Shown here in pieces: positions 1-64,000 of a stretch of 64,000 bases of DNA. Origin of the DNA: Phormidesmis priestleyi Ana (GTDB taxonomy: Bacteria; Cyanobacteriota; Cyanobacteriia; Phormidesmidales; Phormidesmidaceae); contig LJZR01000009.1 in assembly GCA_001314865.1 (NCBI GenBank), positions 62,001 to 126,000 of the forward strand, given 5' to 3'. The notes beneath the pieces are model-generated. The model saw only the letters and a list, made by a program, of their open reading frames with translations. It was not told the DNA's origin and made no database searches. The translations under genes and the position numbers were made by a program. Position 1 is the first letter of the stretch; each line of letters starts with the position of its first letter.

Positions 1-783
1 GTTAGTGAAATTGTCAACCTTGCGCCCGATGACCATGCGCCTTATGTCGGCCGCTCAGCCTTTGCTCATAAGGGCGGCATCCATATCAGCGCCGTTGCCC
101 GAAACCCCAAAACCTACGAGCATATATGCCCCGAAGCGATTGGCAACCGTCGCCATATTGTGGTCTCTAGCTCTTCTGGGGCTAGTACTGTGTTGGCTAA
201 GGCCAAAAGCTACAATCTTGAGCTTAAAAAAGACGACCCGGTGATGCGCCAAATCATCAACGAAGTCAAGGAATTAGAGAGTAAAGGCTATCAGTTTGAA
301 GCGGCTGAGGCCAGCTTTGAACTGTTGATGCTCAAAGCGCTGGGTAAACATCAGCCGCTGTTTCAGCTCAGAGGATTTGAGGTTAGCTACGATGTTTTAC
401 AGTCAGATGTGCAGTGCAACATCGGGGCGCGGGCGACCGTTAAGGTGTCAGTGCAGGGCAAAGACATCCTAGAAGTGGCTGAGTGTATGGGGCCGGTTTC
501 TGCTTTAGACAAGGCTTTACGAAAAGCGCTGGTGAAGTTTTACCCGGTGATTGATCGCTTTTATCTAACGGACTATAAGGTTCGTATTCTCAATAGTGAG
601 GCTGGGACAGCGGCCAATATTCGGGTGCTAGTAGAGTCGAGCAATGGCGATCAGCGCTGGTCAACGATTGGGGTATCAGTCAATATTTTAGAGGCGTCTT
701 ATCAGGCGGTTGCGGCGGGTATTGTGTATGGCTTGTATCGTGATTCTCTCTCGACCCAGCGATCGCACTTAGTCGAGGTGTAG
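1..783 (+). CDS. cimA: Citramalate synthase, C-terminal part (partial at window start)
   Basis: The frame is open from base 1 and gives about 260 residues, so the N-terminal catalytic TIM barrel lies outside the window. What remains reads as the end of the barrel (GRSAFAHKGGIHISA) followed by the regulatory domain shared by 2-isopropylmalate and citramalate synthases. The opening VSEIVNLAPDDHAPYVGRSA and the C-terminal block with ALRKALVKFYP resemble the citramalate synthase (CimA, TIGR00977) branch more than LeuA. These enzymes condense pyruvate or a 2-oxoacid with acetyl-CoA in isoleucine or leucine synthesis; the regulatory domain normally binds the end-product amino acid. A palindromic terminator-like sequence follows about 50 bases downstream. 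The family is sure; CimA rather than LeuA is likely. Confidence 0.88.
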   Translation, partial: VSEIVNLAPDDHAPYVGRSAFAHKGGIHISAVARNPKTYEHICPEAIGNRRHIVVSSSSGASTVLAKAKSYNLELKKDDPVMRQIINEVKELESKGYQFEAAEASFELLMLKALGKHQPLFQLRGFEVSYDVLQSDVQCNIGARATVKVSVQGKDILEVAECMGPVSALDKALRKALVKFYPVIDRFYLTDYKVRILNSEAGTAANIRVLVESSNGDQRWSTIGVSVNILEASYQAVAAGIVYGLYRDSLSTQRSHLVEV

Positions 784-833
784 AGAGGTGTAGAGAGGCG
801 TAGATCAAAACGGGTTAGAAAGGTGTAGACCAA

Positions 834-855
834 AAAAGGGGCGATCGCCCCTTTT
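834..855. terminator. Palindromic terminator-like hairpin built around a HIP1 site
   Basis: Perfect 22-base palindrome with AAAAGGGG and CCCCTTTT arms flanking CGATCG. It lies about 50 bases after the cimA stop, and the T-run makes it a plausible intrinsic terminator for cimA. As a palindrome it could act on both strands, including the converging gene that ends at 936. Confidence 0.55.
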
Positions 856-877
856 CTCTGAATCTATTTTTAGATTA

Positions 878-913
878 GATCTGTTTCTGGATCTGTTTCT
901 GGATCTGTTTCCA
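878..913. repeat. Three-copy 12-bp tandem repeat (GATCTGTTTCTG)
   Basis: Two identical copies and a third differing in its last two bases, just beyond the end of the LPGHRP-repeat gene. One of many short tandem duplications in this window. Confidence 0.8.
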
Positions 914-935
914 GCTATTTCTGACTACAAAATAG

Positions 936-1373
936 TCAGTCCAGATAACCCATCAAAGTGTAGGGATCATCAATATCATTGCTAGCAATGGGGCGATGAC
1001 CGGGCAAAGTGTCCAAATCAGAAATTTCTAAGGTGCTCACGGCAACCGGACGATGACCGGGCAAAGAATCAGTCGTAGAAATTTCAAATAGGCTAGACAT
1101 AATAGGTCGCATACCCGCTGATGAAAGCGAATCGACAACGTCCATATTACTCAGGGAAATAGGCCGGTGGTTGGGCAAAGAGTCTGACTCGAATACGCGC
1201 GTATGATCGGCTAGCTCTATAATTTCGTTCTTAGAAGCTCTGACTAACCCACCTTTTTCAGCGGTGTCTTCGGTCTTCTTTTGGGCAGCCGGTGAGTCTA
1301 CAGTCGTCGTTTTTTTGCGAGTGCGGGCACTTGAGGTGCTCTTATCGGTGCCGTTTTCGTTGCTAGTGCTCAT
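936..1373 (-). CDS. LPGHRP-repeat protein, unknown function
   Basis: About 145 residues. The longest frame starts at 1421, but the ATG at 1371-1373 is preceded by GAGAAGG at a good distance and starts the natural MSTSNENGTDK sequence, so it is preferred. The N-terminal third is Ser/Thr/Lys-rich and looks disordered. The C-terminal two thirds hold four copies of a roughly 19-residue unit: LPNHRPIS, then a degenerate MRPIMSS copy, then LPGHRPVAVS and LPGHRPIAS, each followed by a hydrophobic/acidic stretch ending in D. There is no signal peptide or membrane segment. I recognise no enzymatic domain. Repeated HRP motifs separated by acidic linkers could be docking motifs for a partner or a multi-core peptide precursor; neither is shown. 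It converges on cimA and diverges from ssrA. Confidence 0.75.
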   Translation of the reverse strand: MSTSNENGTDKSTSSARTRKKTTTVDSPAAQKKTEDTAEKGGLVRASKNEIIELADHTRVFESDSLPNHRPISLSNMDVVDSLSSAGMRPIMSSLFEISTTDSLPGHRPVAVSTLEISDLDTLPGHRPIASNDIDDPYTLMGYLD

Positions 1374-1435
1374 TATTAAGTTGACCTTCTCTCTATTAGC
1401 GGAACCCATGCCAAGCACCACTCATCACAGCTGCC

Positions 1436-1520
1436 TAAGTTCAAGTACCTAAGTTCAAGTGCTTAAGTTCAAGCAACCTTTAAGCGACTGACCTTTAAGC
1501 GACTGACCTTTAGGCGACTG
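1436..1520. repeat. Two tandem-repeat blocks upstream of ssrA
   Basis: TAAGTTCAAG occurs three times with a 14-base period (1436, 1450, 1464). It is followed directly by three 15-base units ACCTTTAAGCGACTG (1476, 1491, 1506; the last has one change). They lie in the roughly 350-base spacer between the repeat-protein gene and ssrA. No other feature is visible there; an ssrA promoter must lie between about 1530 and 1726 but I could not assign one. Confidence 0.8.
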
Positions 1521-1726
1521 TAGGTGATTATCTGCGTGGCTTCTAATACTATTAAGAAAATATTATAGGTTAAAATCTGTCCCATTCAGTTTACGAAAGG
1601 TGATGACAGCTATAAAAAGAGCTGCTAATTGTGGGCAGCAATACTTATCAACCGCTATAATTGGATTACCCCAAAAAGGGTACTTAGAGGTTGTTTCTTA
1701 AAGGTTCTACCGACTGAGTTCTACAG

Positions 1727-2118
1727 GGGGCTGAAACGGTTTCGACGTTTTAACGAAAGTCGTATTGTGATTCAGGTCAAGAGTGAGTCTACTCTTGTAA
1801 ATAAAGGCTCAAACTTAAAGATACATGCAAACGACATCGTACCTTTTGCTCGTAAGCGCGCTCTTGTAGCTGCCGCCTAACAACCTCTTATAGGTTCGAG
1901 CGTCTGAGCTGTGACTCCGTTAATCAGTTCGGACTAAACCCCCAACGGGTGCTCTGGCAAACTTTCTTCGGTGGGTGCGCCAGCTAAGACTTTCACTGAA
2001 GCATCCTGTTTCCGGGACAATGGAAAACTCCCGCCTTGAGGATTAGAAAGGCTATACCTGTGAACGAGTGATACGTGATTACTTAGAGCGGACACGGGTT
2101 CGACTCCCGTCAGCTCCA
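1727..2118 (+). ncRNA. ssrA: Transfer-messenger RNA (tmRNA)
   Basis: One-piece tmRNA of about 392 nt that, with SmpB, rescues stalled ribosomes and tags the nascent chain for proteolysis. The 5' end GGGGCTG pairs with CAGCTCC at 2111-2117 to form the acceptor stem, with A2118 as discriminator; CCA is not encoded. The 5' side carries the conserved GAAACGGTTTCGACG. The 3' side has a tRNA-like T arm (ACGGGTTCGACTCCCGT). The tag reading frame resumes at GCA 1827-1829 and ends at TAA 1878-1880, giving ANDIVPFARKRALVAAA, clearly related to cyanobacterial tags of the ANNIVPFARK type. The order (tag frame, pseudoknot region, tRNA-like 3' end) is that of a normal, not permuted, tmRNA. The open frames crossing this gene are not proteins. 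Confidence 0.96.
1827..1880 (+). other. tmRNA proteolysis-tag reading frame
   Basis: Resume codon GCA then AAC GAC ATC and so on to TAA; encodes ANDIVPFARKRALVAAA. The Ala-rich hydrophobic end matches the ClpXP/ClpAP-type degradation signal expected of ssrA tags. Compared with the usual ANNIVPFAR cyanobacterial start, Asn3 is Asp here. Confidence 0.92.
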
Positions 2119-2201
2119 TTAGAGATGGCTAGTAAGTGGAGAATCGCTAGTAAGCCTACTAGTAGAGGCTTCATAAAATAGAGGCTCCATAAAAACAGTA
2201 C

Positions 2202-2246
2202 AAAAACGAAAGGGGAGGCAAGATAATTGCTTCCCCTTTCGTTTTT
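2202..2246. terminator. Bidirectional intrinsic terminator between ssrA and mraY
   Basis: Twenty-base arms (AAAAACGAAAGGGGAGGCAA and its near-perfect complement, one G-T pair) around the loop GATAA, flanked by A- and T-runs. It sits between the 3' ends of ssrA and mraY, so it can stop transcription from both sides. Confidence 0.9.
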
Positions 2247-2298
2247 ATTGTTTGGTTTGTCTGATGTTTGTCCGGGTTTTGGCTTAAAAAATAGAGCC

Positions 2299-3435
2299 TT
2301 AGCTCAGTGTGCTAATGGCCGCAGTCGCGAGAAGGGCACTGATGATATAGAACACACTAACCACCTGCAATTCTGACCAGCCAGACAGCTCAAAATGATG
2401 ATGCAAAGGAGCCATTTTGAAGAGACGTTTGCCTTTGCCATCTGGGCCTTTGGTGGCCTTGTAGTAGCCTACCTGAAGAATCACAGAGAGCGTTTCGGCA
2501 AAGAATAGTAGGGTAACGATGAGCAGCCCAAACAGGTTGCCGCTAAGAATACCAACGGCTGCCAGTGCTCCGCCGAGAGCGAGGGAGCCCGTGTCTCCCA
2601 TAAAGACCTTGGCTGGGTTGCGGTTATGAACTAAAAAGCCTAGGCAAGCTCCGCTAAGGGATGCGCAAAAGACCATGAGGTCGGGGTGAGTCGGTGCAAC
2701 TAAAACGCTGAGGCCAAAGAGTGCGATCGCGCCCGCTCCGCCCATGAGTCCATCTACACCATCTGTTAAATTCGTGGCATTGCTCTCGGCCACCAACACA
2801 AAACCTGCCAGCGGCCAAAACAAAAAGCCTAAAGGCAACACCAGCCCAAAAGGCAGGGCAACGGCGGTAATATCGATAGCTGCTTCGAGGCCTTTTGAAG
2901 TTCCGACCTCTGAGGTTCCAGTTAGGGTCATTGCCCACAGGCAAAATGCGATCGCAAAGCTTACCTGTAGCATCAGCTTCATTTTGGGTGAAATACCCTT
3001 GTTAGAGCGCTGACGCATGACCTGCCAGTCGTCTAGCCAACCGATCCCGGCATAAGCCAGCGTGAGTAAGCTAACCGCCACGACCGGCACAGAAAAGCTT
3101 GTCCAAACAAGGGCTACAAATACCGCTGCGGGGATAAAGAAAATTCCGCCCATTGTGGGTGTGCCCGCTTTTTTAAGATGAGCACGAGGCCCATCTTCTC
3201 GAATAAACTGAGCGGCTTTGAGCTGCCGCAAAATAGGTATCACCGCGCCGCCAGCGAATGCTGACAAGCCCGCACTGATGATGAGTGGTAGGGCAATATC
3301 TGCTGCACCCCACGCTAAGGGTCTGCCTGCTGCAATGTCTAACCCGATAGCTGCTACAAGCAAGCAACTCGCTAAAATAGCGGAGAGTTTAATTCCTGAC
3401 AGACCTACTGACTTTGATGAAAACCTGGCATCCAC
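2299..3435 (-). CDS. mraY: Phospho-N-acetylmuramoyl-pentapeptide transferase
   Basis: A 378-residue polytopic membrane enzyme that transfers phospho-MurNAc-pentapeptide from UDP to undecaprenyl phosphate, making lipid I on the inner face of the cytoplasmic membrane. Family motifs are all present: GPRAHLKKAGTPTMGG near the N terminus, the DD pair in GWLDDW, NATNLTDGVDGLMGG, FMGDTGSLALGG and PLHHHFE near the C terminus. Length fits the family. It stands alone, away from a mur/fts cluster. Its product is used by the lipid II pathway that also needs murJ, found at 17.2 kb. Identity is sure. Confidence 0.97.
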   Translation of the reverse strand: MDARFSSKSVGLSGIKLSAILASCLLVAAIGLDIAAGRPLAWGAADIALPLIISAGLSAFAGGAVIPILRQLKAAQFIREDGPRAHLKKAGTPTMGGIFFIPAAVFVALVWTSFSVPVVAVSLLTLAYAGIGWLDDWQVMRQRSNKGISPKMKLMLQVSFAIAFCLWAMTLTGTSEVGTSKGLEAAIDITAVALPFGLVLPLGFLFWPLAGFVLVAESNATNLTDGVDGLMGGAGAIALFGLSVLVAPTHPDLMVFCASLSGACLGFLVHNRNPAKVFMGDTGSLALGGALAAVGILSGNLFGLLIVTLLFFAETLSVILQVGYYKATKGPDGKGKRLFKMAPLHHHFELSGWSELQVVSVFYIISALLATAAISTLS

Positions 3436-4083
3436 GACGTTATCCCTTCACTTACCACACACCTTTCCCATATTTCACTGAAGCTTTACAGAGCACAAAA
3501 ACTTTTTTTAAAGAGGTTGCAAGCTACTAGCTTCAATGCTTTCGCTTGAGTGGGAGTCTCAAGCGGCATAGCGCTATTCATTGACGAGCCATTGACGAGA
3601 GTAAGTGTAAATACTCTTATGTAAATACTGACTCCCCTAATTGGACCAGATTTTGTAACGTTATCCTAAGAGATATACGAAACATTTAAGAAAATAAAGT
3701 GTTGCGCCGGATCTATCAGCATTTTTCAGCATTTTCAGCCTAATTGCTTTATTTTGGCCTAACACTTAGTCTGGCATCCCAAGTTAATCCATCAGAAAAG
3801 CGAAACGCTTTTCTGAGTACCGTCTTCCTCCGTGAAACCTATTTAATAAAGGCTTCGTTAAAGCTTTGACTGTGACTTGACTATGACTTGACTACTGCTT
3901 GCTTGACTATTAACTATTCAACGACTAGCTATTCAACGAGTGATGTTTGGCTAATAGCTGCTGCGCAATGTAGCAGTTGGCTGCCTTTATTTCAACATCA
4001 ATGGCTGATGGCTCGAATCCTAAAATAAATCGCAAGTCGTTCCTAGAGACATTCCCAAAGGGGTTGCCAAGGTTTACGAAGTG
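3436..4083. other. Gene-free spacer between mraY and the DUF3134 gene
   Basis: About 650 bases with no credible coding frame. It must hold the mraY promoter (minus strand). A perfect hairpin is listed separately at 3792-3816. Several near-repeats of TTGACTATGACTTGACTA type are seen around 3868-3912. Nothing else recognised. Confidence 0.6.
3792..3816. terminator. Perfect 11-bp hairpin with AAA loop
   Basis: TCAGAAAAGCG / CGCTTTTCTGA around AAA. No T-run follows on either strand, and the nearest upstream gene on the minus strand ends 270 bases away. It is a terminator candidate for the DUF3134 transcript or some other structured element. Confidence 0.4.
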
Positions 4084-4353
4084 CTAGTCGATGTCGTCGT
4101 CTACGTCGTCTACATCGTCATCCAGCGACATTTCATCATCATCATCCACGTCGTCGTCTTTGTCTTCGTTCCCCATGAGGTCGGCGAGTTCTTCGGGTTC
4201 GGGTTCGTCGCCTATGCTGTCAATGGGTTCTCTAGCGATGAGTCTGCCGGTGCCTTCTAGCCAGTTAAGAATGGAAGAATCTTGCTGGAGGGGAATGACG
4301 TCGGCGGGCTGATCCCGAGGGATTTGACGAACGGAGGGATTATAGTTGCTCAT
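4084..4353 (-). CDS. DUF3134 family protein with Asp-rich tail
   Basis: 89 residues. The N-terminal half (MSNYNPSVRQIPRDQPADVI, then SSILNWLEGTGRL) matches the small cyanobacterial DUF3134 family. The C-terminal third is almost pure Asp/Glu (DDDVDDDDEMSLDDDVDD type), which makes the protein very acidic and probably disordered there. No signal peptide or membrane segment. Function is unknown for the family. It diverges from the PAP/fibrillin gene at 4771. Confidence 0.85.
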   Translation of the reverse strand: MSNYNPSVRQIPRDQPADVIPLQQDSSILNWLEGTGRLIAREPIDSIGDEPEPEELADLMGNEDKDDDVDDDDEMSLDDDVDDVDDDID

Positions 4354-4612
4354 ACGGTGCGCTGTTGGTGGCTCTTATTTGGTGGCTCTTAATAGCCTTC
4401 TAATAGTCTTAGGCTGGGTTATCTTAGGCTGGATTAACCCCTGAAAATCTCTATCTATCTGACAAGGCGTCTGACAGGGATCTACCAGTATATTCTTTAG
4501 ATGGTTGGCTATGGCCGTACCATAGAAAATCTATACTGCGACAGTAGGACTAGATGTTTCTTAGACATGTTTCTTAGACTAAGGTTTCCTGACTGCGGGC
4601 GCTGCAATAACG

Positions 4613-4642
4613 ATAATCATCTTGAGGTTTCAGGATGATTAT
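4613..4642. promoter_or_regulatory. Strong stem-loop in the divergent DUF3134 / PAP spacer
   Basis: ATAATCATCTTGA pairs with TCAGGATGATTAT (13 bp, one G-T pair) around the loop GGTT. It lacks a T-run, and it lies between two divergent genes about 130 bases before the PAP start and 260 before the DUF3134 start. An operator dyad or a 5'-UTR hairpin is more likely than a terminator. The rest of the 417-base spacer (4354-4770) shows nothing recognisable. Confidence 0.5.
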
Positions 4643-4770
4643 GCAATTAATTTACAGTCCCACCGCATTAATTACACCGAATCGTGAATCATGTCAATCT
4701 CTGCGATATGTTTCTTTTGGTTCCTTGTTTGATCCCCTGATTAATCTCCTGAGTAGAGCGTTCGTTAAAC

Positions 4771-5388
4771 ATGCTGAGCAAAAGTGACTTAAGAAATGCG
4801 ATCGCCTCAAAAAACCGCGGGCTATCGGCTAATGCAGACGACCGTCAGGTGATTGCCAGCCTTGTAGCTCGACTTGAAGACCTTAATCCAACGGCTGAGC
4901 CTTTGTCTGCGGTGGATCTGCTAGCGGGTGACTGGCGGTTGCTCTACACCACTAGTCAGGAGCTATTGGGTATTGATCGGTTCCCCGTTGCCCAGCTCGG
5001 TGATATCTATCAGTGTATTCGGCCTAAGTGCGATCGCATCTATAACATCGCTGAGATCAAAAGCCTGCCTTTTTGCGAAGCGGTGGTGTCGGTGGTTGCT
5101 AGCTTTGAGCCGGCTAAGAATGAGGAGGGTGACAGTGAGTTTTCTACGCGGCGGGTTAATGTGAAGTTCAACCGGGGGGTGGTTGGCTTGCAGCGATCGC
5201 TAGGCTATCAGTCGCCTGCCCAGTACATTGAAAAGCTGGCGTCTACCAAAAAGTTGGGACTTTTTCAGGGATTGGATTTTGAGATCAATTCAGATCGTCA
5301 GCAAGGCTGGCTGGAGATCACCTATCTCGATCATGATCTGCGGATTGGTCGGGGCAACCAAGGCAGTTTGTTTGTGCTGACGAAGTAG
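4771..5388 (+). CDS. PAP/fibrillin family protein (plastoglobulin-like)
   Basis: 205 residues. LLAGDWRLLYTTSQELLGIDRFP and the later YLDHDLRIGRGNQGSLFVL are hallmark segments of the PAP/fibrillin domain (PF04755), the family of plastid lipid-associated proteins. Members are lipocalin-like and associate with thylakoids or plastoglobules, with roles in photoprotection and plastoquinone or carotenoid storage; the specific role here is not shown. No signal peptide. The ATG is the only good start. A HIP1-type GCGATCGC overlaps the early codons. Confidence 0.88.
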   Translation: MLSKSDLRNAIASKNRGLSANADDRQVIASLVARLEDLNPTAEPLSAVDLLAGDWRLLYTTSQELLGIDRFPVAQLGDIYQCIRPKCDRIYNIAEIKSLPFCEAVVSVVASFEPAKNEEGDSEFSTRRVNVKFNRGVVGLQRSLGYQSPAQYIEKLASTKKLGLFQGLDFEINSDRQQGWLEITYLDHDLRIGRGNQGSLFVLTK

Positions 5389-5480
5389 CGCTATTTGCTA
5401 TTTATAGCTATCTACCTACAGGCTATCTACCTACAGCTTTTAGAGTCTTTTTTTAGAATTTTTAATGAGGAATCTTTAGA

Positions 5481-6431
5481 ATGCTGCCGCTTTCGCAAAG
5501 CCATCTCACCCTACTTGATGCCTGTGAGCGTAAGTATCAGTATGTTTTTTTGGAGGCGCTCTCAGGGCCAGCGACCTACGAGCAGCAGCTCACTACTCAA
5601 TGGGGTAGCCGATTTCATTTACTCATGCAGCAGCGGGCGTTGGACTTACCCGTAGAGGTCATGGTCGGGGCGAATGCAGAAATGTCTGATAGCCTAGCAG
5701 CCCTAGCTGAGAGTGCGCCAGAGGTGTTTGCGCATTTGCCCGAAACCGCTGGAAAGGCAGCGAGTGAATCGGCCAGTGAATCGGCCAGTAAATCAGCTGA
5801 CAAAACGGTGGTTGATGAGGTGACGTTTAGCCAAAGCGAGCATCGGCGGCGGCTGGCATTTAACGGCTATTTGCTGACGGTAATATATGACTTATTAGTA
5901 ATAGACTCACGAAGCGCTGTTGATCAAGCTTCGCAAAATGGTGATGGTTACCAGGGTCAAATTTTTGATTGGAAAACCCATCAGCGATCGCCCCGTAAAG
6001 AATGGCTAAAAAACGATTGGCAAACGCGTCTGTATCTATACGTACTGTGTGAAACCACAGACCTACGGCCCGATCAGATTTCGATGACCTACTGGTTTGT
6101 AAGGTTAGCAGAGGAGAACCAACCAGGATTTTATCGGTTTGACTATAGCGAAAAGCAGCATCAGGCGACTCATCAAGACCTGCTGCGATTAACCAACCGG
6201 CTGACCCAGTTGCTAAAGTTGGCTGAGTCGGCGGCTGATTTTCCTAAGGTGGCTATCGAGAAAGGGCTTTGCGATCGCTGTCCTTTCAATGTGCGTTGCG
6301 ATCGCGCTTCACTCGCTGCACCCACTGCGCCCACTGCGCCTACTGCGATCGCCTTGTCACCCGATCCTCATCAGTTACTACAGACCGCTAGTCAGCTTAC
6401 CGCCGATACCGTCGAGGAAATTCCTTGGTAG
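5481..6431 (+). CDS. PD-(D/E)XK nuclease family protein (RecB/Cas4-like)
   Basis: 316 residues. The N terminus LPLSQSHLTLLDACERKYQY resembles the opening of RecB-like nuclease domains. The core motif GQIFDWKTHQR gives the D-x-K pair, followed by the helix with QTRLYLYVLCE (QhxxY motif). Near the C terminus CDRCPFNVRC, with a Cys further upstream (KGLCDRC), could complete a 4Fe-4S cluster site as in Cas4/AddB-type enzymes. An in-frame duplication (ESASESASKSADK) lies near residue 95. AATGAGG precedes the ATG. No cas or add genes are nearby, so a stand-alone DNA repair nuclease is more likely than a CRISPR role. Confidence 0.82.
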   Translation: MLPLSQSHLTLLDACERKYQYVFLEALSGPATYEQQLTTQWGSRFHLLMQQRALDLPVEVMVGANAEMSDSLAALAESAPEVFAHLPETAGKAASESASESASKSADKTVVDEVTFSQSEHRRRLAFNGYLLTVIYDLLVIDSRSAVDQASQNGDGYQGQIFDWKTHQRSPRKEWLKNDWQTRLYLYVLCETTDLRPDQISMTYWFVRLAEENQPGFYRFDYSEKQHQATHQDLLRLTNRLTQLLKLAESAADFPKVAIEKGLCDRCPFNVRCDRASLAAPTAPTAPTAIALSPDPHQLLQTASQLTADTVEEIPW

Positions 6432-6639
6432 TTAAGCTAGCCAGTCGTCAAGCCAGTCGTCAAGCCAGTCGTCAAGTTAGCCAGTCGTCAAGCTAGCTAG
6501 CCGCTGAAATTGCCGACTTAGCGGCAGATTTATTGCAGATGGCGCTTGCGATCACCTGAAGCGTTATGCTTTATGAACTTAAACCTCGCCCGGTCATCTA
6601 GGCCGTTGGTTGGCCGCTACTGCCGCTCACCTATATTTT

Positions 6640-8730
6640 ATGGAAGCGCCCTTTGAAATTACGCTGCAAATTGTCATTACCGTCCTAGCAGGAATTTTTG
6701 CTCAGGTCCTTGCAGCCTATATGAAGTTGCCCAGCATCATACTGCTGTTGGTCTTTGGCATCGCGCTAGGGTCAGATGGACTAGGCTGGCTCTCTCCACA
6801 ATCTTTAGGCGTTGGGCTAGAAGTCATTGTGTCCTTGTGCGTGGCCCTGATTTTATTTGAAGGGGGGCTGAGCCTAGAGCTAAAGGAAATGGGCAAGGTT
6901 TCGGGCAGTCTGCGTAACCTCATCACCATCGGGACTTTTATTACATTGGTGGGTGGTGGCTTTGCCGCCCATTGGCTAGGTGAGTTTCCCTGGTCGATTG
7001 CATTTTTGTACGCTTCACTCGTTGTGGTCACCGGGCCAACTGTGGTTACACCGCTGCTTAAGCAAGTTGGCGTAGAGCGCAAAATTGCCACCTTATTAGA
7101 AGGTGAAGGCGTTTTGATCGATCCAGTGGGCGCAATTCTGGCCGTGGTGGTGCTCGATATTATTCTCAATGGCGATACGGCCCCGGCCTTTGTGCTGAGC
7201 GGCCTCCTGGCGCGGCTGGGCATTGGGGCGATCATCGGCGGCGGTGGCGGTTTACTCATGGCGCTTTTCCTCAAAAAAGCTGATTTTTTATCAGAAGAAC
7301 TGCGCAACTTAGTCGTATTGGCGGGTGTATGGGGCTTATATGGATTAGCTCAGAGCGTTCGGGGTGAGTCAGGACTCATGGCTGCTGTCGCCGCAGGCAT
7401 TGTGGTGCGAGCGATTTCTATTCCTGAGGAAAGGCTGCTGCGCCGATTTAAGGGACAGCTGACAATTTTCTCGGTATCGGTGCTTTTTATCCTGCTTGCG
7501 GCGGATTTATCCATTGCCAGTGTGTTTGAGCTAGGCCCTGGATCGGTGCTGACCGTACTGGTGCTCATGCTGGTGGTACGTCCGCTCAATATTTTGGTGT
7601 GTACCTGGAATAGCGATCTCAACTGGCGTCAAAAAGCCTTTATGAGTTGGATATCGCCCCGTGGAATTGTCTCGGCGTCAGTGGCTTCTCTGTTTGCTAT
7701 TTTGCTCACTGAGCGAGGAATCAACGGTGGTGACTCGATTAAAGCCCTAGTGTTTTTAACAATTATTATGACCGTGTTTGCGCAAGGTCTGACGGCTCGG
7801 AGCTTGGCGCAGGTACTGGGGGTGACCTCTAGTAGTGCAACGGGTGTGGTGATTGTGGGCTGCAACGGGTTGGGGCTCACGATTGGTAGATTGTTTAAAG
7901 ATCGTGGTGAGTCGGTGGTGATTATTGACACCGACGAGGCAGCTTGTGAAAAGGCGGAAGCTGAGGGTTTTCAAACCTATGTTGGTTCGGCGCTTAATGA
8001 ACAAATTCTGGAAGAAGCCGGGCTCAGTTCCATCGGCACCTTCCTCGCCGTTACGAATAACGGTGAGGTAAATTCGGTCATTGCCGAACGGGCTCAGGAA
8101 GAATTTCAGCCACCGCGCGTATTTGCTGTCTTGCCGCGCGCTGAGTCTGTAGATGATGCTTCCGCGATGGGTTCTTTGAGTCGAGGCGATTTGCGGACGC
8201 CTAGACTGCCCGTAAAACAGTGGAATACCTTTATTGCAGATGATGCGGTTGAGCGAGGGGTGTATGAGTTCACCACAGATACGATTAAGGCTCAGCGCGA
8301 GCAGGTAAACAAGCTCATCCGTGAGGGCGATATGGTGCCACTTGTGACGGAGCAAGATGAAAAGCTAGAGGTGGCGCTTGCAGAGGCTGAGTGGCAGGCT
8401 AACAGTAAGCTGATTTATCTACTACATGACCCAACGCCACAGCTAATTAAGCGACTTTCGGGGGCTCGGAAGCCCTCTCGTCAGCTGACTAAGCCAGTGG
8501 TAGAGGCTAATGCAGATCAGACGAACGAAAAGCCAGATCCGTCTAAGCCAGATCCGTCTAAATCAGATCCGTCTAAATCAGCCCAGTCCAAGCCACTTCA
8601 ACCTAAGTCGGGCAAGCCCAAATTAGACACAAATTCTGCATCTAGCACCACACCTAGCACTACACCTAGCACCACACCTAGCACCACACCTAGCACCACA
8701 CCTAGCACTACACCTAGCACCACACACTGA
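6640..8730 (+). CDS. Cation/proton antiporter (CPA1-like) with TrkA-N domain
   Basis: 696 residues from ATG 6640; the frame is open from a TTG at 6610, but MEAPFEITLQIVI is the natural start. About twelve membrane helices fill the first 390 residues, with the antiporter signature EGEGVLIDPVGAILAVVVLD holding the ion-binding Asp region and SWISPRGIVSASVASLFAI near the end of the pore. Residues about 400-520 are a TrkA-N-like Rossmann domain (VVIVGCNGLGLTIGRLF, VVIIDTDEAACEKA), so NAD(H) or a nucleotide probably gates transport. The last 70 residues are simple sequence: DPSK repeats, then STTP repeats. Expected in the cytoplasmic or thylakoid membrane exchanging Na+ or K+ for H+; the cation is not determined. 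Confidence 0.9.
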   Translation: MEAPFEITLQIVITVLAGIFAQVLAAYMKLPSIILLLVFGIALGSDGLGWLSPQSLGVGLEVIVSLCVALILFEGGLSLELKEMGKVSGSLRNLITIGTFITLVGGGFAAHWLGEFPWSIAFLYASLVVVTGPTVVTPLLKQVGVERKIATLLEGEGVLIDPVGAILAVVVLDIILNGDTAPAFVLSGLLARLGIGAIIGGGGGLLMALFLKKADFLSEELRNLVVLAGVWGLYGLAQSVRGESGLMAAVAAGIVVRAISIPEERLLRRFKGQLTIFSVSVLFILLAADLSIASVFELGPGSVLTVLVLMLVVRPLNILVCTWNSDLNWRQKAFMSWISPRGIVSASVASLFAILLTERGINGGDSIKALVFLTIIMTVFAQGLTARSLAQVLGVTSSSATGVVIVGCNGLGLTIGRLFKDRGESVVIIDTDEAACEKAEAEGFQTYVGSALNEQILEEAGLSSIGTFLAVTNNGEVNSVIAERAQEEFQPPRVFAVLPRAESVDDASAMGSLSRGDLRTPRLPVKQWNTFIADDAVERGVYEFTTDTIKAQREQVNKLIREGDMVPLVTEQDEKLEVALAEAEWQANSKLIYLLHDPTPQLIKRLSGARKPSRQLTKPVVEANADQTNEKPDPSKPDPSKSDPSKSAQSKPLQPKSGKPKLDTNSASSTTPSTTPSTTPSTTPSTTPSTTPSTTH
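8641..8727 (+). repeat. 12-bp tandem repeat coding STTP units
   Basis: About seven copies of CTAGCACCACAC (with A/T variants at one position) end just before the antiporter stop codon and encode the repeated Ser-Thr-Thr-Pro tail. As 12 is a multiple of three, copy number can change without frameshift. Confidence 0.9.
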
Positions 8731-8763
8731 CCATTCTTTTTCAACTTTGAGTCTACGAATATC

Positions 8764-9522
8764 TTGTCTTCCTTCTCTCATTTGCCTGCTGCTACTGCTT
8801 CACCTCTCGGAACGCTCTATGGCATCGGTGTAGGTCCGGGTGATCCGGAACTCATTACGGTGAAGGCACTCAAGCGCTTGCAGGCTGCTCCGGTGGTGGC
8901 TTTTCCTGCTGGCCTAAAGGGAAAGGTCGGCGTAGCTGAGCGCATTGTGACGCCTTGGCTGAGCGCTGAGCAGATAAAGCTGCCGCTGGTGTTTCCCTAT
9001 GTATTAGATGAACAAACGCTGCTAGCTGCATGGCATTGCACGGCTGAGATGGTTTGGCCTTATTTGCAGCGCGGGGATGTGGTGTTTGCCTGCGAGGGCG
9101 ATGTGAGCTTTTATGGGACGTTTACATACCTCGCTCAGTGCTTGCAGCAGCAGCATCCTGAAGCCAAGGTAGTGGCGATCGCAGGAGTTGCCTCTCCGAT
9201 GGCCGCTGCGGCTGCGCTGGGCATTCCGCTTACCTGTCAGGCTGAGCGAATGGCTGTGCTTCCAGCACTCTATTGCGCAGGCCTTGAGCTAGAGGCCGCT
9301 TTGAATTGGGCCGAAGTGGTGGTGCTAATGAAAGTGGGCAGTGTTTACCCTCAGGTCTGGAAAATTTTAGAGCGCCGTCAGCTGCTAGGGCAGTCTTATG
9401 TAATAGAAAATGCAACCCGACCTGAGCAAAAAATCTATACAGATTTGCGGCAGCATCCTGATTTGCAGCTTCCCTATTTTTCTTTGCTGATTGTGCAGTG
9501 TAAGGCTCGCACAATTATCTAG
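8764..9522 (+). CDS. cobI: Precorrin-2 C20-methyltransferase
   Basis: 252 residues. GTLYGIGVGPGDPELITVKALKRL is the SAM-binding opening of tetrapyrrole methyltransferases, and GDVVFACEGDVSFYGTFTYL plus GVASPMAAAAALGIPL identify the CobI/CbiL branch, which adds the C20 methyl in cobalamin synthesis. There is no in-frame ATG before the conserved GIGVGPG segment; TTG 8764 (used here) or TTG 8782 must start translation, and no strong Shine-Dalgarno sequence is visible. It follows the antiporter by 33 bases in the same frame, so it may be co-transcribed. No other cob genes are in the window. Confidence 0.93.
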   Translation: MSSFSHLPAATASPLGTLYGIGVGPGDPELITVKALKRLQAAPVVAFPAGLKGKVGVAERIVTPWLSAEQIKLPLVFPYVLDEQTLLAAWHCTAEMVWPYLQRGDVVFACEGDVSFYGTFTYLAQCLQQQHPEAKVVAIAGVASPMAAAAALGIPLTCQAERMAVLPALYCAGLELEAALNWAEVVVLMKVGSVYPQVWKILERRQLLGQSYVIENATRPEQKIYTDLRQHPDLQLPYFSLLIVQCKARTII

Positions 9523-9727
9523 GTGTAAGATCTGGGCGTGGATCTGGGCGTGATGTTTATTGATCTGATGCGCTAGGTTGAGTCAGCACAGTTTAGCGAT
9601 CGCGACCTAAAATTGGCATATCGCCTTATCCTAACTTTTGCTGAATTAGCATAGGCTTAAGTGGGCATAAGCTTGTTACCTATAGCAACCGACAGCACCC
9701 GACTCTCCCCCTAGCTACCTTTCCGCC

Positions 9728-10915
9728 ATGGCTCTCCCCTCTAAACTGACCTCAGCCGTCCGTCCTTTATTCAAAGTCGCCCGTTTTTTAACGCCTACCG
9801 GCATGGGTGTGCTGCTCTCAATCGGAGCTCATGGGGCGCTTTTAGCGTTTGGGCCTCAAACTAACTTTTCCTTTGCAGCGCTAAGCCAAGCCGCTCAAAA
9901 AACCAAAGCCGAAGAAACAATTGTGCCAATTTTAGAGCTATCCGCCGCCGAGCAAGGCCGTTTGCCTGACTTTGCTCAGCCGCGCCGTCCGCCATCGCTC
10001 ACTGGCTTAAGTAGCTTAGCTCTACCCCCTGGCATTCCCTTCAATCCCAATTCCACCTTCAAAAGAGTCAATCCTTCCTCTCAATCCATGCCTTCTGCCC
10101 TTGGCAGAACCTCTCTAGGCGGCAAACTTGGCCCCCTGAATACGACGATCCCAAGTACCCTTCCGTTAGATCTCTTTCGCAATTCCGGCGTTCGTAGCCT
10201 TCCTACGCCTCAACCCTCCGCTAGTAGCAACGTCCCTCCCTCAACCTATGAGCCCCTGCCCCAACTGCCAAGTAGTGTTGACAGCCCGCCCTCTACTATT
10301 AACGGCAATGATCCCATTTCAGAGGTTGAGCCCACCGATACCTTAACCACTGCACAGGCGTTAGAGGGTTTGCAGGCGGCTGGCTCAAACCCTAACCCCA
10401 ACCGCACCATTGAAAATCCATTTACTACGCCGCCAGACAATGAAGCAGGCCAAACTGTAGAAATAGAAGAGCCTGAGTCTATTTCGATGGCACCCGCCCA
10501 AGGAGATGGATCTCAAATTGTTGAAGATAGTAACGGCTACAACGATGCTCTGACTTCAGAAGAAGCGGTTGAGAAAAGAAGAACAGAATGGTACGAATCT
10601 ACGGCTAAAGACAAAGAAACAGTTGCCCAATCTACCGCAGAGATAGGGATCGATTCTGGTTTTAAAGCTTGTCGCGAAATATCTCCTATAGACGGCATTA
10701 TCGGTGTGCTGGTCAATCCTGACGGCACTCAGGAAAGTGTAACCGTGCTAAGAAGCACAGGGTACGATGTCCTCAACCGCTTAGCGCTGAGTACGCTAGA
10801 GTACGAAGACTTTGGGCAGCCAGAGGTGCCTACCCAGTATGAGGTTGAGGTAAAAGTCAATTACCAGCCCCAAGGCTGTGTAGAACCGATCCCCGAGGCT
10901 GCGCCAGCTGAGTAG
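9728..10915 (+). CDS. TonB-like protein, Pro-rich, with C-terminal TonB-type domain
   Basis: 395 residues. A single hydrophobic helix at about residues 22-45 (GMGVLLSIGAHGALLAFG) with a His matches TonB-type membrane anchors. Residues 60-290 are Pro/Ser/Asn-rich and probably span the periplasm. The C-terminal 90 residues (GIIGVLVNPDGTQESVTVLRS..., NRLALSTLEYEDF) have the pattern of the TonB C-terminal domain that contacts outer-membrane receptors. No exbB/exbD or receptor gene is adjacent, so its partners are unknown. Start is the ATG within CCATGG. TonB superfamily is likely; a role in substrate uptake is inference. Confidence 0.72.
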   Translation: MALPSKLTSAVRPLFKVARFLTPTGMGVLLSIGAHGALLAFGPQTNFSFAALSQAAQKTKAEETIVPILELSAAEQGRLPDFAQPRRPPSLTGLSSLALPPGIPFNPNSTFKRVNPSSQSMPSALGRTSLGGKLGPLNTTIPSTLPLDLFRNSGVRSLPTPQPSASSNVPPSTYEPLPQLPSSVDSPPSTINGNDPISEVEPTDTLTTAQALEGLQAAGSNPNPNRTIENPFTTPPDNEAGQTVEIEEPESISMAPAQGDGSQIVEDSNGYNDALTSEEAVEKRRTEWYESTAKDKETVAQSTAEIGIDSGFKACREISPIDGIIGVLVNPDGTQESVTVLRSTGYDVLNRLALSTLEYEDFGQPEVPTQYEVEVKVNYQPQGCVEPIPEAAPAE

Positions 10916-11050
10916 GGTTCAAAGGATTGCTTTGGATTTTAAGTATCGTTACTTTTCGTTTCTGATTGTATCTAAAACTCAGGAATGCGGGGATCGCTGT
11001 ATTAGTGTTAATACATACACGATGCTAAGGCTCAATGGCCTTTTATCCCT

Positions 11051-11158
11051 ATGAAAGTTGTACGTAGCACTGGTTTGGGTCAATCCATCGGCCTAGGGTT
11101 AATGCTGGTGGCGGGTTGTGTGGGATTGATTGTGCTGATGTCTTATTTAGCTGTTTAA
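11051..11158 (+). CDS. Small single-helix membrane peptide (35 residues)
   Basis: An ATG at 11051 opens a 35-residue frame: a short basic start MKVVRSTGLGQS, then a hydrophobic helix IGLGLMLVAGCVGLIVLMSYLAV to the stop. The pattern resembles the small one-helix subunits of photosynthetic complexes, but I do not recognise it as a Psb, Psa or Pet protein. A Shine-Dalgarno sequence is not evident. A good terminator lies about 95 bases after the stop, which supports a separate short transcript. Moderate confidence that it is a real gene. Confidence 0.45.
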   Translation: MKVVRSTGLGQSIGLGLMLVAGCVGLIVLMSYLAV

Positions 11159-11252
11159 TCTTTCGCTATTTAATCTTTCGCTGTTTAATCGTAGATACTA
11201 CTTAAAAGTACGCACGATTTTCTCTCATAAAAGTCGATGGTATGTCGATTAT

Positions 11253-11290
11253 AAAAGCCGCCCGAAAAGCAATTAATCGGACGGCTTTTT
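11253..11290. terminator. Intrinsic terminator after the 35-residue ORF
   Basis: AAAAGCCGCCCG pairs with CGGACGGCTTTT (one mismatch) around a 13-base loop and is followed by a T-run on the plus strand; the A-run also allows use by the converging PHP gene. Confidence 0.75.
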
Positions 11291-11363
11291 ATTGGATTTA
11301 ATTTTATTGGATTTAAGCAGTGGCATTTCCCTGGGTATCCGTTTCCCTTGCGATCGCCGTTTG

Positions 11364-12128
11364 CTATAGCCGTTTGGTTAGCACTGTACCGTGGGTATCT
11401 GTCCCACAGCTGCTGAGGAGTCTATGCTCAGCAGCAAGTGCCTGAACGCGCTCTGTTTTAACTGGGCTTGGTCGCCAAACCTTAGGATTATCGTAGGCAT
11501 AGTAGGTTTCTACTCCGTCAATACCCAAGCGAGCCGCCGCTCTAATAAGGGTGATCTCATCGGTTCGGTAGCGCACGGGGTGGGCCAGTATCGCAATTCC
11601 ACCAGCCGCCTGGATAGCTTGAATAACTCGGTCGGCTTGACGATCTGTGCCCTTGGGCGCAGCCCCTTGCAAGTAGGGGGCCATGCCCTTATCGCTAGGC
11701 TTAAATGCGTAGCCTAAGATATGTACATCGGTATCTGCAAGGCTTGATGTGATCTCAACGCCTGCCCATAGTTTTGGTAGCGATTTTACGCTGCTTCCCT
11801 TTCCTTTTGCTTGGCGTTTGCGACTCCAGCTAGAAGGGTTGTGCCAGCGCCAGTCTTCCATCCACTGCTTCGCTTTACGGTAGCCTTGTATGTTGTGATG
11901 GTCGGTAATGGCCATGCCTTGTAGCCCAATCTCGACGGCTTGAGCCATTAGCTCTGCAGGGGTTAGTTTCCCGTCAGAGCAATTGGTATGCATGTGAAAG
12001 TTGTAGGTTTTCGGGCAGCTTTGCGCGTTTATATTCTGTAATACTTCTCTAAGTAGCAAAGAATCCTGCGTCGCCGTCCGATGGGTCTCTTTTTGCTCAG
12101 AGGCCCGATCAGCAGGATTAGCGGACAT
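11364..12128 (-). CDS. PHP-domain metal-dependent phosphoesterase
   Basis: 254 residues. The PHP metal ligands are all visible: NFHMHTNCSDGKLTPAEL (H-x-H and D), AITDHHNIQGY (DHH), the Glu of GVEI, LAHPVRY and CGTDTHG near the end. Related to the YciV/RNase AM-like branch of PHP phosphoesterases, which act on nucleotide or RNA 5' phosphates. The first 40 residues are an extra hydrophilic leader. The actual substrate cannot be read from sequence. Start ATG 12128 is the only in-frame ATG before the domain. Confidence 0.88.
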   Translation of the reverse strand: MSANPADRASEQKETHRTATQDSLLLREVLQNINAQSCPKTYNFHMHTNCSDGKLTPAELMAQAVEIGLQGMAITDHHNIQGYRKAKQWMEDWRWHNPSSWSRKRQAKGKGSSVKSLPKLWAGVEITSSLADTDVHILGYAFKPSDKGMAPYLQGAAPKGTDRQADRVIQAIQAAGGIAILAHPVRYRTDEITLIRAAARLGIDGVETYYAYDNPKVWRPSPVKTERVQALAAEHRLLSSCGTDTHGTVLTKRL

Positions 12129-12402
12129 GGCTGTATAGCACTTACCTTACGACTAGTCTACTATACCCAACCTGCTGGCACATGGGGGAGATTTGCTCAA
12201 TGTCAATGACCACAAACCTTGACCAACGCGATTTATAGACGGGATCTATGAACCGGTTTGTGAATGACTACTGAATTATTTGTAAGCTGACAAAGCTGAG
12301 ATAGAACCTTGAAATCATTAGCGATCGCTTATGGCGATTACTTATGGTGGCGGATGAGCAGGCGAGAAGTTTGAATAAGCGCAGGCAATAAGCGCAGCCC
12401 AG

Positions 12403-12621
12403 TTAATGAGCGTAATTAAATAGGGTGTCTAAATATATTCGGGATGGGGTGCGATCGCCCTGTTTATGACCATTTTGCAGCAAAAACAGTGACAGTGCGG
12501 CAGCATAAACGCGATCTTGATCCCAACTAGGATGCGTTTCAAGAAACTCCTTAAGAGACTCATGAAGTTCTTCAGGAATTTCTGCCAGGATGCTTACGGT
12601 TAATTGCATTGAGGAACTCAT
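12403..12621 (-). CDS. DUF2811 family small protein
   Basis: 72 residues. VSILAEIPEELHESLKEFLETHPSWDQDRVYAAALSLFLLQNG matches the cyanobacterial DUF2811 family, a short helical protein with a ribbon-helix-helix-like feel (beta strand followed by two helices). Function unknown. ATG 12621 is used; a second ATG four codons later is possible. It diverges from the 0.9 kb gene-free region holding the DnaA-box-like cluster. Confidence 0.83.
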   Translation of the reverse strand: MSSSMQLTVSILAEIPEELHESLKEFLETHPSWDQDRVYAAALSLFLLQNGHKQGDRTPSRIYLDTLFNYAH

Positions 12622-13538
12622 AGGTAGCCCTGCGCTTCCGGCAGGTAGTGACCTATTTTGCGCCCTTGAGGGTAGGGTTTGTCAATGATAAAAAAAACAG
12701 GTGCTGTCCTTTTTTATAGAATTTGAATAACGAAAAATAAAGGATTTCAAGGGTTTTTTGTTACATAACTTCATTTTGTAGAGATCGTTTCTCATGTTTT
12801 GGGTGGCTTCTCAGTGAAATCCCAGGAAATCCGTGAAGCTACTGGTATTGCGTAAAAACCTGTGGAAAACTATATCAAACCTGTGGAAAACTTTTGGGGA
12901 ATCGGTGGATAACCTGTGGAAAGCTTTGATGCAAGATTAAAAAACGAGCAAAATGCTTTTGCTAAGCAAAATGAATTTAATCGCTTTTTTGAGTTGCGTT
13001 TAGTAACGCTTACCGTTAAAGGCGATCTCTGGATCTTATGTTCTTCAATGGGTTGGCTGTATTTTGCGGTGGGTTTGGCGAGTTGATGGCGTGAATGCTC
13101 AATGCATTGGGTGAGCTCTCTGGTTTGATGTGGGTGCAAAAAAAGGCTTGCTTTTGTCTGCTCAGCAGAGATGAAAATTGAGCGAACTGACGATTCACTC
13201 CCTGGGGAAAACTCTTGGGGATCGCCTGATAGAAGTCGGGCTACCGCAGTTGGAATTGTCACTGCTGTGGCTATTGGTGTGAATAGTGATTGCTGTTGGC
13301 TTGCTTTTTAAGTGCTTTTGCCCAAGTGTTGTTACGGTATTTTGCAAAGTCATATGTGCCGGTTGCCGCTAGGTAGCGTTTTTGACAGCGGTTCTTTTAT
13401 GCCGTTGGCTGGTGCTGACTAGGGGCGCTTGGCAAGCGACATGGTTTTAGGGGCGCTGAAAGTTTCAAGGTCGCTTGAAGCTGGGATCGAAACTTGATAC
13501 GCTCATAACCCGTTGCATTGTATTGGGTGAATTTTAGG
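12622..13538. other. 0.9 kb gene-free region with AT-rich tract and DnaA-box-like cluster
   Basis: No credible gene. From 12686 to 12783 the sequence is strongly A/T-rich with homopolymer runs. From 12861 to 12923 four DnaA-box-like 9-mers lie on one strand, and a related module recurs at 13203. The flanking genes diverge from this region. This is the layout expected of a replication origin or another DnaA-bound locus, but neither dnaA nor dnaN is in the window. Confidence 0.5.
12861..12923 (-). promoter_or_regulatory. Cluster of four DnaA-box-like sites
   Basis: TGTGGAAAA at 12861-12869 and 12882-12890 are exact complements of TTTTCCACA, the cyanobacterial DnaA box. GGTGGATAA at 12904-12912 and TGTGGAAAG at 12915-12923 differ by one base from TGTGGATAA and TGTGGAAAA. 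A fifth one-mismatch copy, TGGGGAAAA, is at 13203-13211, followed as here by CT(T/C)TTGGGGA. All share orientation. Binding is inferred only. Confidence 0.6.
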
Positions 13539-14519
13539 ATGCAGTTTTACGCGCTTTGTCGTCGTTCCGTAATTTCTGGGTTGTGTGGCTTTGCATTTCT
13601 TTTTTTAGGGGGCTGTGGAGCTGTTGATTCGGGAGATGGCTCTTCTGAGGGTACAGATGCGGCGGCAGATACGGCGGCAGATGTCTCGACGGCTTCTGTA
13701 GAGCCGCTTTCAATTGGCGCGATCCCTGACCAAGACCCCGAAATGCTACAGCGGTTGTATAGCCGCTTGGTTGATTATTTGAGTGCTGAGCTGGGTGTGC
13801 CGGTTGAGTACGAACCGGTGACTGATTATGCGGCGGCAGTGACTGCGTTTAAGGTGGGAGACTTAGACTTGGTTTGGTTTGGCGGGCTTACGGGTGTGCA
13901 GGCTCGATTGCAGGTGCCGGGAGCACAGGCCATTGTTCAACGAGACATTGACGAAAGTTTTCACAGTATTTTCATTGCCAATACGGCTAGTGGCCTTGAG
14001 CCGATCGACGATATCTCTGGGCTCAAAAGCCTGATGGGTAAGACTTTTACCTTTGGTTCAGAGTCTTCAACCTCGGGGCGACTGATGCCTCAGTTCTTTT
14101 TAAAAGAAGCGGGTGTCGCGCTGACAGATTTTAAGGGTGAACCGGGTTTTTCGGCCTCGCACGATGCGACTTTAAAGCTGGTTGAGGCAGGTAGCTTTGA
14201 TGCGGGCGTGGTGAATGAGCAGGTGTGGCTAGATCGGGTTGCCGCAGGTGAGGTAGATGAGGGTAAGGTGCTGGCTATTTGGCAAACGCCCCCCTACTAC
14301 AATTATTACTGGCTAGTGAATGCCGATAAGCTGAATGCAGAATACGGCGAGGGGTTTACCGATAAAGTTCAGACTGCCTTGCTAAATTTGAATGCGAGCG
14401 ATCCTCAACAGGCGGAGATTTTGGAGCTGTTTGGGGCTGAGAAGTTTATTGAAACTGAGAACGACAACTACGCTGAGATAGAGGCGATAGGTCGTGAGAT
14501 TGGCAAGATTAATGAGTGA
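13539..14519 (+). CDS. phnD: Phosphate/phosphonate-type ABC transporter substrate-binding lipoprotein
   Basis: 326 residues from ATG 13539 (a TTG at 13518 is the alternative). The N terminus is a lipoprotein signal ending in the lipobox LGGC, then a Ser/Asp/Ala-rich linker. The body matches the PhnD family: SIGAIPDQDPEMLQRLYSRLVDYLSAELG near the start, DLVWFGGLTGVQAR, FTFGSESSTSGRLMPQFF and ASHDATLKLVEAGSFDAGVVNEQVW. It would sit on the periplasmic side and deliver an oxyanion such as phosphonate or phosphite to PhnE. First gene of a phnD-phnC-phnE set. No C-P lyase or phosphite dehydrogenase follows, so the ligand is open. Confidence 0.9.
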   Translation: MQFYALCRRSVISGLCGFAFLFLGGCGAVDSGDGSSEGTDAAADTAADVSTASVEPLSIGAIPDQDPEMLQRLYSRLVDYLSAELGVPVEYEPVTDYAAAVTAFKVGDLDLVWFGGLTGVQARLQVPGAQAIVQRDIDESFHSIFIANTASGLEPIDDISGLKSLMGKTFTFGSESSTSGRLMPQFFLKEAGVALTDFKGEPGFSASHDATLKLVEAGSFDAGVVNEQVWLDRVAAGEVDEGKVLAIWQTPPYYNYYWLVNADKLNAEYGEGFTDKVQTALLNLNASDPQQAEILELFGAEKFIETENDNYAEIEAIGREIGKINE

Positions 14520-14524
14520 AATGA

Positions 14525-15289
14525 GTGGCGACTTCTCCGGTGCTGAGGCTCGACTCGGTGAGCTGTTGGTTTGGGTCTGTGGCGGCGCTGTCGTCGGTGA
14601 ATTTGGCCATTGCTGCGGGTGAGCGGGTTGCCTTGGTTGGCCCTAGTGGTGCCGGTAAGAGCACGTTGCTAAGCTTACTGAATGGGTCGTTGATGCCGAC
14701 TGAGGGAGAGGTTTGGGTGTTGGCGCGATCGCTCAACAAGTTATCGGGCCAATCGCGCCGAAAATTGCAGCGGCAAATTGGCACAGTATATCAACAGCAC
14801 AACCTGGTGGCAAATCTGAGTGTGATTCACAATGTGAATGCAGGGCATTTGGGCCGCTGGCCGCTGTGGAAAGCAGTGGTGTCTTTAATTTGGCCGCAAC
14901 AGGTGCTAGTGGCACAGCAGGCGCTAACTCAGCTGGGGTTAGGTGACAAGCTGTATGCGCGAACGGAACGGCTTTCGGGCGGGCAGCAGCAGCGAGTAGC
15001 TTTGGCGCGGGTAATGGTGCAAAATCCGGCGATTGTGCTGGCTGATGAGCCGGTGGCCAGTGTGGACCCGGCGCGATCGCACAATGTGATGCAGCTACTG
15101 TGCGATTCTGTGCGCCAGCTAGGTCAAGATCGCACGCTGGTGGTGAGCTTGCACGATGTGGCGCTAGCGAAGGCTTATTGCGATCGCATCATTGGTTTAC
15201 GTCAAGGGCAAATCCAGTTCGATTTGCCCAGCGCAGCGGTAGGCGAGCAGCAGCTGACCCGTCTTTACGCGCTTGAAGACGCCGCTTGA
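14525..15289 (+). CDS. phnC: Phosphonate-type ABC transporter ATP-binding protein
   Basis: 254 residues. Walker A GPSGAGKST, Q-loop in TVYQQHN, signature LSGGQQQRVALARV, Walker B IVLADEP and the switch His in SLHD are present. The long loop between Q-loop and signature with ALTQLGLGDKLYARTERLSGGQ is of the PhnC type. It starts at GTG 14525, five bases after phnD stops; an in-frame stop lies directly upstream, so no longer start exists. Translational coupling with phnD is likely. Confidence 0.92.
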   Translation: MATSPVLRLDSVSCWFGSVAALSSVNLAIAAGERVALVGPSGAGKSTLLSLLNGSLMPTEGEVWVLARSLNKLSGQSRRKLQRQIGTVYQQHNLVANLSVIHNVNAGHLGRWPLWKAVVSLIWPQQVLVAQQALTQLGLGDKLYARTERLSGGQQQRVALARVMVQNPAIVLADEPVASVDPARSHNVMQLLCDSVRQLGQDRTLVVSLHDVALAKAYCDRIIGLRQGQIQFDLPSAAVGEQQLTRLYALEDAA

Positions 15290-15320
15290 AGACGAATGTG
15301 AAGGACTAATGTGAGGGCTC

Positions 15321-17060
15321 ATGCTAAGCGATTTGCCCACTTCTGATCCCCTCGATCCCCAGCGAGTAAAGTCCTTAGATGCGCTGCCGGATAGTACGCG
15401 ATCGCATCGCAGGCGACTGGCTGTAGGGCTGTGGATAGCGCTGGTGATTTGGGCGCTTTGGCTGTCGGGACTGGGGCGCAGCCCGCTGATCAACTGGGCT
15501 GGCCTGCCGCTGATGGGTCAGTTTTGGGCGGCGATGTTGCGGCCTGACTTAACGCCTGAATTTGTCGGGATGATGGCTCGTGCGGCAGTCACCACGCTGG
15601 CCTTTGCCGTGTGCGGTACGGTGCTGAGCCTAGGGGTGGGTTTCGTGACCGGTATTTTTTGCTCGTTGGTTTGGTGGCGAGTGTTTTGGCCGGGGCGATC
15701 AGGCCGGATAGTCTGGTTGGGTCTGCGCGGACTGCTGGTGATTCCTCGGGCGATTCATGAACTGATTTGGGGGCTGCTGCTGCTGGGCGTGCTGGGCTTA
15801 GACCCCATCGTGGGGGTGCTAGCGATCGCGATTCCTTTTGGTGCTATCACCGGTAAAGTCTTTTCAGAAATTTTGGATGAAACGCCGACTGGGCCATTAG
15901 ATGCGCTGGTTAACAGCGGCGTGAATCCGGGAATCGCTTTTTTGTACGGGTTGTTGCCGCAGGCGCTGCCCAACCTAATTTCTTATGGCTTCTATCGGTT
16001 TGAGTGTTCGCTGCGGTCGGCAGCGGTGTTGGGCGTGATTGGCGCGGGGGGTGTGGGTTATCAGATTTTTTTGAGTTTGCAGTCGCTCCGCTATGAGCAG
16101 CTGTGGACAGGATTTTATGTGCTGATAGTGCTAAACGGCGCGGTGGATTTTTGGAGCGGCTGGCTGCGGCGACAAATGGGGTTTGTAGGGCGGTTGGATT
16201 TGGCTAAGGGACGTGAGACCTCTCAGCCGTTGACAAACGACACCTTCAAGCAAAAGGGACGATTGGTTTGGCTGGCTTGGGGCGCGATCGCCCTAGCGGT
16301 TCCGCTTTGCTTTGCTTACTTAGAGATTGACTGGAGTCGGTGGGGGCGGGTGCGATCGCTCTTAGCTGAAATGGCCGCTCAGGTGACGCCAGATCGGGTA
16401 TTGCCTCAATTTTCGTGGTCGCTGCTACCGCTGTCGCTACAGACGATGGCGATGTCAGTTTTGGCGATTACGCTGGCAGGATTGGGCGGGATCGTGTTTT
16501 CTTTTCCAGCTGCGCAAAACTTTTTTTTGCCAGGGGGGCTGCTGCGCTCAGCCGGTGAGTCGCGGCGCTGGAGCGTGGGCCATGGGGCCATGCTTTTGGC
16601 TCGCTTATTGTTGCTAGGGGCCAGGGCGATTCCAGCGCCGATTTTTGCGCTGGTGATTTTGTACGGCATGTTTCCCAGCATTTTGCCGGGGGCACTGGCC
16701 TTGGGGCTGCATAACTTTGGTATTTTAGGTCGGCTGATGGCAGAGGTGAATGAAAACCTGCCGGATGGGCCGGTGCGGGCGTTGCGATCGCTGGGTGCTT
16801 CTGCTGGGAGTCTAGTGTTTTACGGCATCTTGCCCGCTAACTTGGCCCGATTTTTGGCCTATGGGCTCTACCGTTGGGAGGTATGCCTACGGGAAACTGT
16901 GATTGTGGGATTAGTGGGGGCAGGCGGGCTAGGGCGGCTGCTGACCGAGCAGCTCAGCGGCTTTGACTACAGCGGACTGGCGGCTACGCTGAGCGTGTTT
17001 ATAGCGCTGACGATGCTGGTAGATGCGATCAGTGGCTGGATGCGGTCGGCGGCTCGATGA
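15321..17060 (+). CDS. phnE: Fused (tandem) phosphonate-type ABC permease
   Basis: 579 residues, about twice a usual PhnE. Two homologous permease domains follow one another (roughly residues 60-285 and 330-575). Each carries the EAA-type loop before its last helices: first ALVNSGVNPGIAFLYGLLPQ, second ALRSLGASAGSLVFYGILP, each then followed by a Y(R/G)-F/W-E block and GxxGAGGxG. One polypeptide can therefore supply both halves of the membrane channel, giving a complete importer with phnD and phnC and no second permease gene. A 31-base gap separates it from phnC. Confidence 0.92.
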   Translation: MLSDLPTSDPLDPQRVKSLDALPDSTRSHRRRLAVGLWIALVIWALWLSGLGRSPLINWAGLPLMGQFWAAMLRPDLTPEFVGMMARAAVTTLAFAVCGTVLSLGVGFVTGIFCSLVWWRVFWPGRSGRIVWLGLRGLLVIPRAIHELIWGLLLLGVLGLDPIVGVLAIAIPFGAITGKVFSEILDETPTGPLDALVNSGVNPGIAFLYGLLPQALPNLISYGFYRFECSLRSAAVLGVIGAGGVGYQIFLSLQSLRYEQLWTGFYVLIVLNGAVDFWSGWLRRQMGFVGRLDLAKGRETSQPLTNDTFKQKGRLVWLAWGAIALAVPLCFAYLEIDWSRWGRVRSLLAEMAAQVTPDRVLPQFSWSLLPLSLQTMAMSVLAITLAGLGGIVFSFPAAQNFFLPGGLLRSAGESRRWSVGHGAMLLARLLLLGARAIPAPIFALVILYGMFPSILPGALALGLHNFGILGRLMAEVNENLPDGPVRALRSLGASAGSLVFYGILPANLARFLAYGLYRWEVCLRETVIVGLVGAGGLGRLLTEQLSGFDYSGLAATLSVFIALTMLVDAISGWMRSAAR

Positions 17061-17077
17061 GGCAAGATTTGCTTGAT

Positions 17078-17136
17078 CAATAGCGGTCAGGTCAATAGCG
17101 GTCAGGTCAATAGCAGTCAGGTTAATAGCGGTAAAT
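17078..17136. repeat. 15-bp tandem repeat after phnE
   Basis: CAATAGCGGTCAGGT at 17078 and 17093, a one-change copy at 17108 and a truncated copy from 17123, in the spacer before murJ. Confidence 0.85.
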
Positions 17137-17207
17137 ATTGGCACATGTTTGGAGCCGTCGCCCGCTGAGATGATTGAATAGGGATTGGTTATTAGCAGGG
17201 AAGATTT

Positions 17208-18806
17208 GTGGGTAAGCGATCGCTAGCGGGCATTGCAGGAATTGTGGCGATCGCAACGCTGCTTAGCAAGGTATTTGGCTTAGTAAGAGAAACGGCGATT
17301 GCCGCAGCGTTTGGCACGGGCCCGGTGACAGATGCCTATGGCATTGCCTATGTGATTCCTGGCTTTTTGCTGGTGTTGCTAGGTGGCATTAACGGGCCTT
17401 TTCACAGTGCGATCGTCAGCGCTATCTCCAAACGCAAAAAGGAAGAGATTGCGCCGATTGTGGAAACGGTGACCACTGTAATTGGCATCGGACTGGTGTT
17501 TGCCAGCATCGGTATGTTTGTATTCGCCGAGCCCATTATTGACCTGCTAGGGCGCGGCTTTTTGGCGACCGAAATTGGGGGCGTGAGCCGAGAAATCGCA
17601 ATCATGCAGCTGCGGATTATGTCTCCAATTACTATTTTTGCCTGCTTTATTGGCATTGGGTTTGGCACGCTTAACGCGGCTGATCAATACTGGTTGCCCT
17701 CTATTAGCCCGCTGCTTTCTAGTTCTGCGGTGATTGTCGGCCTGGGCATTTTTTGGCTGATAGTCGGTGGCGACATCAGTAACCCTAATTACCTGATGTT
17801 GGGTGGCATAGTGCTCGCCCTGGGTTCGCTGGCTGGGGCAATGCTGCAATGGCTCGTTCAAGTTCCTGCCCTGTGGAAGTCGGGGCTAGGCCGATTGCGA
17901 CTGCGGTTCAATCTGCAAGATCCGGGTGTGCGAGATGTTCTCAACGTGCTGTGGCCTGCAACCTTTTCGTCAGGCACCATGCAAATTAACGTATACACCG
18001 ACTTATTTTTTGCGGCCTTTGTCCCAGGAACGCTGGCCGCGTTGGGGTTTGCCAATCTATTGGTACAGACACCGTTAGGCATTGTGTCTAACATTATTTT
18101 GGTGCCGTTTTTTCCTATTTTTTCGCGGCTGAGCGATCCTTTACAGTGGCCCGAACTCAAGCAGCGTATCCGACAGAGTTTGGTACTTGTCGCCTTAACG
18201 ATGCTGCCGATCAGTGCAATTATTATCACGCTGGCTCAGCCGATTGTCACCGTGGTTTATAAGCGCGGCAACTTTGACGCCGACGCGGTGCAGCTGGTGA
18301 CCATGATTTTGATTGCCTACGCGGCGGGGATGTTTGTGTACCTGGCGCGGGATGTGATGGTGCGTGTGTTTTATGCGCTAGGCGATGGTCAGACGCCGTT
18401 TCGGATCAGTTTGGTGAACATCGCGGTCAATGCCGTTTTAGACTACGTGCTCTTTAATTGGATGGGCCCTGTGGGTTTGGTTGTGGCGACAATCGGGGTC
18501 AATGTGGTGTCTTTAGTGGCGATGACCGTTTTGCTGGATCGTAAGATTGGTGGGTTGCCTACAGCGAATTGGGCTCGCACCATTTTTACGCTGACGGCAG
18601 CGAGTGCAGTAAGCGGCGTTTCTTGCTGGCTTATGCGGGGTGGGCTAGCGAGCCTAATCGGTTCTGAAACATTTGTGGCAAACTTTATTCAGATTTGCCT
18701 GTCTGGCGCGGTGGGTCTTGCGACCTTTGGGCTGCTGACGGTGGTGCTTAAAATTCCTGAGGCAGGGATGCTCGCGACGCGGATTCGCGAAAGGCTAGGT
18801 CGTTAG
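17208..18806 (+). CDS. murJ: Lipid II flippase MurJ (MviN family)
   Basis: 532 residues, about 14 hydrophobic helices. The N terminus SLAGIAGIVAIATLLSKVFGLVRETAIAAAFGTGPVTDAYGIAY is the family hallmark, and YKRGNFDADAVQLV and FYALGDGQTPFRISLVNIAVN are conserved MurJ segments. It flips lipid II across the cytoplasmic membrane for peptidoglycan synthesis, the step after the mraY/murG reactions. GTG start, with AGGGA about ten bases upstream. It lies directly after the phn set on the same strand but is functionally unrelated. Confidence 0.95.
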   Translation: MGKRSLAGIAGIVAIATLLSKVFGLVRETAIAAAFGTGPVTDAYGIAYVIPGFLLVLLGGINGPFHSAIVSAISKRKKEEIAPIVETVTTVIGIGLVFASIGMFVFAEPIIDLLGRGFLATEIGGVSREIAIMQLRIMSPITIFACFIGIGFGTLNAADQYWLPSISPLLSSSAVIVGLGIFWLIVGGDISNPNYLMLGGIVLALGSLAGAMLQWLVQVPALWKSGLGRLRLRFNLQDPGVRDVLNVLWPATFSSGTMQINVYTDLFFAAFVPGTLAALGFANLLVQTPLGIVSNIILVPFFPIFSRLSDPLQWPELKQRIRQSLVLVALTMLPISAIIITLAQPIVTVVYKRGNFDADAVQLVTMILIAYAAGMFVYLARDVMVRVFYALGDGQTPFRISLVNIAVNAVLDYVLFNWMGPVGLVVATIGVNVVSLVAMTVLLDRKIGGLPTANWARTIFTLTAASAVSGVSCWLMRGGLASLIGSETFVANFIQICLSGAVGLATFGLLTVVLKIPEAGMLATRIRERLGR

Positions 18807-18852
18807 TCATATTGCTGGGTTAAGTAGGTTTACTTTTGACTAATCAGGTTGA

Positions 18853-21120
18853 CTAACCAGGCTCACGCTGCCAAACGGTGATAATTTCATCTGCGCTAGC
18901 AACGACTAGTTTTTGGCCATCGGGCGAAAAGGTGACGGCGACAATGCCCCAGTCGTGAGTGAGTTTAGCGACGCAATCGCCGCTTGAGAGTGACCAAAGT
19001 GTCAGGACGCTATCTTCGCTACCAATGGCGAGATATCCGTCCCAGCTAAGGGCCAAAGCCGTAATGAGATGGGGCGATTGGTACAACTTAGTGGGTATGC
19101 CGCAGTCGAGCTGGGGGTTGACTTCGTATTGCTGTACTAGCCCGGACGTGGTAGCGACGATGAGCTGAGAGGATTGAGGATTGGGCTGATGGAGTGCGAT
19201 CGCTATAGCGCCCTCCCGATTCTCTGCCCCTTTGAACCAAGCGGTATGAGCGGTATCTTCACCCATGCTGATAGTTTTAGCTAATGTCGGTTGTGGCTGC
19301 TGCGCTTGATATCGCCACAGCTTAACGGTGCCATCGTCGCTGGCACTAGCCAAGAGATTGGGCTGGCCAATATAGCGGCCAGTAAAATGGCTAGACAAAT
19401 GGCTAGATAGTGCGATCGCTCTCACGCTTTGCTGATGCTGGGCGAGCTGGCCTACGGGCATGAGGGTAGCAATGTCCCAGAGAATAATTTGGCCATCGCT
19501 GTTAGGACTGATGAGCTGTCTGCCGTCTGCGGTCACTAGCAGTCCTGTGGGTGTCCAGCCTTGGGTGGGCAGCGTATTGAGCAAGCAACGTTCGGTGCTA
19601 TCCCATTCTTTGATGGTGCTATCAATGCTGGCGCTATAAAGCGCTCGGCCATCGGGATGAAACTGAAGGGCGGTTACGGCGGCGGTATGTCCATCGCCCA
19701 CTAGCCGCCGCTTATGAAAGGTGTGAATGAGCTGACCGCTCGGTAAATGCCAGAGCCGGATAGATCCGCTAATGCCTGCGGTGGCCAGCATGTGGGGGCT
19801 AGCTGCGATCGCCTGCATCACTCCAATGGGTTCGGTAATGCGATAGCACTGCCGCCACTGCTGCGCGACGATTACTTGAGGCCGCCGGGCGAGCGACTTA
19901 GTCGGTGAGCGCAGTGAGAGGCTGCGCCATCTTTTTTTTAGTTGCAGCCCATTTGACAGCCCATTGTTTTGAAAGATGTCTTTTATGAAGGGCGCTATCG
20001 ACTTTTGCGCCGTGTCTTTGGTTTGGGTTAGCAGCTGCTTGGGGGCATAACGCAGAGGATTTTTTGAAAATTGCAGATCTAGGGCAACCTCATCCATGCT
20101 GCTGTACCGCTGCTGTAGCGATCGCGCCACCATTTGATCTAGCACCTGGGCAAATCTGGGTTCTATGGGCTGAGGCAAATAGTCTTGCCACACCCAACAG
20201 TCTTCGGCAGCAGAATAGAGCGAAAACGGATGAATGCTGGTGAGCAGGTAAAGGCAGGTCAACCCCAGGCTATAGATGTCGCTAGCAAAGGTTGCCTGCC
20301 CCATCGACTGCTCGGGAGCCGCATAGCCAGCGCTGCCAATCACCGTTTTGGCAGGCGTATGACGCACCCATTTGGCCGCGCCAAAGTCTACTAGCATGGG
20401 CAGCATTTTAGGGCTGGCGTTGCCTTTATCATGATCTGTATCATGACCCGTGCCATGACCCGCTAACTCATCTGCTGCTGAATGAACAATAATATTGGCT
20501 GGTTTGATATCGCGGTGAATGATATCGAAGCTGTGGACATATTGCAGCACCGGAATCAGGCTCGTGAGTAGTGATCTCACCTGTTGCTGCGTCCAAGGGC
20601 CTTCTTTTTCAATACGAGACTCTAAATTGTCGCCAGGGGCAAACTGCTGAACTAAAAACTGGCTTAGCCCATTGGAGCCGGGCCTATTGGGTATTGCTGG
20701 GTCAATTGCCTGATCTATTGCTTCGATCAGCCGAGGAATTTGGGGATGTTCGCCCAACTTGCGCAGTCGTTCGGCCTCTAAGGCAAAGCTGTTTTCACCT
20801 GCCGTATTGGGATAAAGCTGTTTAATAACGCAGCGATCGCAACGGCGATCGCTAGCCAAAAACGTCCGGCCAAATCCACCTTCACCCAAAAGTGACTGAG
20901 CCCGATAGCGCCCGCTCAGCGTGAGCGCACTGCCGCACGCCTGACAAAAATTAGCCGATGCCGAATTTTCAGGCGATGGGCAGGCGGGATTTAAGCAATA
21001 GACCACGGCTTCAATGCCTACTTCAATGCTTACTTCAGTGTCTACTTCAATACCTGCTTTCTGTGTTTTTAAGTTGGCATTTAAGTTGGAATCGCTTCGC
21101 CGGGACGCAGCTTGGCCCAT
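18853..21120 (-). CDS. Serine/threonine protein kinase with zinc ribbon and WD40 repeats
   Basis: Up to 755 residues. A four-Cys ribbon (Cys 42, 47, 59, 62) precedes a kinase domain (about 70-345) with LLGEGGFGRTF, the lysine of VIKQLYP, HRDIKPANIIVH and VDFGAAKW, so it looks active. The C-terminal 330 residues hold WD40 repeats with SxDSTIKEWD, SDGQIILWD, SDDGTVKLWR and SADEIITVWQ endings. A His/Asp-rich insert (GHGTGHDTDHDKGN) sits inside the kinase domain. The ATG at 21120 overlaps ycf34 by 40 bases; GTG 21006 gives MVYCLNPACPSPE, the usual start of such cyanobacterial kinases, and the skipped part is a 12-bp tandem repeat. The true start is therefore uncertain. Confidence 0.92.
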   Translation of the reverse strand: MGQAASRRSDSNLNANLKTQKAGIEVDTEVSIEVGIEAVVYCLNPACPSPENSASANFCQACGSALTLSGRYRAQSLLGEGGFGRTFLASDRRCDRCVIKQLYPNTAGENSFALEAERLRKLGEHPQIPRLIEAIDQAIDPAIPNRPGSNGLSQFLVQQFAPGDNLESRIEKEGPWTQQQVRSLLTSLIPVLQYVHSFDIIHRDIKPANIIVHSAADELAGHGTGHDTDHDKGNASPKMLPMLVDFGAAKWVRHTPAKTVIGSAGYAAPEQSMGQATFASDIYSLGLTCLYLLTSIHPFSLYSAAEDCWVWQDYLPQPIEPRFAQVLDQMVARSLQQRYSSMDEVALDLQFSKNPLRYAPKQLLTQTKDTAQKSIAPFIKDIFQNNGLSNGLQLKKRWRSLSLRSPTKSLARRPQVIVAQQWRQCYRITEPIGVMQAIAASPHMLATAGISGSIRLWHLPSGQLIHTFHKRRLVGDGHTAAVTALQFHPDGRALYSASIDSTIKEWDSTERCLLNTLPTQGWTPTGLLVTADGRQLISPNSDGQIILWDIATLMPVGQLAQHQQSVRAIALSSHLSSHFTGRYIGQPNLLASASDDGTVKLWRYQAQQPQPTLAKTISMGEDTAHTAWFKGAENREGAIAIALHQPNPQSSQLIVATTSGLVQQYEVNPQLDCGIPTKLYQSPHLITALALSWDGYLAIGSEDSVLTLWSLSSGDCVAKLTHDWGIVAVTFSPDGQKLVVASADEIITVWQREPG

Positions 21121-21362
21121 TTGCCCATTTCTTGAGTAAAGCTGTCGCAGCCTACGACGTCGTACTCAAAGCCAAACTCGTTTTCGCTACTGATCGTATC
21201 ACCGATGACCTTAACCTCGGGCAACGTGATGTTGGCGTTAATGGTGGGATTATTTGGCTCAAAGACAGGATCTTCGGTCAGATGTGGCTGTTGATGGTTG
21301 GCTTCTACGGCATGATAGGTGATACAGCTATCGACGTAGTGGCAGTTCACGCAAATACACAT
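21081..21362 (-). CDS. ycf34: Ycf34 family iron-sulfur protein
   Basis: 93 residues beginning MCICVNCHYVDSCITYHAVE, with Cys at 2, 4, 7 and 13, followed by HQQPHLTEDPVFEPNNP, which identifies Ycf34, conserved in cyanobacteria and red-lineage plastids. Family members have been reported to bind an Fe-S cluster through the N-terminal cysteines and to influence photosynthetic electron transport. Its 3' end overlaps the longest frame of the downstream kinase, which suggests co-transcription. The 290-base spacer to the divergent CCA enzyme gene shows nothing else. Confidence 0.93.
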   Translation of the reverse strand: MCICVNCHYVDSCITYHAVEANHQQPHLTEDPVFEPNNPTINANITLPEVKVIGDTISSENEFGFEYDVVGCDSFTQEMGKWAKLRPGEAIPT

Positions 21363-21652
21363 GTGGGTAAACCTCTAAGTGTGAAACTTATTGGGTTCTC
21401 AATTGATTGGCTTCTCAATTTGATGGACTTCTCAATTAATTGGAGTCTTAGCTATTAGATGGGTAGCTAGCAGCGCAGCTTAGCAAATATGCAATTCAGT
21501 GATAGTCGTTCGATGGTCGTTAAATGAATGGTGCAAGTTGCTGACGGCTGTAGGTAGCTTTTTTCACTGTAGCGTAAGATTTTTACTTCCTGCTTGATTT
21601 CTGTTTCCGATGTTTTGTGCTCAGGCGATCGCGCTGATATGTTTGGATTCTC

Positions 21653-23050
21653 ATGCCTTTGTTTATGCCTGAAACCTGGCCCTTTTCGCTCGATTTGTTG
21701 CCCAAAGATGCTTACTTAGTCGGGGGTAGTGTGCGCGATCGCCTGCTGCTAAGCCTACATTCGTTCGACCGTCAGCCTGCCTATCTTGATTTGGATTTTG
21801 TGATTCCTCATCGCGCCCTTGAAACAGCGGCGGCCATTGCGAAGGCTTATCGGGCGGGATTTGTGGTGTTAGATGAAGCCCGACAAATTGGCCGAGTAGT
21901 GTTCGACCGGGTAACGGTAGATTTTGCTCAGCAGCAGGGCGATTGCCTAGCGCATGACTTGGGCAGACGCGACTTTACGATTAATGCGATCGCCTACTCT
22001 CCTCATCAGCAGGTAATTGTCGATCCGCTCGGCGGTGAGGCAGACATTCGCAGCCAAATTATGCAGATGGTGAGTTATGAAAACCTCAAAGCCGATCCGC
22101 TCAGACTGTTGCGTGGCTACCGTCAGTCCGCCCAGCTTGGGTTTACCCTCGCACCTGATACCCAAGCTGCCATCAAGGCGCTTGCGCCTACGCTACGCAA
22201 TGTTTCGGCTGAACGAGTGCGTAGCGAACTCGACGCGCTGCTCAGTGTCGATGCTGCCAGTGTCGATGCTGCATCTGAGCCTAGATCTTTGATCAGATCT
22301 GAGCTTGAATCTGAGCAAAGATCTGATCAAATGTTTAATCAAAGCTCTGCCCAACGGCATGTTGTCCGGCAATCCGGTTTAAAGGAACTGCTCGAAAGCT
22401 TGCTACAAAGTCAGCTATTGCAGTTCTATCTGCCTCACTTTAATGAGAAAAGTCTGCTACGACTCGTGTCTATCGATAGCGCCCTAGCTCGGCTAAAACG
22501 GCTCATGCCCGGCTATGCACAAACGCTGTATGGCTGGTATAAGTTGGTGCCTGCTGGGTCTTATCGCAGCTGGATCAAAGTAGCTAAGCTGAGCTGCTTA
22601 GTTTCGGCAGATCCAGCGATCGCGCAATTTGAACTCAATGCGCTCAAATACAGCCGTCATGAAATACAAGTAGTGACAGTGCTGCTTCAATCGCAGGGGG
22701 ATATTGAGGCGATGCAGCAGGGAGAATTTGGGCGATCGCGGCAATTTTTTCTGTTTAAGCGAGTGGGCAAAAGCTTTCCGGCGCTGTCGTTGCTAGCGCT
22801 GGCCCAAGGCGTGGATCTTAACTTGCTGCAATCAATGATTGCTAAATTTTTAGACTCTAAAGATCTCGTGGCTCACAGCCAACCGCTGCTCACTGGCCAT
22901 ATGCTGATGCGTGAGCTAGGCATAAAGCCAGGGCCGGAAATGGGTGCTGTCCTCAAATCGGTAGAACAAGCGCAGGCCGCAGGAACGATTTGCTCTGAGT
23001 CAGAAGCGATCGCCTGGGCAAAAAGTCAGCATCTAGGACAATCGCGATAG
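21653..23050 (+). CDS. CCA tRNA nucleotidyltransferase / poly(A) polymerase family protein
   Basis: 465 residues of the class II nucleotidyltransferase family. YLVGGSVRDRLLL, the metal-binding DLDFVIP, RRDFTINAIAY, DPLGGEADI and ADPLRLLRGYR are in the family order. It adds C and/or A residues to tRNA 3' ends, or poly(A) tails; some bacteria split these jobs between paralogues, so CCA-, CC- or A-adding cannot be decided here. A hydrophilic insert (residues about 205-240) is rich in AGATCT/TGATCA sites and contains a small in-frame duplication (SVDAASVDAAS). As tmRNA ends without CCA, this enzyme would be needed to mature it. Confidence 0.92.
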   Translation: MPLFMPETWPFSLDLLPKDAYLVGGSVRDRLLLSLHSFDRQPAYLDLDFVIPHRALETAAAIAKAYRAGFVVLDEARQIGRVVFDRVTVDFAQQQGDCLAHDLGRRDFTINAIAYSPHQQVIVDPLGGEADIRSQIMQMVSYENLKADPLRLLRGYRQSAQLGFTLAPDTQAAIKALAPTLRNVSAERVRSELDALLSVDAASVDAASEPRSLIRSELESEQRSDQMFNQSSAQRHVVRQSGLKELLESLLQSQLLQFYLPHFNEKSLLRLVSIDSALARLKRLMPGYAQTLYGWYKLVPAGSYRSWIKVAKLSCLVSADPAIAQFELNALKYSRHEIQVVTVLLQSQGDIEAMQQGEFGRSRQFFLFKRVGKSFPALSLLALAQGVDLNLLQSMIAKFLDSKDLVAHSQPLLTGHMLMRELGIKPGPEMGAVLKSVEQAQAAGTICSESEAIAWAKSQHLGQSR

Positions 23051-23092
23051 GAACAGGCAAATCGAGCAGTCACCTATGTAAAAGCCTTGATA

Positions 23093-23119
23093 GAAGCCTC
23101 TGAAGCCTCTGAAGCCTCT
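23093..23119. repeat. 9-bp tandem repeat GAAGCCTCT (three copies)
   Basis: Exact triplication between the CCA enzyme gene and the next, converging gene; a second pair of repeats (ACAGATAGAAGTCTAT type) follows at about 23137-23173. Confidence 0.8.
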
Positions 23120-23180
23120 ATATAAAAGTCGTCTGTACAGATAGATAGAAGTCTATACAGATAGAAGTCTATCCGGCACT

Positions 23181-24467
23181 CTACATAGACGCCGTACGCT
23201 GAGGCCGGACGTCTAGCTGATGTGCCAAGCTGCCATTTGACCAATCTAGCGCATGAGATTCGCTAGCCGGAACAACGCTAACAACGCTTTGACGACGGCT
23301 AGCGATGCGCGAAGGCGTTCTCTTGACTGGGCGAATACCCGTCTGCGGATTGCCTTGCTGACGGTTGTTTTTACTACCTGTTAGCCCCGTTTGTTTGGGA
23401 GATGCCTGCTGTGCGGTAGATCGGGAAACTAAGACGCGGTTGCTATTGGCAGACTGCTGGCTAGCAATGCCCTGTTTGCTTCGAGGCCGACGTTTTTTGG
23501 AAGGAGGGGCAATGAGCTTACTAGGGGTCGATTTTGTGCTGTTTTTAAGGCTGTTTTTAGCGCTGTTTTTTGTTTGAGGGATATGTATCGAGGTCTGAAT
23601 CGCCCCAGCTAGCTTGTTTGCTGCTTTGTTTGCTGCTTTGTTTGCTGCTTTGTTTGCTGTTTTGTTCGCTGAAGGTCGGACTATTTTGCGGTTCTTGTGA
23701 CGCGATCGCACAGCTGCCAGCCGCATCATAGCTCTGCGTCTAGAGATCACTAAACAACCTGCTGCGCTAGCACCCACTACCCCCACCAGGGGCCAAGCAG
23801 GAATCTCAGAAGTATCCGCTGTAGTGCTATCAGTCGGATCACTCTTAGAAATCGCCAAAGCATCTTCTGAAGTATTATTTTCAGTATTTTCCTGGCCCGA
23901 TTCCTCAGCGCCCGTCTCAACCTTAATCAAGGCATTTTCGCTGTTTACCGGCGCGGTTTCAATGACCTCAGGCAGCGCTGTTTTCAGTCTTTTTGGACTA
24001 ATCAATCCTTCGAGGGCTAGTCCAGCACCTAGCATTGAAAACAGCCAAAATCCAATCAGCAAAATCCAGGGCCTAACCAATAAAAGGTTGAGCGCAATGC
24101 GACTGCTTTTAGACTCTTTGCTAAATGGCAGGTGCGGATGCTGTGTTTCTGGTTTTACGGTTGTTTTACCGCCTGTGATTGCTTTAGAACCAGAGACTTT
24201 AGAGGCCGTTAGGCTGCGGAGCATTTTCTGAAGCGCGCCCAGCTGTCTATTGGCTTTAGACGGACGGGCTTGCCCACTGTTTTGACTCAGATTCTTTTGC
24301 AGCTCTTTTTTGGGGAGCCCTTTTTGGAGGAGTCCTTTGGGCGGAGTCCTGTGAGCATTGTGCTGAATGCTTTTTGACGACTCTTCAGGAAGGCTGCGGG
24401 GGCGTATTTTCTGAGGTTCAGCAGCAGGAAGCTTCATATTTTTCGATCTCTCTAACGGCCTAGGCAT
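23181..24467 (-). CDS. Basic membrane protein of unknown function, low complexity
   Basis: 428 residues, Lys/Arg/Ser/Gln-rich. Two hydrophobic helices are visible: about 130-160 (LLVRPWILLIGFWLFSMLGAG) and about 225-242 (WPLVGVVGASAAGCLVI). Between them is an acidic Glu/Thr/Asn stretch, probably on the far side of the membrane. The N- and C-terminal parts are strongly basic, suggesting cytoplasmic tails that could bind nucleic acid or phospholipid. A KAAN tandem repeat (ANKAANKAANKAANK) lies after the second helix. No known domain is recognised. ATG 24467 has AGAGGA upstream; an ATG ten codons later is also possible. Confidence 0.7.
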   Translation of the reverse strand: MPRPLERSKNMKLPAAEPQKIRPRSLPEESSKSIQHNAHRTPPKGLLQKGLPKKELQKNLSQNSGQARPSKANRQLGALQKMLRSLTASKVSGSKAITGGKTTVKPETQHPHLPFSKESKSSRIALNLLLVRPWILLIGFWLFSMLGAGLALEGLISPKRLKTALPEVIETAPVNSENALIKVETGAEESGQENTENNTSEDALAISKSDPTDSTTADTSEIPAWPLVGVVGASAAGCLVISRRRAMMRLAAVRSRHKNRKIVRPSANKTANKAANKAANKAANKLAGAIQTSIHIPQTKNSAKNSLKNSTKSTPSKLIAPPSKKRRPRSKQGIASQQSANSNRVLVSRSTAQQASPKQTGLTGSKNNRQQGNPQTGIRPVKRTPSRIASRRQSVVSVVPASESHALDWSNGSLAHQLDVRPQRTASM

Positions 24468-24730
24468 AAGCAGAAGGATTCCTCTGGACGAGCCTCACTT
24501 CCAAAAGATACCGGAATTGTAGAGGCATATTATACGATTAGCCAGCTTTAGACCAGCTTTTCTCTGCCTTTAGTGAAAAAGCCTACACTTTTGGGGTAGA
24601 AAATGCTATCCGCAACGTATCTTTTAAGCTTGCGCAGACCCTAGCATACTGCCCATAAATAGGAGGTTAAAGCGCATTTTTTTGCTTATCTATCTGCTGC
24701 CTGCTGCGAGTTTGTTTTTTTCTAAACTCG

Positions 24731-25708
24731 CTATCTCAAATCTAAATCTGGTACATATTGGCCAGGGTCTTGCGCAACCCAGCCCGACTCTGAGTTGGTT
24801 CGCACTTCAAAGTACAGAAAGGACGGTTCATTTTCTAACCCTACGCTGCCAATGGGGGTCGCTGCATTCACTAACTGGCCAACCGATACAGAAATACTGC
24901 TGAGATTGGCATATCGCGTTTGTAACCCCTGGGCATGGTTGATGACCACGAGTTGGCCGTAGCCTTCTCGTTCGCCTGTAAAGGCAACGGTGCCTGCATT
25001 GGCTGCTATTACTTCATTGGGTTGCGGAACCGTAAAGGCAACACCACTGTTAAAGACCAATTCGTTACGACTGGTATGAGGCTGCCAGCCATAGCCGCGA
25101 GCGACAGGGACTGGATTAGACAAAGGATACCTCAGCTGCTGGGCAACCGAGGGCGTTGCGATCGCCTCGCCTCCCGACCTGCCACCCCCCAACACGCCTG
25201 GAATAAACACGCGATTAGGCACATCGGCTACACAGCCATTCACTTCAAAGAGTACGTCGGTGCGTCTGCCATAGCGTTCTGCTAAAGCTTGCCAGCTCAT
25301 GCCATTGCCCACCTCTACTACAGCGCCATTAAATGGCGGCACCATAATCGTGGTGCCTGGTGAAAGGCTGCTTCCAAGGCCCGGATTAAACCGAATAAGA
25401 GTACTGGGGGCTAAGCGGTTGGCGGTAGCTATACTCTCAACGGTATCGCCTGCGCTGACTGTGTGGCTGCGCACTCTATCTAGGGCAGATGGACAGCCGG
25501 TTTTGGTTTGGCCGCTGGCTTGAGCAATCGTTTGGGTGCTCGCAGGCGAGATGGTTTGTGCGATCGCTGGTTTGTCAGTGATGTGATAAATGCTAAAGAG
25601 TGCTGCGCCCATGGCTAGCGGCCCTATTAGGCTAGCTGCTCGCGCTGTTTGCGCTAATGGACTAAGGGTAATGAGTTGAAAGAAACGAGTCAGAGAGAAT
25701 TGCGCCAT
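24731..25708 (-). CDS. LysM and degenerate M23 (LytM-like) cell-wall protein
   Basis: 325 residues. A hydrophobic N-terminal segment (about 20-42) acts as signal or anchor. A LysM motif follows (HTVSAGDTVESIATANRL...LIRFNPGL) and then a second LysM-like stretch (GMSWQALAERYGRRTDVLFEVNGC). The C-terminal 110 residues have the M23 fold pattern, but the zinc ligands are gone: the H-x(3)-D region reads NSGVAF, the usual YAHL reads YANL and the usual HLHFE reads FLYFE. It is therefore predicted to bind murein but not cut it, like EnvC/NlpD-type amidase activators. It diverges from the HtrA gene. Confidence 0.85.
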   Translation of the reverse strand: MAQFSLTRFFQLITLSPLAQTARAASLIGPLAMGAALFSIYHITDKPAIAQTISPASTQTIAQASGQTKTGCPSALDRVRSHTVSAGDTVESIATANRLAPSTLIRFNPGLGSSLSPGTTIMVPPFNGAVVEVGNGMSWQALAERYGRRTDVLFEVNGCVADVPNRVFIPGVLGGGRSGGEAIATPSVAQQLRYPLSNPVPVARGYGWQPHTSRNELVFNSGVAFTVPQPNEVIAANAGTVAFTGEREGYGQLVVINHAQGLQTRYANLSSISVSVGQLVNAATPIGSVGLENEPSFLYFEVRTNSESGWVAQDPGQYVPDLDLR

Positions 25709-26142
25709 AAATGTGAGGAGGTTGCCTAAACAGCTGCTTCTTGTTTATGTATAAATTATCTGCATTCGGCGATATCTGCGTAGTGTTCAGCTGAAATAGC
25801 GCGTTTGATAATGCCAGTTTGATAGCGTCAGCTTTGCCTCAGAACTGATTCAGCTATTTATTTAACCAGCTGATCTTCTTCGATAGAATGCTTGATTCTT
25901 CATGGCAGATTGATCATTTTCAGGAGAAGTTTGTCAATATTGGGGAGGCTAAACCGATGAAGGGGAATTTGGAAGGAAAATTAAGCCTTAGCATTAAATG
26001 AATCATTGAACAGGGCAGAACTCGCTACAGTGTAGGGGATGCTATGAACTAAGTTTGAGTGTGGGTGTTGAGATCCTTGACGATTGAGCTATTGATTGAG
26101 CTATCTAATTGAGCTATTGACGGAGACAAGGAAGAGTTAATT
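25709..26142. other. Divergent spacer between the LytM-like and HtrA genes
   Basis: 434 bases holding both promoters. The only structure seen is ATTGAGCTAT repeated three times (26083, 26095, 26108) just before the HtrA Shine-Dalgarno sequence, and TTTGATA-containing near-repeats around 25802-25826. Confidence 0.6.
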
Positions 26143-27372
26143 ATGGGGGTTTCTCCTAAGCACTTGAGCCTCGGTGGGCTGCTGCTTGTACTAGGGGCAG
26201 GGGCAGGCTGGGCAGGTCATAACGCCTTCTCCAGCCGAATGATGCCTAACCAGGCGCTATCAGAAATCCCGACTTCTTCGGTGATTCCGGCTTCTCAGGA
26301 AACAGTGGCCCCAGCGTTGCCAGCCTCAAGACTGCCGATCGACGCTAACTTTATTGCCACTGCCGTGAATCGGGTGGGGCCAAGTGTTGTAAGGATTGAT
26401 GCGTCTCGTTCGGTCAGCAACTCGGGTGAGGCGTTGGATCGACGATTTTTTAAACGATTTTTTGGCGATGAGATACCTAGTTTCCCGGAGCCTAATCAGC
26501 TGCCAGAAAGGTTTGAGCAGGGGACAGGCTCGGGATTTATTCTCAGTGCCGATGGTAAGCTGCTGACTAATGCCCATGTGATTGAAGGGGCCGATAAGGT
26601 AGAAGTGACCCTTAAAGATGGTCGTACCTTTGTGGGTAAAGTCGTTGGTGCAGATCCAGTGACAGATGTTGCTGTGATTAAGATTGAGGCCGAAAATTTG
26701 CCGGTTGCTCCGCTGGGGGCGACCAGTGAGCTTTCGCCTGGGCAGTGGGCGATCGCCATTGGCAATCCTCTGGGTCTCGACAACACCGTCACCGCTGGTA
26801 TCATTAGCGCGCTTGATCGCTCTAGCACTCAAGTCGGCATTTCTGACAAGCGCGTGCAGTTTATCCAAACCGATGCGGCCATTAATCCGGGTAACTCGGG
26901 TGGCCCTTTGCTCAATGCGAATGGCGAGGTGATTGGCGTTAATACGGCCATTCGCGCCGATGCTCAGGGTTTGGGTTTTGCTATTCCGATTGAAACCGCT
27001 AAGCGAATTTCCGATCAGCTGTTTGCAACGGGTAAGGTGCAGCATCCTTACCTGGGCATTCAGATGGTGAATTTGGATGAGGAAATGCGCGATCGCATCA
27101 ATCGAGATAACGAAATCGGCGTCAAAATCAACGAAGTGCGCGGCGTCGTTATTGTGCGCGTCATTGAGGGGACACCTGCGGAAACGGCTGGGCTCCAGCG
27201 TGGCGATATCATTAAGCGCGTGAACGACACGGAGATTTTGAATGTCACGGATGTTCAGTCTCAAGTAGAGCGTGGTGGCATTGATGTCACGCTGCAAGTA
27301 GAAGTCATTCGTGCGGGTAAGCCGCAAGTAATTGCGGTAAAACCGACCGCGCTGCCGCCTGAGCTTCAGTAG
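26143..27372 (+). CDS. HtrA/Deg-type serine protease (HhoA/HhoB/HtrA family)
   Basis: 409 residues. N-terminal signal/anchor helix (LGGLLLVLGAGAGWAGHNAF) directs it to the periplasm or lumen. The protease triad is intact: His in LTNAHVIEGAD (about 145), Asp in VTDVAVIKIE (about 174) and Ser in INPGNSGGPLLN (about 251). One PDZ domain fills about residues 300-400 (YLGIQMVNL..., GTPAETAGLQRGDIIKRVND). It degrades or refolds damaged envelope proteins. AAGGAAGAG precedes the ATG. Which of the cyanobacterial paralogues (HtrA, HhoA, HhoB) cannot be decided from one member. Confidence 0.95.
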   Translation: MGVSPKHLSLGGLLLVLGAGAGWAGHNAFSSRMMPNQALSEIPTSSVIPASQETVAPALPASRLPIDANFIATAVNRVGPSVVRIDASRSVSNSGEALDRRFFKRFFGDEIPSFPEPNQLPERFEQGTGSGFILSADGKLLTNAHVIEGADKVEVTLKDGRTFVGKVVGADPVTDVAVIKIEAENLPVAPLGATSELSPGQWAIAIGNPLGLDNTVTAGIISALDRSSTQVGISDKRVQFIQTDAAINPGNSGGPLLNANGEVIGVNTAIRADAQGLGFAIPIETAKRISDQLFATGKVQHPYLGIQMVNLDEEMRDRINRDNEIGVKINEVRGVVIVRVIEGTPAETAGLQRGDIIKRVNDTEILNVTDVQSQVERGGIDVTLQVEVIRAGKPQVIAVKPTALPPELQ

Positions 27373-27398
27373 CCGTTAAAAAACAAATTACAAAACAA

Positions 27399-27439
27399 AA
27401 GCCCTGCTGTCGCTGGACTTCCATCCGACAGCAGGGCTT
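27399..27439. terminator. Bidirectional terminator between HtrA and DUF760 genes
   Basis: Perfect 14-bp arms AAGCCCTGCTGTCG / CGACAGCAGGGCTT with a 13-base loop, located between the two converging gene ends. Confidence 0.85.
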
Positions 27440-27471
27440 CTATTAATCTGGTTCGTGTGATCAGGACTGCT

Positions 27472-27834
27472 CTAATCGTCGTCGTCTTTAGTGTCTGAAG
27501 ACTCTAAATCCAGAGATCCAAGTAAGTTAGTTTCTAACTCCATCCGCTGTTCCATTTGGCGAAGGAAGTAGCCGGTCATCATCGCTGAAGCGAGCAACCC
27601 AGCCAAGTTTTCTCGATCAGTGCTGATTTGGACATTGAAACCATCCGCTGGCAAAACGCCGACTAGGCCTTGCACATTGTGCGAAACGATTTGCTTGATT
27701 TCACTGCTAACTGACTGGGCGACGCGACTGAGTACCTCAGGGGGCTGGTGCTGTAGATAGTTCAGAAGCTCATTGGATTTGCTGTCCTCTGGATTCAGGC
27801 TAATGAAGTCTGCATGTTCAGGATTGAAAGCCAT
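27472..27834 (-). CDS. DUF760 family protein
   Basis: 120 residues. ELLNYLQHQPPEVLSRVAQSVSSEIKQIVSHNVQGLVGVLP and LAGLLASAMMTGYFLRQMEQRMELE match the DUF760 family shared by cyanobacteria and plastids. It is all helical with no signal peptide, and the tail is acidic. Molecular function is not established. Stands alone. Confidence 0.88.
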   Translation of the reverse strand: MAFNPEHADFISLNPEDSKSNELLNYLQHQPPEVLSRVAQSVSSEIKQIVSHNVQGLVGVLPADGFNVQISTDRENLAGLLASAMMTGYFLRQMEQRMELETNLLGSLDLESSDTKDDDD

Positions 27835-28028
27835 AGAGATATTGCATAACTGCTATTTAGCTTACCCGTTCAGATTGCTATTTCAATGGGTGAATGCTCA
27901 CGGGCGGAGGTCTATCCATTTATTCAAAAAATCTGTGATCTTATGATCTTTAAAGGTTGCTATTGACAGCTTAACGAATAATGAGCCCACTCTGCATTTT
28001 CTTCAGGTTCGCTGTTGCTAGCAGTTGT

Positions 28029-28889
28029 TTATTTTGTGGGTTCTACAACTTCTGAGGTATCCTCCAAACTCTGCTCAACACTCAGCTCAACACTCTGCTC
28101 AACACTCTGCTGAACATCAAAATATTCACTTTCTGAAGCGTTGGTGACCTGTTCTAGTACGGTGTCTGAAAGGAGCGATCCGCCTGAAGGCTCAACGGCT
28201 CCGGAGAGCACTGCGATTTCTTCTGCGTTGTAATGCGCTTCTGTGCGCTCATCTTCTTCATTGAAGGGGGCAACCTTTTCTGGGGCTGCTTCCTCTATGG
28301 TTTCCTCTATGGCTTCCTCAATAGCTTCTGCTGTGCTTTCTTTTTTGCTTTCTTTTTTGCTTTTTGCTTTGCCTTCTGCTTGGCTTTCTTCCTCAATGGG
28401 CTTTGGCAGTCTTAGGTTGGTAATTTCAGGTAGCTTGTCGATTTCAAAATGCTGATAAAACTTCTCGGTAATTTGTAGCCACGATGAGCGACCGTCCGAC
28501 TGGCGGCGTTTTTTGATAAATCCCTGTTCTACCAAATCGGGCACATGTTGATACACGCCGGAGCCTCGTAGCTCTACGAGTTCGTTTTGAGCAATGGGGC
28601 CTCTTAGGGCGATCGCTGCTAGCGTCCGGAGTGCGCCTAAGCCAATGTCTAACGGCACAATACTATCCACGAGCGGTTTAAACACCTCTCTAAGCTGAAG
28701 CGCATAGCCTTCTTCAGTTTCAGCGATTTCTAGCGCACCTTCCCGATGGGCATATTCGCTCATTAGCTCAATTAAGCCTTCTTCCGCGCTGTCTTTGTCG
28801 CACCGGGCAAATTCGGCAATTTGAGCAATCTTCAAAGGCTGCGCTTTGAGATAAAGAATCGCTTCGATGGTATTGGCAAGGCGAGCCAT
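28029..28889 (-). CDS. scpB: Segregation and condensation protein B with acidic extension
   Basis: 286 residues. The first 165 residues are the ScpB double winged-helix: LANTIEAILYLKAQPLKIAQIAEF, GYALQLREVFKPLV, LRTLAAIALRGPIAQNELVELRGSGVYQHVPDLVEQGFI. ScpB joins ScpA and SMC in the bacterial condensin. The remaining 120 residues are Glu-rich and repetitive (EEAIEEAIEETIEE, EQSVEQSVELSVEQS), an extension beyond the usual ScpB length that looks disordered. It lies 14 bases after the ABC ATPase gene on the same strand, so the two are probably co-transcribed. scpA is not in the window. Confidence 0.93.
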   Translation of the reverse strand: MARLANTIEAILYLKAQPLKIAQIAEFARCDKDSAEEGLIELMSEYAHREGALEIAETEEGYALQLREVFKPLVDSIVPLDIGLGALRTLAAIALRGPIAQNELVELRGSGVYQHVPDLVEQGFIKKRRQSDGRSSWLQITEKFYQHFEIDKLPEITNLRLPKPIEEESQAEGKAKSKKESKKESTAEAIEEAIEETIEEAAPEKVAPFNEEDERTEAHYNAEEIAVLSGAVEPSGGSLLSDTVLEQVTNASESEYFDVQQSVEQSVELSVEQSLEDTSEVVEPTK

Positions 28890-28903
28890 ATAGGTACTTC
28901 ATA

Positions 28904-29758
28904 TCAATCTAAATTGCGACCTGTCAGCTCTACAAAAATATCTTCGAGGTTGGCCGGTCGCGTCATCATACCCGTTTTGTCTGGCTGTCCGTCAAGATAC
29001 TGGTTAGCCGCCTCTAGCGTTGGGAAAAACAAATATTCCCAACGGTCTCCCTTTTGCTTCATGACAATGCCTTCGCCGTGTTTGGCACGGAGCTCTTGTA
29101 GGGTGCCGCTTTCAATGAGTTGGCCCTGATCCATGATGCCGATGCGATCGCACAAATACTCCACCTCCTCCATATAGTGAGTTGTCAGCAGCATCGTCAT
29201 GCCTTGGTCCTTGTTGAGCCCCTTAATAATCTCCCACAGCCGCCTACGAGTCTGCGGATCTAGCCCAACAGTCGGCTCATCCAAAAATAAAATACTGGGC
29301 TGATGCAACAGGGCACGGGCAATTTGTAGACGGCGTTTCATTCCACCCGAGAGCGTTTTAACCTTATCTTGAGCGCGATCCGTCAGCTCTACATAGTCTA
29401 GCCAGCGGCGAATATCGTTTTTTCGCTGCCCTGCTGGAATATGGTGCATGCGCCCATGAAACTCCATATTTTCCCAAACCGTCATATCTGCATCTACGCT
29501 GATCTGCTGCAAGACCACGCCAATTTGGCTACGCACCTGAGCCGCCTGACGGCTAACGTCATAGCCCGCAACGACAATGTCACCCTGCGTCTGCTGTGCT
29601 AGCGTCGTTAGCATCCGAATCGTCGTAGATTTCCCAGCCCCATTTGGCCCTAGCAGCCCAAAAATCTCTCCTGGTTGAATGGCGAGTGATAAATCGTTCA
29701 CCACGCAGGTATTGTTATAAACCTTGTGGACATTTTGCAAAGAAACCGCTGCCACCAT
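28904..29758 (-). CDS. ABC transporter ATP-binding protein (ABC-2/DrrA type)
   Basis: 284 residues. Walker A LLGPNGAGKST, signature TLSGGMKRRLQIARAL, Walker B ILFLDEPTVGLDP and switch LLTTHYMEEVEYLCDR are all canonical, and the C-terminal part is of the DrrA/CcmA-like type that pairs with ABC-2 permeases. No permease gene is adjacent; the next gene downstream is scpB. Substrate unknown. The permease partner must lie elsewhere. Confidence 0.92.
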   Translation of the reverse strand: MVAAVSLQNVHKVYNNTCVVNDLSLAIQPGEIFGLLGPNGAGKSTTIRMLTTLAQQTQGDIVVAGYDVSRQAAQVRSQIGVVLQQISVDADMTVWENMEFHGRMHHIPAGQRKNDIRRWLDYVELTDRAQDKVKTLSGGMKRRLQIARALLHQPSILFLDEPTVGLDPQTRRRLWEIIKGLNKDQGMTMLLTTHYMEEVEYLCDRIGIMDQGQLIESGTLQELRAKHGEGIVMKQKGDRWEYLFFPTLEAANQYLDGQPDKTGMMTRPANLEDIFVELTGRNLD

Positions 29759-29892
29759 CTATTCAAACCCAAACCGCTTTTGTTAATAAATCCAGCCTAT
29801 AGCAGATTCTCCCGATCATCCTGATTAAAGTACTCTCTTTGCCCTCCTTCCAAACGCTCCAAGTCCTGACACTCCTGGTTCTCTGAATTCTT

Positions 29893-30255
29893 ATGCGTGC
29901 TCATATTTATAACGAAGTTCTCTTTATCCGTAATGAAGATGTTCCCCCTTACAAAAAAAAGGGATCGATGGTTCGCAATAGCTACTTCTGGGCGCTTAAA
30001 TCCATCTCAGATCGCGCGCCATTTGAAAAAGACTGGGAATTTGAGCAAAGCGTATGGCTAGCACTTACCCGAATGCTGACGTCTTTTGCCGAATCTGGAT
30101 ATCTAGGCCTCAAAGAAACCCAGCTAGAATTTGAGCCAGATGACGACATTCCAGCTCTCTTAAAGCCAATGGCGACCTGGTACGACCCAGCGGACTACGA
30201 AGAAACCAAAGCTGAAGAAGATATGCATGCCAATAGAAGCAATAGTCGCTGGTGA
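29893..30255 (+). CDS. Conserved hypothetical protein, 120 residues
   Basis: Starts MRAHIYNEVLFIRNEDVPPY and has a compact aromatic- and acid-rich sequence ending in a charged tail. No signal peptide, membrane helix or known motif. Codon use and a strong terminator 58 bases after the stop support a real gene. It diverges from the ABC ATPase gene. I do not recognise the family. Confidence 0.72.
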   Translation: MRAHIYNEVLFIRNEDVPPYKKKGSMVRNSYFWALKSISDRAPFEKDWEFEQSVWLALTRMLTSFAESGYLGLKETQLEFEPDDDIPALLKPMATWYDPADYEETKAEEDMHANRSNSRW

Positions 30256-30312
30256 TTGCTCAAAACAAGTCGCTTTAGAAGCCTCTCGCCTCACAAAAAC
30301 CTATCGCCTCAC

Positions 30313-30358
30313 AAAGAAGAGGGGGAGAAACGCCTGACGGTTTCTCCCCCTCTTCTTT
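30313..30358. terminator. Bidirectional terminator (19-bp arms)
   Basis: AAAGAAGAGGGGGAGAAAC and its perfect complement around an 8-base loop, between the 120-residue gene and the converging hli gene; T-runs occur on both strands. Confidence 0.92.
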
Positions 30359-30391
30359 TGAAGCCTGATTTTAAGAGGCTAAGGTGCTGAA

Positions 30392-30562
30392 CTACATCAG
30401 ACCTAGCTGCTCCAAAATGCCTTTGCCAGACAGCATCTCAGTTACAATTGCGGCTACAAAGCCAATCATAGCGAGTCTACCATTCCAGGTTTCAGCAAAT
30501 TCAGTAAATCCAAGCTTAGCCGGTGCGTTGGTCGTCGGTGAAGTTGCAGGTGCATCTTTCAT
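30392..30562 (-). CDS. High-light-inducible protein (one-helix LHC-like, HLIP/SCP)
   Basis: 56 residues, ATG 30562 to TAG 30392. The sequence KLGFTEFAETWNGRLAMIGF followed by VAAIVTEMLSGKGILEQLGLM carries the chlorophyll-binding ExxNGRxAMxGF motif of the LHC superfamily in a single membrane helix, the definition of a HLIP. Such proteins bind chlorophyll and carotenoid in the thylakoid and protect photosystem assembly under strong light. The N-terminal 15 residues are Ala/Thr/Pro-rich. A HLR1-type site lies 43-60 bases upstream, fitting light-stress control by RpaB. The overlapping open frame on the plus strand is an antisense shadow. Confidence 0.95.
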   Translation of the reverse strand: MKDAPATSPTTNAPAKLGFTEFAETWNGRLAMIGFVAAIVTEMLSGKGILEQLGLM

Positions 30563-30604
30563 AGAATCGTTTCCTCAATTTAGGTTAGGTTAAGTTCGGT
30601 CATC

Positions 30605-30622
30605 CTTGTAAAGAAGTGTAAC
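30605..30622 (-). promoter_or_regulatory. HLR1-like (RpaB) site upstream of hli
   Basis: On the minus strand GTTACACTTCTTTACAAG has two TTACA half-sites with the exact 10-base spacing of the HLR1 consensus (G/T)TTACAWWNN(G/T)TTACAWW, with one W mismatch in each half. A third half-site, GTTACAAT, lies 20 bases further upstream (30635-30642), in phase. HLR1 is the binding site of the response regulator RpaB at high-light genes. Confidence 0.65.
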
Positions 30623-30720
30623 AGATAAAAAAAGATTGTAACAATCTCTTGGGGTTAGATTCATCTGGACTTGCTGACAACCCGAGAAAATTGCGTACCT
30701 GAAGCCTTGATCAGGATGAT

Positions 30721-30784
30721 GTAGATCTAGATATTCGTAGATCTAGATATTCGTAGATCTAGATATTCGTAGATCTAGATATTC
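30721..30784. repeat. 16-bp tandem repeat, four copies, overlapping the hemJ stop
   Basis: Four exact copies of GTAGATCTAGATATTC, with a partial fifth. The last copies run into the end of hemJ, so the final residues and the stop codon of hemJ lie in the repeat. Each unit contains AGATCT and TCTAGA. Confidence 0.92.
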
Positions 30785-31377
30785 GTAGATACCAGCTCAC
30801 TTGTCTCTAGTTCAGTTTCTAGCTCAGCGATTTCTCGCTCTTTATCCAACCTGCGTTTGCGAGCATACAGCTGAATGGTAATTACAAAAGATAGCACCAG
30901 TCCTGCAATCAGCCAGGTTGTGGCACTTGTCGGGAAGCTGTTTTGAAAAATTACCAGCATCACAATTGTCACCAGCAGCAACGTTGGTCCTTCGTTTAAG
31001 GCCCGCAGTTGCTTAGGGCCCCACTTGCACTCATCTTGAGCGAGCTGCTTACGTAACTTGGCACAGTACAGGTGATACCCCACAAGCACCGCTACAAATG
31101 CAAGCTTTGCGTGCATCCAGCCTTCGTGCAGCACGCTAGGTCGTTGCCATAGCAGCCCACCTGCCATTGCCAGGGTCAGTAGCATTCCTGGCGTTGTAAT
31201 AATTTTCAGCAGACGGGTTTCCATAATGGCGTACTGCTTTTTTAAGATGCTACGAGCGGGTTCTGGCTCAGCTTCAGCCTCTACATGGTAAATAAACAAA
31301 CGCACCAGATAAAACAAGCCTGCAAACCAGACCACAACACCGATAATATGAAACGCCTTAAACCAGTAGTAAGCCAT
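30775..31377 (-). CDS. hemJ: Protoporphyrinogen oxidase HemJ
   Basis: 200 residues, four to five membrane helices. MAYYWFKAFHIIGVVVWFAGLFYLVRLFIYH with its conserved His and the later YAIMETRLLKIITTPGMLLTLAMAG and LHEGWMHAKLAFV identify HemJ (UPF0093), which oxidises protoporphyrinogen IX to protoporphyrin IX in heme and chlorophyll synthesis in most cyanobacteria. The C-terminal Glu/Lys-rich tail enters the 16-bp repeat at the stop codon. Stands alone between hli and menB. Confidence 0.94.
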   Translation of the reverse strand: MAYYWFKAFHIIGVVVWFAGLFYLVRLFIYHVEAEAEPEPARSILKKQYAIMETRLLKIITTPGMLLTLAMAGGLLWQRPSVLHEGWMHAKLAFVAVLVGYHLYCAKLRKQLAQDECKWGPKQLRALNEGPTLLLVTIVMLVIFQNSFPTSATTWLIAGLVLSFVITIQLYARKRRLDKEREIAELETELETSELVSTNI

Positions 31378-31539
31378 TAAGTAATAAAGTCAAAAGTTAC
31401 CGGACCTCTTCTATTTTCCGCTAGTGGCTTATATTTTGGTCGCTTAGCTCATAGGTTCTTAACGTTCGTTTATGCTGCTGACAAGCCGAGTGCTCGTCAA
31501 ACATTTGTCAATTCGTTATCAAAACGCAGAAAACAGCTT

Positions 31540-32376
31540 ATGCAAGTTACATGGCAGTCCGTCAAAAACTACGAAGATATCCTCTATCACAAGGCCACAG
31601 ACGGCATTGCCAAAATTACCATCAACCGCCCGCACAAGCGCAATGCCTTTAGGCCCAAAACCGTATTTGAACTGTATGATGCCTTTTGCGACGCTCGCGA
31701 GGATACACGAATCGGTGTTATTTTGCTCACTGGCATGGGGCCGCACACCGATGGTAAATATGCCTTTTGCTCAGGCGGCGATCAAAGCGTCAGAGGCGAA
31801 GCGGGCTACGTGGGTGATGATGGCGTGCCTCGACTGAACGTACTCGACCTTCAGCGACTGATTCGCTCTATGCCCAAGGTGGTCATCGCTCTTGTGGCTG
31901 GTTATGCCATCGGTGGCGGGCATGTCTTACACCTAGTTTGTGACTTGACCATCGCCGCGGACAATGCAATTTTTGGCCAAACTGGACCCAAGGTCGGCAG
32001 TTTTGATGGTGGATTTGGTGCGGGTTACATGGCCCGCATCGTCGGCCAAAAAAAAGCACGTGAAATTTGGTTTCTTTGCCGCCAGTATGATGCGGAGCAA
32101 GCCTTAGAGATGGGATTGGTCAATACAGTGGTTCCCATTGCTGAGCTAGAGACAGAAGGCATTACCTGGGCCAAGGAGATTCTGCAGAAAAGCCCTATCG
32201 CTATTCGCTGTCTCAAATCGGCGTTCAATGCCGACTGCGACGGTCAGGCGGGCTTGCAAGAACTCGCAGGCAACGCAACACTGCTGTATTACCTCAGTGA
32301 AGAGGGTGCAGAAGGTAAGAATGCATTTTTAGAAAAGAGGGAGCCTAACTTTAGGCAATATCCATGGCTACCTTAA
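31540..32376 (+). CDS. menB: 1,4-dihydroxy-2-naphthoyl-CoA synthase
   Basis: 278 residues of the crotonase fold. [18 protein letters not shown], the oxyanion region [54 protein letters not shown] and the C-terminal [14 protein letters not shown] are diagnostic for MenB. It closes the naphthoquinone ring in phylloquinone synthesis, the photosystem I cofactor. ATG 31540 begins the usual [14 protein letters not shown]. No other men genes are in the window. Confidence 0.96.
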
Positions 32377-32647
32377 GAACCGCTTGTGAAGTTGCTGTAG
32401 GGCTTAAGGACTGCATTCCACAAAGCTATCCTGGCTTCATTTTGCGGCCCCTCTCATCTCATAAGTTTTCTGATAGATTTATCAATGCTTAGTATATTTT
32501 CTGACTTTTATAAGTGACAAGAGTTCGGGATAGAAGAAGTTTATTGCGAAAAGTTAAGTGGTTGACAAGAATTGTTCTTGGGGATCGCAGGTGATTGAAC
32601 TATATTGCCCTGAGAAAGCGACCGAGGAAATATAGAAAAATGGGTTT

Positions 32648-32899
32648 CTATGCAGCGACAATTACTTTTTCTTTTCTGGGCAAAACGGTCGGCTCTGGGG
32701 TCAAATTTGCAGGTGACCACTCCGTGATCCCCACACGCTTTTCAGACTCATCTTGAAAGCGTGAAATCCCTAGACTACAGGCTTTCCATTGAGAAGCCAC
32801 GGGGACATTTAGTTGGCTGCATGTGCCACCTCTTCTGCCTTCATGCGTGTAAAAATGGCACAACCCACAACGAGACATTTCGCACTTTGAAGAAGCCAT
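32648..32899 (-). CDS. Small cysteine-rich protein, unknown function
   Basis: 83 residues. Cys at about 6, 11, 14, 27 and 41 are spaced C-x4-C-x2-C-x12-C-x13-C in MASSKCEMSRCGLCHFYTHEGRRGG...C...WKAC. The arrangement, with adjacent His and Arg, suggests a metal site (zinc or Fe-S). The sequence after residue 45 is charged and less ordered. No signal peptide. It looks like a cyanobacterial conserved hypothetical, but I cannot name the family. The spacer before menB on the other side has no clear terminator. Confidence 0.75.
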   Translation of the reverse strand: MASSKCEMSRCGLCHFYTHEGRRGGTCSQLNVPVASQWKACSLGISRFQDESEKRVGITEWSPANLTPEPTVLPRKEKVIVAA

Positions 32900-33398
32900 A
32901 GTAAGCGTTTTTTAAACCTCTGGTTTGTTTACTTATGATGGCTTAATGAAGAAGCTCTATTTTTACTCATAAAAGTCTTGGAGCTATTGCCACAAGGACA
33001 AGAACAACCTACTTTGATGCTGTGGCCGACTTTATCTTTTCTTTAGGTTTTGTTAAAGAAGCGACACAGGTTTGGTGGCAAGCGTTCTACCAGATTTGGT
33101 GGGTCGTAAAAATACGGGGATCAGGTCGTAATAATAGTCAAAATGATCGGTATATAGAACTGCCTTTGGTCCCATTTAAGCTGGGCGATATTCAGCGTTG
33201 TATCAAAACGTTATTTTTATTTTTTCAGAGATTTATCTAGCGCTTTAGTAGGCCTTTTGTGCTTTTCTAAGACACTTTTTATGGTCTTTAACTTTATATT
33301 TGACCCTTCAATTTATATTTGACCTTTTGTCCTTGGCGGAACCAGTGCTTCTTTGCCTTTTTGCTTTGGCTTTTTGCTTTATTTTTGCTTTATTAAAT
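32900..33398. other. Spacer with no supported gene
   Basis: About 500 bases upstream of the Cys-rich gene and downstream of the DUF721 gene, both on the minus strand. It is T-rich on the plus strand, with TTTGCTTT and ATTTGACC near-repeats around 33295-33395. A 72-codon plus-strand frame from a GTG at 33022 has no protein-like features. Nothing else seen. Confidence 0.55.
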
Positions 33399-34007
33399 TT
33401 AGTTCTGCCATTGCTTAGCTGCGCAGAGTGCGCAAATGGCCCATCGCTTGAGCTCGCCTTGAGGGCAATGGCAGCGGCATCGCGGGCAAAGGGCCTGATG
33501 AGTTTGCATTTTTTGCATCATGCTGGCCCATTGCTCAAAGGCTTTTTCAGGGGTTGCGACGGCGGATTTGGGAAGGTGAGGAATGTCGCCTATATAGCTT
33601 GGATGATTGGCCAGCCGACCTTTGGCTTGTGGGTTGTTGTCTTGGCCGGGAGACATGGATGGTAGGTCTGAGTTGTTTTCAGGCGGTTTGTTAGGGTCGC
33701 TGGTGCTGTTTCTGTGAGTCCATTGCGCTGTTGAAAACCGGATGCCTTTGAGCGGCAGCCGTTGGTAGCGATTGAGCTTGTGTAAAATAGTCAGCCGCTC
33801 GTATGACAAAGTTTGCGCCCAGGTTGCGGTGGCAGTAGCAACGTATAGGCTGCCACGCTGAATGCCAACTGGGCGAGTGACCCTGGCTACCGCAAATCCT
33901 ACTGATTTTGGCCAGTGCAGCAGTACGAGGCGAAACTGCTTCTGGGCTTTCCAGCTCTCTTGATCTTCTAACCCTTTAATTAGGCTCTTTAGCCCTTCTA
34001 ATGCCAT
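33399..34007 (-). CDS. DUF721 (DciA-like) protein with C-terminal zinc-ribbon
   Basis: 202 residues. The N-terminal 100 (LHWPKSVGFAVARVTRPVGIQRGSLYVATATATWAQTLSYERLTIL) matches DUF721, the domain of DciA, the widespread loader of the DnaB replicative helicase. A disordered Pro/Asn/Ser linker follows. The C terminus has CPRCRCHC...CALC, at least five Cys that can form a zinc ribbon. Whether it is the functional helicase loader is inference; most cyanobacteria lack DnaC-type loaders. TTG/GTG starts aside, the ATG at 34007 suits the domain start. Confidence 0.85.
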   Translation of the reverse strand: MALEGLKSLIKGLEDQESWKAQKQFRLVLLHWPKSVGFAVARVTRPVGIQRGSLYVATATATWAQTLSYERLTILHKLNRYQRLPLKGIRFSTAQWTHRNSTSDPNKPPENNSDLPSMSPGQDNNPQAKGRLANHPSYIGDIPHLPKSAVATPEKAFEQWASMMQKMQTHQALCPRCRCHCPQGELKRWAICALCAAKQWQN

Positions 34008-34279
34008 TTGTTTGCCATACAGGTTCGCTCTGATGTTTGCTCTAAGGTTCGCTCAATAGGCTTGCGCAATCACACTATGCTGGGGCCAGCACACCGCCCA
34101 ATCTTGATTTCTATCTTTTACTAATATAAATTGATGGATCTGCAAGCCTATTGAGGAATGCTATTGAGGAATGCTACTTAATTGCTACTTACATATATTT
34201 ACATTAGCGGTTAGCTGTTTGTTCAACTGGCTGTTTGTCCAACTATTTCTACTTATACAATCCCTATTTTAAGGAGTCT

Positions 34280-35503
34280 ATGATGGTAGATCAGCGCCCT
34301 GCCGATCAATCACTAGATCAACGAGCACTGGACCCACGAGCACAAGACCCACGAGAAGATGTGCCCGAGCATGCTCGTACTGCTGACGGTTTAGCACTTC
34401 CGCTTCAGGCTGTCCTAAGCAGTCTGAATGTCAATTTAGAGGATGAGCTGAATCGCTATCGTCGCAATCAGTTGACTGCTGGCTTCTCTGTGAAAGACGC
34501 CTTTGTAGGCTTGGAAGATCCAGTCTTTGATCTTGACTCGATCGGTTCATTCGATAAGTCTCTAGAGCCTACCATTACGGTCTCAACGCTTGTGCTTCCT
34601 GCTAAGCTTAATGATTTGCCACCACCACCGCCTAATAAAAGGCTTCTGGCTACTCAAGTAATGAATCCATCTGCCGATCAGGTAGAGGGGCTAGAGGGTC
34701 AGGTAAAGGGACTGTTTGATGAGTTGTCTCATTCAGGGACTCATTTGACGGAGGGATTAGCGCAGGCTCATTTAAGCTCAGCGGCAGATTCTAACGGTGG
34801 CTTTGACGGTTACTTAGCTTCTTCAGAAAAGCTCATTGAAAGCTTAAACGAAGTGCCGCTAATGCCCGAGCCCGTCGATACGACTTTTAGGCCAAAGCGT
34901 AAAACCGTTTCACTGATTGCAGGTGCAACGCTTGGCTTACTGGGACTTTTGGCTGGATTAGGGGCTAGCTATTTAATGTCAAATCCCACAGTCGCGCAGC
35001 GACTGGCAAAAGGATTCAGTCGTGATAAACCGATGGTTGCAGAGGCCTCGAAGAAGAACTTCGATCCGCCTGGGCCCGATTTGTCTGTACAGGAATTTGT
35101 GGATATTGATATCAGTAATCTCAGCTCGCTGGACATGCCTCAATCGGCGATCGCCCCGTTTCCTTCTACGGCTTCTGCGCCTTCGAGTGTGCTACCGCCG
35201 ATTGAGGGCCAGCCCAGTAGCTTGGATGCTCAGCCTGGTTCCGAACTGCCAGCAGCGACTCAGTCGGTTCAGTCGGTTGTCATTCCGGCCAACGCTAACT
35301 ACTATGTCACTGTTCCTTTTACCACCGAACAGGGCCTAGTCGCAGTTCGGCAAGCCGTAGAAGAAGCTTTTGTTCGCCAGTTTGCGGATGGCAACCGTAT
35401 ACAGCTAGCTGTTTTTGATAGTCCTGAGGCGGCTCAAGCGTTGATTGAAGAACTCAAGCCACAGGGCGTGTCTGCTCAGCTGTACGGCCCCACGGCAGAA
35501 TAG
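34280..35503 (+). CDS. Membrane protein with C-terminal SPOR-like domain
   Basis: 407 residues from ATG 34280, which has AAGGAG five bases upstream; the frame continues upstream only from a TTG without a ribosome site. The first 190 residues are acidic and low in complexity, with an early duplication (DQRALDPRAQDPRE). One membrane helix (SLIAGATLGLLGLLAGLGASYLM) is at about residue 215-240. The part after it is Ser/Pro-rich and ends in a domain resembling SPOR (YYVTVPFTTEQGLVAVRQAV..., AVFDSPEAAQALIEELKPQG), a fold that binds denuded peptidoglycan at division sites. A role in the divisome or envelope is inference. Confidence 0.72.
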   Translation: MMVDQRPADQSLDQRALDPRAQDPREDVPEHARTADGLALPLQAVLSSLNVNLEDELNRYRRNQLTAGFSVKDAFVGLEDPVFDLDSIGSFDKSLEPTITVSTLVLPAKLNDLPPPPPNKRLLATQVMNPSADQVEGLEGQVKGLFDELSHSGTHLTEGLAQAHLSSAADSNGGFDGYLASSEKLIESLNEVPLMPEPVDTTFRPKRKTVSLIAGATLGLLGLLAGLGASYLMSNPTVAQRLAKGFSRDKPMVAEASKKNFDPPGPDLSVQEFVDIDISNLSSLDMPQSAIAPFPSTASAPSSVLPPIEGQPSSLDAQPGSELPAATQSVQSVVIPANANYYVTVPFTTEQGLVAVRQAVEEAFVRQFADGNRIQLAVFDSPEAAQALIEELKPQGVSAQLYGPTAE

Positions 35504-35599
35504 TCGCCGTGGGTAATCTTAATGCTTATTTTTGTCACATTTCTAAGAAGCTTGCTACGCTGCTAGAAAATACGCATTCATCAAGATGGCAACTGTCCT

Positions 35600-36295
35600 A
35601 TGGGCCTACTAGATCGGATCTCTCGACTCGTTAGAGCCAATGTCAATAGCCTGGTCAACGGTGCTGAAGATCCTGAAAAGACCTTGCAGCAGGCAGTCGC
35701 TGAAATGCAGGGTGACTTGGTTTCTATGCGGCAGGCAGTGGCTCAGGCGATCGCCACCCAAAAACGAACCGAAAGACAGAATGAGCAGGCTGCTCGGGCT
35801 GCGCAAGAATGGTACAACCGCGCCCAAATGGCGCTAAAAAAGGGTGAAGAAGAGGTTGCTCGCGATGCGCTGGTACGCCGGCAAACTTACGATCAAAACG
35901 CGCGTAGGCTTTCTCAGCAGGTCGCTCAACACTCAGAAATTGTTAAAAAACTCAAGGCCAATATGATGGCGTTAGAAAGTCAACTGGCCGATGCTCGGAC
36001 TAAAAAAGACATGTATATAGCTCGGGCTCAGGCCGCGAGTTCTAGCGCCAAGCTTAACGAAAGGATGATGGGAGCAGCTGGCGCCATCGGTGCGTTTGAG
36101 AAAATGGAGGCACGGGTGATGGAGTTAGAAGCCCAAGCAGAGGTGGCTAGTGAGCTACTCACTGACCCCATTGAAAAGCAGTTTACTCAGATTGAAAGTC
36201 AGCAGAACGTAGAAGCGCAGCTCGCTCAAATGAAGGCAAATTTGCTAGAGAGTGAGGGTCGTGGTGCGGCCTTTTTGCCGCCAGAGCGCAGCTAG
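35600..36295 (+). CDS. pspA: PspA/IM30 family membrane-remodelling protein
   Basis: 231 residues, almost entirely helical coiled coil: MGLLDRISRLVRANVNSLVNGAEDPEKTLQQAV begins with the amphipathic membrane-binding helix, followed by EMQGDL and the ESCRT-III-like hairpin. Unlike Vipp1, it stops at EGRGAAFLPPERS and lacks the roughly 30-40 residue C-terminal helix, so it is the PspA branch; cyanobacteria usually have a separate Vipp1. It stabilises stressed cytoplasmic membranes. It is 97 bases after the SPOR-like gene on the same strand and ends nine bases from the converging sasA. Confidence 0.9.
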   Translation: MGLLDRISRLVRANVNSLVNGAEDPEKTLQQAVAEMQGDLVSMRQAVAQAIATQKRTERQNEQAARAAQEWYNRAQMALKKGEEEVARDALVRRQTYDQNARRLSQQVAQHSEIVKKLKANMMALESQLADARTKKDMYIARAQAASSSAKLNERMMGAAGAIGAFEKMEARVMELEAQAEVASELLTDPIEKQFTQIESQQNVEAQLAQMKANLLESEGRGAAFLPPERS

Positions 36296-36304
36296 CTTGA
36301 TCGG

Positions 36305-37555
36305 CTAGCCCTGGCTACCCCTATAAACCGGCATGGTGAAGTGAAAGCAGCTGCCTTCACCTGCCTTTGAATCCACCCAAATTTGCCCATAGTGCGCTCG
36401 TACGATTCGCTGACATAGCGCCAAACCCAACCCATAGCCATCTTTTGTTTGATCGCGCGTGAGGCGAAAGCTCTCCTCAAAAATAATTGTCTGATTTTCA
36501 CGCGGAATCCCCGGTCCTGTATCTCGGATACTAATTTGCACTTTTTCAGTCGTCCGATGCAGGGCGCTCATACTGATTTTGCCGTTGGCAGGCGTGTACT
36601 TAATCGCATTGTCAATTAAGTTCGTCAGCACTCGCTGTATTTGATCTTTATCTGCATATACATAAGGCAGGTCTTGAGGAATATCAGTATCAAGACTCTG
36701 CTTTTTGTGATTTAACTTTGACTGAAAAGACGCCATGACCTCGGTGCATAGCGTCTGAAGCTGGAGCTTTTCGGGGACGACCTGTAGCTGTGCATTAGAG
36801 CCTTTAGCTGCCTGCAAAATTTCGGCGATCATGCTGTTGATCGTCCGAATTTGTACCTTAGTACTTTTAATCAAATGCGCTTTGAGCTCAGGCGTAAACT
36901 TTTCAGCTCGTTGGCTATTAGGTTCGTAGGCTAACTCTAGCGTTTCTAATGCAATGGAAGCTGCTGTCAGCGGATTTCGCAAATCATGAGCCATCATGGC
37001 AATAATGTGATCTTTAAAGGCGATTTGTGAAGTAAGCGCTTCTTTTTCCTGATCGAGCCGAAATATTTCATCGGAAAGGCGCAGAATTTCAGTCGATTGA
37101 GCGACAGCATCAACCGTAACGCCGCTATCATTCTCTTCAGCAGAACCTTCTAACAGCTGACTTTTTTGCCCGTCTTCTAGTTCTTTTTGCCAGCGCGGCC
37201 ACCAGTCTTCTAGCTGGGTGGCGATGTCGCTGCCTGCTAATACCTGATGCTTATCTGCTGATACCTTGATGAGGGCTGGTGTCGCTACCAGCTTGAAGTG
37301 TTCAGCAAGGTACGGCTGATTAGACACATCGATAATTTCTAAGCCGATTCTGAGGTTTTCTGAAGGGCTTTGAGAAAGGCTTTTTTGAGTGGTATCTTGT
37401 TGTCGTTCTTCGCCCTGTTGTTCTTTTTCTTGTAGTTTTTTGAGGTGTTGCCGTATTCTCCGCACCTGCTCGGTCGAATTGGGCCGTTTATCAATGAACA
37501 ATAAAAGCTTAAAAAGCCCGTTGGTTCCGGATGAGACTGGAGCAAGCGCTTCCAT
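36305..37555 (-). CDS. sasA: Circadian clock sensor histidine kinase SasA
   Basis: 416 residues. N-terminal KaiB-like domain (LLLFIDKRPNSTEQVRRIRQHLKKLQ ... QPYLAEHFKLVATPALIKVS ... TQLEDWWPRWQKEL), then a short coiled coil and the kinase: H-box MMAHDLRNPLTAA (His near 189), N-box NLIDNAIKYTP, RDTGPGIP and GYGLGLALCQRIV. SasA senses KaiC and phosphorylates RpaA to drive clock output. The KaiB-like domain has an unusual hydrophilic insert of about 25 residues (EKEQQGEERQQDTTQKSLSQ region) after its first helix. AGGAGG stands just upstream of the ATG. No kai genes are in the window. Confidence 0.95.
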   Translation of the reverse strand: MEALAPVSSGTNGLFKLLLFIDKRPNSTEQVRRIRQHLKKLQEKEQQGEERQQDTTQKSLSQSPSENLRIGLEIIDVSNQPYLAEHFKLVATPALIKVSADKHQVLAGSDIATQLEDWWPRWQKELEDGQKSQLLEGSAEENDSGVTVDAVAQSTEILRLSDEIFRLDQEKEALTSQIAFKDHIIAMMAHDLRNPLTAASIALETLELAYEPNSQRAEKFTPELKAHLIKSTKVQIRTINSMIAEILQAAKGSNAQLQVVPEKLQLQTLCTEVMASFQSKLNHKKQSLDTDIPQDLPYVYADKDQIQRVLTNLIDNAIKYTPANGKISMSALHRTTEKVQISIRDTGPGIPRENQTIIFEESFRLTRDQTKDGYGLGLALCQRIVRAHYGQIWVDSKAGEGSCFHFTMPVYRGSQG

Positions 37556-37848
37556 TCAGCCTCCTAATTACGCTGTGTCTAATCAAGTTCCACAATAGCG
37601 CTTGATAAATTCTTTCTACAAGCGAATTTACTAATTGCCTAGCCACTTTTCTAAAAGATTCTAAAAGAACTGAGGGCTGATGAGAACAATCAGGTTTTTA
37701 TACGGGCATTTCCTAAGGGTGGGCGAGGTCTCTCTATATCCTGGTTCTTGGGATTTGGTAATTGCAGCTACAGTTAAGAAATCCTGCGGTGTGCCATTAC
37801 TACTTAGACACTGGTCGCGAAAGCGATTGAAGTTTGACCGCTACAATT

Positions 37849-37884
37849 AGTTTAGTGATTGGTTTAGTGATTGGTTTAGTGATT
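37849..37884. repeat. 12-bp tandem repeat (GGTTTAGTGATT)
   Basis: Three copies (first one base different) in the 383-base divergent spacer between sasA and the next gene. The rest of that spacer (37556-37938) must contain the sasA promoter but shows no motif I can name. Confidence 0.85.
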
Positions 37885-37938
37885 AGTTAAGGCAGTGTAG
37901 CCAGCGAGTGGAAACTTTGGTTCGCTGGTTTGAGCGAT

Positions 37939-38409
37939 ATGGGGCGAAGGAGTGTGAACGCAGCAGAACAGGCATCTACTATCGAATTTGCGAGTAAAAT
38001 TGCGGCGATTGTAGGGTTATTTAAGTCTGAACTACCCGATTTACGCGCTGATCTTAAGCCTTGGACGAATGATCAGGAGACTCGCGATTTAGTTGATCCG
38101 CATTCTGTTGATATTGGATTCCATTTTCCAGGTGTTAGCCGGCTGTTTCAGTGCCGTAGTCTGCTGATTCAAATTCGGCTGCATAAAGATGCTGAGACCA
38201 ATCAGCGGCGGGCAATTGGGCTGGAGGTGGCTGGATTTGACCATCGAGGCCAGCAGTGGCGATTGTCTACGATTGATAACTGGCGTTTTGAAGGCAAGGT
38301 GACGCCTGATCCTAATTCGGGCGAGTCGTTACGAAATTGCTGTCGGCGGGTTTTTGATGTGTTTAATCAGTCTCTAGATTCGCCGGATGATTGTGCGGAG
38401 GACTGTTGA
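37939..38409 (+). CDS. Conserved hypothetical protein, about 156 residues
   Basis: ATG 37939 is used; a TTG three codons upstream is possible. A soluble protein: helical start (ASKIAAIVGLFKSELPDLRADLKPW), then strands (SVDIGFHFPGVSRLFQCRSLLIQIRLH, LEVAGFDHRGQQWRLSTIDNW) and a Cys/Asp tail (CCRRVF..., DDCAEDC). No catalytic motif recognised. Its last 43 bases overlap, on the opposite strand, the end of the CocE/NonD hydrolase gene, an antiparallel overlap of coding sequence. Confidence 0.7.
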   Translation: MGRRSVNAAEQASTIEFASKIAAIVGLFKSELPDLRADLKPWTNDQETRDLVDPHSVDIGFHFPGVSRLFQCRSLLIQIRLHKDAETNQRRAIGLEVAGFDHRGQQWRLSTIDNWRFEGKVTPDPNSGESLRNCCRRVFDVFNQSLDSPDDCAEDC

Positions 38410-40088
38410 AGCGGAAGTTTGAGGACGGTGCCTGAAGCTTTGTCTAGCGCGATCGCAATCGTAATTATCTGCGCATCTATCAGCCTAGATTCATGCGCTG
38501 GGGCTCCGGTGCCAACGTTTACCGGGTAGGCCGGAAAGCAGGCTGCGCTTAGGCTCAGTCGCAGCGCTTCGCCTGGTTTTAGGCCAAAGCAGGTTGGATG
38601 CAGGGCAATGGTCACCCGGTCGGTTTCTGTCGGGGTTGCTCGATCAACTCGTTTGTAGCCCTGGGTCAGGTTATAAACCTGGCCATTGCTTACTCGGGAG
38701 AGCACGGCGCATAGGTCGTAGCTGGGGGTAGAGGGCGCGATCGCGCAAACCACTTCAGCTACCCCTAGCACATGTATGTCGTGGCTCATTGGCGCGCTCG
38801 TATAGGTCAGCACGTCACCTCGCGTATCTATCGCTGTGCGCTCAAATACGCCCGCCGGGATGCTGCTATGTCCGCCTAGGGCGGGCACCGGGTTCCATGG
38901 ATCGTGAACGAGCCGGTCAACCTGGGCCTTAGGGGCATGTCCTAATTGCTCAGCGCGCGCAGATACCTCCGCAGATACTTCCGCAGACACCTCAATGAGT
39001 TTGCCGCTGTCTTCCCGAATGTTTGCTAATCCGCTGCTCTCTAAGCAGTAGTGTTTTTCCACCGTGGCAGGCCAACTGTCCCAATGACTCCATTGATTCG
39101 GCCCCATTTCAAACAAGGTCACTGCCTTGGTTTCACTGGGTAACGACTTTCCTTTCAAAATATGGTCGAACCATTCAATCTGCCGCCTATCTATTGGGCT
39201 AGCTGCGGCTGGGCCAAAATCCATTTGGCCGACCTTCCGGCCCCACGGAATATGTCCCCAAGGGCCTATGCATAGTGGATGTGGATAGCAACTCCTAGCG
39301 GTCATTTCCTGATACAACCGCATATCGCCTCTTAGGTAGGGGTCATACCAGCCGCCAATATGCAGCATTGGCAGGTCTACAGCTTGGAGTTGTGGCGTAA
39401 TTTTTTGCCAGTAGTCACTTGCTGAATCATTGGTTACCCAGCTGGGGAAAAAAGACTCAATATGTTTTGACGCGACAGATCTAAAAATGTCAGGATAGGC
39501 CGGATAGGTATCGGTCATTGGGGGCTGATGAGCGGCGGTGACCAGCTGCTGGTAAGTTTCGATATCTCCGGCTATCCGTGCGCTTTCGGCGGCCAGCTGT
39601 AGTGCCCAGGTCAGGCCTAGCTGAAGGCAAAACGCGCCGTTTTCGTAGGCCCAGTCTGCATAGGGGTGGTAGCCAGTCATCGCAGGCGCGATCGCTTTGA
39701 GGGCCTCAATGCCAGTTTGCGCGGCATATAGCTGGGTCATACCCTGATACGAAAAGCCATACATGCCGATTTGACCGTCGCATCCCGGTAGCTCAGCGGC
39801 CCATTTGAGCGTATCTTCTCCATCTGCAACTTCGTTTTCAAACAGCGTAAATGTGCCTTCCGAACTGCCTCGTCCACGCACATCCTGAATGACCACAATG
39901 TAGCCATGCGCTGCATACCAGCAGGGATGCGCGTACACAATCGTAGAGGCGATCGCCCGCCCATAAGGCTGACGCATCAGCAGCACCGGAAACGGCCCCT
40001 CAGCGTTTGGCCGATACACATCTGCATCTAGCCGTACTCCATCTCGCGTATACATCGAATCCGTTTGAGGTGGCTGAATTGAAAACAT
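38367..40088 (-). CDS. CocE/NonD family hydrolase (X-Pro dipeptidyl-peptidase-like)
   Basis: 573 residues. The alpha/beta hydrolase core begins TRDGVRLDADVYRP, with DVRGRGSSEGTF and the nucleophile elbow GMYGFSYQG (Ser). GPWGHIPWG probably supplies the catalytic His, and an Asp lies in between. The C-terminal third is the jelly-roll domain of the X-Pro dipeptidyl-peptidase/cocaine esterase group. An in-frame triplet of SAEV units (EVSAEVSAEVSA) sits in a loop near residue 365. Cytoplasmic by the lack of a signal peptide; the natural ester or amide substrate is unknown. Confidence 0.9.
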   Translation of the reverse strand: MFSIQPPQTDSMYTRDGVRLDADVYRPNAEGPFPVLLMRQPYGRAIASTIVYAHPCWYAAHGYIVVIQDVRGRGSSEGTFTLFENEVADGEDTLKWAAELPGCDGQIGMYGFSYQGMTQLYAAQTGIEALKAIAPAMTGYHPYADWAYENGAFCLQLGLTWALQLAAESARIAGDIETYQQLVTAAHQPPMTDTYPAYPDIFRSVASKHIESFFPSWVTNDSASDYWQKITPQLQAVDLPMLHIGGWYDPYLRGDMRLYQEMTARSCYPHPLCIGPWGHIPWGRKVGQMDFGPAAASPIDRRQIEWFDHILKGKSLPSETKAVTLFEMGPNQWSHWDSWPATVEKHYCLESSGLANIREDSGKLIEVSAEVSAEVSARAEQLGHAPKAQVDRLVHDPWNPVPALGGHSSIPAGVFERTAIDTRGDVLTYTSAPMSHDIHVLGVAEVVCAIAPSTPSYDLCAVLSRVSNGQVYNLTQGYKRVDRATPTETDRVTIALHPTCFGLKPGEALRLSLSAACFPAYPVNVGTGAPAHESRLIDAQIITIAIALDKASGTVLKLPLQQSSAQSSGESRD

Positions 40089-40234
40089 AACTATCCCAAA
40101 CCTGCTTAAAATTAAATCTCAACGGATTCAGCCAATAAACCCTTTCATCATTACCCTAAACCTCGCCAAAATAGAACTAGAGCCTTACCGGGTTTGACTG
40201 GTATTTTAGTGAGGGCAGCAAAGGACGCGATCGC

Positions 40235-41077
40235 ATGGAACCTATTTTAATTATCAGCAATCTGGTTCTCATCGGACTCACAGGCACCTATGCGTGGCTG
40301 ACCAATAAAAACGTCAAACAGATTCAGCAAGAAAGCGCCTACTACCGCAGCGTCGTAGAAAAACAGCTGCGGTTCACAGCCTTGCCCCATCTCTACTGGG
40401 ATTTACGTCCAGCCCTCAGTCCGTCTAATCGCCTAGCAAGCACTGTCGATATCCCAACTAGCGACAACGCTAGCCTGACAAACGGCGGGCTAGCGACCAC
40501 CAGTACTGGCCTCGCGCTAGAAGTTTTTAACATTAGCAACGTCCCTGCTTACGATGTTCATGTCAGCATCATTGGCGCCTATACCGAAGAAGGCATGGGC
40601 ATTGCGACCTTTATGCGAACTTACGTGCAGTCTCGTCACCGTAAGTTTCCGCTTCAGGCTGACAAAGTTGGCTACTATGGCGTTCGCAGCGCCGTGCGTC
40701 TATCTCTACTGCCGACCCAGCAAAAAATTGTACTCACCCTGCCCTTTCCCAAGCAGCCCGTCGATGTCTATACCTTGGTGCAATACCGCGAGCTCTCAGG
40801 CGAAAACTACTATCAGGTATGCTGCTTCAGCGCCATTGACGAATCTGGCTCTTACCGTGCCAACATTTTAGAGCCCACCGAAATTCAGTTCATGGAGCGC
40901 CTGCATCTCTTTGACGCCGAAGATTTTACGCTCCCCGACGATAGCAAAGAAGACTTCCCTTACTACCTAGCCGACTTTATTGATCTATGGAATCACTCTA
41001 TTTCCAGTAGGCTTATTTCAGATGCCCCTGCCTCGCCTGAAGAGGAGGTTTCTGTGAAGGCCACCTATGATTTTTAA
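40235..41077 (+). CDS. Membrane-anchored protein of unknown function
   Basis: 280 residues. One N-terminal helix (EPILIISNLVLIGLTGTYAWLTN) then KNVKQIQQESAYYRSVVEKQL, a short coiled coil, and a soluble domain with immunoglobulin-like strand pattern (ALEVFNISNVPAYDVHVSIIGAYTEE, KIVLTLPFPKQPVDVYTLVQYREL). No enzyme motif. Its last 11 bases overlap the start of the receiver-PP2C phosphatase gene, so the two are translationally coupled and probably work together. I do not recognise the family. Confidence 0.72.
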   Translation: MEPILIISNLVLIGLTGTYAWLTNKNVKQIQQESAYYRSVVEKQLRFTALPHLYWDLRPALSPSNRLASTVDIPTSDNASLTNGGLATTSTGLALEVFNISNVPAYDVHVSIIGAYTEEGMGIATFMRTYVQSRHRKFPLQADKVGYYGVRSAVRLSLLPTQQKIVLTLPFPKQPVDVYTLVQYRELSGENYYQVCCFSAIDESGSYRANILEPTEIQFMERLHLFDAEDFTLPDDSKEDFPYYLADFIDLWNHSISSRLISDAPASPEEEVSVKATYDF

Positions 41078-42524
41078 GTTTCCTTTCTCGTCATCCGACA
41101 AGCCCTCTAAGCCGACTGATTCAGAGCCGGCTAATTCAGAGACGCCTGATTCAAAGACGCCTGATTCAGTCGTCCGCTCTTCGGAAACACCGGTGCCTAC
41201 TCATACAGAAGACACCCCATTGCCGCTGACAAGGCAAGATATTGAAGAAGGTATCGACATTTTGATTGTTGACGACGATCCGATCGTTTTAACAGGACTA
41301 CAGCGGCTTTTACAAAAGCGAGGGTATCGAGTGACGACAGCAGGCGATGTCCCCACCGCACTACAAAAATTGTGCCTAGAGCCCTCTGTCATCATCTGCG
41401 ATTGGGTGCTACCGGGTGAGCTTAGCGGTATAGATATCTGCCGTCACATCAAGCAAGATGTGCAGCTTTCAACCACGGCTTTTTTGATGATGACTAGCCA
41501 TACTGACATTGCCAACCGAGTAGAGGTTTTGGAAGCAGGCGCAGATGATCTGTTGTTTAAACCGGTAGATACTGCTGAGCTCATTGCTCGGGTAAACGCT
41601 GGTATGCGGCTTCACCAACTCACCCAGGCTTTAAAGTCGCAAACTCGTCGCCTAGAAGCCGAGCTAGCAGAAGCCGCAGCCTATGTTGCCTCTCTTCTCC
41701 CTGCCGACAAAACTGCCTCAGCGGGTTCTGCTAGCAGCGTAGATAGCCCAACGGCGATTACTTCCCGTTTTATTTCGTCTCAGGCGCTCGGCGGTGACTG
41801 CTTTGACCACTATTGGTTAGATCCCGATTATTTAGTGGTATACCTGCTAGATGTGTCAGGGCATGGGCTAGGAGCTGCTTTGCTCTCTACGTCGGTGCTG
41901 AATGTGCTGCGATCGCAGTCTCTCCCCGGCGTCAACTTTTACCGCCCCGAAACCGTTCTCAAAGGGCTTAACGAAGCCTTCCAAATGACCGACCAAAACG
42001 AAAAATACTTCACCATTTGGTATGGCGTTTACAATCGAGTTACGCGGGAATTGTCTTACGCGAGCGCCGGTCATCCGCCAGCAGTACTCGTCAGTCCAGC
42101 GACGCCTCACGCCGCCCCCAGGCTCAGCCCCCTCCGAACAGCCGGTTTGCCCATTGGGATGCTCCCAGAGGTTAACTACCAATGGCAGCGCTGTCAGGTT
42201 GCTGAGGGCGGTCGTCTCTACATCTTCAGCGACGGCATCTATGAGATTCAGCCAGCAAACCCTGAGCCCCAAACGGTCAGCCCCCAAAGCGATTTCTCGC
42301 CTTATTCAATCGGCCCCTTCGCCAATCGTTCGATAGCGCCTCTTGAAAATCACCCAACAGAATCCTCAGTACTGCCACAACTCGGCTTAGATGGCTTTAT
42401 TAACTTGCTCACCCACCTAGAATCGTACCGTCAGCTCAATGTAGACAACATCATCCATTATGTCAGCGACTTTGGCGGAGACCACTTTGATGACGACCTC
42501 TCACTTTTAGAGATAGCCTTCTAG
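41067..42524 (+). CDS. Response regulator with PP2C-type (SpoIIE/RsbU) phosphatase domain
   Basis: 485 residues. After a Ser/Pro/Asp-rich leader with duplicated SETPDSKTPDS, a receiver domain (about 65-185) has ILIVDDDPI and the phospho-acceptor Asp in VIICDWVLPGELSG. A short coiled coil leads to a SpoIIE/PP2C domain (about 225-480): ISSQALGGDCFDHYW, VYLLDVSGHGLGAALLSTSVLN, SYASAGHPPAVLV, LYIFSDGIYEI and GGDHFDDDLSLL, with the Asp metal ligands. Such proteins dephosphorylate anti-sigma antagonists (RsbV/SpoIIAA type) in response to phosphorylation. No STAS or anti-sigma gene is adjacent. Coupled to the preceding membrane protein. Confidence 0.92.
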   Translation: MIFKFPFSSSDKPSKPTDSEPANSETPDSKTPDSVVRSSETPVPTHTEDTPLPLTRQDIEEGIDILIVDDDPIVLTGLQRLLQKRGYRVTTAGDVPTALQKLCLEPSVIICDWVLPGELSGIDICRHIKQDVQLSTTAFLMMTSHTDIANRVEVLEAGADDLLFKPVDTAELIARVNAGMRLHQLTQALKSQTRRLEAELAEAAAYVASLLPADKTASAGSASSVDSPTAITSRFISSQALGGDCFDHYWLDPDYLVVYLLDVSGHGLGAALLSTSVLNVLRSQSLPGVNFYRPETVLKGLNEAFQMTDQNEKYFTIWYGVYNRVTRELSYASAGHPPAVLVSPATPHAAPRLSPLRTAGLPIGMLPEVNYQWQRCQVAEGGRLYIFSDGIYEIQPANPEPQTVSPQSDFSPYSIGPFANRSIAPLENHPTESSVLPQLGLDGFINLLTHLESYRQLNVDNIIHYVSDFGGDHFDDDLSLLEIAF

Positions 42525-42546
42525 CCGCTGTCTATCAACCTTCTCG

Positions 42547-43323
42547 CTATGCTGAATGAACAGGAGGCGCTGAAAATGATTTTAGTTCATCGGGCAGTGG
42601 CTGAAGATAGAGCGTGAGCTTAAATACTTCCTCAAATTGCTTCACTAGCTGCTGCTGTACGTCCATCAGACTAATCTCAGGCAAAAACTGCGCAAGCGAG
42701 CCCACTGACTTATCTGCGATCCCGCAGGGCACAATCTTTTCAAATCCTGCTAAATCTGGACAAACATTTAGTGCAAAGCCATGCATGGTGATCCACCGGC
42801 TAACCTTGATCCCAATTGCCGCAACCTTTTTGTCTCCTATCCAAACGCCTGTGAACCCAGGAATGCGATCGCCCATCAATCCATAACAGGCCAGCGTTCG
42901 AATCACAACTTCTTCTAGCTGTCTTAAGTACCAGTGCAAATCTAGTCGGTGCCGGTGCAAATTCAAAATGGGATACCCCACTATTTGCCCTGGGCAATGG
43001 TAAGTCACCTCGCCACCGCGCTCAATACGATGCAACTCATACCCATCTTGCTCCGGTTTAAACCGCAAAAAACCAGCATCCGCACCATGGCCAAGGGTGT
43101 ATACCGGCGGATGCTCTAGCATGATTAACAGGTCGCGTAGCTCAGTTGCCTGGGCCTCTCCATCAGGCATGAGCGCCGCTTCCTTTCTTTCGGCGACTAG
43201 ACGCTGTTGCCAGTGCCATGCTGTTTGATACGGCACTTTTTTGCACAAATATAGATCTCCATTCTGCGATCGCTGCTGAGTTTGTCCAGGGATCACTAAG
43301 CTGACAACATTTTTATTTTTCAT
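42547..43323 (-). CDS. lipB: Octanoyltransferase LipB
   Basis: 258 residues. [70 protein letters not shown] and the catalytic Cys/Lys region [14 protein letters not shown] are the LipB signatures. It moves octanoyl groups from acyl-ACP to lipoyl domains, the first step of lipoate cofactor assembly. The gene ends 22 bases from the converging PP2C gene and diverges from hpf. An N-terminal extension of about 35 residues is hydrophilic. lipA is not in the window. Confidence 0.95.
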
Positions 43324-43341
43324 TGCTCAAAAACAAAACAA

Positions 43342-43376
43342 GTCAAGAATTATCAACGGATGCATCAATTCTTGAC
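43342..43376. promoter_or_regulatory. Inverted repeat in the lipB / hpf divergent spacer
   Basis: Perfect 10-bp arms GTCAAGAATT / AATTCTTGAC with a 15-base spacer, about 75 bases before the hpf start and 19 bases before lipB. Spacing and symmetry suggest an operator or a 5'-UTR hairpin of hpf/lrtA, whose transcript is light-regulated in other cyanobacteria; there is no T-run. Confidence 0.5.
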
Positions 43377-43450
43377 GGTTTCACCCTGTTCAAAAACAGC
43401 GGTGCTAACTTTAAAGGGTATACACGAACCGCCATTAGGAGGCTGCTTTT

Positions 43451-44122
43451 ATGAAGCTAGTAGTCCAGGGTAAAAACATTGAGATTACAGATGCTATTCG
43501 TAATCACGTTCATCAAAAGATTGAAAAGGCAACTGCTCACTTCAAAACCTCAATCAATAAAGTAGACGTCAATCTATCTGTCGAAACCAATCCTAGGATC
43601 GCCCCAAGGCAGGCTACAGAGGTCACCCTTTATCTTAACAATGCAGTTGTTCGAGCTGAAGAAAGCAGCGAAAACCTGTACGCTAGCATCGATATGGTCA
43701 CTGACAAAATTACCCGTCAGCTGCGCAAATACAAAGAGAAGCGCCGTCATCAGGATCATGCCTCAGTTCGCCCTACGGATGTTGACGTAGCGCTAAACAC
43801 GCCCGATATTGCACCCGATAGTAGTCCAGACATCAGCGAAGTCCTCAACTCTCAGCCCGCATTGCCGCCTGAAGTTGTCCGCACCAAGTACTTTGCAATG
43901 CCGCCTATGACCGTGCAAGAAGCGCTAGAAAATCTAGAGCTAGTTGGACATGATTTTTACATGTTCCGCAATATCGACACCGATGAAATTAACGTCATTT
44001 ATGAGCGGAATCACAAAGGCTATGGCCTACTACAGCCTCGCCAAAATCACGGCAAAGCAGACCAAAACGGCCACAAAGAAATGGCTGTTGCCAATGTAAC
44101 ACCCTTGTCGCGGGCTTCGTAA
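43451..44122 (+). CDS. hpf: Ribosome hibernation-promoting factor (long form, LrtA)
   Basis: 223 residues. MKLVVQGKNIEITDAIRNHVHQKIEKATAHF opens the HPF/YfiA ribosome-binding domain and the C-terminal VVRTKYFAMPPMTVQEALENLELVGHDFYMFRN is the dimerisation domain of long HPFs. It dimerises 70S ribosomes in the dark or under stress; cyanobacterial homologues are known as light-repressed lrtA. AGGAGG precedes ATG 43451. The inverted repeat at 43342-43376 lies in the promoter region. After the stop an 8-bp IR (TGTAGCCT 44148 / AGGCTACA 44181) may act as a weak terminator. Confidence 0.95.
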   Translation: MKLVVQGKNIEITDAIRNHVHQKIEKATAHFKTSINKVDVNLSVETNPRIAPRQATEVTLYLNNAVVRAEESSENLYASIDMVTDKITRQLRKYKEKRRHQDHASVRPTDVDVALNTPDIAPDSSPDISEVLNSQPALPPEVVRTKYFAMPPMTVQEALENLELVGHDFYMFRNIDTDEINVIYERNHKGYGLLQPRQNHGKADQNGHKEMAVANVTPLSRAS

Positions 44123-44305
44123 GTCTAACTAATCTTCATCCCGATTCTGTAGCCTCAAGTTCTATAGCCTCAGGTTCTACAGGCTACAGTTCACCCCCTT
44201 TATTTTCTGTCTATACCTCTCGATTTTGAAAGAAAGAATAAATACTGAAAAGTAGGGGGTGTTTGATGATTTTTTATCGCTATCTCGCTCAATGGTTAGT
44301 TAATG

Positions 44306-44566
44306 TTAGCTAATGGCCAACAGCTTGCTCAGGCTACCTTCACGCTCTAAATCGTGGAGATCATCACAGCCGCCGATATGCTGATCCTCAATAAATATTT
44401 GAGGTAGCGATCGCCGACCAGCGCGTTCTGCCATTTCGTCCCGAGCCGCCTCATCTCCATCAATACAATACTCTGTATATTCAATCCCTTTTTTATCTAG
44501 CAAAGACTTTGCTCGAATACAAAACGGGCAGCGGCTCCATGTATAAATTTCAACTTTAGGTTGCAT
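44306..44566 (-). CDS. grxC: Glutaredoxin 3
   Basis: 86 residues from ATG 44566, which has AGGAGG just upstream; an ATG seven codons earlier lacks this and is rejected. MQPKVEIYTWSRCPFCIRAKSLLDKKGIEY carries the dithiol CPFC active site, and LPQIFIEDQHIGGCDDL the cis-Pro and GG of glutathione binding. It reduces protein and glutathione disulfides in the cytoplasm. Stands alone, 63 bases before the S4 gene on the same strand. Confidence 0.94.
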   Translation of the reverse strand: MQPKVEIYTWSRCPFCIRAKSLLDKKGIEYTEYCIDGDEAARDEMAERAGRRSLPQIFIEDQHIGGCDDLHDLEREGSLSKLLAIS

Positions 44567-44629
44567 GTTCCTCCTATGGGGCATCAATAAGTTTGCATCG
44601 TCAATAATGTCGCCAATAATGTCAACAAT

Positions 44630-44857
44630 TTATGTTGGCTCGCTCTCAGGCTCATTTCCGGCCGCCATCTCTACCGTAAACGAAACACCCTCAAGTGCAA
44701 CGACATCTCGATCATATAGCTTACGGCCTCTTCTGAGCTCCATGACGCCATTGACAGTGACCTCACCGCTGCGAATCAAGAGCTTGGCTTCACCACCCGA
44801 TTGAACCGTATTAGTGACCTTTAAAAACTGATCGAGCTTAATAAAGTCTGCGCTCAT
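44630..44857 (-). CDS. Small S4-domain RNA-binding protein
   Basis: 75 residues from ATG 44857 (AGGAAA upstream); a longer frame begins 12 codons earlier. IKLDQFLKVTNTVQSGGEAKLLIRSGEVTVNGVMELRRGRKLYDRDVVALEG is a complete S4 alpha-L fold, as in YbcJ/YaaA-type proteins. Such stand-alone S4 proteins bind structured RNA, often in ribosome quality control or assembly; the target is unknown. Next upstream on the same strand is hmpF, 51 bases away. Confidence 0.88.
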   Translation of the reverse strand: MSADFIKLDQFLKVTNTVQSGGEAKLLIRSGEVTVNGVMELRRGRKLYDRDVVALEGVSFTVEMAAGNEPESEPT

Positions 44858-44908
44858 ATTTTTCCTGTCAGTTTCCTGTTCTGTGAAGGGCAACGCAACC
44901 CTACAAGG

Positions 44909-46657
44909 CTACACTAACGCAGGTTCAGTCATGCCTAAAGCATTTAAAAGCTGCTGTGCTTCTGCTTCCACGCTCCGCTGCTGATCCTCTACTGCCTGAA
45001 TTTGCGTTATTACCTGTGAAATAGCCTCTAGCTTAAGAAAGAGACCCCCTAGTCGTTCCTCAATCGAAGGCAACAACGATTCATACAGTGTAATTTGTCC
45101 CTGGTCTTGACTGATAGAAATCTGCTGTTGGTTGCAGCCCTCAGCCGCTGCCTCCACGGCCTGCCGATGAGCGTCTACTAACTCTTGGTATTGCTGTCGG
45201 TTTTGCTTAAGTGCATCTACCTCATTCTGAATCTGCGCACTTTCTGCTTCTACCTGCTGGATTTGCTCGCCTAGCCGAGTTCGCATTTCGTCAATTTCAT
45301 TTAAGAACGGCTCTAACTCAGCAGTTGTGCCTATTCCCTCGTTCGCTAGTCCTTGTCTGCGTAGTAAAACAGCTTCATGTTGCTCAAGTACTTCTTCCCG
45401 TTCTATCAGGTTACGCCGCTGGCCTACCAATGTTCTGTTGAGCATGACATGGCAGTCTTTTTCTTCAGCAATTTCGGTCTCTAGCTGTAGCCGGTCATAT
45501 TCATTTGCGCCCTCTATTTTTTCCTGAAGGGCATCAATATCTTCTTGCTTTAGCTTAAGTTCTTCTTCTTGGTCATGGACAAATTGAGACATCTTATCGA
45601 GGTCTTTCTTTAGCTTAAGCACTAGTTCTTGTAGCTTATCAATCGAAAGCGCTTCTAGTTCGGCGACATCTACTTTTTTGCTCAGTCTGACCTTGTCAGT
45701 CGCATTCAGCAGTTTGTAAATTTGCTGATGCAGGGTTGACTGGTTTTTTAGCTGCTCGGTCAGTAACTGGTTTTGATCCTGCTTTGCACCTAGTAATGCC
45801 TGCTGCTGATGTATGTTAGCCTGAGTGGTCAAAAGCAGCGCCTCGGCTTCACTGAGCGATCGCCTCGCTTCGCTCAAAGCTTCTGTCTGTACCTGCAAAG
45901 CTTCCTGCCCGGCATGCACATCCGTCCGCTTTTGCTCTAAAATTTGCTGATTTTCAGCCAACTCAGACTGGTAGTAAGCGATCATCTCAAACGCTGCGGT
46001 TAGCTCATCGCTTGCTGTGGCTGCGGTTGTGGTCGCGTTGCCGAGCCGAGCGATCGCGCTCCGCATCTGATGAATCTGCTCTTCGTTGAGGCCCCCGCTT
46101 GCATTCGCGTCCGACTGCTGCTCCTCAAACCGCTGTATCTCTCCGTTTAAATGAGCCCAAGCGCCTTCCAATTCAGCATTTCTGCGGCTGAGCTCTTCAC
46201 GTAGCACCTCGACCTCAGCCTGCTGCTGTTCAAGCTGCTGCTGTTTTTCTTCGACCTGTGCTAAATCTGCCTCAGCCTGTTCGATCTGCTCTTGGCGTGT
46301 TTCAATTTCCATTTCACGGCGATTGAGCGCCTGACTTTGATAAGTCAGCGATTCCTTCCACTGCTCAATCTCTTCGCCTTGAGCCTTGAATTTTTTACTC
46401 AGCCCCGAAAAATTTTGTAGGATGTTAACAAGTGTGCGGCCTGCTTCCTGATGTCGCTGCACCTGCCGACTGCTGTTGAGTTCAATCATCACCAGTGTAT
46501 CTGCGCCATAGGTCGCATCATCGGGTGCAGCCACCGATTCGTCTCCTGGCACTGCACTCCAATCATGTTCAGAACGTTGGCACGCAAGCAGTTTAAACTC
46601 CGCCTTCCCGTTTCCGATAAATCCATTCTTCCGTTGTGTCTCGGCTAGATAAAGCAC
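44909..46657 (-). CDS. hmpF: Pilus motility taxis protein HmpF
   Basis: 582 residues. The N terminus MLYLAETQRKNGFIGNGKAEFKLLACQRSEHDWSAVP followed by GADTLVMIELNSSRQVQRHQEAGRTLVNILQNFSGLSKKFKAQ is the HmpF signature, and the remaining 450 residues form an almost continuous Gln/Glu-rich coiled coil. In filamentous cyanobacteria HmpF is needed for type IV pilus activation and gliding, and localises with the Hmp array at cell poles. GTG start with AGAGGA about nine bases upstream. It is divergent from hmpB, the same arrangement as reported in Nostoc. Confidence 0.93.
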   Translation of the reverse strand: MLYLAETQRKNGFIGNGKAEFKLLACQRSEHDWSAVPGDESVAAPDDATYGADTLVMIELNSSRQVQRHQEAGRTLVNILQNFSGLSKKFKAQGEEIEQWKESLTYQSQALNRREMEIETRQEQIEQAEADLAQVEEKQQQLEQQQAEVEVLREELSRRNAELEGAWAHLNGEIQRFEEQQSDANASGGLNEEQIHQMRSAIARLGNATTTAATASDELTAAFEMIAYYQSELAENQQILEQKRTDVHAGQEALQVQTEALSEARRSLSEAEALLLTTQANIHQQQALLGAKQDQNQLLTEQLKNQSTLHQQIYKLLNATDKVRLSKKVDVAELEALSIDKLQELVLKLKKDLDKMSQFVHDQEEELKLKQEDIDALQEKIEGANEYDRLQLETEIAEEKDCHVMLNRTLVGQRRNLIEREEVLEQHEAVLLRRQGLANEGIGTTAELEPFLNEIDEMRTRLGEQIQQVEAESAQIQNEVDALKQNRQQYQELVDAHRQAVEAAAEGCNQQQISISQDQGQITLYESLLPSIEERLGGLFLKLEAISQVITQIQAVEDQQRSVEAEAQQLLNALGMTEPALV

Positions 46658-47083
46658 GCTGGCATTTCCTCTATTTATGCAGGCTTGGGTAGGGATCTTA
46701 ACGATGCCACAAGCACATCTACAAACTGGCTTGTATAAACCGGTTTTGGTTGCACACTGCTATATATCAGTTCCCGTCTGACGGGAGTGGATTAACACTT
46801 TCCATCCAAATGCTTGTCCAACGTTTACAAGGTTCTAAATCAGCTATTTTTGACGGATAAGTCGCTATTTATCAATTAATGTTTAACAAACGAAACCGAC
46901 AAGGGTACTTTGATTACACGGTAGATGCCGTTGGCCCAAGGTAGTCGCCGTTCAAAAGTGCGCTATTCTCTATTCCGCAGGGAATGATTGAGCCAGTTAA
47001 CATCCCAGTTAACATCTCAAATGCCATAGACAGAGCTGAACTCACTATCAAAGTCCAGCTATTAAGGCCATAGGTTAGAGGTT
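46658..47083. promoter_or_regulatory. Divergent promoter region of hmpF and hmpBCDE
   Basis: 426 bases with no gene. It contains a near-palindrome TCCCGTCTGACGGGA (46772-46786) and a looser dyad around CTGGCTTGTATAAACCGG (46724-46741). Either may bind the regulator of this motility locus; I cannot name it. Confidence 0.45.
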
Positions 47084-47449
47084 ATGAGCACAGTTTTGGT
47101 CGTCGAAGATAGCATCGCCGAGCGAGAGATGATTAAAGATTTACTAGAAAGTAGTGGATTGACGGTCACCGTTGTTAGCGATGGTTTTGAGGCGCTTGAG
47201 TTTATTCAAGGGCATCCTCCCGATTTGGTCCTTCTTGATATTGTGATGCCAAAGATGAATGGCTATGAAGTATGCCGTCTCATTAAATCCAACGCTGAGA
47301 CGAAAACCCTCCCTGTGGTGATGTGTTCGGCGAAGGGGGAAGAATTTGATCGCTACTGGGGGATGAAGCAAGGGGCTGATGCCTACATCGCCAAACCATT
47401 TCAGCCGACAGAACTGGTTGGTACTGTCAAACAACTATTGCTAGGGTAG
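47084..47449 (+). CDS. hmpB: CheY-like response regulator of the pilus taxis locus (PilH/HmpB)
   Basis: 121 residues, a single receiver domain: VLVVEDSIAEREMIKDLL with the acidic pair, the phospho-Asp in LVLLDIVMPKMNGYEV, and VVMCSAKGEEFDRYWGMKQGADAYIAKPF with the conserved Ser/Lys. It receives phosphate from the HmpE kinase and relays it to the pilus machinery. TAGAGG precedes the ATG. First gene of a five-frame plus-strand run. Confidence 0.93.
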   Translation: MSTVLVVEDSIAEREMIKDLLESSGLTVTVVSDGFEALEFIQGHPPDLVLLDIVMPKMNGYEVCRLIKSNAETKTLPVVMCSAKGEEFDRYWGMKQGADAYIAKPFQPTELVGTVKQLLLG

Positions 47450-47478
47450 TTACCTAAAAAAATTGCGATAAAAATGCC

Positions 47479-48039
47479 ATGGTAGGAAACCCTGACTTTC
47501 AAACAATATCGGGAAGAGACCAAGCCCCTGAACTGCAGGAAATTGAAACGCCAGAAGGCGAACTTCATCTGCGTTTCTTTATGAGTGATGATGATGAGTT
47601 TGCCCTGCCAGCCACGGGAATTCGTCGAATTATCGAATATGCGCCTGACCATATTACGCCCGTTCCCAACGTATCACCCCTTTTGTTAGGCACATTCAAT
47701 GAGCAAGGACGCGTCATTTGGGTAGCAGATTTGGGTCAGTTTTTGGGTCATTCCAAGCCAATGAACACCGACCGCGCTGAAATCCCTATCATTGCTGTTG
47801 AAGACGCTGGGACGATGCTGGGTCTAGCGGTGAGCAAAATAATTGGAACTGACTGGTTGGATGTTGACGCGCTGAAGGCAACGACCGATTCTTCTGACGT
47901 GATGGCTCCTTTTTTAAAGGGTGAATGGCCCATTTCTTTGCGCGATGCGTCATCTGCTCATTCAGCGTCATCTGTAGGAAAATCGTTGAGGCTGCTAGAT
48001 CATATTGCTATTTTACGATCGGCGCGCTGGGTTGCCTAG
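47479..48039 (+). CDS. hmpC: CheW-like adaptor (PilI/HmpC)
   Basis: 186 residues. FMSDDDEFALPATGIRRIIEYAPDHITPVPNVSPLLLGTFNEQGRVIWVADLGQFLG is a CheW fold, coupling the MCP-like HmpD to the kinase HmpE. Starts 29 bases after hmpB. The C-terminal 25 residues are Ser/Ala-rich. No catalytic role. Confidence 0.93.
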   Translation: MVGNPDFQTISGRDQAPELQEIETPEGELHLRFFMSDDDEFALPATGIRRIIEYAPDHITPVPNVSPLLLGTFNEQGRVIWVADLGQFLGHSKPMNTDRAEIPIIAVEDAGTMLGLAVSKIIGTDWLDVDALKATTDSSDVMAPFLKGEWPISLRDASSAHSASSVGKSLRLLDHIAILRSARWVA

Positions 48040-48127
48040 CGCTTTAGCTTACACACATGGTAACTAGTTACTAATCAATTGGCATCACCAGCATCAGGAA
48101 TCAGAGTCGGCAAAAGGAAAAGAACTC

Positions 48128-51091
48128 ATGGCATCGGGCACTGACTACGCACAAACCTATCAGGCGGCAGAAAAAGCCTACATGCAGGGCAGCTATGAGA
48201 CGGCTGCCGAAACGATTGACTCACTCGCCCGTGAGCATCCAACAGATCCTAGTGTACTGCTGCTAAAGGGTCATATCTACTGTTATGGGCTACATCAGTA
48301 TGATATTGCTCAGCAGCAGTACAAGTCTGTCCTGCACCTCTCATCAGACCCAGAATTTGTAGACTATGCCAACAATGGCTTAGCCTATGCTGCTGAGGCC
48401 GCAGGTCAGATGGTTGATGCCGTATCTCCTATGCCTGACGAGTTTGATGATGGCCTATCTGAAGCCGCAGATTCTTTTGAAGCAGTCGACGGCTTGGCTA
48501 GTAACCATCATCAGGAATTAGAGGCTAACTGGGCAGATGCGACGGACATGCCAGACGAAAGCCTAGATGCTTTTGATAATTTCTCAGCGTTCTCAGAAAA
48601 TGAGCTGCCCTCAGAAATGTCTGCCTCTGGTGAACAGGTTAATGAACTGTCTGATTTGTCAGCCAATTTGTCAGCCAATTTGCCAGCCAATTTGTCAGCC
48701 AATAGTGCTGAGTTGGATAACCCGTTTGAATATTCTCCGACTGTAGAGAGTACGTCTTTTGCAAAGGCAGAAGGTAGTGACAATCCGTTTGAGGAAAGTA
48801 ACTTTATAACCGAAGATCTAGAAGCAGAAGATCCGCTAGCCGCTACTTTAGAGGCCGATCCGTTTAGTTTTGATATGTCTGAGGATGCTGCTAACGAAGG
48901 TGGCGTGACGACTTTTAACGACGCCTCTGGCTTTGACATGGAGGAATTCGACGAGGCATTTGGAATCAGCGGTGTAGCCAGTGGTCGGTCTGATGCTTCG
49001 TTGTCTAGTTCTAAGGAAGGGACTGCTTCAGCCAACTTCGACGCATTCTCTGAAGAGACAGACAGCTTGGAAGATTTGTCTTTTAATCTACCTTCTGATG
49101 AGTCGGATGCAGAAGATAAAACGTTTTTTATGATGGATTCTGATCCTTCGGAGCGGTTTCCTTCTGCACTGAGTGATGAGTCAGAGCCTTCTACTTCGGC
49201 GACGCTAGCAGACAATGCATCCTCTTTGTTAGATGTTGATGAATTGGATATTAGTAGTGGTAATTCAGTCGGCCTTAACTCGGGTGGCTCTAATTCACGT
49301 AGTTTTGGTGCGAATAGCTATGGCGAAGATAGCTATGGCGAGGATAGCTATGGTGAGGATAGCTATGGTATGGGCGCTTCTAATGATACTAATTTAGAAA
49401 GTGATTTAGAAAGTGACGCCGTAGAGCATAGCAGTGAGCCAACGGCCTTTGGGGATGCTTTCGACGACTTTGATGATTTTGAAAGCATTTCTGATTTTGA
49501 CCTTTCTGATAGTTCTGCTGGCTTTACGAGTCCTTCAATGGGTGCCCTGCCAAGTCAGCTAGGGGGTGCCCTGACAGAGGGGCAGGCTTCTTTTGCAAAT
49601 TCTAGTAGCTTTGCAGCTTCGGGGGGCTCGCCGGTTCCTATTTTTAATAAAAAGGCTGTTAGTAATCCAAAGCCTCGTAAGCAGGGCTCGCTCGCGCCGC
49701 TCGAAAATGCTCTGATGCCGACGAAACGGCTGATCCTCTCAGGGTCGGTGGCAATGCTTTCTGCGATCGCCGTTACCACCACGAGCTTTATGACAGCCTC
49801 CCCCGGACAGTCTAAAACTTCGCCACTGGCCACGGGGGTGGTAGCAGGTCTCGTGAGTTTCGGCAGTGTATTTGGGCTGGGCTTTTTGTTAGAGCGGCGA
49901 ACTCTTGAGACTGTCAACGATTTGCAGGTTCGGTTCAATCAAATATCCCGAGGTGATTTGAACACACGAGCTACTATTCTTACTCGGGATGAGTTTGGTC
50001 AGCTCTCAGAAGGGTTTAACCAAATGGCCAGCGCCATTTTTACGACTACCCATGAAGCCCAACGCAAAGCCCAAGAGCAAGAGCAGGCAAAAGAGGATCT
50101 GCAACGCCAGGTAATTCGCTTACTAGACGATGTAGAAGGCGCCGCCAGGGGTGATTTAACTGTAAAGGCGGAAGTGACGGCAGATGTTTTAGGCGCAGTG
50201 GCTGATTCGTTTAACCTGACGATTGAAAATTTGCGTGAAATTGTGAAGCAGGTGAGTGTAGCGGCTCGTCAGGTGAGTCAGGGCTCTACTGAAAATGAAG
50301 CCTTTGCCAGAGCGCTTTCTGCCGATGCCTTGCGTCAGGCTGAGGAGCTGGCCGTGACGCTTAACTCGGTGCAGGTGATGACTGACTCTATTCAGCGGGT
50401 GGCCGAAAGCGCGCGTGAGGCAGAGGAAGTCGCTCGGTCAGCATCTGAAACAGCACTGCGCGGGGGGGAGGCTGTAGAACGGACGGTAGCAGGTATTCTA
50501 GACATTCGAGAGACCGTGGCCGATACCACTCGCAAGGTCAAGCGCTTAGCGGAGTCTTCTCAAGAAATTTCTAAAATAGTTGCACTGATTTCACAAATTG
50601 CTTCGCGGACTAACCTGCTTGCTTTAAATGCCAGCATTGAAGCGGCGAGGGCTGGAGAAGCAGGGCGCGGTTTTGCCATTGTCGCGGATGAAGTTCGGCA
50701 GCTGGCGGATCGGGCGGCCAAAGCCTCTAAAGAAATTGAGCAAATTGTCCTGCAAATTCAAAGTGAGACAGGTGGTGTAATGACTGCCATGGAAGAAGGC
50801 ACGCAGCAGGTAATTGAGGGAACTCGGCTTGCTGAACAGGCGAAGCAGTCGCTAGATGACATTATTCAGGTGTCTAATCGGATTGATGTGCTAGTGCGCT
50901 CTATTACAGCTGATACGGTAGAGCAGACTGAAACTTCTAGGGCTGTTGCTCAGGTGATGCAGTCGGTAGAACTTACGGCTCAGGAGACCTCGCAAGAATC
51001 GCAGCGGGTATCAGCTTCATTACAGAACTTGGTGGGCGTTGCTAAAGACCTGTTAACTTCGGTTGATAAGTTTAAAGTCAATACAAAATAG
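48128..51091 (+). CDS. hmpD: Methyl-accepting chemotaxis protein of the pilus taxis locus (PilJ/HmpD)
   Basis: 987 residues. The N-terminal 90 residues are TPR-like ([32 protein letters not shown]). Residues about 95-480 are acidic, Ser/Asp-rich low complexity with tandem units ([16 protein letters not shown] near 180; SYGED four times near 396-412). Two membrane helices (about 531-550 and 567-588) are separated by only about 15 residues, so there is essentially no periplasmic sensor domain; signals probably enter through the cytoplasmic TPR/acidic part. HAMP (about 590-645), a second HAMP-like segment and the MCP hairpin (tip about 815-870, [26 protein letters not shown]) follow. Confidence 0.94.
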
Positions 51092-51139
51092 TCAATACAA
51101 AATAAAGTATGAAGTCAAGGTTTAGGAGGTATTAAATAC

Positions 51140-51277
51140 GTGCGTTCAGTAAAGATACCGTCAAGGACAATGCTGATTGCGTTGGGTATAGCAGTGCTAG
51201 GGCCCTATGTTGGTAGGTTATTTCATGGCGGTTTCCTCAGTGATGCGATCGCAAATTTGGTGACCTCGGCATCATGA
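51140..51277 (+). CDS. Small membrane ORF between hmpD and hmpE (45 residues)
   Basis: GTG 51140 follows AGGAGGT (51124-51130) with ten bases of spacing and opens a 45-residue frame: a basic start VRSVKIPSRT, a hydrophobic stretch MLIALGIAVLGPYVGRLF and a tail GGFLSDAIANLVTSAS. It fits in the gap between two genes of the same operon. The good ribosome site and the single helix argue for a real small membrane peptide, perhaps of the taxis array, but it is not a family I know. An ATG at 51170 is a second possible start. Confidence 0.45.
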   Translation: MRSVKIPSRTMLIALGIAVLGPYVGRLFHGGFLSDAIANLVTSAS

Positions 51278-51367
51278 GTTTAAAGAAAATAAGATGGCGA
51301 ATATCGCAAAGTAGCTTATTATCAGTGCCAACGCTACAGACCGTCAGCAACAAGGGAGAACGCGGCT

Positions 51368-54300
51368 ATGCTGCCTGAGCAACAACAGCGCATCATGGGA
51401 TATTTCATTGAGGAGGCCAAAGACCACCTCAACACAATTGAACAGGGGTTGCTCAGCCTTCAAGAGACGATTGAAGATTCTGAAAAAGCCAACGAGGTGT
51501 TCAGGGCTGCTCACTCGGTGAAGGGTGGTGCCGCTATGTTGGGCTTAGAAAGTATCCAAAAAACGGCTCATCGACTGGAGGACTACTTTAAGGTTCTCAA
51601 AGAATCACCGGTGCAGGTAGATCGGGCGCTAGAAACGATGTTTCTGCGAGTGTCTGACGGGCTCAAAGATTTGCTAGAGCAGCTAGAAGGGCCTTTTGGG
51701 TTAACCCAAGACAAAGCCCAAGAAATCATGATTGACGTTGAGCCTGTATTTGGCCAACTAGAAGCGCATTTGAATGCGCTAGTGAAAAAAACGGGCGGTA
51801 TACCTAGGCTGCGTCATACAGTCAGTATGGCGGAGATTACGCCAGAGGCTGTGCAAGCTCGCTTTAAGCGAGATGTGGCTGGACTGCTGCGCGAAATGCT
51901 GGCGACCTTTAAGCAGCCAGATAATGCAGAAAGCCGTAAAAAGATTCAGGATATTTGCGGTCAACTCATTGCGATTGGTGAGCAGTTTCAGTTTCCGGCT
52001 TGGTGTGATCTGATAGAAACGGCGCGGATTGCCTCAGATAGCCGTAGTAATGAATATCGCGCTTTAGCGCCTGTGCTCATTAAAGAAATTAAAAAGGCGC
52101 AGGATTTGGTTCTATCGGGTCGTGCTTCGGAGGTCGCTGTGAGTGACGCCATGCAGGCACTACTCCCCGAAGATATTTTATCGACTGAGTCAGATGATCT
52201 GGACGATTTGGATCTGGACTACGAACTCGCAGATAGTCTCAGCGATTTGAATCTATTTTCGGAAGCGGTCACTTCAAACAATGGCGCTAATAGTGGTGTA
52301 AATGCTTCTCAGTCTGCTGATCTAGAAAGCTTAGCGGATGAATCGGATGATTTTGCTAGTGATTTTGCTAATTTGTTTGATGGGCAGGCCCAGTCTGCGA
52401 GTCTAGATTCTTTTGGTGAAGATGATACAGAGGATAAAGACCTATTTGGCAGCCTTATTGACAGATCTGAAGCAGATGCCAATGAGAGGACTGTTGACGA
52501 TTCGGCGTTTGAAGATGCTTTAAGTGGAGATGCGCTATTTGAGGAGGCGTTAGCTGAGGAGCCTCCTATCGGTAGATTGAGCGTAGATTTGGATTTTGAC
52601 GAAATTCCTTCAGAGCTATCGACATTGAATCGCAATGTAGAAAGTGAGGAAAGAGCAGATGAGTCTTTGGATGCGCTGCTAGCGACGGTGAATGTGACTG
52701 GCCCAGAGGTTGGCACGGATGAACTCAATAGCCTCGCTAATTTGTTTGATGGGGATTTGGATGAGCTTGATAATACGTTGGGCAGCCACGCCTTTATTCC
52801 AGAAGAAATGCGGCTGCATCCCGAAAGGATCTCCCTATCGCCGCAGGATGATCTCAATGATCTGCTAGCTACTGATTCTGATTCTATAGAGGACTCACTG
52901 TCGTTTTCTCAAATGAGCGGTGGCTTAGAAGATGATTTGTTTGGCGGCACGTTGACAGATGGTGAGTTTGCGATCGCTGATAGTGACGACTTCTCTGATC
53001 TTGATGGATTGTTTGTTGAAGACGCGGTGAATAACTCTGCTGACAACTTTGCCTTAGATATCGCGACTGACAGTATAGATTTGTCTGAAGATCCGTGGGA
53101 TGAAGCTCCCTCGACTGAAGATCTGGTTAGTTCTCAAGCCGCACTAGATTTTGATGCCTCGGATATCGACAAGATAGACGTTGGCCAGATAGATCTGGAA
53201 ACGTTAGACTTTGCTGACTTAGATTTGACCGCTTCTGTCGAAGATTTAGACTCTCTCGGAGATTTAGATTCGGTCGGAGACGTAGACCTCGCCGAAGATT
53301 TAGACCCTCTCAAAAATGCAGACTTGCCTGCATTTAGTCAATCGGCTATCCGGATGAGTATTCATACGGTGAGTCCGCGTGAGCTAGATATTGAGTTTCC
53401 TACGTTGACTGGTGTGAAGCTACAAGAGGCAGAGCAAGATATCGATAGCTTTTTTGTAGGACCTGAGACTGCAGAAGAGGTGAGTTCTTCAGAAAGTGCA
53501 GACGATAGCTTTCTCTTTGATGAGGTTAGTGACGATGACCTTTTTACGGCTACTAATCTTTCTGCCTTTTCTGAAGATGCTGCCATTGATACCCTAACTG
53601 GTGGAGAAGAAGAAGAAGTCGCAGAAGATGTAGAAGTCGCAGAAGATGTAGAAGAAGAAAGAGAATCTCTAGCTGTTGCAGAGACCTTTGATGCCGGAGA
53701 GCAGTTAGCCGATGACCCTTGGGGTGAGCTGCCTGCTGACCCTACATGGAGTGGTGAAGACGCGAGTCCTGCTTCTGTATTGGCAGTGAGTTCGGCTGTA
53801 AAGCAGGCAAGCACAGAGCTAGATGAACTGCTAGCTGTGACTGAAAAATCACCTGTTGCTGTCGAGGTTGAGTCTGGTCTGGCGGTAGATGATATTTGGG
53901 CTGAGCTGGTGCTACCGACAGAGTTGACCACTGATGCTGACGAAGGCTCAAAAAGCGCAGATTTAGAAAGCGCAGATTTAGAAAGCGCAGATTTAGAAAG
54001 CGCAGATTTAGAAAGTGTTCTACTGAGCATAGATAATGATGATATTGATAGTATTCATCGGGTCACGAATGAAGCGGAAGCGGGCGACGATGAGTGGTTT
54101 GAGGCATCCGAATCGTTAGATGTATTTTTGGAAGAAACAGCAGAACCAGAAGCGTCGGAAACTGCTGTTGAAACTGAAATTGCATCTACTGATGATCTAG
54201 AAGAAGAATTAGAAACTGATCTAGAAGAAGAATTAGAAACTGATCTAGAAGAAGAATTAGAAACGACTTATCACGATATTGCAGGTGATGAACTCTCAGA

Positions 54301-57073
54301 TGAGATTCTGGCTGACTTTGAGACGGCTTTTGGCATCAGTGTCAAGGCTGATATCGCTTCAGCCATAGATGAGGATGAGCATATAGGCGATCTGCCTACA
54401 TTGACAAGCAGCCTAGAAGAATCCCCAGATGACTCTATCGGATTGACTAAGACCGCTTCAGAAGATGACTCAGTCGGTAGTTTAGACCATGACCTAGCCC
54501 AGGGCACCGATGATGAGGGTGCTTGGGAGGGTGATGATTTAGATGTTGACGGATTGTTTGATTTAGGATCGTTGGATGATTCGTCGGACGGTGACTTGTT
54601 TAGCAGCTTGAGTCAAGATGCGGCTCAATTGCCTGAAGCTCAGACAAGTGCAACTGATACCTTTTTTGAAGAAAAAGAATTTAGTTTAGATTTGGATTCT
54701 GATTTGGGGTCTGATTTAGATTTAGATCTAGATGGTTTTTTAACGGATGATGAGCTAGACGCCCTAGAAGATGAACCGCCGCAGCTAGAGCAGGATTTGG
54801 CGGCATGGGCTGATGCTAGCGCTATGGCTGATGCTAGCGCTATGGCTGCTGCGAATGCTGATGGGTTTTGGGATACCAAAAACGGCGACTTTGAAGATTT
54901 GGATTCTCTGTTGGCTGAGGATTCTTTTGAAACGGCTGACGAAATGGTAGATAGCGGTGCTCCTACTTTTTTGGGAGCTGCTACTTATGTCGGTGAAGAC
55001 GAAGATGAAGATTTTGGTGATTTGGAGCGGCTGCTAGAAGATGATGGGGCCGAAGGCGCAGCGACAGTACAGCAAAGACGGACTCCTCAGCGGATAGCTC
55101 GGCGGAGTAGCGGCAGTTTGCGTGAGCAAACTATGCGGGTATCTGTGAGCCATTTAGACACGCTGAGCAACCTGGTAGGGGAGCTTGTTGTGAGTCGTAA
55201 TACGCTGGAGCGAGACCAGGATCGGTTGCGTCAGTTTTTAGATAATTTGCTTTTTCAGGTGCAGCAGCTGAATGATGTAGGGCAAAGAATGCGCGATTTG
55301 TATGAGCGATCGCTCTTAGAAAGTTCTTTAATGTCTAACCGGCGGGCCCCTTCTGTTGGAAGTGCGGGGCAAAGTAATCCGACATCGGCGGCGGATCATG
55401 CGACTGGCGAAACCTTTGATGCGCTGGAAATGGATCGGTTTACCGGATTCCATACGCTTTCGCAAGAGATGATTGAGCTGATTGTGCGAGTGCGCGAGTC
55501 TGCTTCTGACATTGGCTATACGGTTGAATCTTCTGATCAGGTGACTCGTCAGTTCCGGCAGATTACAACTCAGCTGCAAGAAGGGCTCAATACGGCGCGA
55601 ATGGTTGCTTTTTCTCAGGCGGCTGATCGGTTGCCGCGGGCAGTGCGAGATATCTCACTTAAATGTGGTAAAGAAGCTCAGCTGATTGTGGAAGGGCAAG
55701 ATACGCTCATTGACAAAATGATTGTGGAGCATTTGTATGATCCATTGACGCACCTAGTTAATAACGCAATTACCCATGGAATTGAAACGCCAGCGGCTAG
55801 AAAAGCGGCTGGTAAGCTGCCGGAAGGGACGATTACTGTGCGGGCGTTTTATCAGGGCAACCAGACGGTAATTTATGTGGCTGATGACGGTGGCGGCATT
55901 AATACCGAGTTTGTGAAGCAGAAGGCGATTGAGAAGAAGTTAATTAGCCGAGCTTTCGCGGATGCTTTGTCGGATATTGATACCTATGAGCTGCTGTTCC
56001 AGGCGGGATTTAGCACTCGCGACCAGGCCGATGACTATGCTGGGCGTGGCGTAGGCATGGATGTGGTGCGTATGTCGCTAGCTGAAATTCGGGGTAGCGT
56101 GACGGTGGACTCCGAGCTAGGGAAAGGAACGAGCTTTACGATTCGTTTGCCGTTGACGCTGAGTATTTCTAAGGCGCTGAGCTGTGTGAGCAATCAGGCG
56201 CGGCTTGCCTTCCCGATGGATGGGGTAGAGGATATGTTAGATGTACCGCGCGATCGCATTGTTAAAAACGACAAAGGTCAGGATTGCGTACGCTGGCGGG
56301 ATAATCTTCTTGCTTTTCAGCCGGTGACAGATCTGCTCAAGTTTAACCGGACGCTGGGCCGAGGCCGAGTGTATGGCGGCAGCCAAGATGACGATGTGCT
56401 CTCTATTATTGTACTTAGAAGTGCTAACACCTATATTGCCGTACAGGTTGATCAGGTGATTGGTGAGCAGGAGATTGTAATTAAGCAGCTAGAAGGCCCA
56501 GTCCCGAAGCCCTTGGGCATTGCAGGGGCAACAATTTTGGGCGATGGTCGAGTGATGCCAATTGCCGATGTGCTAGAGCTTATTGATATTGCAACGGGTC
56601 GGGTTCGCCGCGATCCGGCTTCGTTGATATGGGCCAAAGATGCGGCTAAAGTAGCCGAGGAAACACCGACGAAAAACGATCCCACTGTACTGATTGTGGA
56701 TGATTCGATTACGGTGCGAGAGCTGCTTTCAATGAGCTTTAGCAAAGTGGGCTATCGGGTGGAGCAGGCACGAGACGGGCAGGAAGCCTGGGATAAGCTA
56801 CGCTCTGGTTTGCCTTGCGATCTTGTGTTCTGTGATATTGAAATGCCTAGGATGGATGGCCTGGAACTGCTTTCGCGGATGCAAAAAGACAATCATTTGA
56901 GCCGGATTCCGATTGCGATGCTGACTTCTCGCGGGGCGGATCGTCATCGGCAGATGGCGGTAGATTTGGGCGCAAGTGGTTATTTCACTAAGCCGTATTT
57001 GGAAGAGGCGCTGTTGGATGCGGCGCAGCGAATGCTGAATGGGGAGACGCTAGCTAAAGGGCGCGGGGGTTAG
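51368..57073 (+). CDS. hmpE: Hybrid chemotaxis histidine kinase CheA (PilL/HmpE)
   Basis: 1901 residues, very long for a CheA. In order: Hpt domain (1-110, phospho-His 49 in FRAAHSVKGGAA); a second helical Hpt-like domain without the His motif (about 165-250); an acidic linker of nearly 1000 residues (about 265-1235) of Asp/Glu/Ser/Leu low complexity with tandem repeats; CheA dimerisation helix (about 1250, MRVSVSHLDTLSNLVGELVVSR); ATPase (about 1460-1590, LVNNAITHGIE); CheW-like domain (about 1597-1735); and a C-terminal receiver (about 1774-1895; Asp near 1823 in VFCDIEMPRMDG). It phosphorylates HmpB and its own receiver to control pili. AAGGGAG precedes the ATG. Confidence 0.95.
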   Translation: MLPEQQQRIMGYFIEEAKDHLNTIEQGLLSLQETIEDSEKANEVFRAAHSVKGGAAMLGLESIQKTAHRLEDYFKVLKESPVQVDRALETMFLRVSDGLKDLLEQLEGPFGLTQDKAQEIMIDVEPVFGQLEAHLNALVKKTGGIPRLRHTVSMAEITPEAVQARFKRDVAGLLREMLATFKQPDNAESRKKIQDICGQLIAIGEQFQFPAWCDLIETARIASDSRSNEYRALAPVLIKEIKKAQDLVLSGRASEVAVSDAMQALLPEDILSTESDDLDDLDLDYELADSLSDLNLFSEAVTSNNGANSGVNASQSADLESLADESDDFASDFANLFDGQAQSASLDSFGEDDTEDKDLFGSLIDRSEADANERTVDDSAFEDALSGDALFEEALAEEPPIGRLSVDLDFDEIPSELSTLNRNVESEERADESLDALLATVNVTGPEVGTDELNSLANLFDGDLDELDNTLGSHAFIPEEMRLHPERISLSPQDDLNDLLATDSDSIEDSLSFSQMSGGLEDDLFGGTLTDGEFAIADSDDFSDLDGLFVEDAVNNSADNFALDIATDSIDLSEDPWDEAPSTEDLVSSQAALDFDASDIDKIDVGQIDLETLDFADLDLTASVEDLDSLGDLDSVGDVDLAEDLDPLKNADLPAFSQSAIRMSIHTVSPRELDIEFPTLTGVKLQEAEQDIDSFFVGPETAEEVSSSESADDSFLFDEVSDDDLFTATNLSAFSEDAAIDTLTGGEEEEVAEDVEVAEDVEEERESLAVAETFDAGEQLADDPWGELPADPTWSGEDASPASVLAVSSAVKQASTELDELLAVTEKSPVAVEVESGLAVDDIWAELVLPTELTTDADEGSKSADLESADLESADLESADLESVLLSIDNDDIDSIHRVTNEAEAGDDEWFEASESLDVFLEETAEPEASETAVETEIASTDDLEEELETDLEEELETDLEEELETTYHDIAGDELSDEILADFETAFGISVKADIASAIDEDEHIGDLPTLTSSLEESPDDSIGLTKTASEDDSVGSLDHDLAQGTDDEGAWEGDDLDVDGLFDLGSLDDSSDGDLFSSLSQDAAQLPEAQTSATDTFFEEKEFSLDLDSDLGSDLDLDLDGFLTDDELDALEDEPPQLEQDLAAWADASAMADASAMAAANADGFWDTKNGDFEDLDSLLAEDSFETADEMVDSGAPTFLGAATYVGEDEDEDFGDLERLLEDDGAEGAATVQQRRTPQRIARRSSGSLREQTMRVSVSHLDTLSNLVGELVVSRNTLERDQDRLRQFLDNLLFQVQQLNDVGQRMRDLYERSLLESSLMSNRRAPSVGSAGQSNPTSAADHATGETFDALEMDRFTGFHTLSQEMIELIVRVRESASDIGYTVESSDQVTRQFRQITTQLQEGLNTARMVAFSQAADRLPRAVRDISLKCGKEAQLIVEGQDTLIDKMIVEHLYDPLTHLVNNAITHGIETPAARKAAGKLPEGTITVRAFYQGNQTVIYVADDGGGINTEFVKQKAIEKKLISRAFADALSDIDTYELLFQAGFSTRDQADDYAGRGVGMDVVRMSLAEIRGSVTVDSELGKGTSFTIRLPLTLSISKALSCVSNQARLAFPMDGVEDMLDVPRDRIVKNDKGQDCVRWRDNLLAFQPVTDLLKFNRTLGRGRVYGGSQDDDVLSIIVLRSANTYIAVQVDQVIGEQEIVIKQLEGPVPKPLGIAGATILGDGRVMPIADVLELIDIATGRVRRDPASLIWAKDAAKVAEETPTKNDPTVLIVDDSITVRELLSMSFSKVGYRVEQARDGQEAWDKLRSGLPCDLVFCDIEMPRMDGLELLSRMQKDNHLSRIPIAMLTSRGADRHRQMAVDLGASGYFTKPYLEEALLDAAQRMLNGETLAKGRGG
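53954..54013 (+). repeat. 15-bp tandem repeat in hmpE (SADLE units)
   Basis: Four exact copies of AGCGCAGATTTAGAA encode SADLE four times. It lies in the acidic linker of the kinase. Confidence 0.95.
54194..54265 (+). repeat. 24-bp tandem repeat in hmpE (DLEEELET units)
   Basis: Three copies of a 24-base unit beginning GATCTAGAAGAAGAATT encode DLEEELET; the third copy differs only at its last base. Confidence 0.95.
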
Positions 57074-57133
57074 CGCGGGGGTTAGAGGCTTTTGTGAGTT
57101 AGGATCAATGGGTGGTTTACCGGTTGGTTCGCT

Positions 57134-58627
57134 ATGGTTGCTGTGGCTGCTGTGTCTAAAACTTCTCGTGATTGGCGGGGGGTAGTGCGATCGCTCGAAA
57201 AGCTGCTGAGTGCAAATCAGGTGATGCGGCGCAAGGAAGAATTGCTGGTGTATGAGTGCGACGGGCTCACCAGCTATAGAGAGCGGCCTGCGGTCGTAAC
57301 CCTACCCAAGACCACTGAAGAAGTGGCGGCGGTCGTGAAGCTATGCCACGAGCAGAATATTCCGTTTGTGACGCGTGGCGCAGGGACAGGGCTTTCAGGT
57401 GGGGCGCTGCCGGTTGCAGAATGCGTGCTGATTGTTACAACCTGCATGCAACAGATTTTAGATATTGACTACGACAATCAGCGGGTGGTCGTGCAGCCCG
57501 GTGTGATTAATAACTGGATTACGCAGGCAGTAAGCGGGGCGGGGTTTTACTATGCGCCTGATCCGTCGAGTCAGCTGGCTTGCTCCATTGGGGGGAATGT
57601 GGCTGAAAACTCAGGTGGCGTACATTGTCTGAAATATGGAGTAACAACAAACCATGTGCTGGGCCTCAAGGTGGTGCTGCCAGATGGTGAGACTGTAGAT
57701 ATTGGCGGAGCGGTGCCAGAGATGCCAGGCTATGACCTAACGGGGATTTTTGTCGGGTCTGAAGGAACGCTGGGGATTGTGACAGAGGTGACGCTGCGCA
57801 TTTTAAAGGTGCCGGAGGCGGTTCAGGTAATATTGGCTGATTTTACGAGTGTAGAGGCAGCCGGTGAGACGGTCTCAGATATCATCAGTGCAGGCATTAT
57901 CCCGGCGGGGCTGGAGATGATGGACAACTTTAGCCTGAATGCAGTTGAAGATGTGGTGGCGACAAACTGCTATCCACGCGATGCGGTAGCGATATTGCTC
58001 ATAGAGATAGATGGCGCTGCCGCTGAGGTGGCGGCAAGTGCTAAGCAGATAGCGGCAATGTGCTACAAAAACGGAGCAAGGCAGCTGACCCACGCAACCG
58101 ATGTGCAGGAGAGACTGCGGCTGTGGAAAGGCAGAAAAGCGGCCTTTGCCGCCATGGGTAAGCTGAGCCCCGATTACTATGTGCAAGATGGTGTGATACC
58201 TAGGACAAGGCTACCAGAAGTGTTGCAACAAATAGAAGCGCTAGGTGCGAAGCATGGGTATCGGGTTGCGAATGTGTTTCATGCAGGGGATGGAAATTTG
58301 CATCCGTTGATTTTGTACAACAACAACATTCCAGGACAGCTAGAGGAAGTAGAAGCGCTAGGTGGAGATATTTTGAAGCTGTGTGTGAGTGTGGGTGGAA
58401 GTATTTCGGGAGAGCATGGCATTGGGGCAGATAAGCGGTGCTACATGCCGAATATGTTTAGTGCAACAGATTTGGAGACCATGCAGTGGGTGCGAGGTGC
58501 ATTGAACAAAAAGGGTTTGGCGAATCCGACGAAGATTTTTCCAACACCGAAGACTTGTGGAGAGTCGGCGCAGTTTGGCAATGGCAAAGGGGTCAGCGAA
58601 CGATTGGAGGGATTAGAGAATTTTTAA
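57134..58627 (+). CDS. glcD: Glycolate dehydrogenase subunit GlcD (FAD-linked)
   Basis: 497 residues. FAD-binding PCMH domain: PFVTRGAGTGLSGGALP, GFYYAPDPSSQLACSIGGNVAENSGG, YDLTGIFVGSEGTLGIVTEV; then the FAD-oxidase C-terminal domain with NVFHAGDGNLHPLILY and GGSISGEHGIGADK. It oxidises glycolate (or D-lactate) in photorespiration, with electrons passed to the membrane quinone pool via a partner such as GlcF. glcE/glcF are not adjacent. 60 bases after hmpE, on the same strand but of unrelated function. Confidence 0.95.
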   Translation: MVAVAAVSKTSRDWRGVVRSLEKLLSANQVMRRKEELLVYECDGLTSYRERPAVVTLPKTTEEVAAVVKLCHEQNIPFVTRGAGTGLSGGALPVAECVLIVTTCMQQILDIDYDNQRVVVQPGVINNWITQAVSGAGFYYAPDPSSQLACSIGGNVAENSGGVHCLKYGVTTNHVLGLKVVLPDGETVDIGGAVPEMPGYDLTGIFVGSEGTLGIVTEVTLRILKVPEAVQVILADFTSVEAAGETVSDIISAGIIPAGLEMMDNFSLNAVEDVVATNCYPRDAVAILLIEIDGAAAEVAASAKQIAAMCYKNGARQLTHATDVQERLRLWKGRKAAFAAMGKLSPDYYVQDGVIPRTRLPEVLQQIEALGAKHGYRVANVFHAGDGNLHPLILYNNNIPGQLEEVEALGGDILKLCVSVGGSISGEHGIGADKRCYMPNMFSATDLETMQWVRGALNKKGLANPTKIFPTPKTCGESAQFGNGKGVSERLEGLENF

Positions 58628-59015
58628 GGTAGGTAAGTAAGTGTAGGTAAGTGGTGTCATTGGTTGTTGATCAGGTTGAAAAAGATTCAACAGAATTTGT
58701 TGTAAACAAGTTATTTTGATTGGTGAATGGGCATTGTAGGGAGGATGGGCGGTGGGAGTAGGTTTGAGTGAGTGTTAGGGGTGTGAGTACCGGTAAAGTA
58801 CGGATAAGTGAAAAGTAAGTTGTTGAGGCCTGTGTAAATAGGCTGACTGTTCAAGAAATGTGAAGGGGTAGATTAAGTTCGGAGCGGAAAGCAAGTAAAT
58901 GCTGGTCTGTGAGGGAGCTTCAAGGTATTGATTCTTCTTTGTAGATGGGTGCATCGCTTGATTTTCAACTTATGTACACACGAACCTACCTCAAAAAATC
59001 ACGGAGACACCTTTC
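58628..59015. promoter_or_regulatory. pilA upstream region
   Basis: 388 bases, G/T-rich on the plus strand, without a coding frame. The only structure seen is TTGTTGTAAACAA at about 58698-58710, a loose dyad. The pilin promoter must lie here. Confidence 0.5.
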
Positions 59016-59594
59016 ATGACATCTCAACTTAAAGCAAAATTGCTTCAGCACTTTGCAGGCAAGAAAAAGGCTGACGGCGGCTTTACGCTTATTGAGCTTC
59101 TTGTTGTAATCATCATCATCGGTATTCTGTCAGCAATTGCTCTGCCTTCCTTCTTGAACCAAGCCAACAAAGCAAAGCAGTCTGAAGCTAAGACCTATGT
59201 TGGTTCAGCAAATCGCGCTCAGCAGGCTTACTATTTAGAAAATAGCGAATTTGTTGAGGACACAGCTGATTTTGCCCGATTGGGCTTAGGCATCGAAACA
59301 ACTACTGCTAACTACCTCTATACAATTGAAGCCCAGGATGATGGTGTCCTAAACCAAGCTCAACCTGCAAAAGAGGGAGTTGCAGATGATGTGTCCTCAC
59401 TTAAAGCCTATACTGGTGCTGTTAAAATCGGTACGATAGGTGGGACTGAAGCAACAACACTTGCGTCTTTGTGCGAAGCTGTAGACGCACGAATTGCATC
59501 TGGTGCTGATGGAACTGAGGCCTTCACTAACATGGCTGCCGATGAGGCTGGTGCCCCCACGTGCCCAGCTGATTATAAAAACCTCGGTGACTAA
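59016..59594 (+). CDS. pilA: Type IV major-type pilin
   Basis: 192 residues. A basic 22-residue leader ends in DGG, then FTLIELLVVIIIIGILSAIALPSFL: the prepilin peptidase site is after Gly22, with Phe as the N-methylated residue and Glu at mature position 5. The globular part ends with two Cys (SLCEAVD... and APTCPADY) that can form the D-loop disulfide. It is assembled into pili for motility and DNA uptake, the effector of the Hmp array upstream. GGAGA precedes the ATG. A terminator follows at 59656, so it may be highly and separately transcribed. Confidence 0.95.
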   Translation: MTSQLKAKLLQHFAGKKKADGGFTLIELLVVIIIIGILSAIALPSFLNQANKAKQSEAKTYVGSANRAQQAYYLENSEFVEDTADFARLGLGIETTTANYLYTIEAQDDGVLNQAQPAKEGVADDVSSLKAYTGAVKIGTIGGTEATTLASLCEAVDARIASGADGTEAFTNMAADEAGAPTCPADYKNLGD

Positions 59595-59655
59595 CGCTTT
59601 TTCTCTTCTAGGCTGGGCCTAATATAACTAAAATATAAGGACAGCATATTTTTAT

Positions 59656-59689
59656 AGGAAGCGGGCTTTTAACAAACTCGCTTCCTTTT
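59656..59689 (+). terminator. Terminator after pilA
   Basis: AGGAAGCGGGC pairs with the complementary ACTCGCTTCCT region (one G-T) and is followed by TTTTG on the plus strand. Confidence 0.75.
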
Positions 59690-59741
59690 GTTATGAAACT
59701 GTATTGAGTTTAAGACAGTACTCTTGAGAGAGATTATTTAA

Positions 59742-60581
59742 ATGGCTTCTAACATTTTGACAAACACTTTACTAAGTATTTTAAGTGTAGCTACTATCGG
59801 AGGATTTCAGTATTCGACTCTAATACAATTGTCTGACGACAGCAAAGATACGGTTGTTAAAGGCGGACATTCTTACGTTGAGCAGAAGATCAACCAGAAT
59901 ATTAAAGAAGATGTAGAGCAGAAAGCCGAGCAGCTAAGAATGATGGCGAAAATGCCTTCACTAGGCTTTAGAAACATGTTGGCAAACCATATATTCGTTC
60001 AATTTTTGCAATATTTTGGTGACAATGAAGCTCGTCAACAGATTGGTTATGGTGATAGTGCAAAATATTTATCCGCCGCTATCCAGCATGATCCCTACTT
60101 CAGGAAGTTTTACGTTTTCCTCTCTGGTAGTAGCACGCTTTATGCTGGAACGCCGGAAGAAACCGTTCAGATAATGGCCAAAGGTCTCGAAAGATTGAGT
60201 GAGCAACGACCTGTAGATGGCTACTATATTTGGAGATATAAAGGAACAGATGAGCTGCTTTTTTTAAACGATGGTGAAGCAGCACAAAAATCTTTTGAAA
60301 TGGCTGCTGACTGGGCTCTTCAATCGGCTGGTGAAGAAGCGGCCGTGATCGCGCAAATATCACAGCAAACGGCACAATTTTTGGCCAGTAGCCCTGATAG
60401 TCACTTAGCTCAAATCAATGCCTGGGGAAGTATTTTAACAACAGCTTTAGATAGTCAAATGCGAGATAAAGCTATTAGGCGAATCCATGAGTTAGGCGGT
60501 GACGTTACAATAACCGAAGGTGGAGAGATACAAATTACGTCTTCTAGAGCTGAAACTGGCTTAGATAATCGTGATATTTAG
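59742..60581 (+). CDS. Pilin-linked protein of unknown function
   Basis: 279 residues. An N-terminal hydrophobic stretch (ILTNTLLSILSVATIGGFQYSTL) suggests a membrane anchor or signal. The rest is helical with TPR-like spacing (HIFVQFLQYFGDNEARQQIGYGDSAKYLSAAIQHDPYFRKFYVFLSG, QKSFEMAADWALQSAGEEAAVIAQISQQ). It lies right after pilA, so a role in pilus assembly or regulation is plausible. I do not recognise the family. No pilin-type cleavage site. Confidence 0.8.
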   Translation: MASNILTNTLLSILSVATIGGFQYSTLIQLSDDSKDTVVKGGHSYVEQKINQNIKEDVEQKAEQLRMMAKMPSLGFRNMLANHIFVQFLQYFGDNEARQQIGYGDSAKYLSAAIQHDPYFRKFYVFLSGSSTLYAGTPEETVQIMAKGLERLSEQRPVDGYYIWRYKGTDELLFLNDGEAAQKSFEMAADWALQSAGEEAAVIAQISQQTAQFLASSPDSHLAQINAWGSILTTALDSQMRDKAIRRIHELGGDVTITEGGEIQITSSRAETGLDNRDI

Positions 60582-60625
60582 AAATTTTTTATCAATATGT
60601 TAACTCAATAGATTTAGAAAAGTTT

Positions 60626-63142
60626 TCATGCTTCTGGGAAAAGGGATTCTAAGAAGAGTATTTTGATTAAACTTTCTATGCGAGGTGAGAAGTCGTAGGG
60701 CTGCGGACCATCAATATGTCGGCTGATAGTACCAAACCCTAAGCGTTGATTTTTATTAGAAAGTACTGTTGCTTCTGTTACCCATTCATAAAATGTGGAT
60801 GAAGCCGCTAAGCTATCGTTAAGATTATTTGTAAGAGAACTAATGTAGTTTGCTGGTGGAAATTCTCCGGCTTCTGTGGGTTGAGTCAAGGCTTTAGTTA
60901 AGTACCGATCGCTCTCTTGGGGATTTTGCCAAGCTGCGATCGCCATTCCCGCCGCAGTTTTTTTGCTCACTTCAACCTCAATCTTTTCCCCTGGCCCGGT
61001 CAGTGCTAGCGCTAACATCGCTTTATTCAACGGTGTAGGCACTTTTTCAAAAGCCGTCCGCGCTTTATCAAAGTCTCCTTGCCACCAGCTGAGGCTACCT
61101 AAAATTTGATAGTAATGAGCCCTAGATGTTTCGGTCTTGGCTTGGGCTAAGCGCTGATTGAGTTTTGCTTCATAGCTAGCCAGCACCTGAGGGTAAAATG
61201 CTGCTAGCTCTAGACTTTGCCAAATGGGGCTAGTGATTAAAACAGGCTGCTGCATCAGTTCGGTGACCATTGCCTGAAGCGCCTCTTTGGTTTTACCTTC
61301 CTTAAGTAGGCTGTAGCCCAGCGCGAAGAAAACGCCTTTTTTGCCAGGGACGAGCTGGGTCGCTTTGAGAAAGTTTTGGGTTGCCGCTTGCGGATTTGAA
61401 TTGACCTGAAGCCAGCCTAAGTTAGAGTAGCCAAATTCTTGATTTGGAGAGATGGCATTAGCTTTTTCAAACCACTGGACGCTCTCTTGCCTGAGCGATT
61501 CTTGCTGCTGAGGATTTTCGCTTTTGTAGGCGAGTTCTCCCAGGTTCCAGGCGAGCTGATGGGCGTAGTAGGGTTCCCAAGGGGCTGTTTCGTGAGCTTT
61601 GGTGAGGTAGGTGACAAAACTGGCAAAGTCGTCTTGCTGAAGGGCTAAAAAGCCCTGACTGGAGAGCATCCAAGCGCGATGGATGGGATAGAGCCACAGC
61701 GAGATAGCGGCTAGTACGCCCGCTCCGGCTAGGGCAATGCGTTTGTGTTGCGTACGGTTTCCTTGGGCTTGGGTTTCAAGTGCTGGATCTAGCCCGTTGG
61801 CGAAGATAAGCGTTGCGATGTAGATGAGAAGTGTGCCACTGATGCAGATGTTGTCTAGCTGGTAGTCGGTTAGGGCGTAGGTGCTGTAGCCTGCGATGCC
61901 GCTAATGACACCGATGATTAAAGGGGTAGGGATCTCTGAGTGGTTGTTCGCTTCAGCGGCATCCTGAGAAGTACCCGGAGAGGTGACCTTACACCAGCGA
62001 ATGCCTAAAAAGGCGATGGATAAAAGCGTAATTGCGGTTAAAAGAATGCCCAGAAGCCCCAGTTCTGCCCAGAGCTGAGCGGGTGTACTGTGGAGCTGAT
62101 AGGTGAGTTCGGCTTCGCGACCGGCCCAGTCAGGACGGTACTTTTGGTAGAGTAAGCTAACGCTGCCGAGCCCTGAGCCGAGGAGCGGATGATCTAACCC
62201 GATGTGCCATCCTGTTGTATTGGTGATGAGGCGGTAGGCCAGTTCACTGCCTTCACCTTTAGAAGCGATCGCGGTAAAAAGCGCGCGAATGCGTTGATTG
62301 CTCGCCCCCCACAGCACTATCCCCACAAAACTCACGACTCCGCTGCTTAGTAACACCCGACGCAGTTTGGGATAGCGAAAAGTCGATAGGCTAATAAACA
62401 CAAAAAGGCTGACTATCAATCCCAGCCAACCGCCTCTAGAGGCGGTACTGTATAGCGTGGCTAAGCCAAGGGCAAATCCAGCGAGCCATATAGGGCGTTG
62501 CCAGCTGCTACGGGAAAAGGCCAGCCCTACCAGAAGCGGTAATGCCAGCATCAGATAACCGGCGACATAGTTTTGGTGGCCGATAGGATGCCAGTTGCGC
62601 AGGGTAAGAATTTGGAGGTCGAAGCTTCTTTCGATGCCGTAGCTTTTGAGCTGTTGTAACGTTTGTTGGTAGGGGCGAACGGTTTGGAAGAACCAAGCAA
62701 CAAGGCTAAAGGCGCTGAAAGTGATGGCCAATGCACCTTGGAAAGTGAGCAAGTGGGAGAGCCGCTGGGATGAGGTGAGCCAGCTGTTGAGCGCGTATAG
62801 GAAGGCGATACCGCAGATGGCAGCCCAGCTGTACCAAAGGGCCTGGTGCCAAAATTGAGCGAAGGCGGCGCTGAGAACAAGAGTGATGCAGCTAGTGCCC
62901 GCTAACCAGTCTAGCCGGTGGCCTAGCGGACGGAATGAACGGTGCCACCAGTGGAAGAGGAGGGCGAGGGGGCCAAGGGTGAGGCCGACTTGCCAAAGGA
63001 AAACCCAGGGCCATTTCACCATAAGACTGTTGCTGTTTGGGAGAAGGGTGAAAAGGACGTAGAAGAGAATTGTGAAGAGAGTGATTGTTTTCGGGAGTAG
63101 GCTGGTGGATTGGGTCGAGGGGGTAATGAGGGTTTTGGTCAT
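60626..63142 (-). CDS. O-antigen ligase/polymerase-like membrane protein with TPR tail
   Basis: 838 residues. About 11-12 membrane helices in the first 490 residues with a conserved large loop (YRLITNTTGWHIGLDHPLLGSGLGSVSLLYQKYRPDWAGREAELTYQLHSTPAQLWAELGLLG) of the Wzy/WaaL/PglL type: the DHPLxGxGxG and HNxxxxLxxExG-like elements are the family hallmarks. The C-terminal 340 residues carry TPR repeats (NPQAATQNFLKATQLVPGKKGVFFALGYSLLKEGKTKEAL). Such enzymes join glycans to lipid A, to other glycans or, in the PglL/TfpO group, to pilin Ser/Thr. Next to pilA, pilin or surface-polysaccharide work is likely; the acceptor is unproven. Confidence 0.88.
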   Translation of the reverse strand: MTKTLITPSTQSTSLLPKTITLFTILFYVLFTLLPNSNSLMVKWPWVFLWQVGLTLGPLALLFHWWHRSFRPLGHRLDWLAGTSCITLVLSAAFAQFWHQALWYSWAAICGIAFLYALNSWLTSSQRLSHLLTFQGALAITFSAFSLVAWFFQTVRPYQQTLQQLKSYGIERSFDLQILTLRNWHPIGHQNYVAGYLMLALPLLVGLAFSRSSWQRPIWLAGFALGLATLYSTASRGGWLGLIVSLFVFISLSTFRYPKLRRVLLSSGVVSFVGIVLWGASNQRIRALFTAIASKGEGSELAYRLITNTTGWHIGLDHPLLGSGLGSVSLLYQKYRPDWAGREAELTYQLHSTPAQLWAELGLLGILLTAITLLSIAFLGIRWCKVTSPGTSQDAAEANNHSEIPTPLIIGVISGIAGYSTYALTDYQLDNICISGTLLIYIATLIFANGLDPALETQAQGNRTQHKRIALAGAGVLAAISLWLYPIHRAWMLSSQGFLALQQDDFASFVTYLTKAHETAPWEPYYAHQLAWNLGELAYKSENPQQQESLRQESVQWFEKANAISPNQEFGYSNLGWLQVNSNPQAATQNFLKATQLVPGKKGVFFALGYSLLKEGKTKEALQAMVTELMQQPVLITSPIWQSLELAAFYPQVLASYEAKLNQRLAQAKTETSRAHYYQILGSLSWWQGDFDKARTAFEKVPTPLNKAMLALALTGPGEKIEVEVSKKTAAGMAIAAWQNPQESDRYLTKALTQPTEAGEFPPANYISSLTNNLNDSLAASSTFYEWVTEATVLSNKNQRLGFGTISRHIDGPQPYDFSPRIESLIKILFLESLFPEA

Positions 63143-63187
63143 GGGGAGATGGGGAGATAGGGAGATAGGGAGATGGGGAGATGGGAG
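63139..63187. repeat. GGGAGAT 7/8-bp tandem repeat
   Basis: Six to seven near-identical copies of (G)GGGAGAT between the two O-antigen ligase-type genes, overlapping the start codon region of the first. Similar simple GGGGAGAT repeats are common in cyanobacterial spacers. Confidence 0.9.
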
Positions 63188-63191
63188 AGAT

Positions 63192-64000
63192 TTACGGGAG
63201 AGATTGGAAGAGTTTGACTACTTTGTGGTCGAGAGGGGAGAATTCGCGAGGTGGGGGTGGAAAGAGATGAAGTTGGTTGATAAGGGGGCTACTGCTGCGG
63301 CCGCCAGCAGAGAGGATGGTGCCGATGAGTTGGGCGGATTGGTTGCGGTAGGCGAAGGATAGGCCCATGCGGAGTTTTGGGTCGGTGGGTTGCTGGGCAG
63401 AGGTGAGCCATTGGCGGAGGTCGGGGTGAGTGGTGATGTGGTTGATAATGGTTTGCTTGTCAATCTCTGCGCTGTCGAAGTTTTTTAAAGCGTCGTTGAG
63501 ATAGTCGTTGGGGGCGAACCAAGCTCGGAGTAAAGCAAGCGCAGACGCAGTTTCGGGGAGACTCGTTTGTAAGGCTTGATTGATCAGATGGATGGATGCT
63601 GTGGGGTCGGTGTCGGCATTTAGAATGGCTTGAGTGAGGGGATTCAATTGGTTAATATCGGCGGTTTGGGGTTGATGGTGCCACCATTTGATTAGGGCTG
63701 TTTGCTGGTTGAGCCATGCATATTGGCCAGAATTAGGCGCAGTGATGGCTAGAATTTGTTGCCACGCGCTTAGGGTTTGCGCTAAAACCTGGGGCAAATG
63801 TGGTTTGAAAGAAGAACTCTCCCAGAGGGGATCGATTAGAAAGCTAGGATTGGAGAGACTTTCGAGAACAAAGGCGGTGATGGCTTGTTGAGTTTTGTTT
63901 TGCTGTAAATATGCATGACCGAGAGTGTAGTAAGTGGCGTGCTGGCTCCGAGGAAACAACAGAGCCGTATGGCGGAGGTGATTTTCGGCTTGTTTAGGCT
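63192..64000 (-). CDS. TPR C-terminal part of a second O-antigen ligase-type paralogue (partial)
   Basis: The frame stays open to the window edge, so only about 270 C-terminal residues are seen. They are TPR-like (HATYYTLGHAYLQQNKTQQAITAFVLESLSNPSFLIDPLWESSSF) and align by pattern with the tail of the neighbouring gene (FFALGYSLLKEGKTKEALQAMVTELMQQPVLITSPIWQSLELA), ending with the shared LGF/LRMG ... FSP motif region. It is therefore likely a tandem paralogue whose membrane part lies beyond the window; a shorter TPR-only protein cannot be excluded. Confidence 0.75.
   Translation of the reverse strand, partial: PKQAENHLRHTALLFPRSQHATYYTLGHAYLQQNKTQQAITAFVLESLSNPSFLIDPLWESSSFKPHLPQVLAQTLSAWQQILAITAPNSGQYAWLNQQTALIKWWHHQPQTADINQLNPLTQAILNADTDPTASIHLINQALQTSLPETASALALLRAWFAPNDYLNDALKNFDSAEIDKQTIINHITTHPDLRQWLTSAQQPTDPKLRMGLSFAYRNQSAQLIGTILSAGGRSSSPLINQLHLFPPPPREFSPLDHKVVKLFQSLP

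What the first reader, a model, noticed from the sequence alone, without database searches (positions are those of the whole stretch)
12622..13538. Candidate replication origin or DnaA-bound locus without dnaA/dnaN
The sequence shows two exact TTTTCCACA-type 9-mers and two one-mismatch copies within 63 bases, all in one orientation, beside an AT-rich tract (12686-12783), in a 0.9 kb spacer between divergent genes, with a related module repeated at 13203. TTTTCCACA is the DnaA box reported for cyanobacteria. Most described cyanobacterial origins lie near dnaN, which is absent here, so this is either an origin in an unusual context, a DnaA-titrating site, or chance.
Basis: partly seen in the sequence, partly recalled or inferred. 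Interest (0 to 1): 0.7.

Follow-up and report, generated by a model that had tools for sequence, protein, structure and literature searches.

The report
DnaA-box promoter of DUF2811 gene
The suspected replication origin looks instead like a widely conserved cyanobacterial control region, built from binding sites for the replication starter protein DnaA, in front of a small gene of unknown function that is missing or broken in most sampled lineages that have lost DnaA.

Summary
The boxes are real, but the site is not the origin. The genome's only dnaA lies beside dnaN on another contig, with seven exact TTTTCCACA boxes in 186 bp between them.

The array belongs to the short minus-strand gene 12403-12621, DUF2811 (PF10929). 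This genome has two DUF2811 genes; both carry an upstream array on the gene's strand.

- Arrays: 133 of 161 DUF2811 loci sampled from 135 Cyanobacteriia genomes have helically phased same-strand boxes; reversed-motif control 0 of 140.
- Geometry: where a conserved TTGACA motif is found, the last box lies a median 183 bp upstream (IQR 182-183); TTGACA-to-gene distance varies.
- Co-loss: all 13 sampled class genomes lacking DUF2811 also lack dnaA; all 167 dnaA-positive ones keep it.
- Box sequence: in one family both the array and the dnaN-side cluster use TTATCCACA.

Best reading: DnaA binds the array and controls the DUF2811 promoter. DnaA binding, promoter and DUF2811's function are inferred. 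Full-text searches for DUF2811 and PF10929 found no paper.

The parts
12403..12621 (-). DUF2811 (PF10929) gene, 72 aa; the gene the array belongs to
   Evidence: ORF; Pfam E 9.8e-27, 93.5 bits against a cut-off of 26.6
12861..12869 (-). DnaA box TTTTCCACA, nearest to the gene
12882..12890 (-). DnaA box TTTTCCACA
12904..12912 (-). DnaA-box-like TTATCCACC (one mismatch to TTATCCACA, two to TTTTCCACA)
12915..12923 (-). DnaA-box-like CTTTCCACA (one mismatch)
12816..12825 (-). position of the inverted or degenerate box about 44 bp after the last forward box in relatives (window: CTGGGATTT); weak here
   Evidence: 20 inverted boxes at +43 to +45; CTGGGGATTTT block in the f18 leader alignment; coordinates; equivalence by eye
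12754..12777 (-). conserved GTAACAAAAAA block; HLR1-like (RpaB site): second half TATGTAAC intact, first half degenerate here (3 mismatches in all, counted by eye)
   Evidence: HLR1 consensus from PMC11633204 (passages)
12675..12687 (-). conserved CATTGACAAACCC; TTGACA at 12680-12685 is the putative -35 element, 184 bp from the last box here (median 183)
12653..12661 (-). putative -10 region (GCAAAATAG), at the place of the GCACAATGATG of relatives
   Evidence: inference
12686..12783 (.).
   Evidence: 73.5% AT
13203..13211 (-). single TTTTCCCCA; also found 607-650 bp upstream of the DUF2811 match in all six same-genus relatives
13518..14519 (+). divergent phosphonate-type ABC transporter binding protein; neighbour (other DUF2811 loci read here have other neighbours)
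   Evidence: other neighbours

Best explanation
The feature is the control region of the DUF2811 gene. DnaA binds a head-to-tail, helically phased array of boxes. From a fixed distance (about 183 bp) it regulates a TTGACA-type promoter that transcribes the small DUF2811 protein. Array, spacing and promoter form one module of about 250-300 bp that goes with the gene. DUF2811 therefore reports or acts on DnaA activity, much as DnaA-controlled sda does in Bacillus; an HLR1-like site inside the module suggests light or redox input as well. Shown by comparison: array, phasing, fixed spacing, co-loss with dnaA, shared box variant with the dnaN-side cluster. Inferred: DnaA binding in vivo, that TTGACA is the promoter, the direction of regulation, and what DUF2811 does.
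For: Own genome: both DUF2811 genes have the array. Sampled loci: 133 of 161 have a phased pair, 141 of 161 an exact box, and 125 of 135 genomes have one or the other. In the 114 of these genomes shown to have dnaA the figures are 97 and 107 of 120 loci and 105 genomes; the other 21 genomes were not tested for dnaA. In the first 140 loci phased pairs numbered 116 against 0 for the reversed motif. In named loci they numbered 76 of 78 against 0 of 78; 65 of the 78 are not in the first set, giving 63 of 65 against 0. Spacings peak at 11, 21-22, 32-33, 43-44, 54 and 65 bp. Box-to-TTGACA distance has median 183 and IQR 182-183, TTGACA-to-gene median 196 and IQR 152-224, in the 53 of 168 loci with the stricter motif. 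With any TTGACA, a box lies 180-186 bp before it in 90 of 162 loci, against 1 of 162 at 130-136 and 9 of 162 at 230-236. Co-loss in 186 class genomes: 167 with dnaA all have DUF2811; of 19 without, 13 lack it (Fisher p 8e-16) and 2 more hold copies with stops. Control DUF2555 is found in 18 of the 19. In f28 the DUF2811 array and one other cluster use TTATCCACA in both genomes; in G111 that cluster was shown to lie just upstream of dnaN. Five of 7 plasmid copies examined have boxes.
Against: No binding or expression data could be run. Ten of 135 genomes show neither an exact box nor a phased pair in 700 bp. Marine-picocyanobacteria-like f2 has a phased pair in only 5 of 21 loci. The 180-186 bp rule has no instance in 8 of 33 families: f2 (0 of 21), f17 (0 of 12), f29 (0 of 4), f34 (0 of 3), f11 and f28 (0 of 2 each), f5 and f12 (0 of 1 each), and holds in only 21 of 38 loci of the window's own family. 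Outliers with the stricter motif lie at 75, 78, 152, 152, 175, 187 and 188 bp. Four dnaA-less genomes keep an intact DUF2811: two have no box, one keeps a single exact box, and one (G206) keeps an exact box and two one-mismatch copies, still with a phased pair, so neither gene nor boxes always vanish with dnaA. The promoter scan did not call this promoter: the putative -10 is weak and the hexamer spacing long. Fisher's test ignores shared ancestry.
Confidence: 0.82

Rival explanations
1. DnaA titration or reactivation site (datA-, DARS- or DBC-like): the array's job is to hold or recharge DnaA, and DUF2811 is only its neighbour or a by-product.
For: Phased clusters of DnaA boxes outside oriC in most sampled lineages. 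Further multi-box clusters exist: 15 of 55 clusters (found in 35 of 52 genomes) are not at DUF2811, dnaA or a located dnaN; dnaN was located in 19 of the 52 genomes only.
Against: Spacing to the promoter-like TTGACA is fixed to about 1 bp. Arrays accompany DUF2811 in different surroundings, in paralogues and on plasmids. Position relative to oriC varies from 0.04 to 0.96 of the half-chromosome in 10 genomes (contigs taken as circular, origin taken as the dnaA- or dnaN-side site). DUF2811 itself tends to disappear with dnaA, which a mere neighbour need not do.
Confidence: 0.12
2. Replication origin in an unusual context, or an auxiliary origin.
For: DnaA boxes beside an AT-rich tract. Some cyanobacteria replicate from several sites (PMC7198777, abstract and discussion).
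Against: Larger two-orientation cluster between dnaN and dnaA in the same genome. In the 52 genomes searched 18 of 55 clusters sit at dnaA or dnaN, apart from the 22 at DUF2811. Boxes here are in one orientation only. The GTAGTAGTAGTAG run (DnaA-trio-like, motif recalled) seen at this genome's oriC was not seen beside the window array (by eye).
Confidence: 0.03
3. Chance or a repeat artefact.
For: TTTTCCACA is not over-represented genome-wide (80 sites against 78 for the reversed motif). Two other clusters in this genome look incidental: one inside a coding frame (C112) and one 15-bp tandem repeat (C127).
Against: At least one phased pair in 32 of 33 families, with reversed-motif phased controls at zero in 140 and in 78 loci.
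Confidence: 0.01

Closest known systems
Bacillus subtilis sda and other DnaA-regulated promoters
   Same: DnaA binds the promoter region of a small-protein gene and regulates it (passages of PMC8203912; discussion of PMC7198777).
   Different: DUF2811 matches no other Pfam family at a meaningful score and was found almost only in the class Cyanobacteriia in the sample searched. Here the array is phased and set a fixed distance from a conserved promoter-like element, and the gene tends to be lost together with dnaA. DnaA dependence is untested here.
Cyanobacterial oriC (dnaN/dnaA-linked TTTTCCACA cluster)
   Same: Same 9-mer (PMC4674748, passages and section 12), and the same TTATCCACA variant in family f28.
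   Different: Not beside dnaA or dnaN, fewer boxes, one orientation, linked to DUF2811 and a promoter-like element.
E. coli datA/DARS and B. subtilis DnaA-box clusters (recalled)
   Same: Conserved non-oriC DnaA-box clusters.
   Different: No fixed chromosomal position (10 genomes); spacing fixed relative to a promoter-like element; accompanies one gene. IHF/Fis-type sites not tested.
HLR1 (RpaB-binding) elements
   Same: Matches (G/T)TTACA(T/A)(T/A)NN(G/T)TTACA(T/A)(T/A) on the opposite strand with at most 3 mismatches in 69 of 84 modules, 65 of these 69 at 91-92 bp before TTGACA (consensus from PMC11633204, passages). Controls: 9 of 84 on the other strand, 2 of 84 shuffled.
   Different: Only 34 of 84 have at most 2 mismatches; the 84 are dominated by two families (34 from f18, 19 from f1); the window's copy has one intact half. 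RpaB binding untested.

Membership tests
Chromosomal replication origin (oriC) | Adjacent to dnaN and/or dnaA (usual in cyanobacteria) | tested here: not met
   Single dnaA on contig C128 beside dnaN; the window site is on C103 between DUF2811 and phnD
Chromosomal replication origin (oriC) | Largest DnaA-box cluster of the genome | tested here: not met
   Seven exact boxes at C128:62024-62209 against two at the window site
Chromosomal replication origin (oriC) | GC-skew minimum | not testable with these tools
Window skew changes sign more than once; cyanobacterial skew is often irregular (PMC7198777)
DnaA-regulated promoter (sda-like) | DnaA-box cluster in the upstream region, conserved with the gene | tested here: met
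   133 of 161 loci with phased boxes; 63 of 65 further named loci
DnaA-regulated promoter (sda-like) | Array placed at fixed geometry to a promoter | tested here: met
   Median 183 bp (IQR 182-183) to TTGACA in loci with the motif; at least one locus in 25 of 33 families, none in 8. That TTGACA is the real promoter is inferred
DnaA-regulated promoter (sda-like) | DnaA binds in vivo and expression depends on DnaA | not testable with these tools
   Needs ChIP and expression data
datA/DARS/DBC titration site | Cluster of DnaA boxes outside oriC | tested here: met
datA/DARS/DBC titration site | Conserved position relative to oriC (a recalled feature) | tested here: not met
   0.04 to 0.96 of the half-chromosome in 10 genomes (approximate)
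datA/DARS/DBC titration site | Titrates or recharges DnaA | not testable with these tools
   Needs an in vivo assay
DUF2811 (PF10929) | Pfam curated cut-off | tested here: met
   93.5 bits against 26.6
Ribbon-helix-helix DNA-binding proteins | Profile or fold match to RHH | tested here: inconclusive
   Helices at 17-29, 35-50 and 58-68 in a low-confidence single-chain model (pLDDT 69); best PDB fold hit E 2.6; no RHH Pfam family listed at E up to 5

The most novel reading that the evidence does not exclude
DUF2811 is a previously unrecognised cyanobacterial component of the DnaA pathway, either a DnaA-controlled checkpoint or effector protein or a regulator of DnaA itself. Control of its promoter would be the conserved reason why cyanobacteria that no longer need DnaA for replication, such as many Nostocaceae, still keep dnaA.
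Probability: 0.45. Interest if true: 0.88.

Novelty: new variant of a known kind. Interest (0 to 1): 0.8.

Why it matters
The function of DnaA in cyanobacteria that have dnaA but do not need it for replication 'remains unclear' (PMC7198777, discussion read). This work names a conserved candidate target with testable geometry, and a small protein whose presence follows dnaA across several losses. In family f18 boxes are kept at 36 of 36 loci examined (35 with a phased pair). The finding also gives a caution for origin prediction: DnaA-box clusters in cyanobacteria are not only origins.

Tried and rejected
Origin hypothesis: rejected by the dnaN-dnaA cluster. Known RNA in the spacer: no Rfam match at E up to 1 in 12100-13700. 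Phage origin of DUF2811: no PHROGs hit for three members and no phage record at E 1e-5. RHH fold for DUF2811: suspected from the sequence pattern, not supported by profile or fold searches. The sigma-70 scan did not call the conserved TTGACA promoter. In f28 I first looked for an origin beside dnaA and found no TTATCCACA cluster there; it is beside dnaN. The first orientation of minus-strand loci was wrong and was corrected. The last control failed on a script error and was not repeated; the control that ran gave 0 of 107.

Rows left out: four of 56 DUF2811 matches (two pieces in G004, one in G022, one in G005 lying 519 bp from a contig end); one locus with 400 bp upstream; two named loci with under 500 bp upstream. 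The match list is capped; from it I examined 29 new loci returned with the call and 60 chosen for spread over families, and searches added 6 (dnaA-less) and 21. The 168 loci are therefore a chosen sample. Of the 15 unassigned clusters, 12 were read. For plasmids 7 of 13 hit records were examined.

Full report
What was reported and what is there. The finding describes a DnaA-box cluster in a 0.9-kb spacer. The boxes are present: exact TTTTCCACA on the minus strand at 12861 and 12882, TTATCCACC at 12904, CTTTCCACA at 12915, and TTTTCCCCA at 13203. Across the window such boxes are not enriched (16 matches against 17.5 expected). The cluster is still unusual: 1 of 1000 Markov-1 sequences had a same-strand triplet within 70 bp.

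It is not the origin. The genome (5.93 Mb, 136 contigs) has 80 exact TTTTCCACA sites, against 78 for the reversed motif. Its single dnaA lies on contig C128, with dnaN on the other side of a two-orientation cluster of seven exact boxes in 186 bp (both genes confirmed by Pfam).

The minus-strand ORF 12403-12621 is a DUF2811 protein (PF10929, E 9.8e-27). The genome has two DUF2811 genes, here and on contig C30, and both have an array upstream on the gene's own strand.

Conservation. DUF2811 was found in 28 of 28 genomes of the relatives search, the window's own included, and in 173 of 186 genomes of the class within a phylum sample of 386; outside the class there was one marginal hit (E 9.7e-4). 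I examined the 700 bp upstream of 161 DUF2811 loci from 135 genomes in 33 families, a chosen sample. Of these, 141 have an exact same-strand box and 133 a phased pair. For 114 of the 135 genomes dnaA was shown: 107 and 97 of 120 loci there; the other 21, relatives, were not tested for dnaA and give 34 and 36 of 41. In the first 140 loci the mean was 2.99 boxes on the gene's strand, 0.43 on the other, and 0.18 and 0.09 for the reversed motif; phased pairs numbered 116 against 0, and two or more boxes 121 against 3. Named genomes gave 76 of 78 phased against 0 of 78; 13 of these loci repeat the first set, and the remaining 65 give 63 against 0. They were the best matches to the query, so closer relatives. 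Spacings peak at 11, 21-22, 32-33, 43-44, 54 and 65 bp, and 20 inverted boxes lie 43-45 bp after the last exact forward one. Five of seven plasmid-borne DUF2811 genes examined also have boxes.

Where such pairs occur. In 52 genomes the pattern TTTTCCMCA-N11-13-TTTTCCMCA gave 78 hits in 35 genomes, against 1 for the reversed control. They form 55 clusters: 22 at DUF2811, 14 at dnaA, 4 at dnaN and 15 elsewhere; dnaN was located in 19 genomes only, so some of the 15 may also be dnaN-linked. Twelve of the 15 were read. Three look like origins of f29 genomes; a fourth (G202), of the same genus as two of them, was not read.

A rigid promoter-like module. In the 53 of 168 loci with TTGACA[AG][AGT]CC within 1200 bp, the last exact box lies a median 183 bp upstream of it (IQR 182-183; three loci have no exact box). 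The TTGACA-to-gene distance varies far more (median 196, IQR 152-224). Outliers are at 75 and 78 (f2), 152, 152 and 175 (f29), 187 (f12), 188 (f18), and 167 and 171 in two dnaA-less genomes. The motif is absent from the downstream control (0 of 107). With any TTGACA, 90 of 162 loci have a box 180-186 bp before it, against 1 of 162 at 130-136 and 9 of 162 at 230-236; 25 of 33 families have at least one such locus, and f2, f17, f29, f34, f28, f11, f5 and f12 have none. Restricted to genomes shown to have dnaA it is 65 of 120 loci and 19 of 26 families; in the 65 further named loci it is 46, against 1 and 12 at the control distances. Between array and TTGACA lie conserved blocks, including GTAACAAAAA and TTTCGTAA. 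An HLR1-like sequence (at most 3 mismatches in 69 of 84 modules; 9 of 84 on the other strand, 2 of 84 shuffled) sits nearly always 91-92 bp before TTGACA (consensus from passages of PMC11633204). In the window the box-to-TTGACA distance is 184 bp.

Link to DnaA. Two comparisons point to DnaA as the binder. First, in both f28 genomes the DUF2811 array has TTATCCACA in place of TTTTCCACA, and the search for such pairs found only one other cluster per genome (control 0); in G111 that cluster lies directly upstream of dnaN. It was not checked in G263, and which variant is older is unknown. Second, of 186 class genomes, 167 have dnaA (PF08299) and all of these have DUF2811. Nineteen lack dnaA; 13 of them lack DUF2811 (Fisher p 8e-16, uncorrected for ancestry) and two more hold copies with stop codons. 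The losses of both fall in f23, f32, f21/g67, f18/g34 and f18/g35. A control family of similar size, DUF2555, is found in 18 of the 19. Of the four dnaA-less genomes with an intact DUF2811, two have no box; one keeps a single exact box (171 bp from TTGACA); one keeps an exact box (167 bp) and two one-mismatch copies, still including a phased pair. In the four f17/g27 genomes examined, which have dnaA, no exact box is left within 700 bp and one or two TTTTCCCCA copies remain. TTTTCCACA as the cyanobacterial DnaA box, and cooperative binding of DnaA domain IV to pairs of boxes, are reported in PMC4674748 (passages and section 12 read).

Mechanism and limits. I infer that DnaA binds the array and regulates the DUF2811 promoter at a fixed distance. 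Activation or repression cannot be told. Titration remains possible, but the promoter-fixed geometry and the variable chromosomal position weigh against it as the main role. DUF2811's own function is unknown; its fold prediction is weak and fold and profile searches found nothing convincing.

Literature. No paper in the held library holds the words DUF2811 or PF10929. Other searches, whose lists are capped, showed no paper describing DnaA-box arrays upstream of a cyanobacterial gene other than at oriC, judged from titles, abstract beginnings and the passages read. [quoted passage not shown] PMC8203912 and PMC11633204 were seen as passages only.

Noticed in passing
L155 2928-2978, L156 3078-3127, L157 2845-2895: A further three-box array (20-22 bp spacing) in f21 and f17 genomes, near a cation-efflux-family gene (L155, L156; PF01545) and a small protein without a Pfam match (L155, L157; a similar ORF by eye in L156); a candidate second DnaA target.
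   Followed up: partly
L161 2592-2641, L163 2728-2777: Three-box array downstream of a GMP-synthase gene (PF00958) in two different families (f16, f19).
   Followed up: partly
L164 2579-2796, L165 2923-3132, L166 2581-2790: Large two-orientation box clusters away from dnaA and dnaN in f29 genomes, probably oriC; PMC4674748 reports an origin flanked by genes of unknown function in Thermosynechococcus elongatus.
   Followed up: partly
L249, L253, L254 (upstream of DUF2811): In f17/g27 genomes no exact box is left at DUF2811 and one TTTTCCCCA remains in each of these three, although dnaA is present; this may fit the very low or undetected DnaA reported for Synechocystis 6803 (that g27 is related is a guess).
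   Followed up: partly
L002 5788-6009: An unassigned cluster in the window's own genome near a contig end: two exact boxes 12 bp apart plus TTTTCCCCA in both orientations.
   Followed up: no
L005 5873-5911: Exact box three times at a 15-bp period inside near-identical TGTGGAAAAGGTTGA-type units; looks like a short tandem repeat rather than a DnaA array.
   Followed up: no
L006 8999-9011: Run GTAGTAGTAGTAG next to the oriC boxes, resembling the DnaA-trio element (motif recalled); not seen at the DUF2811 array (by eye).
   Followed up: no
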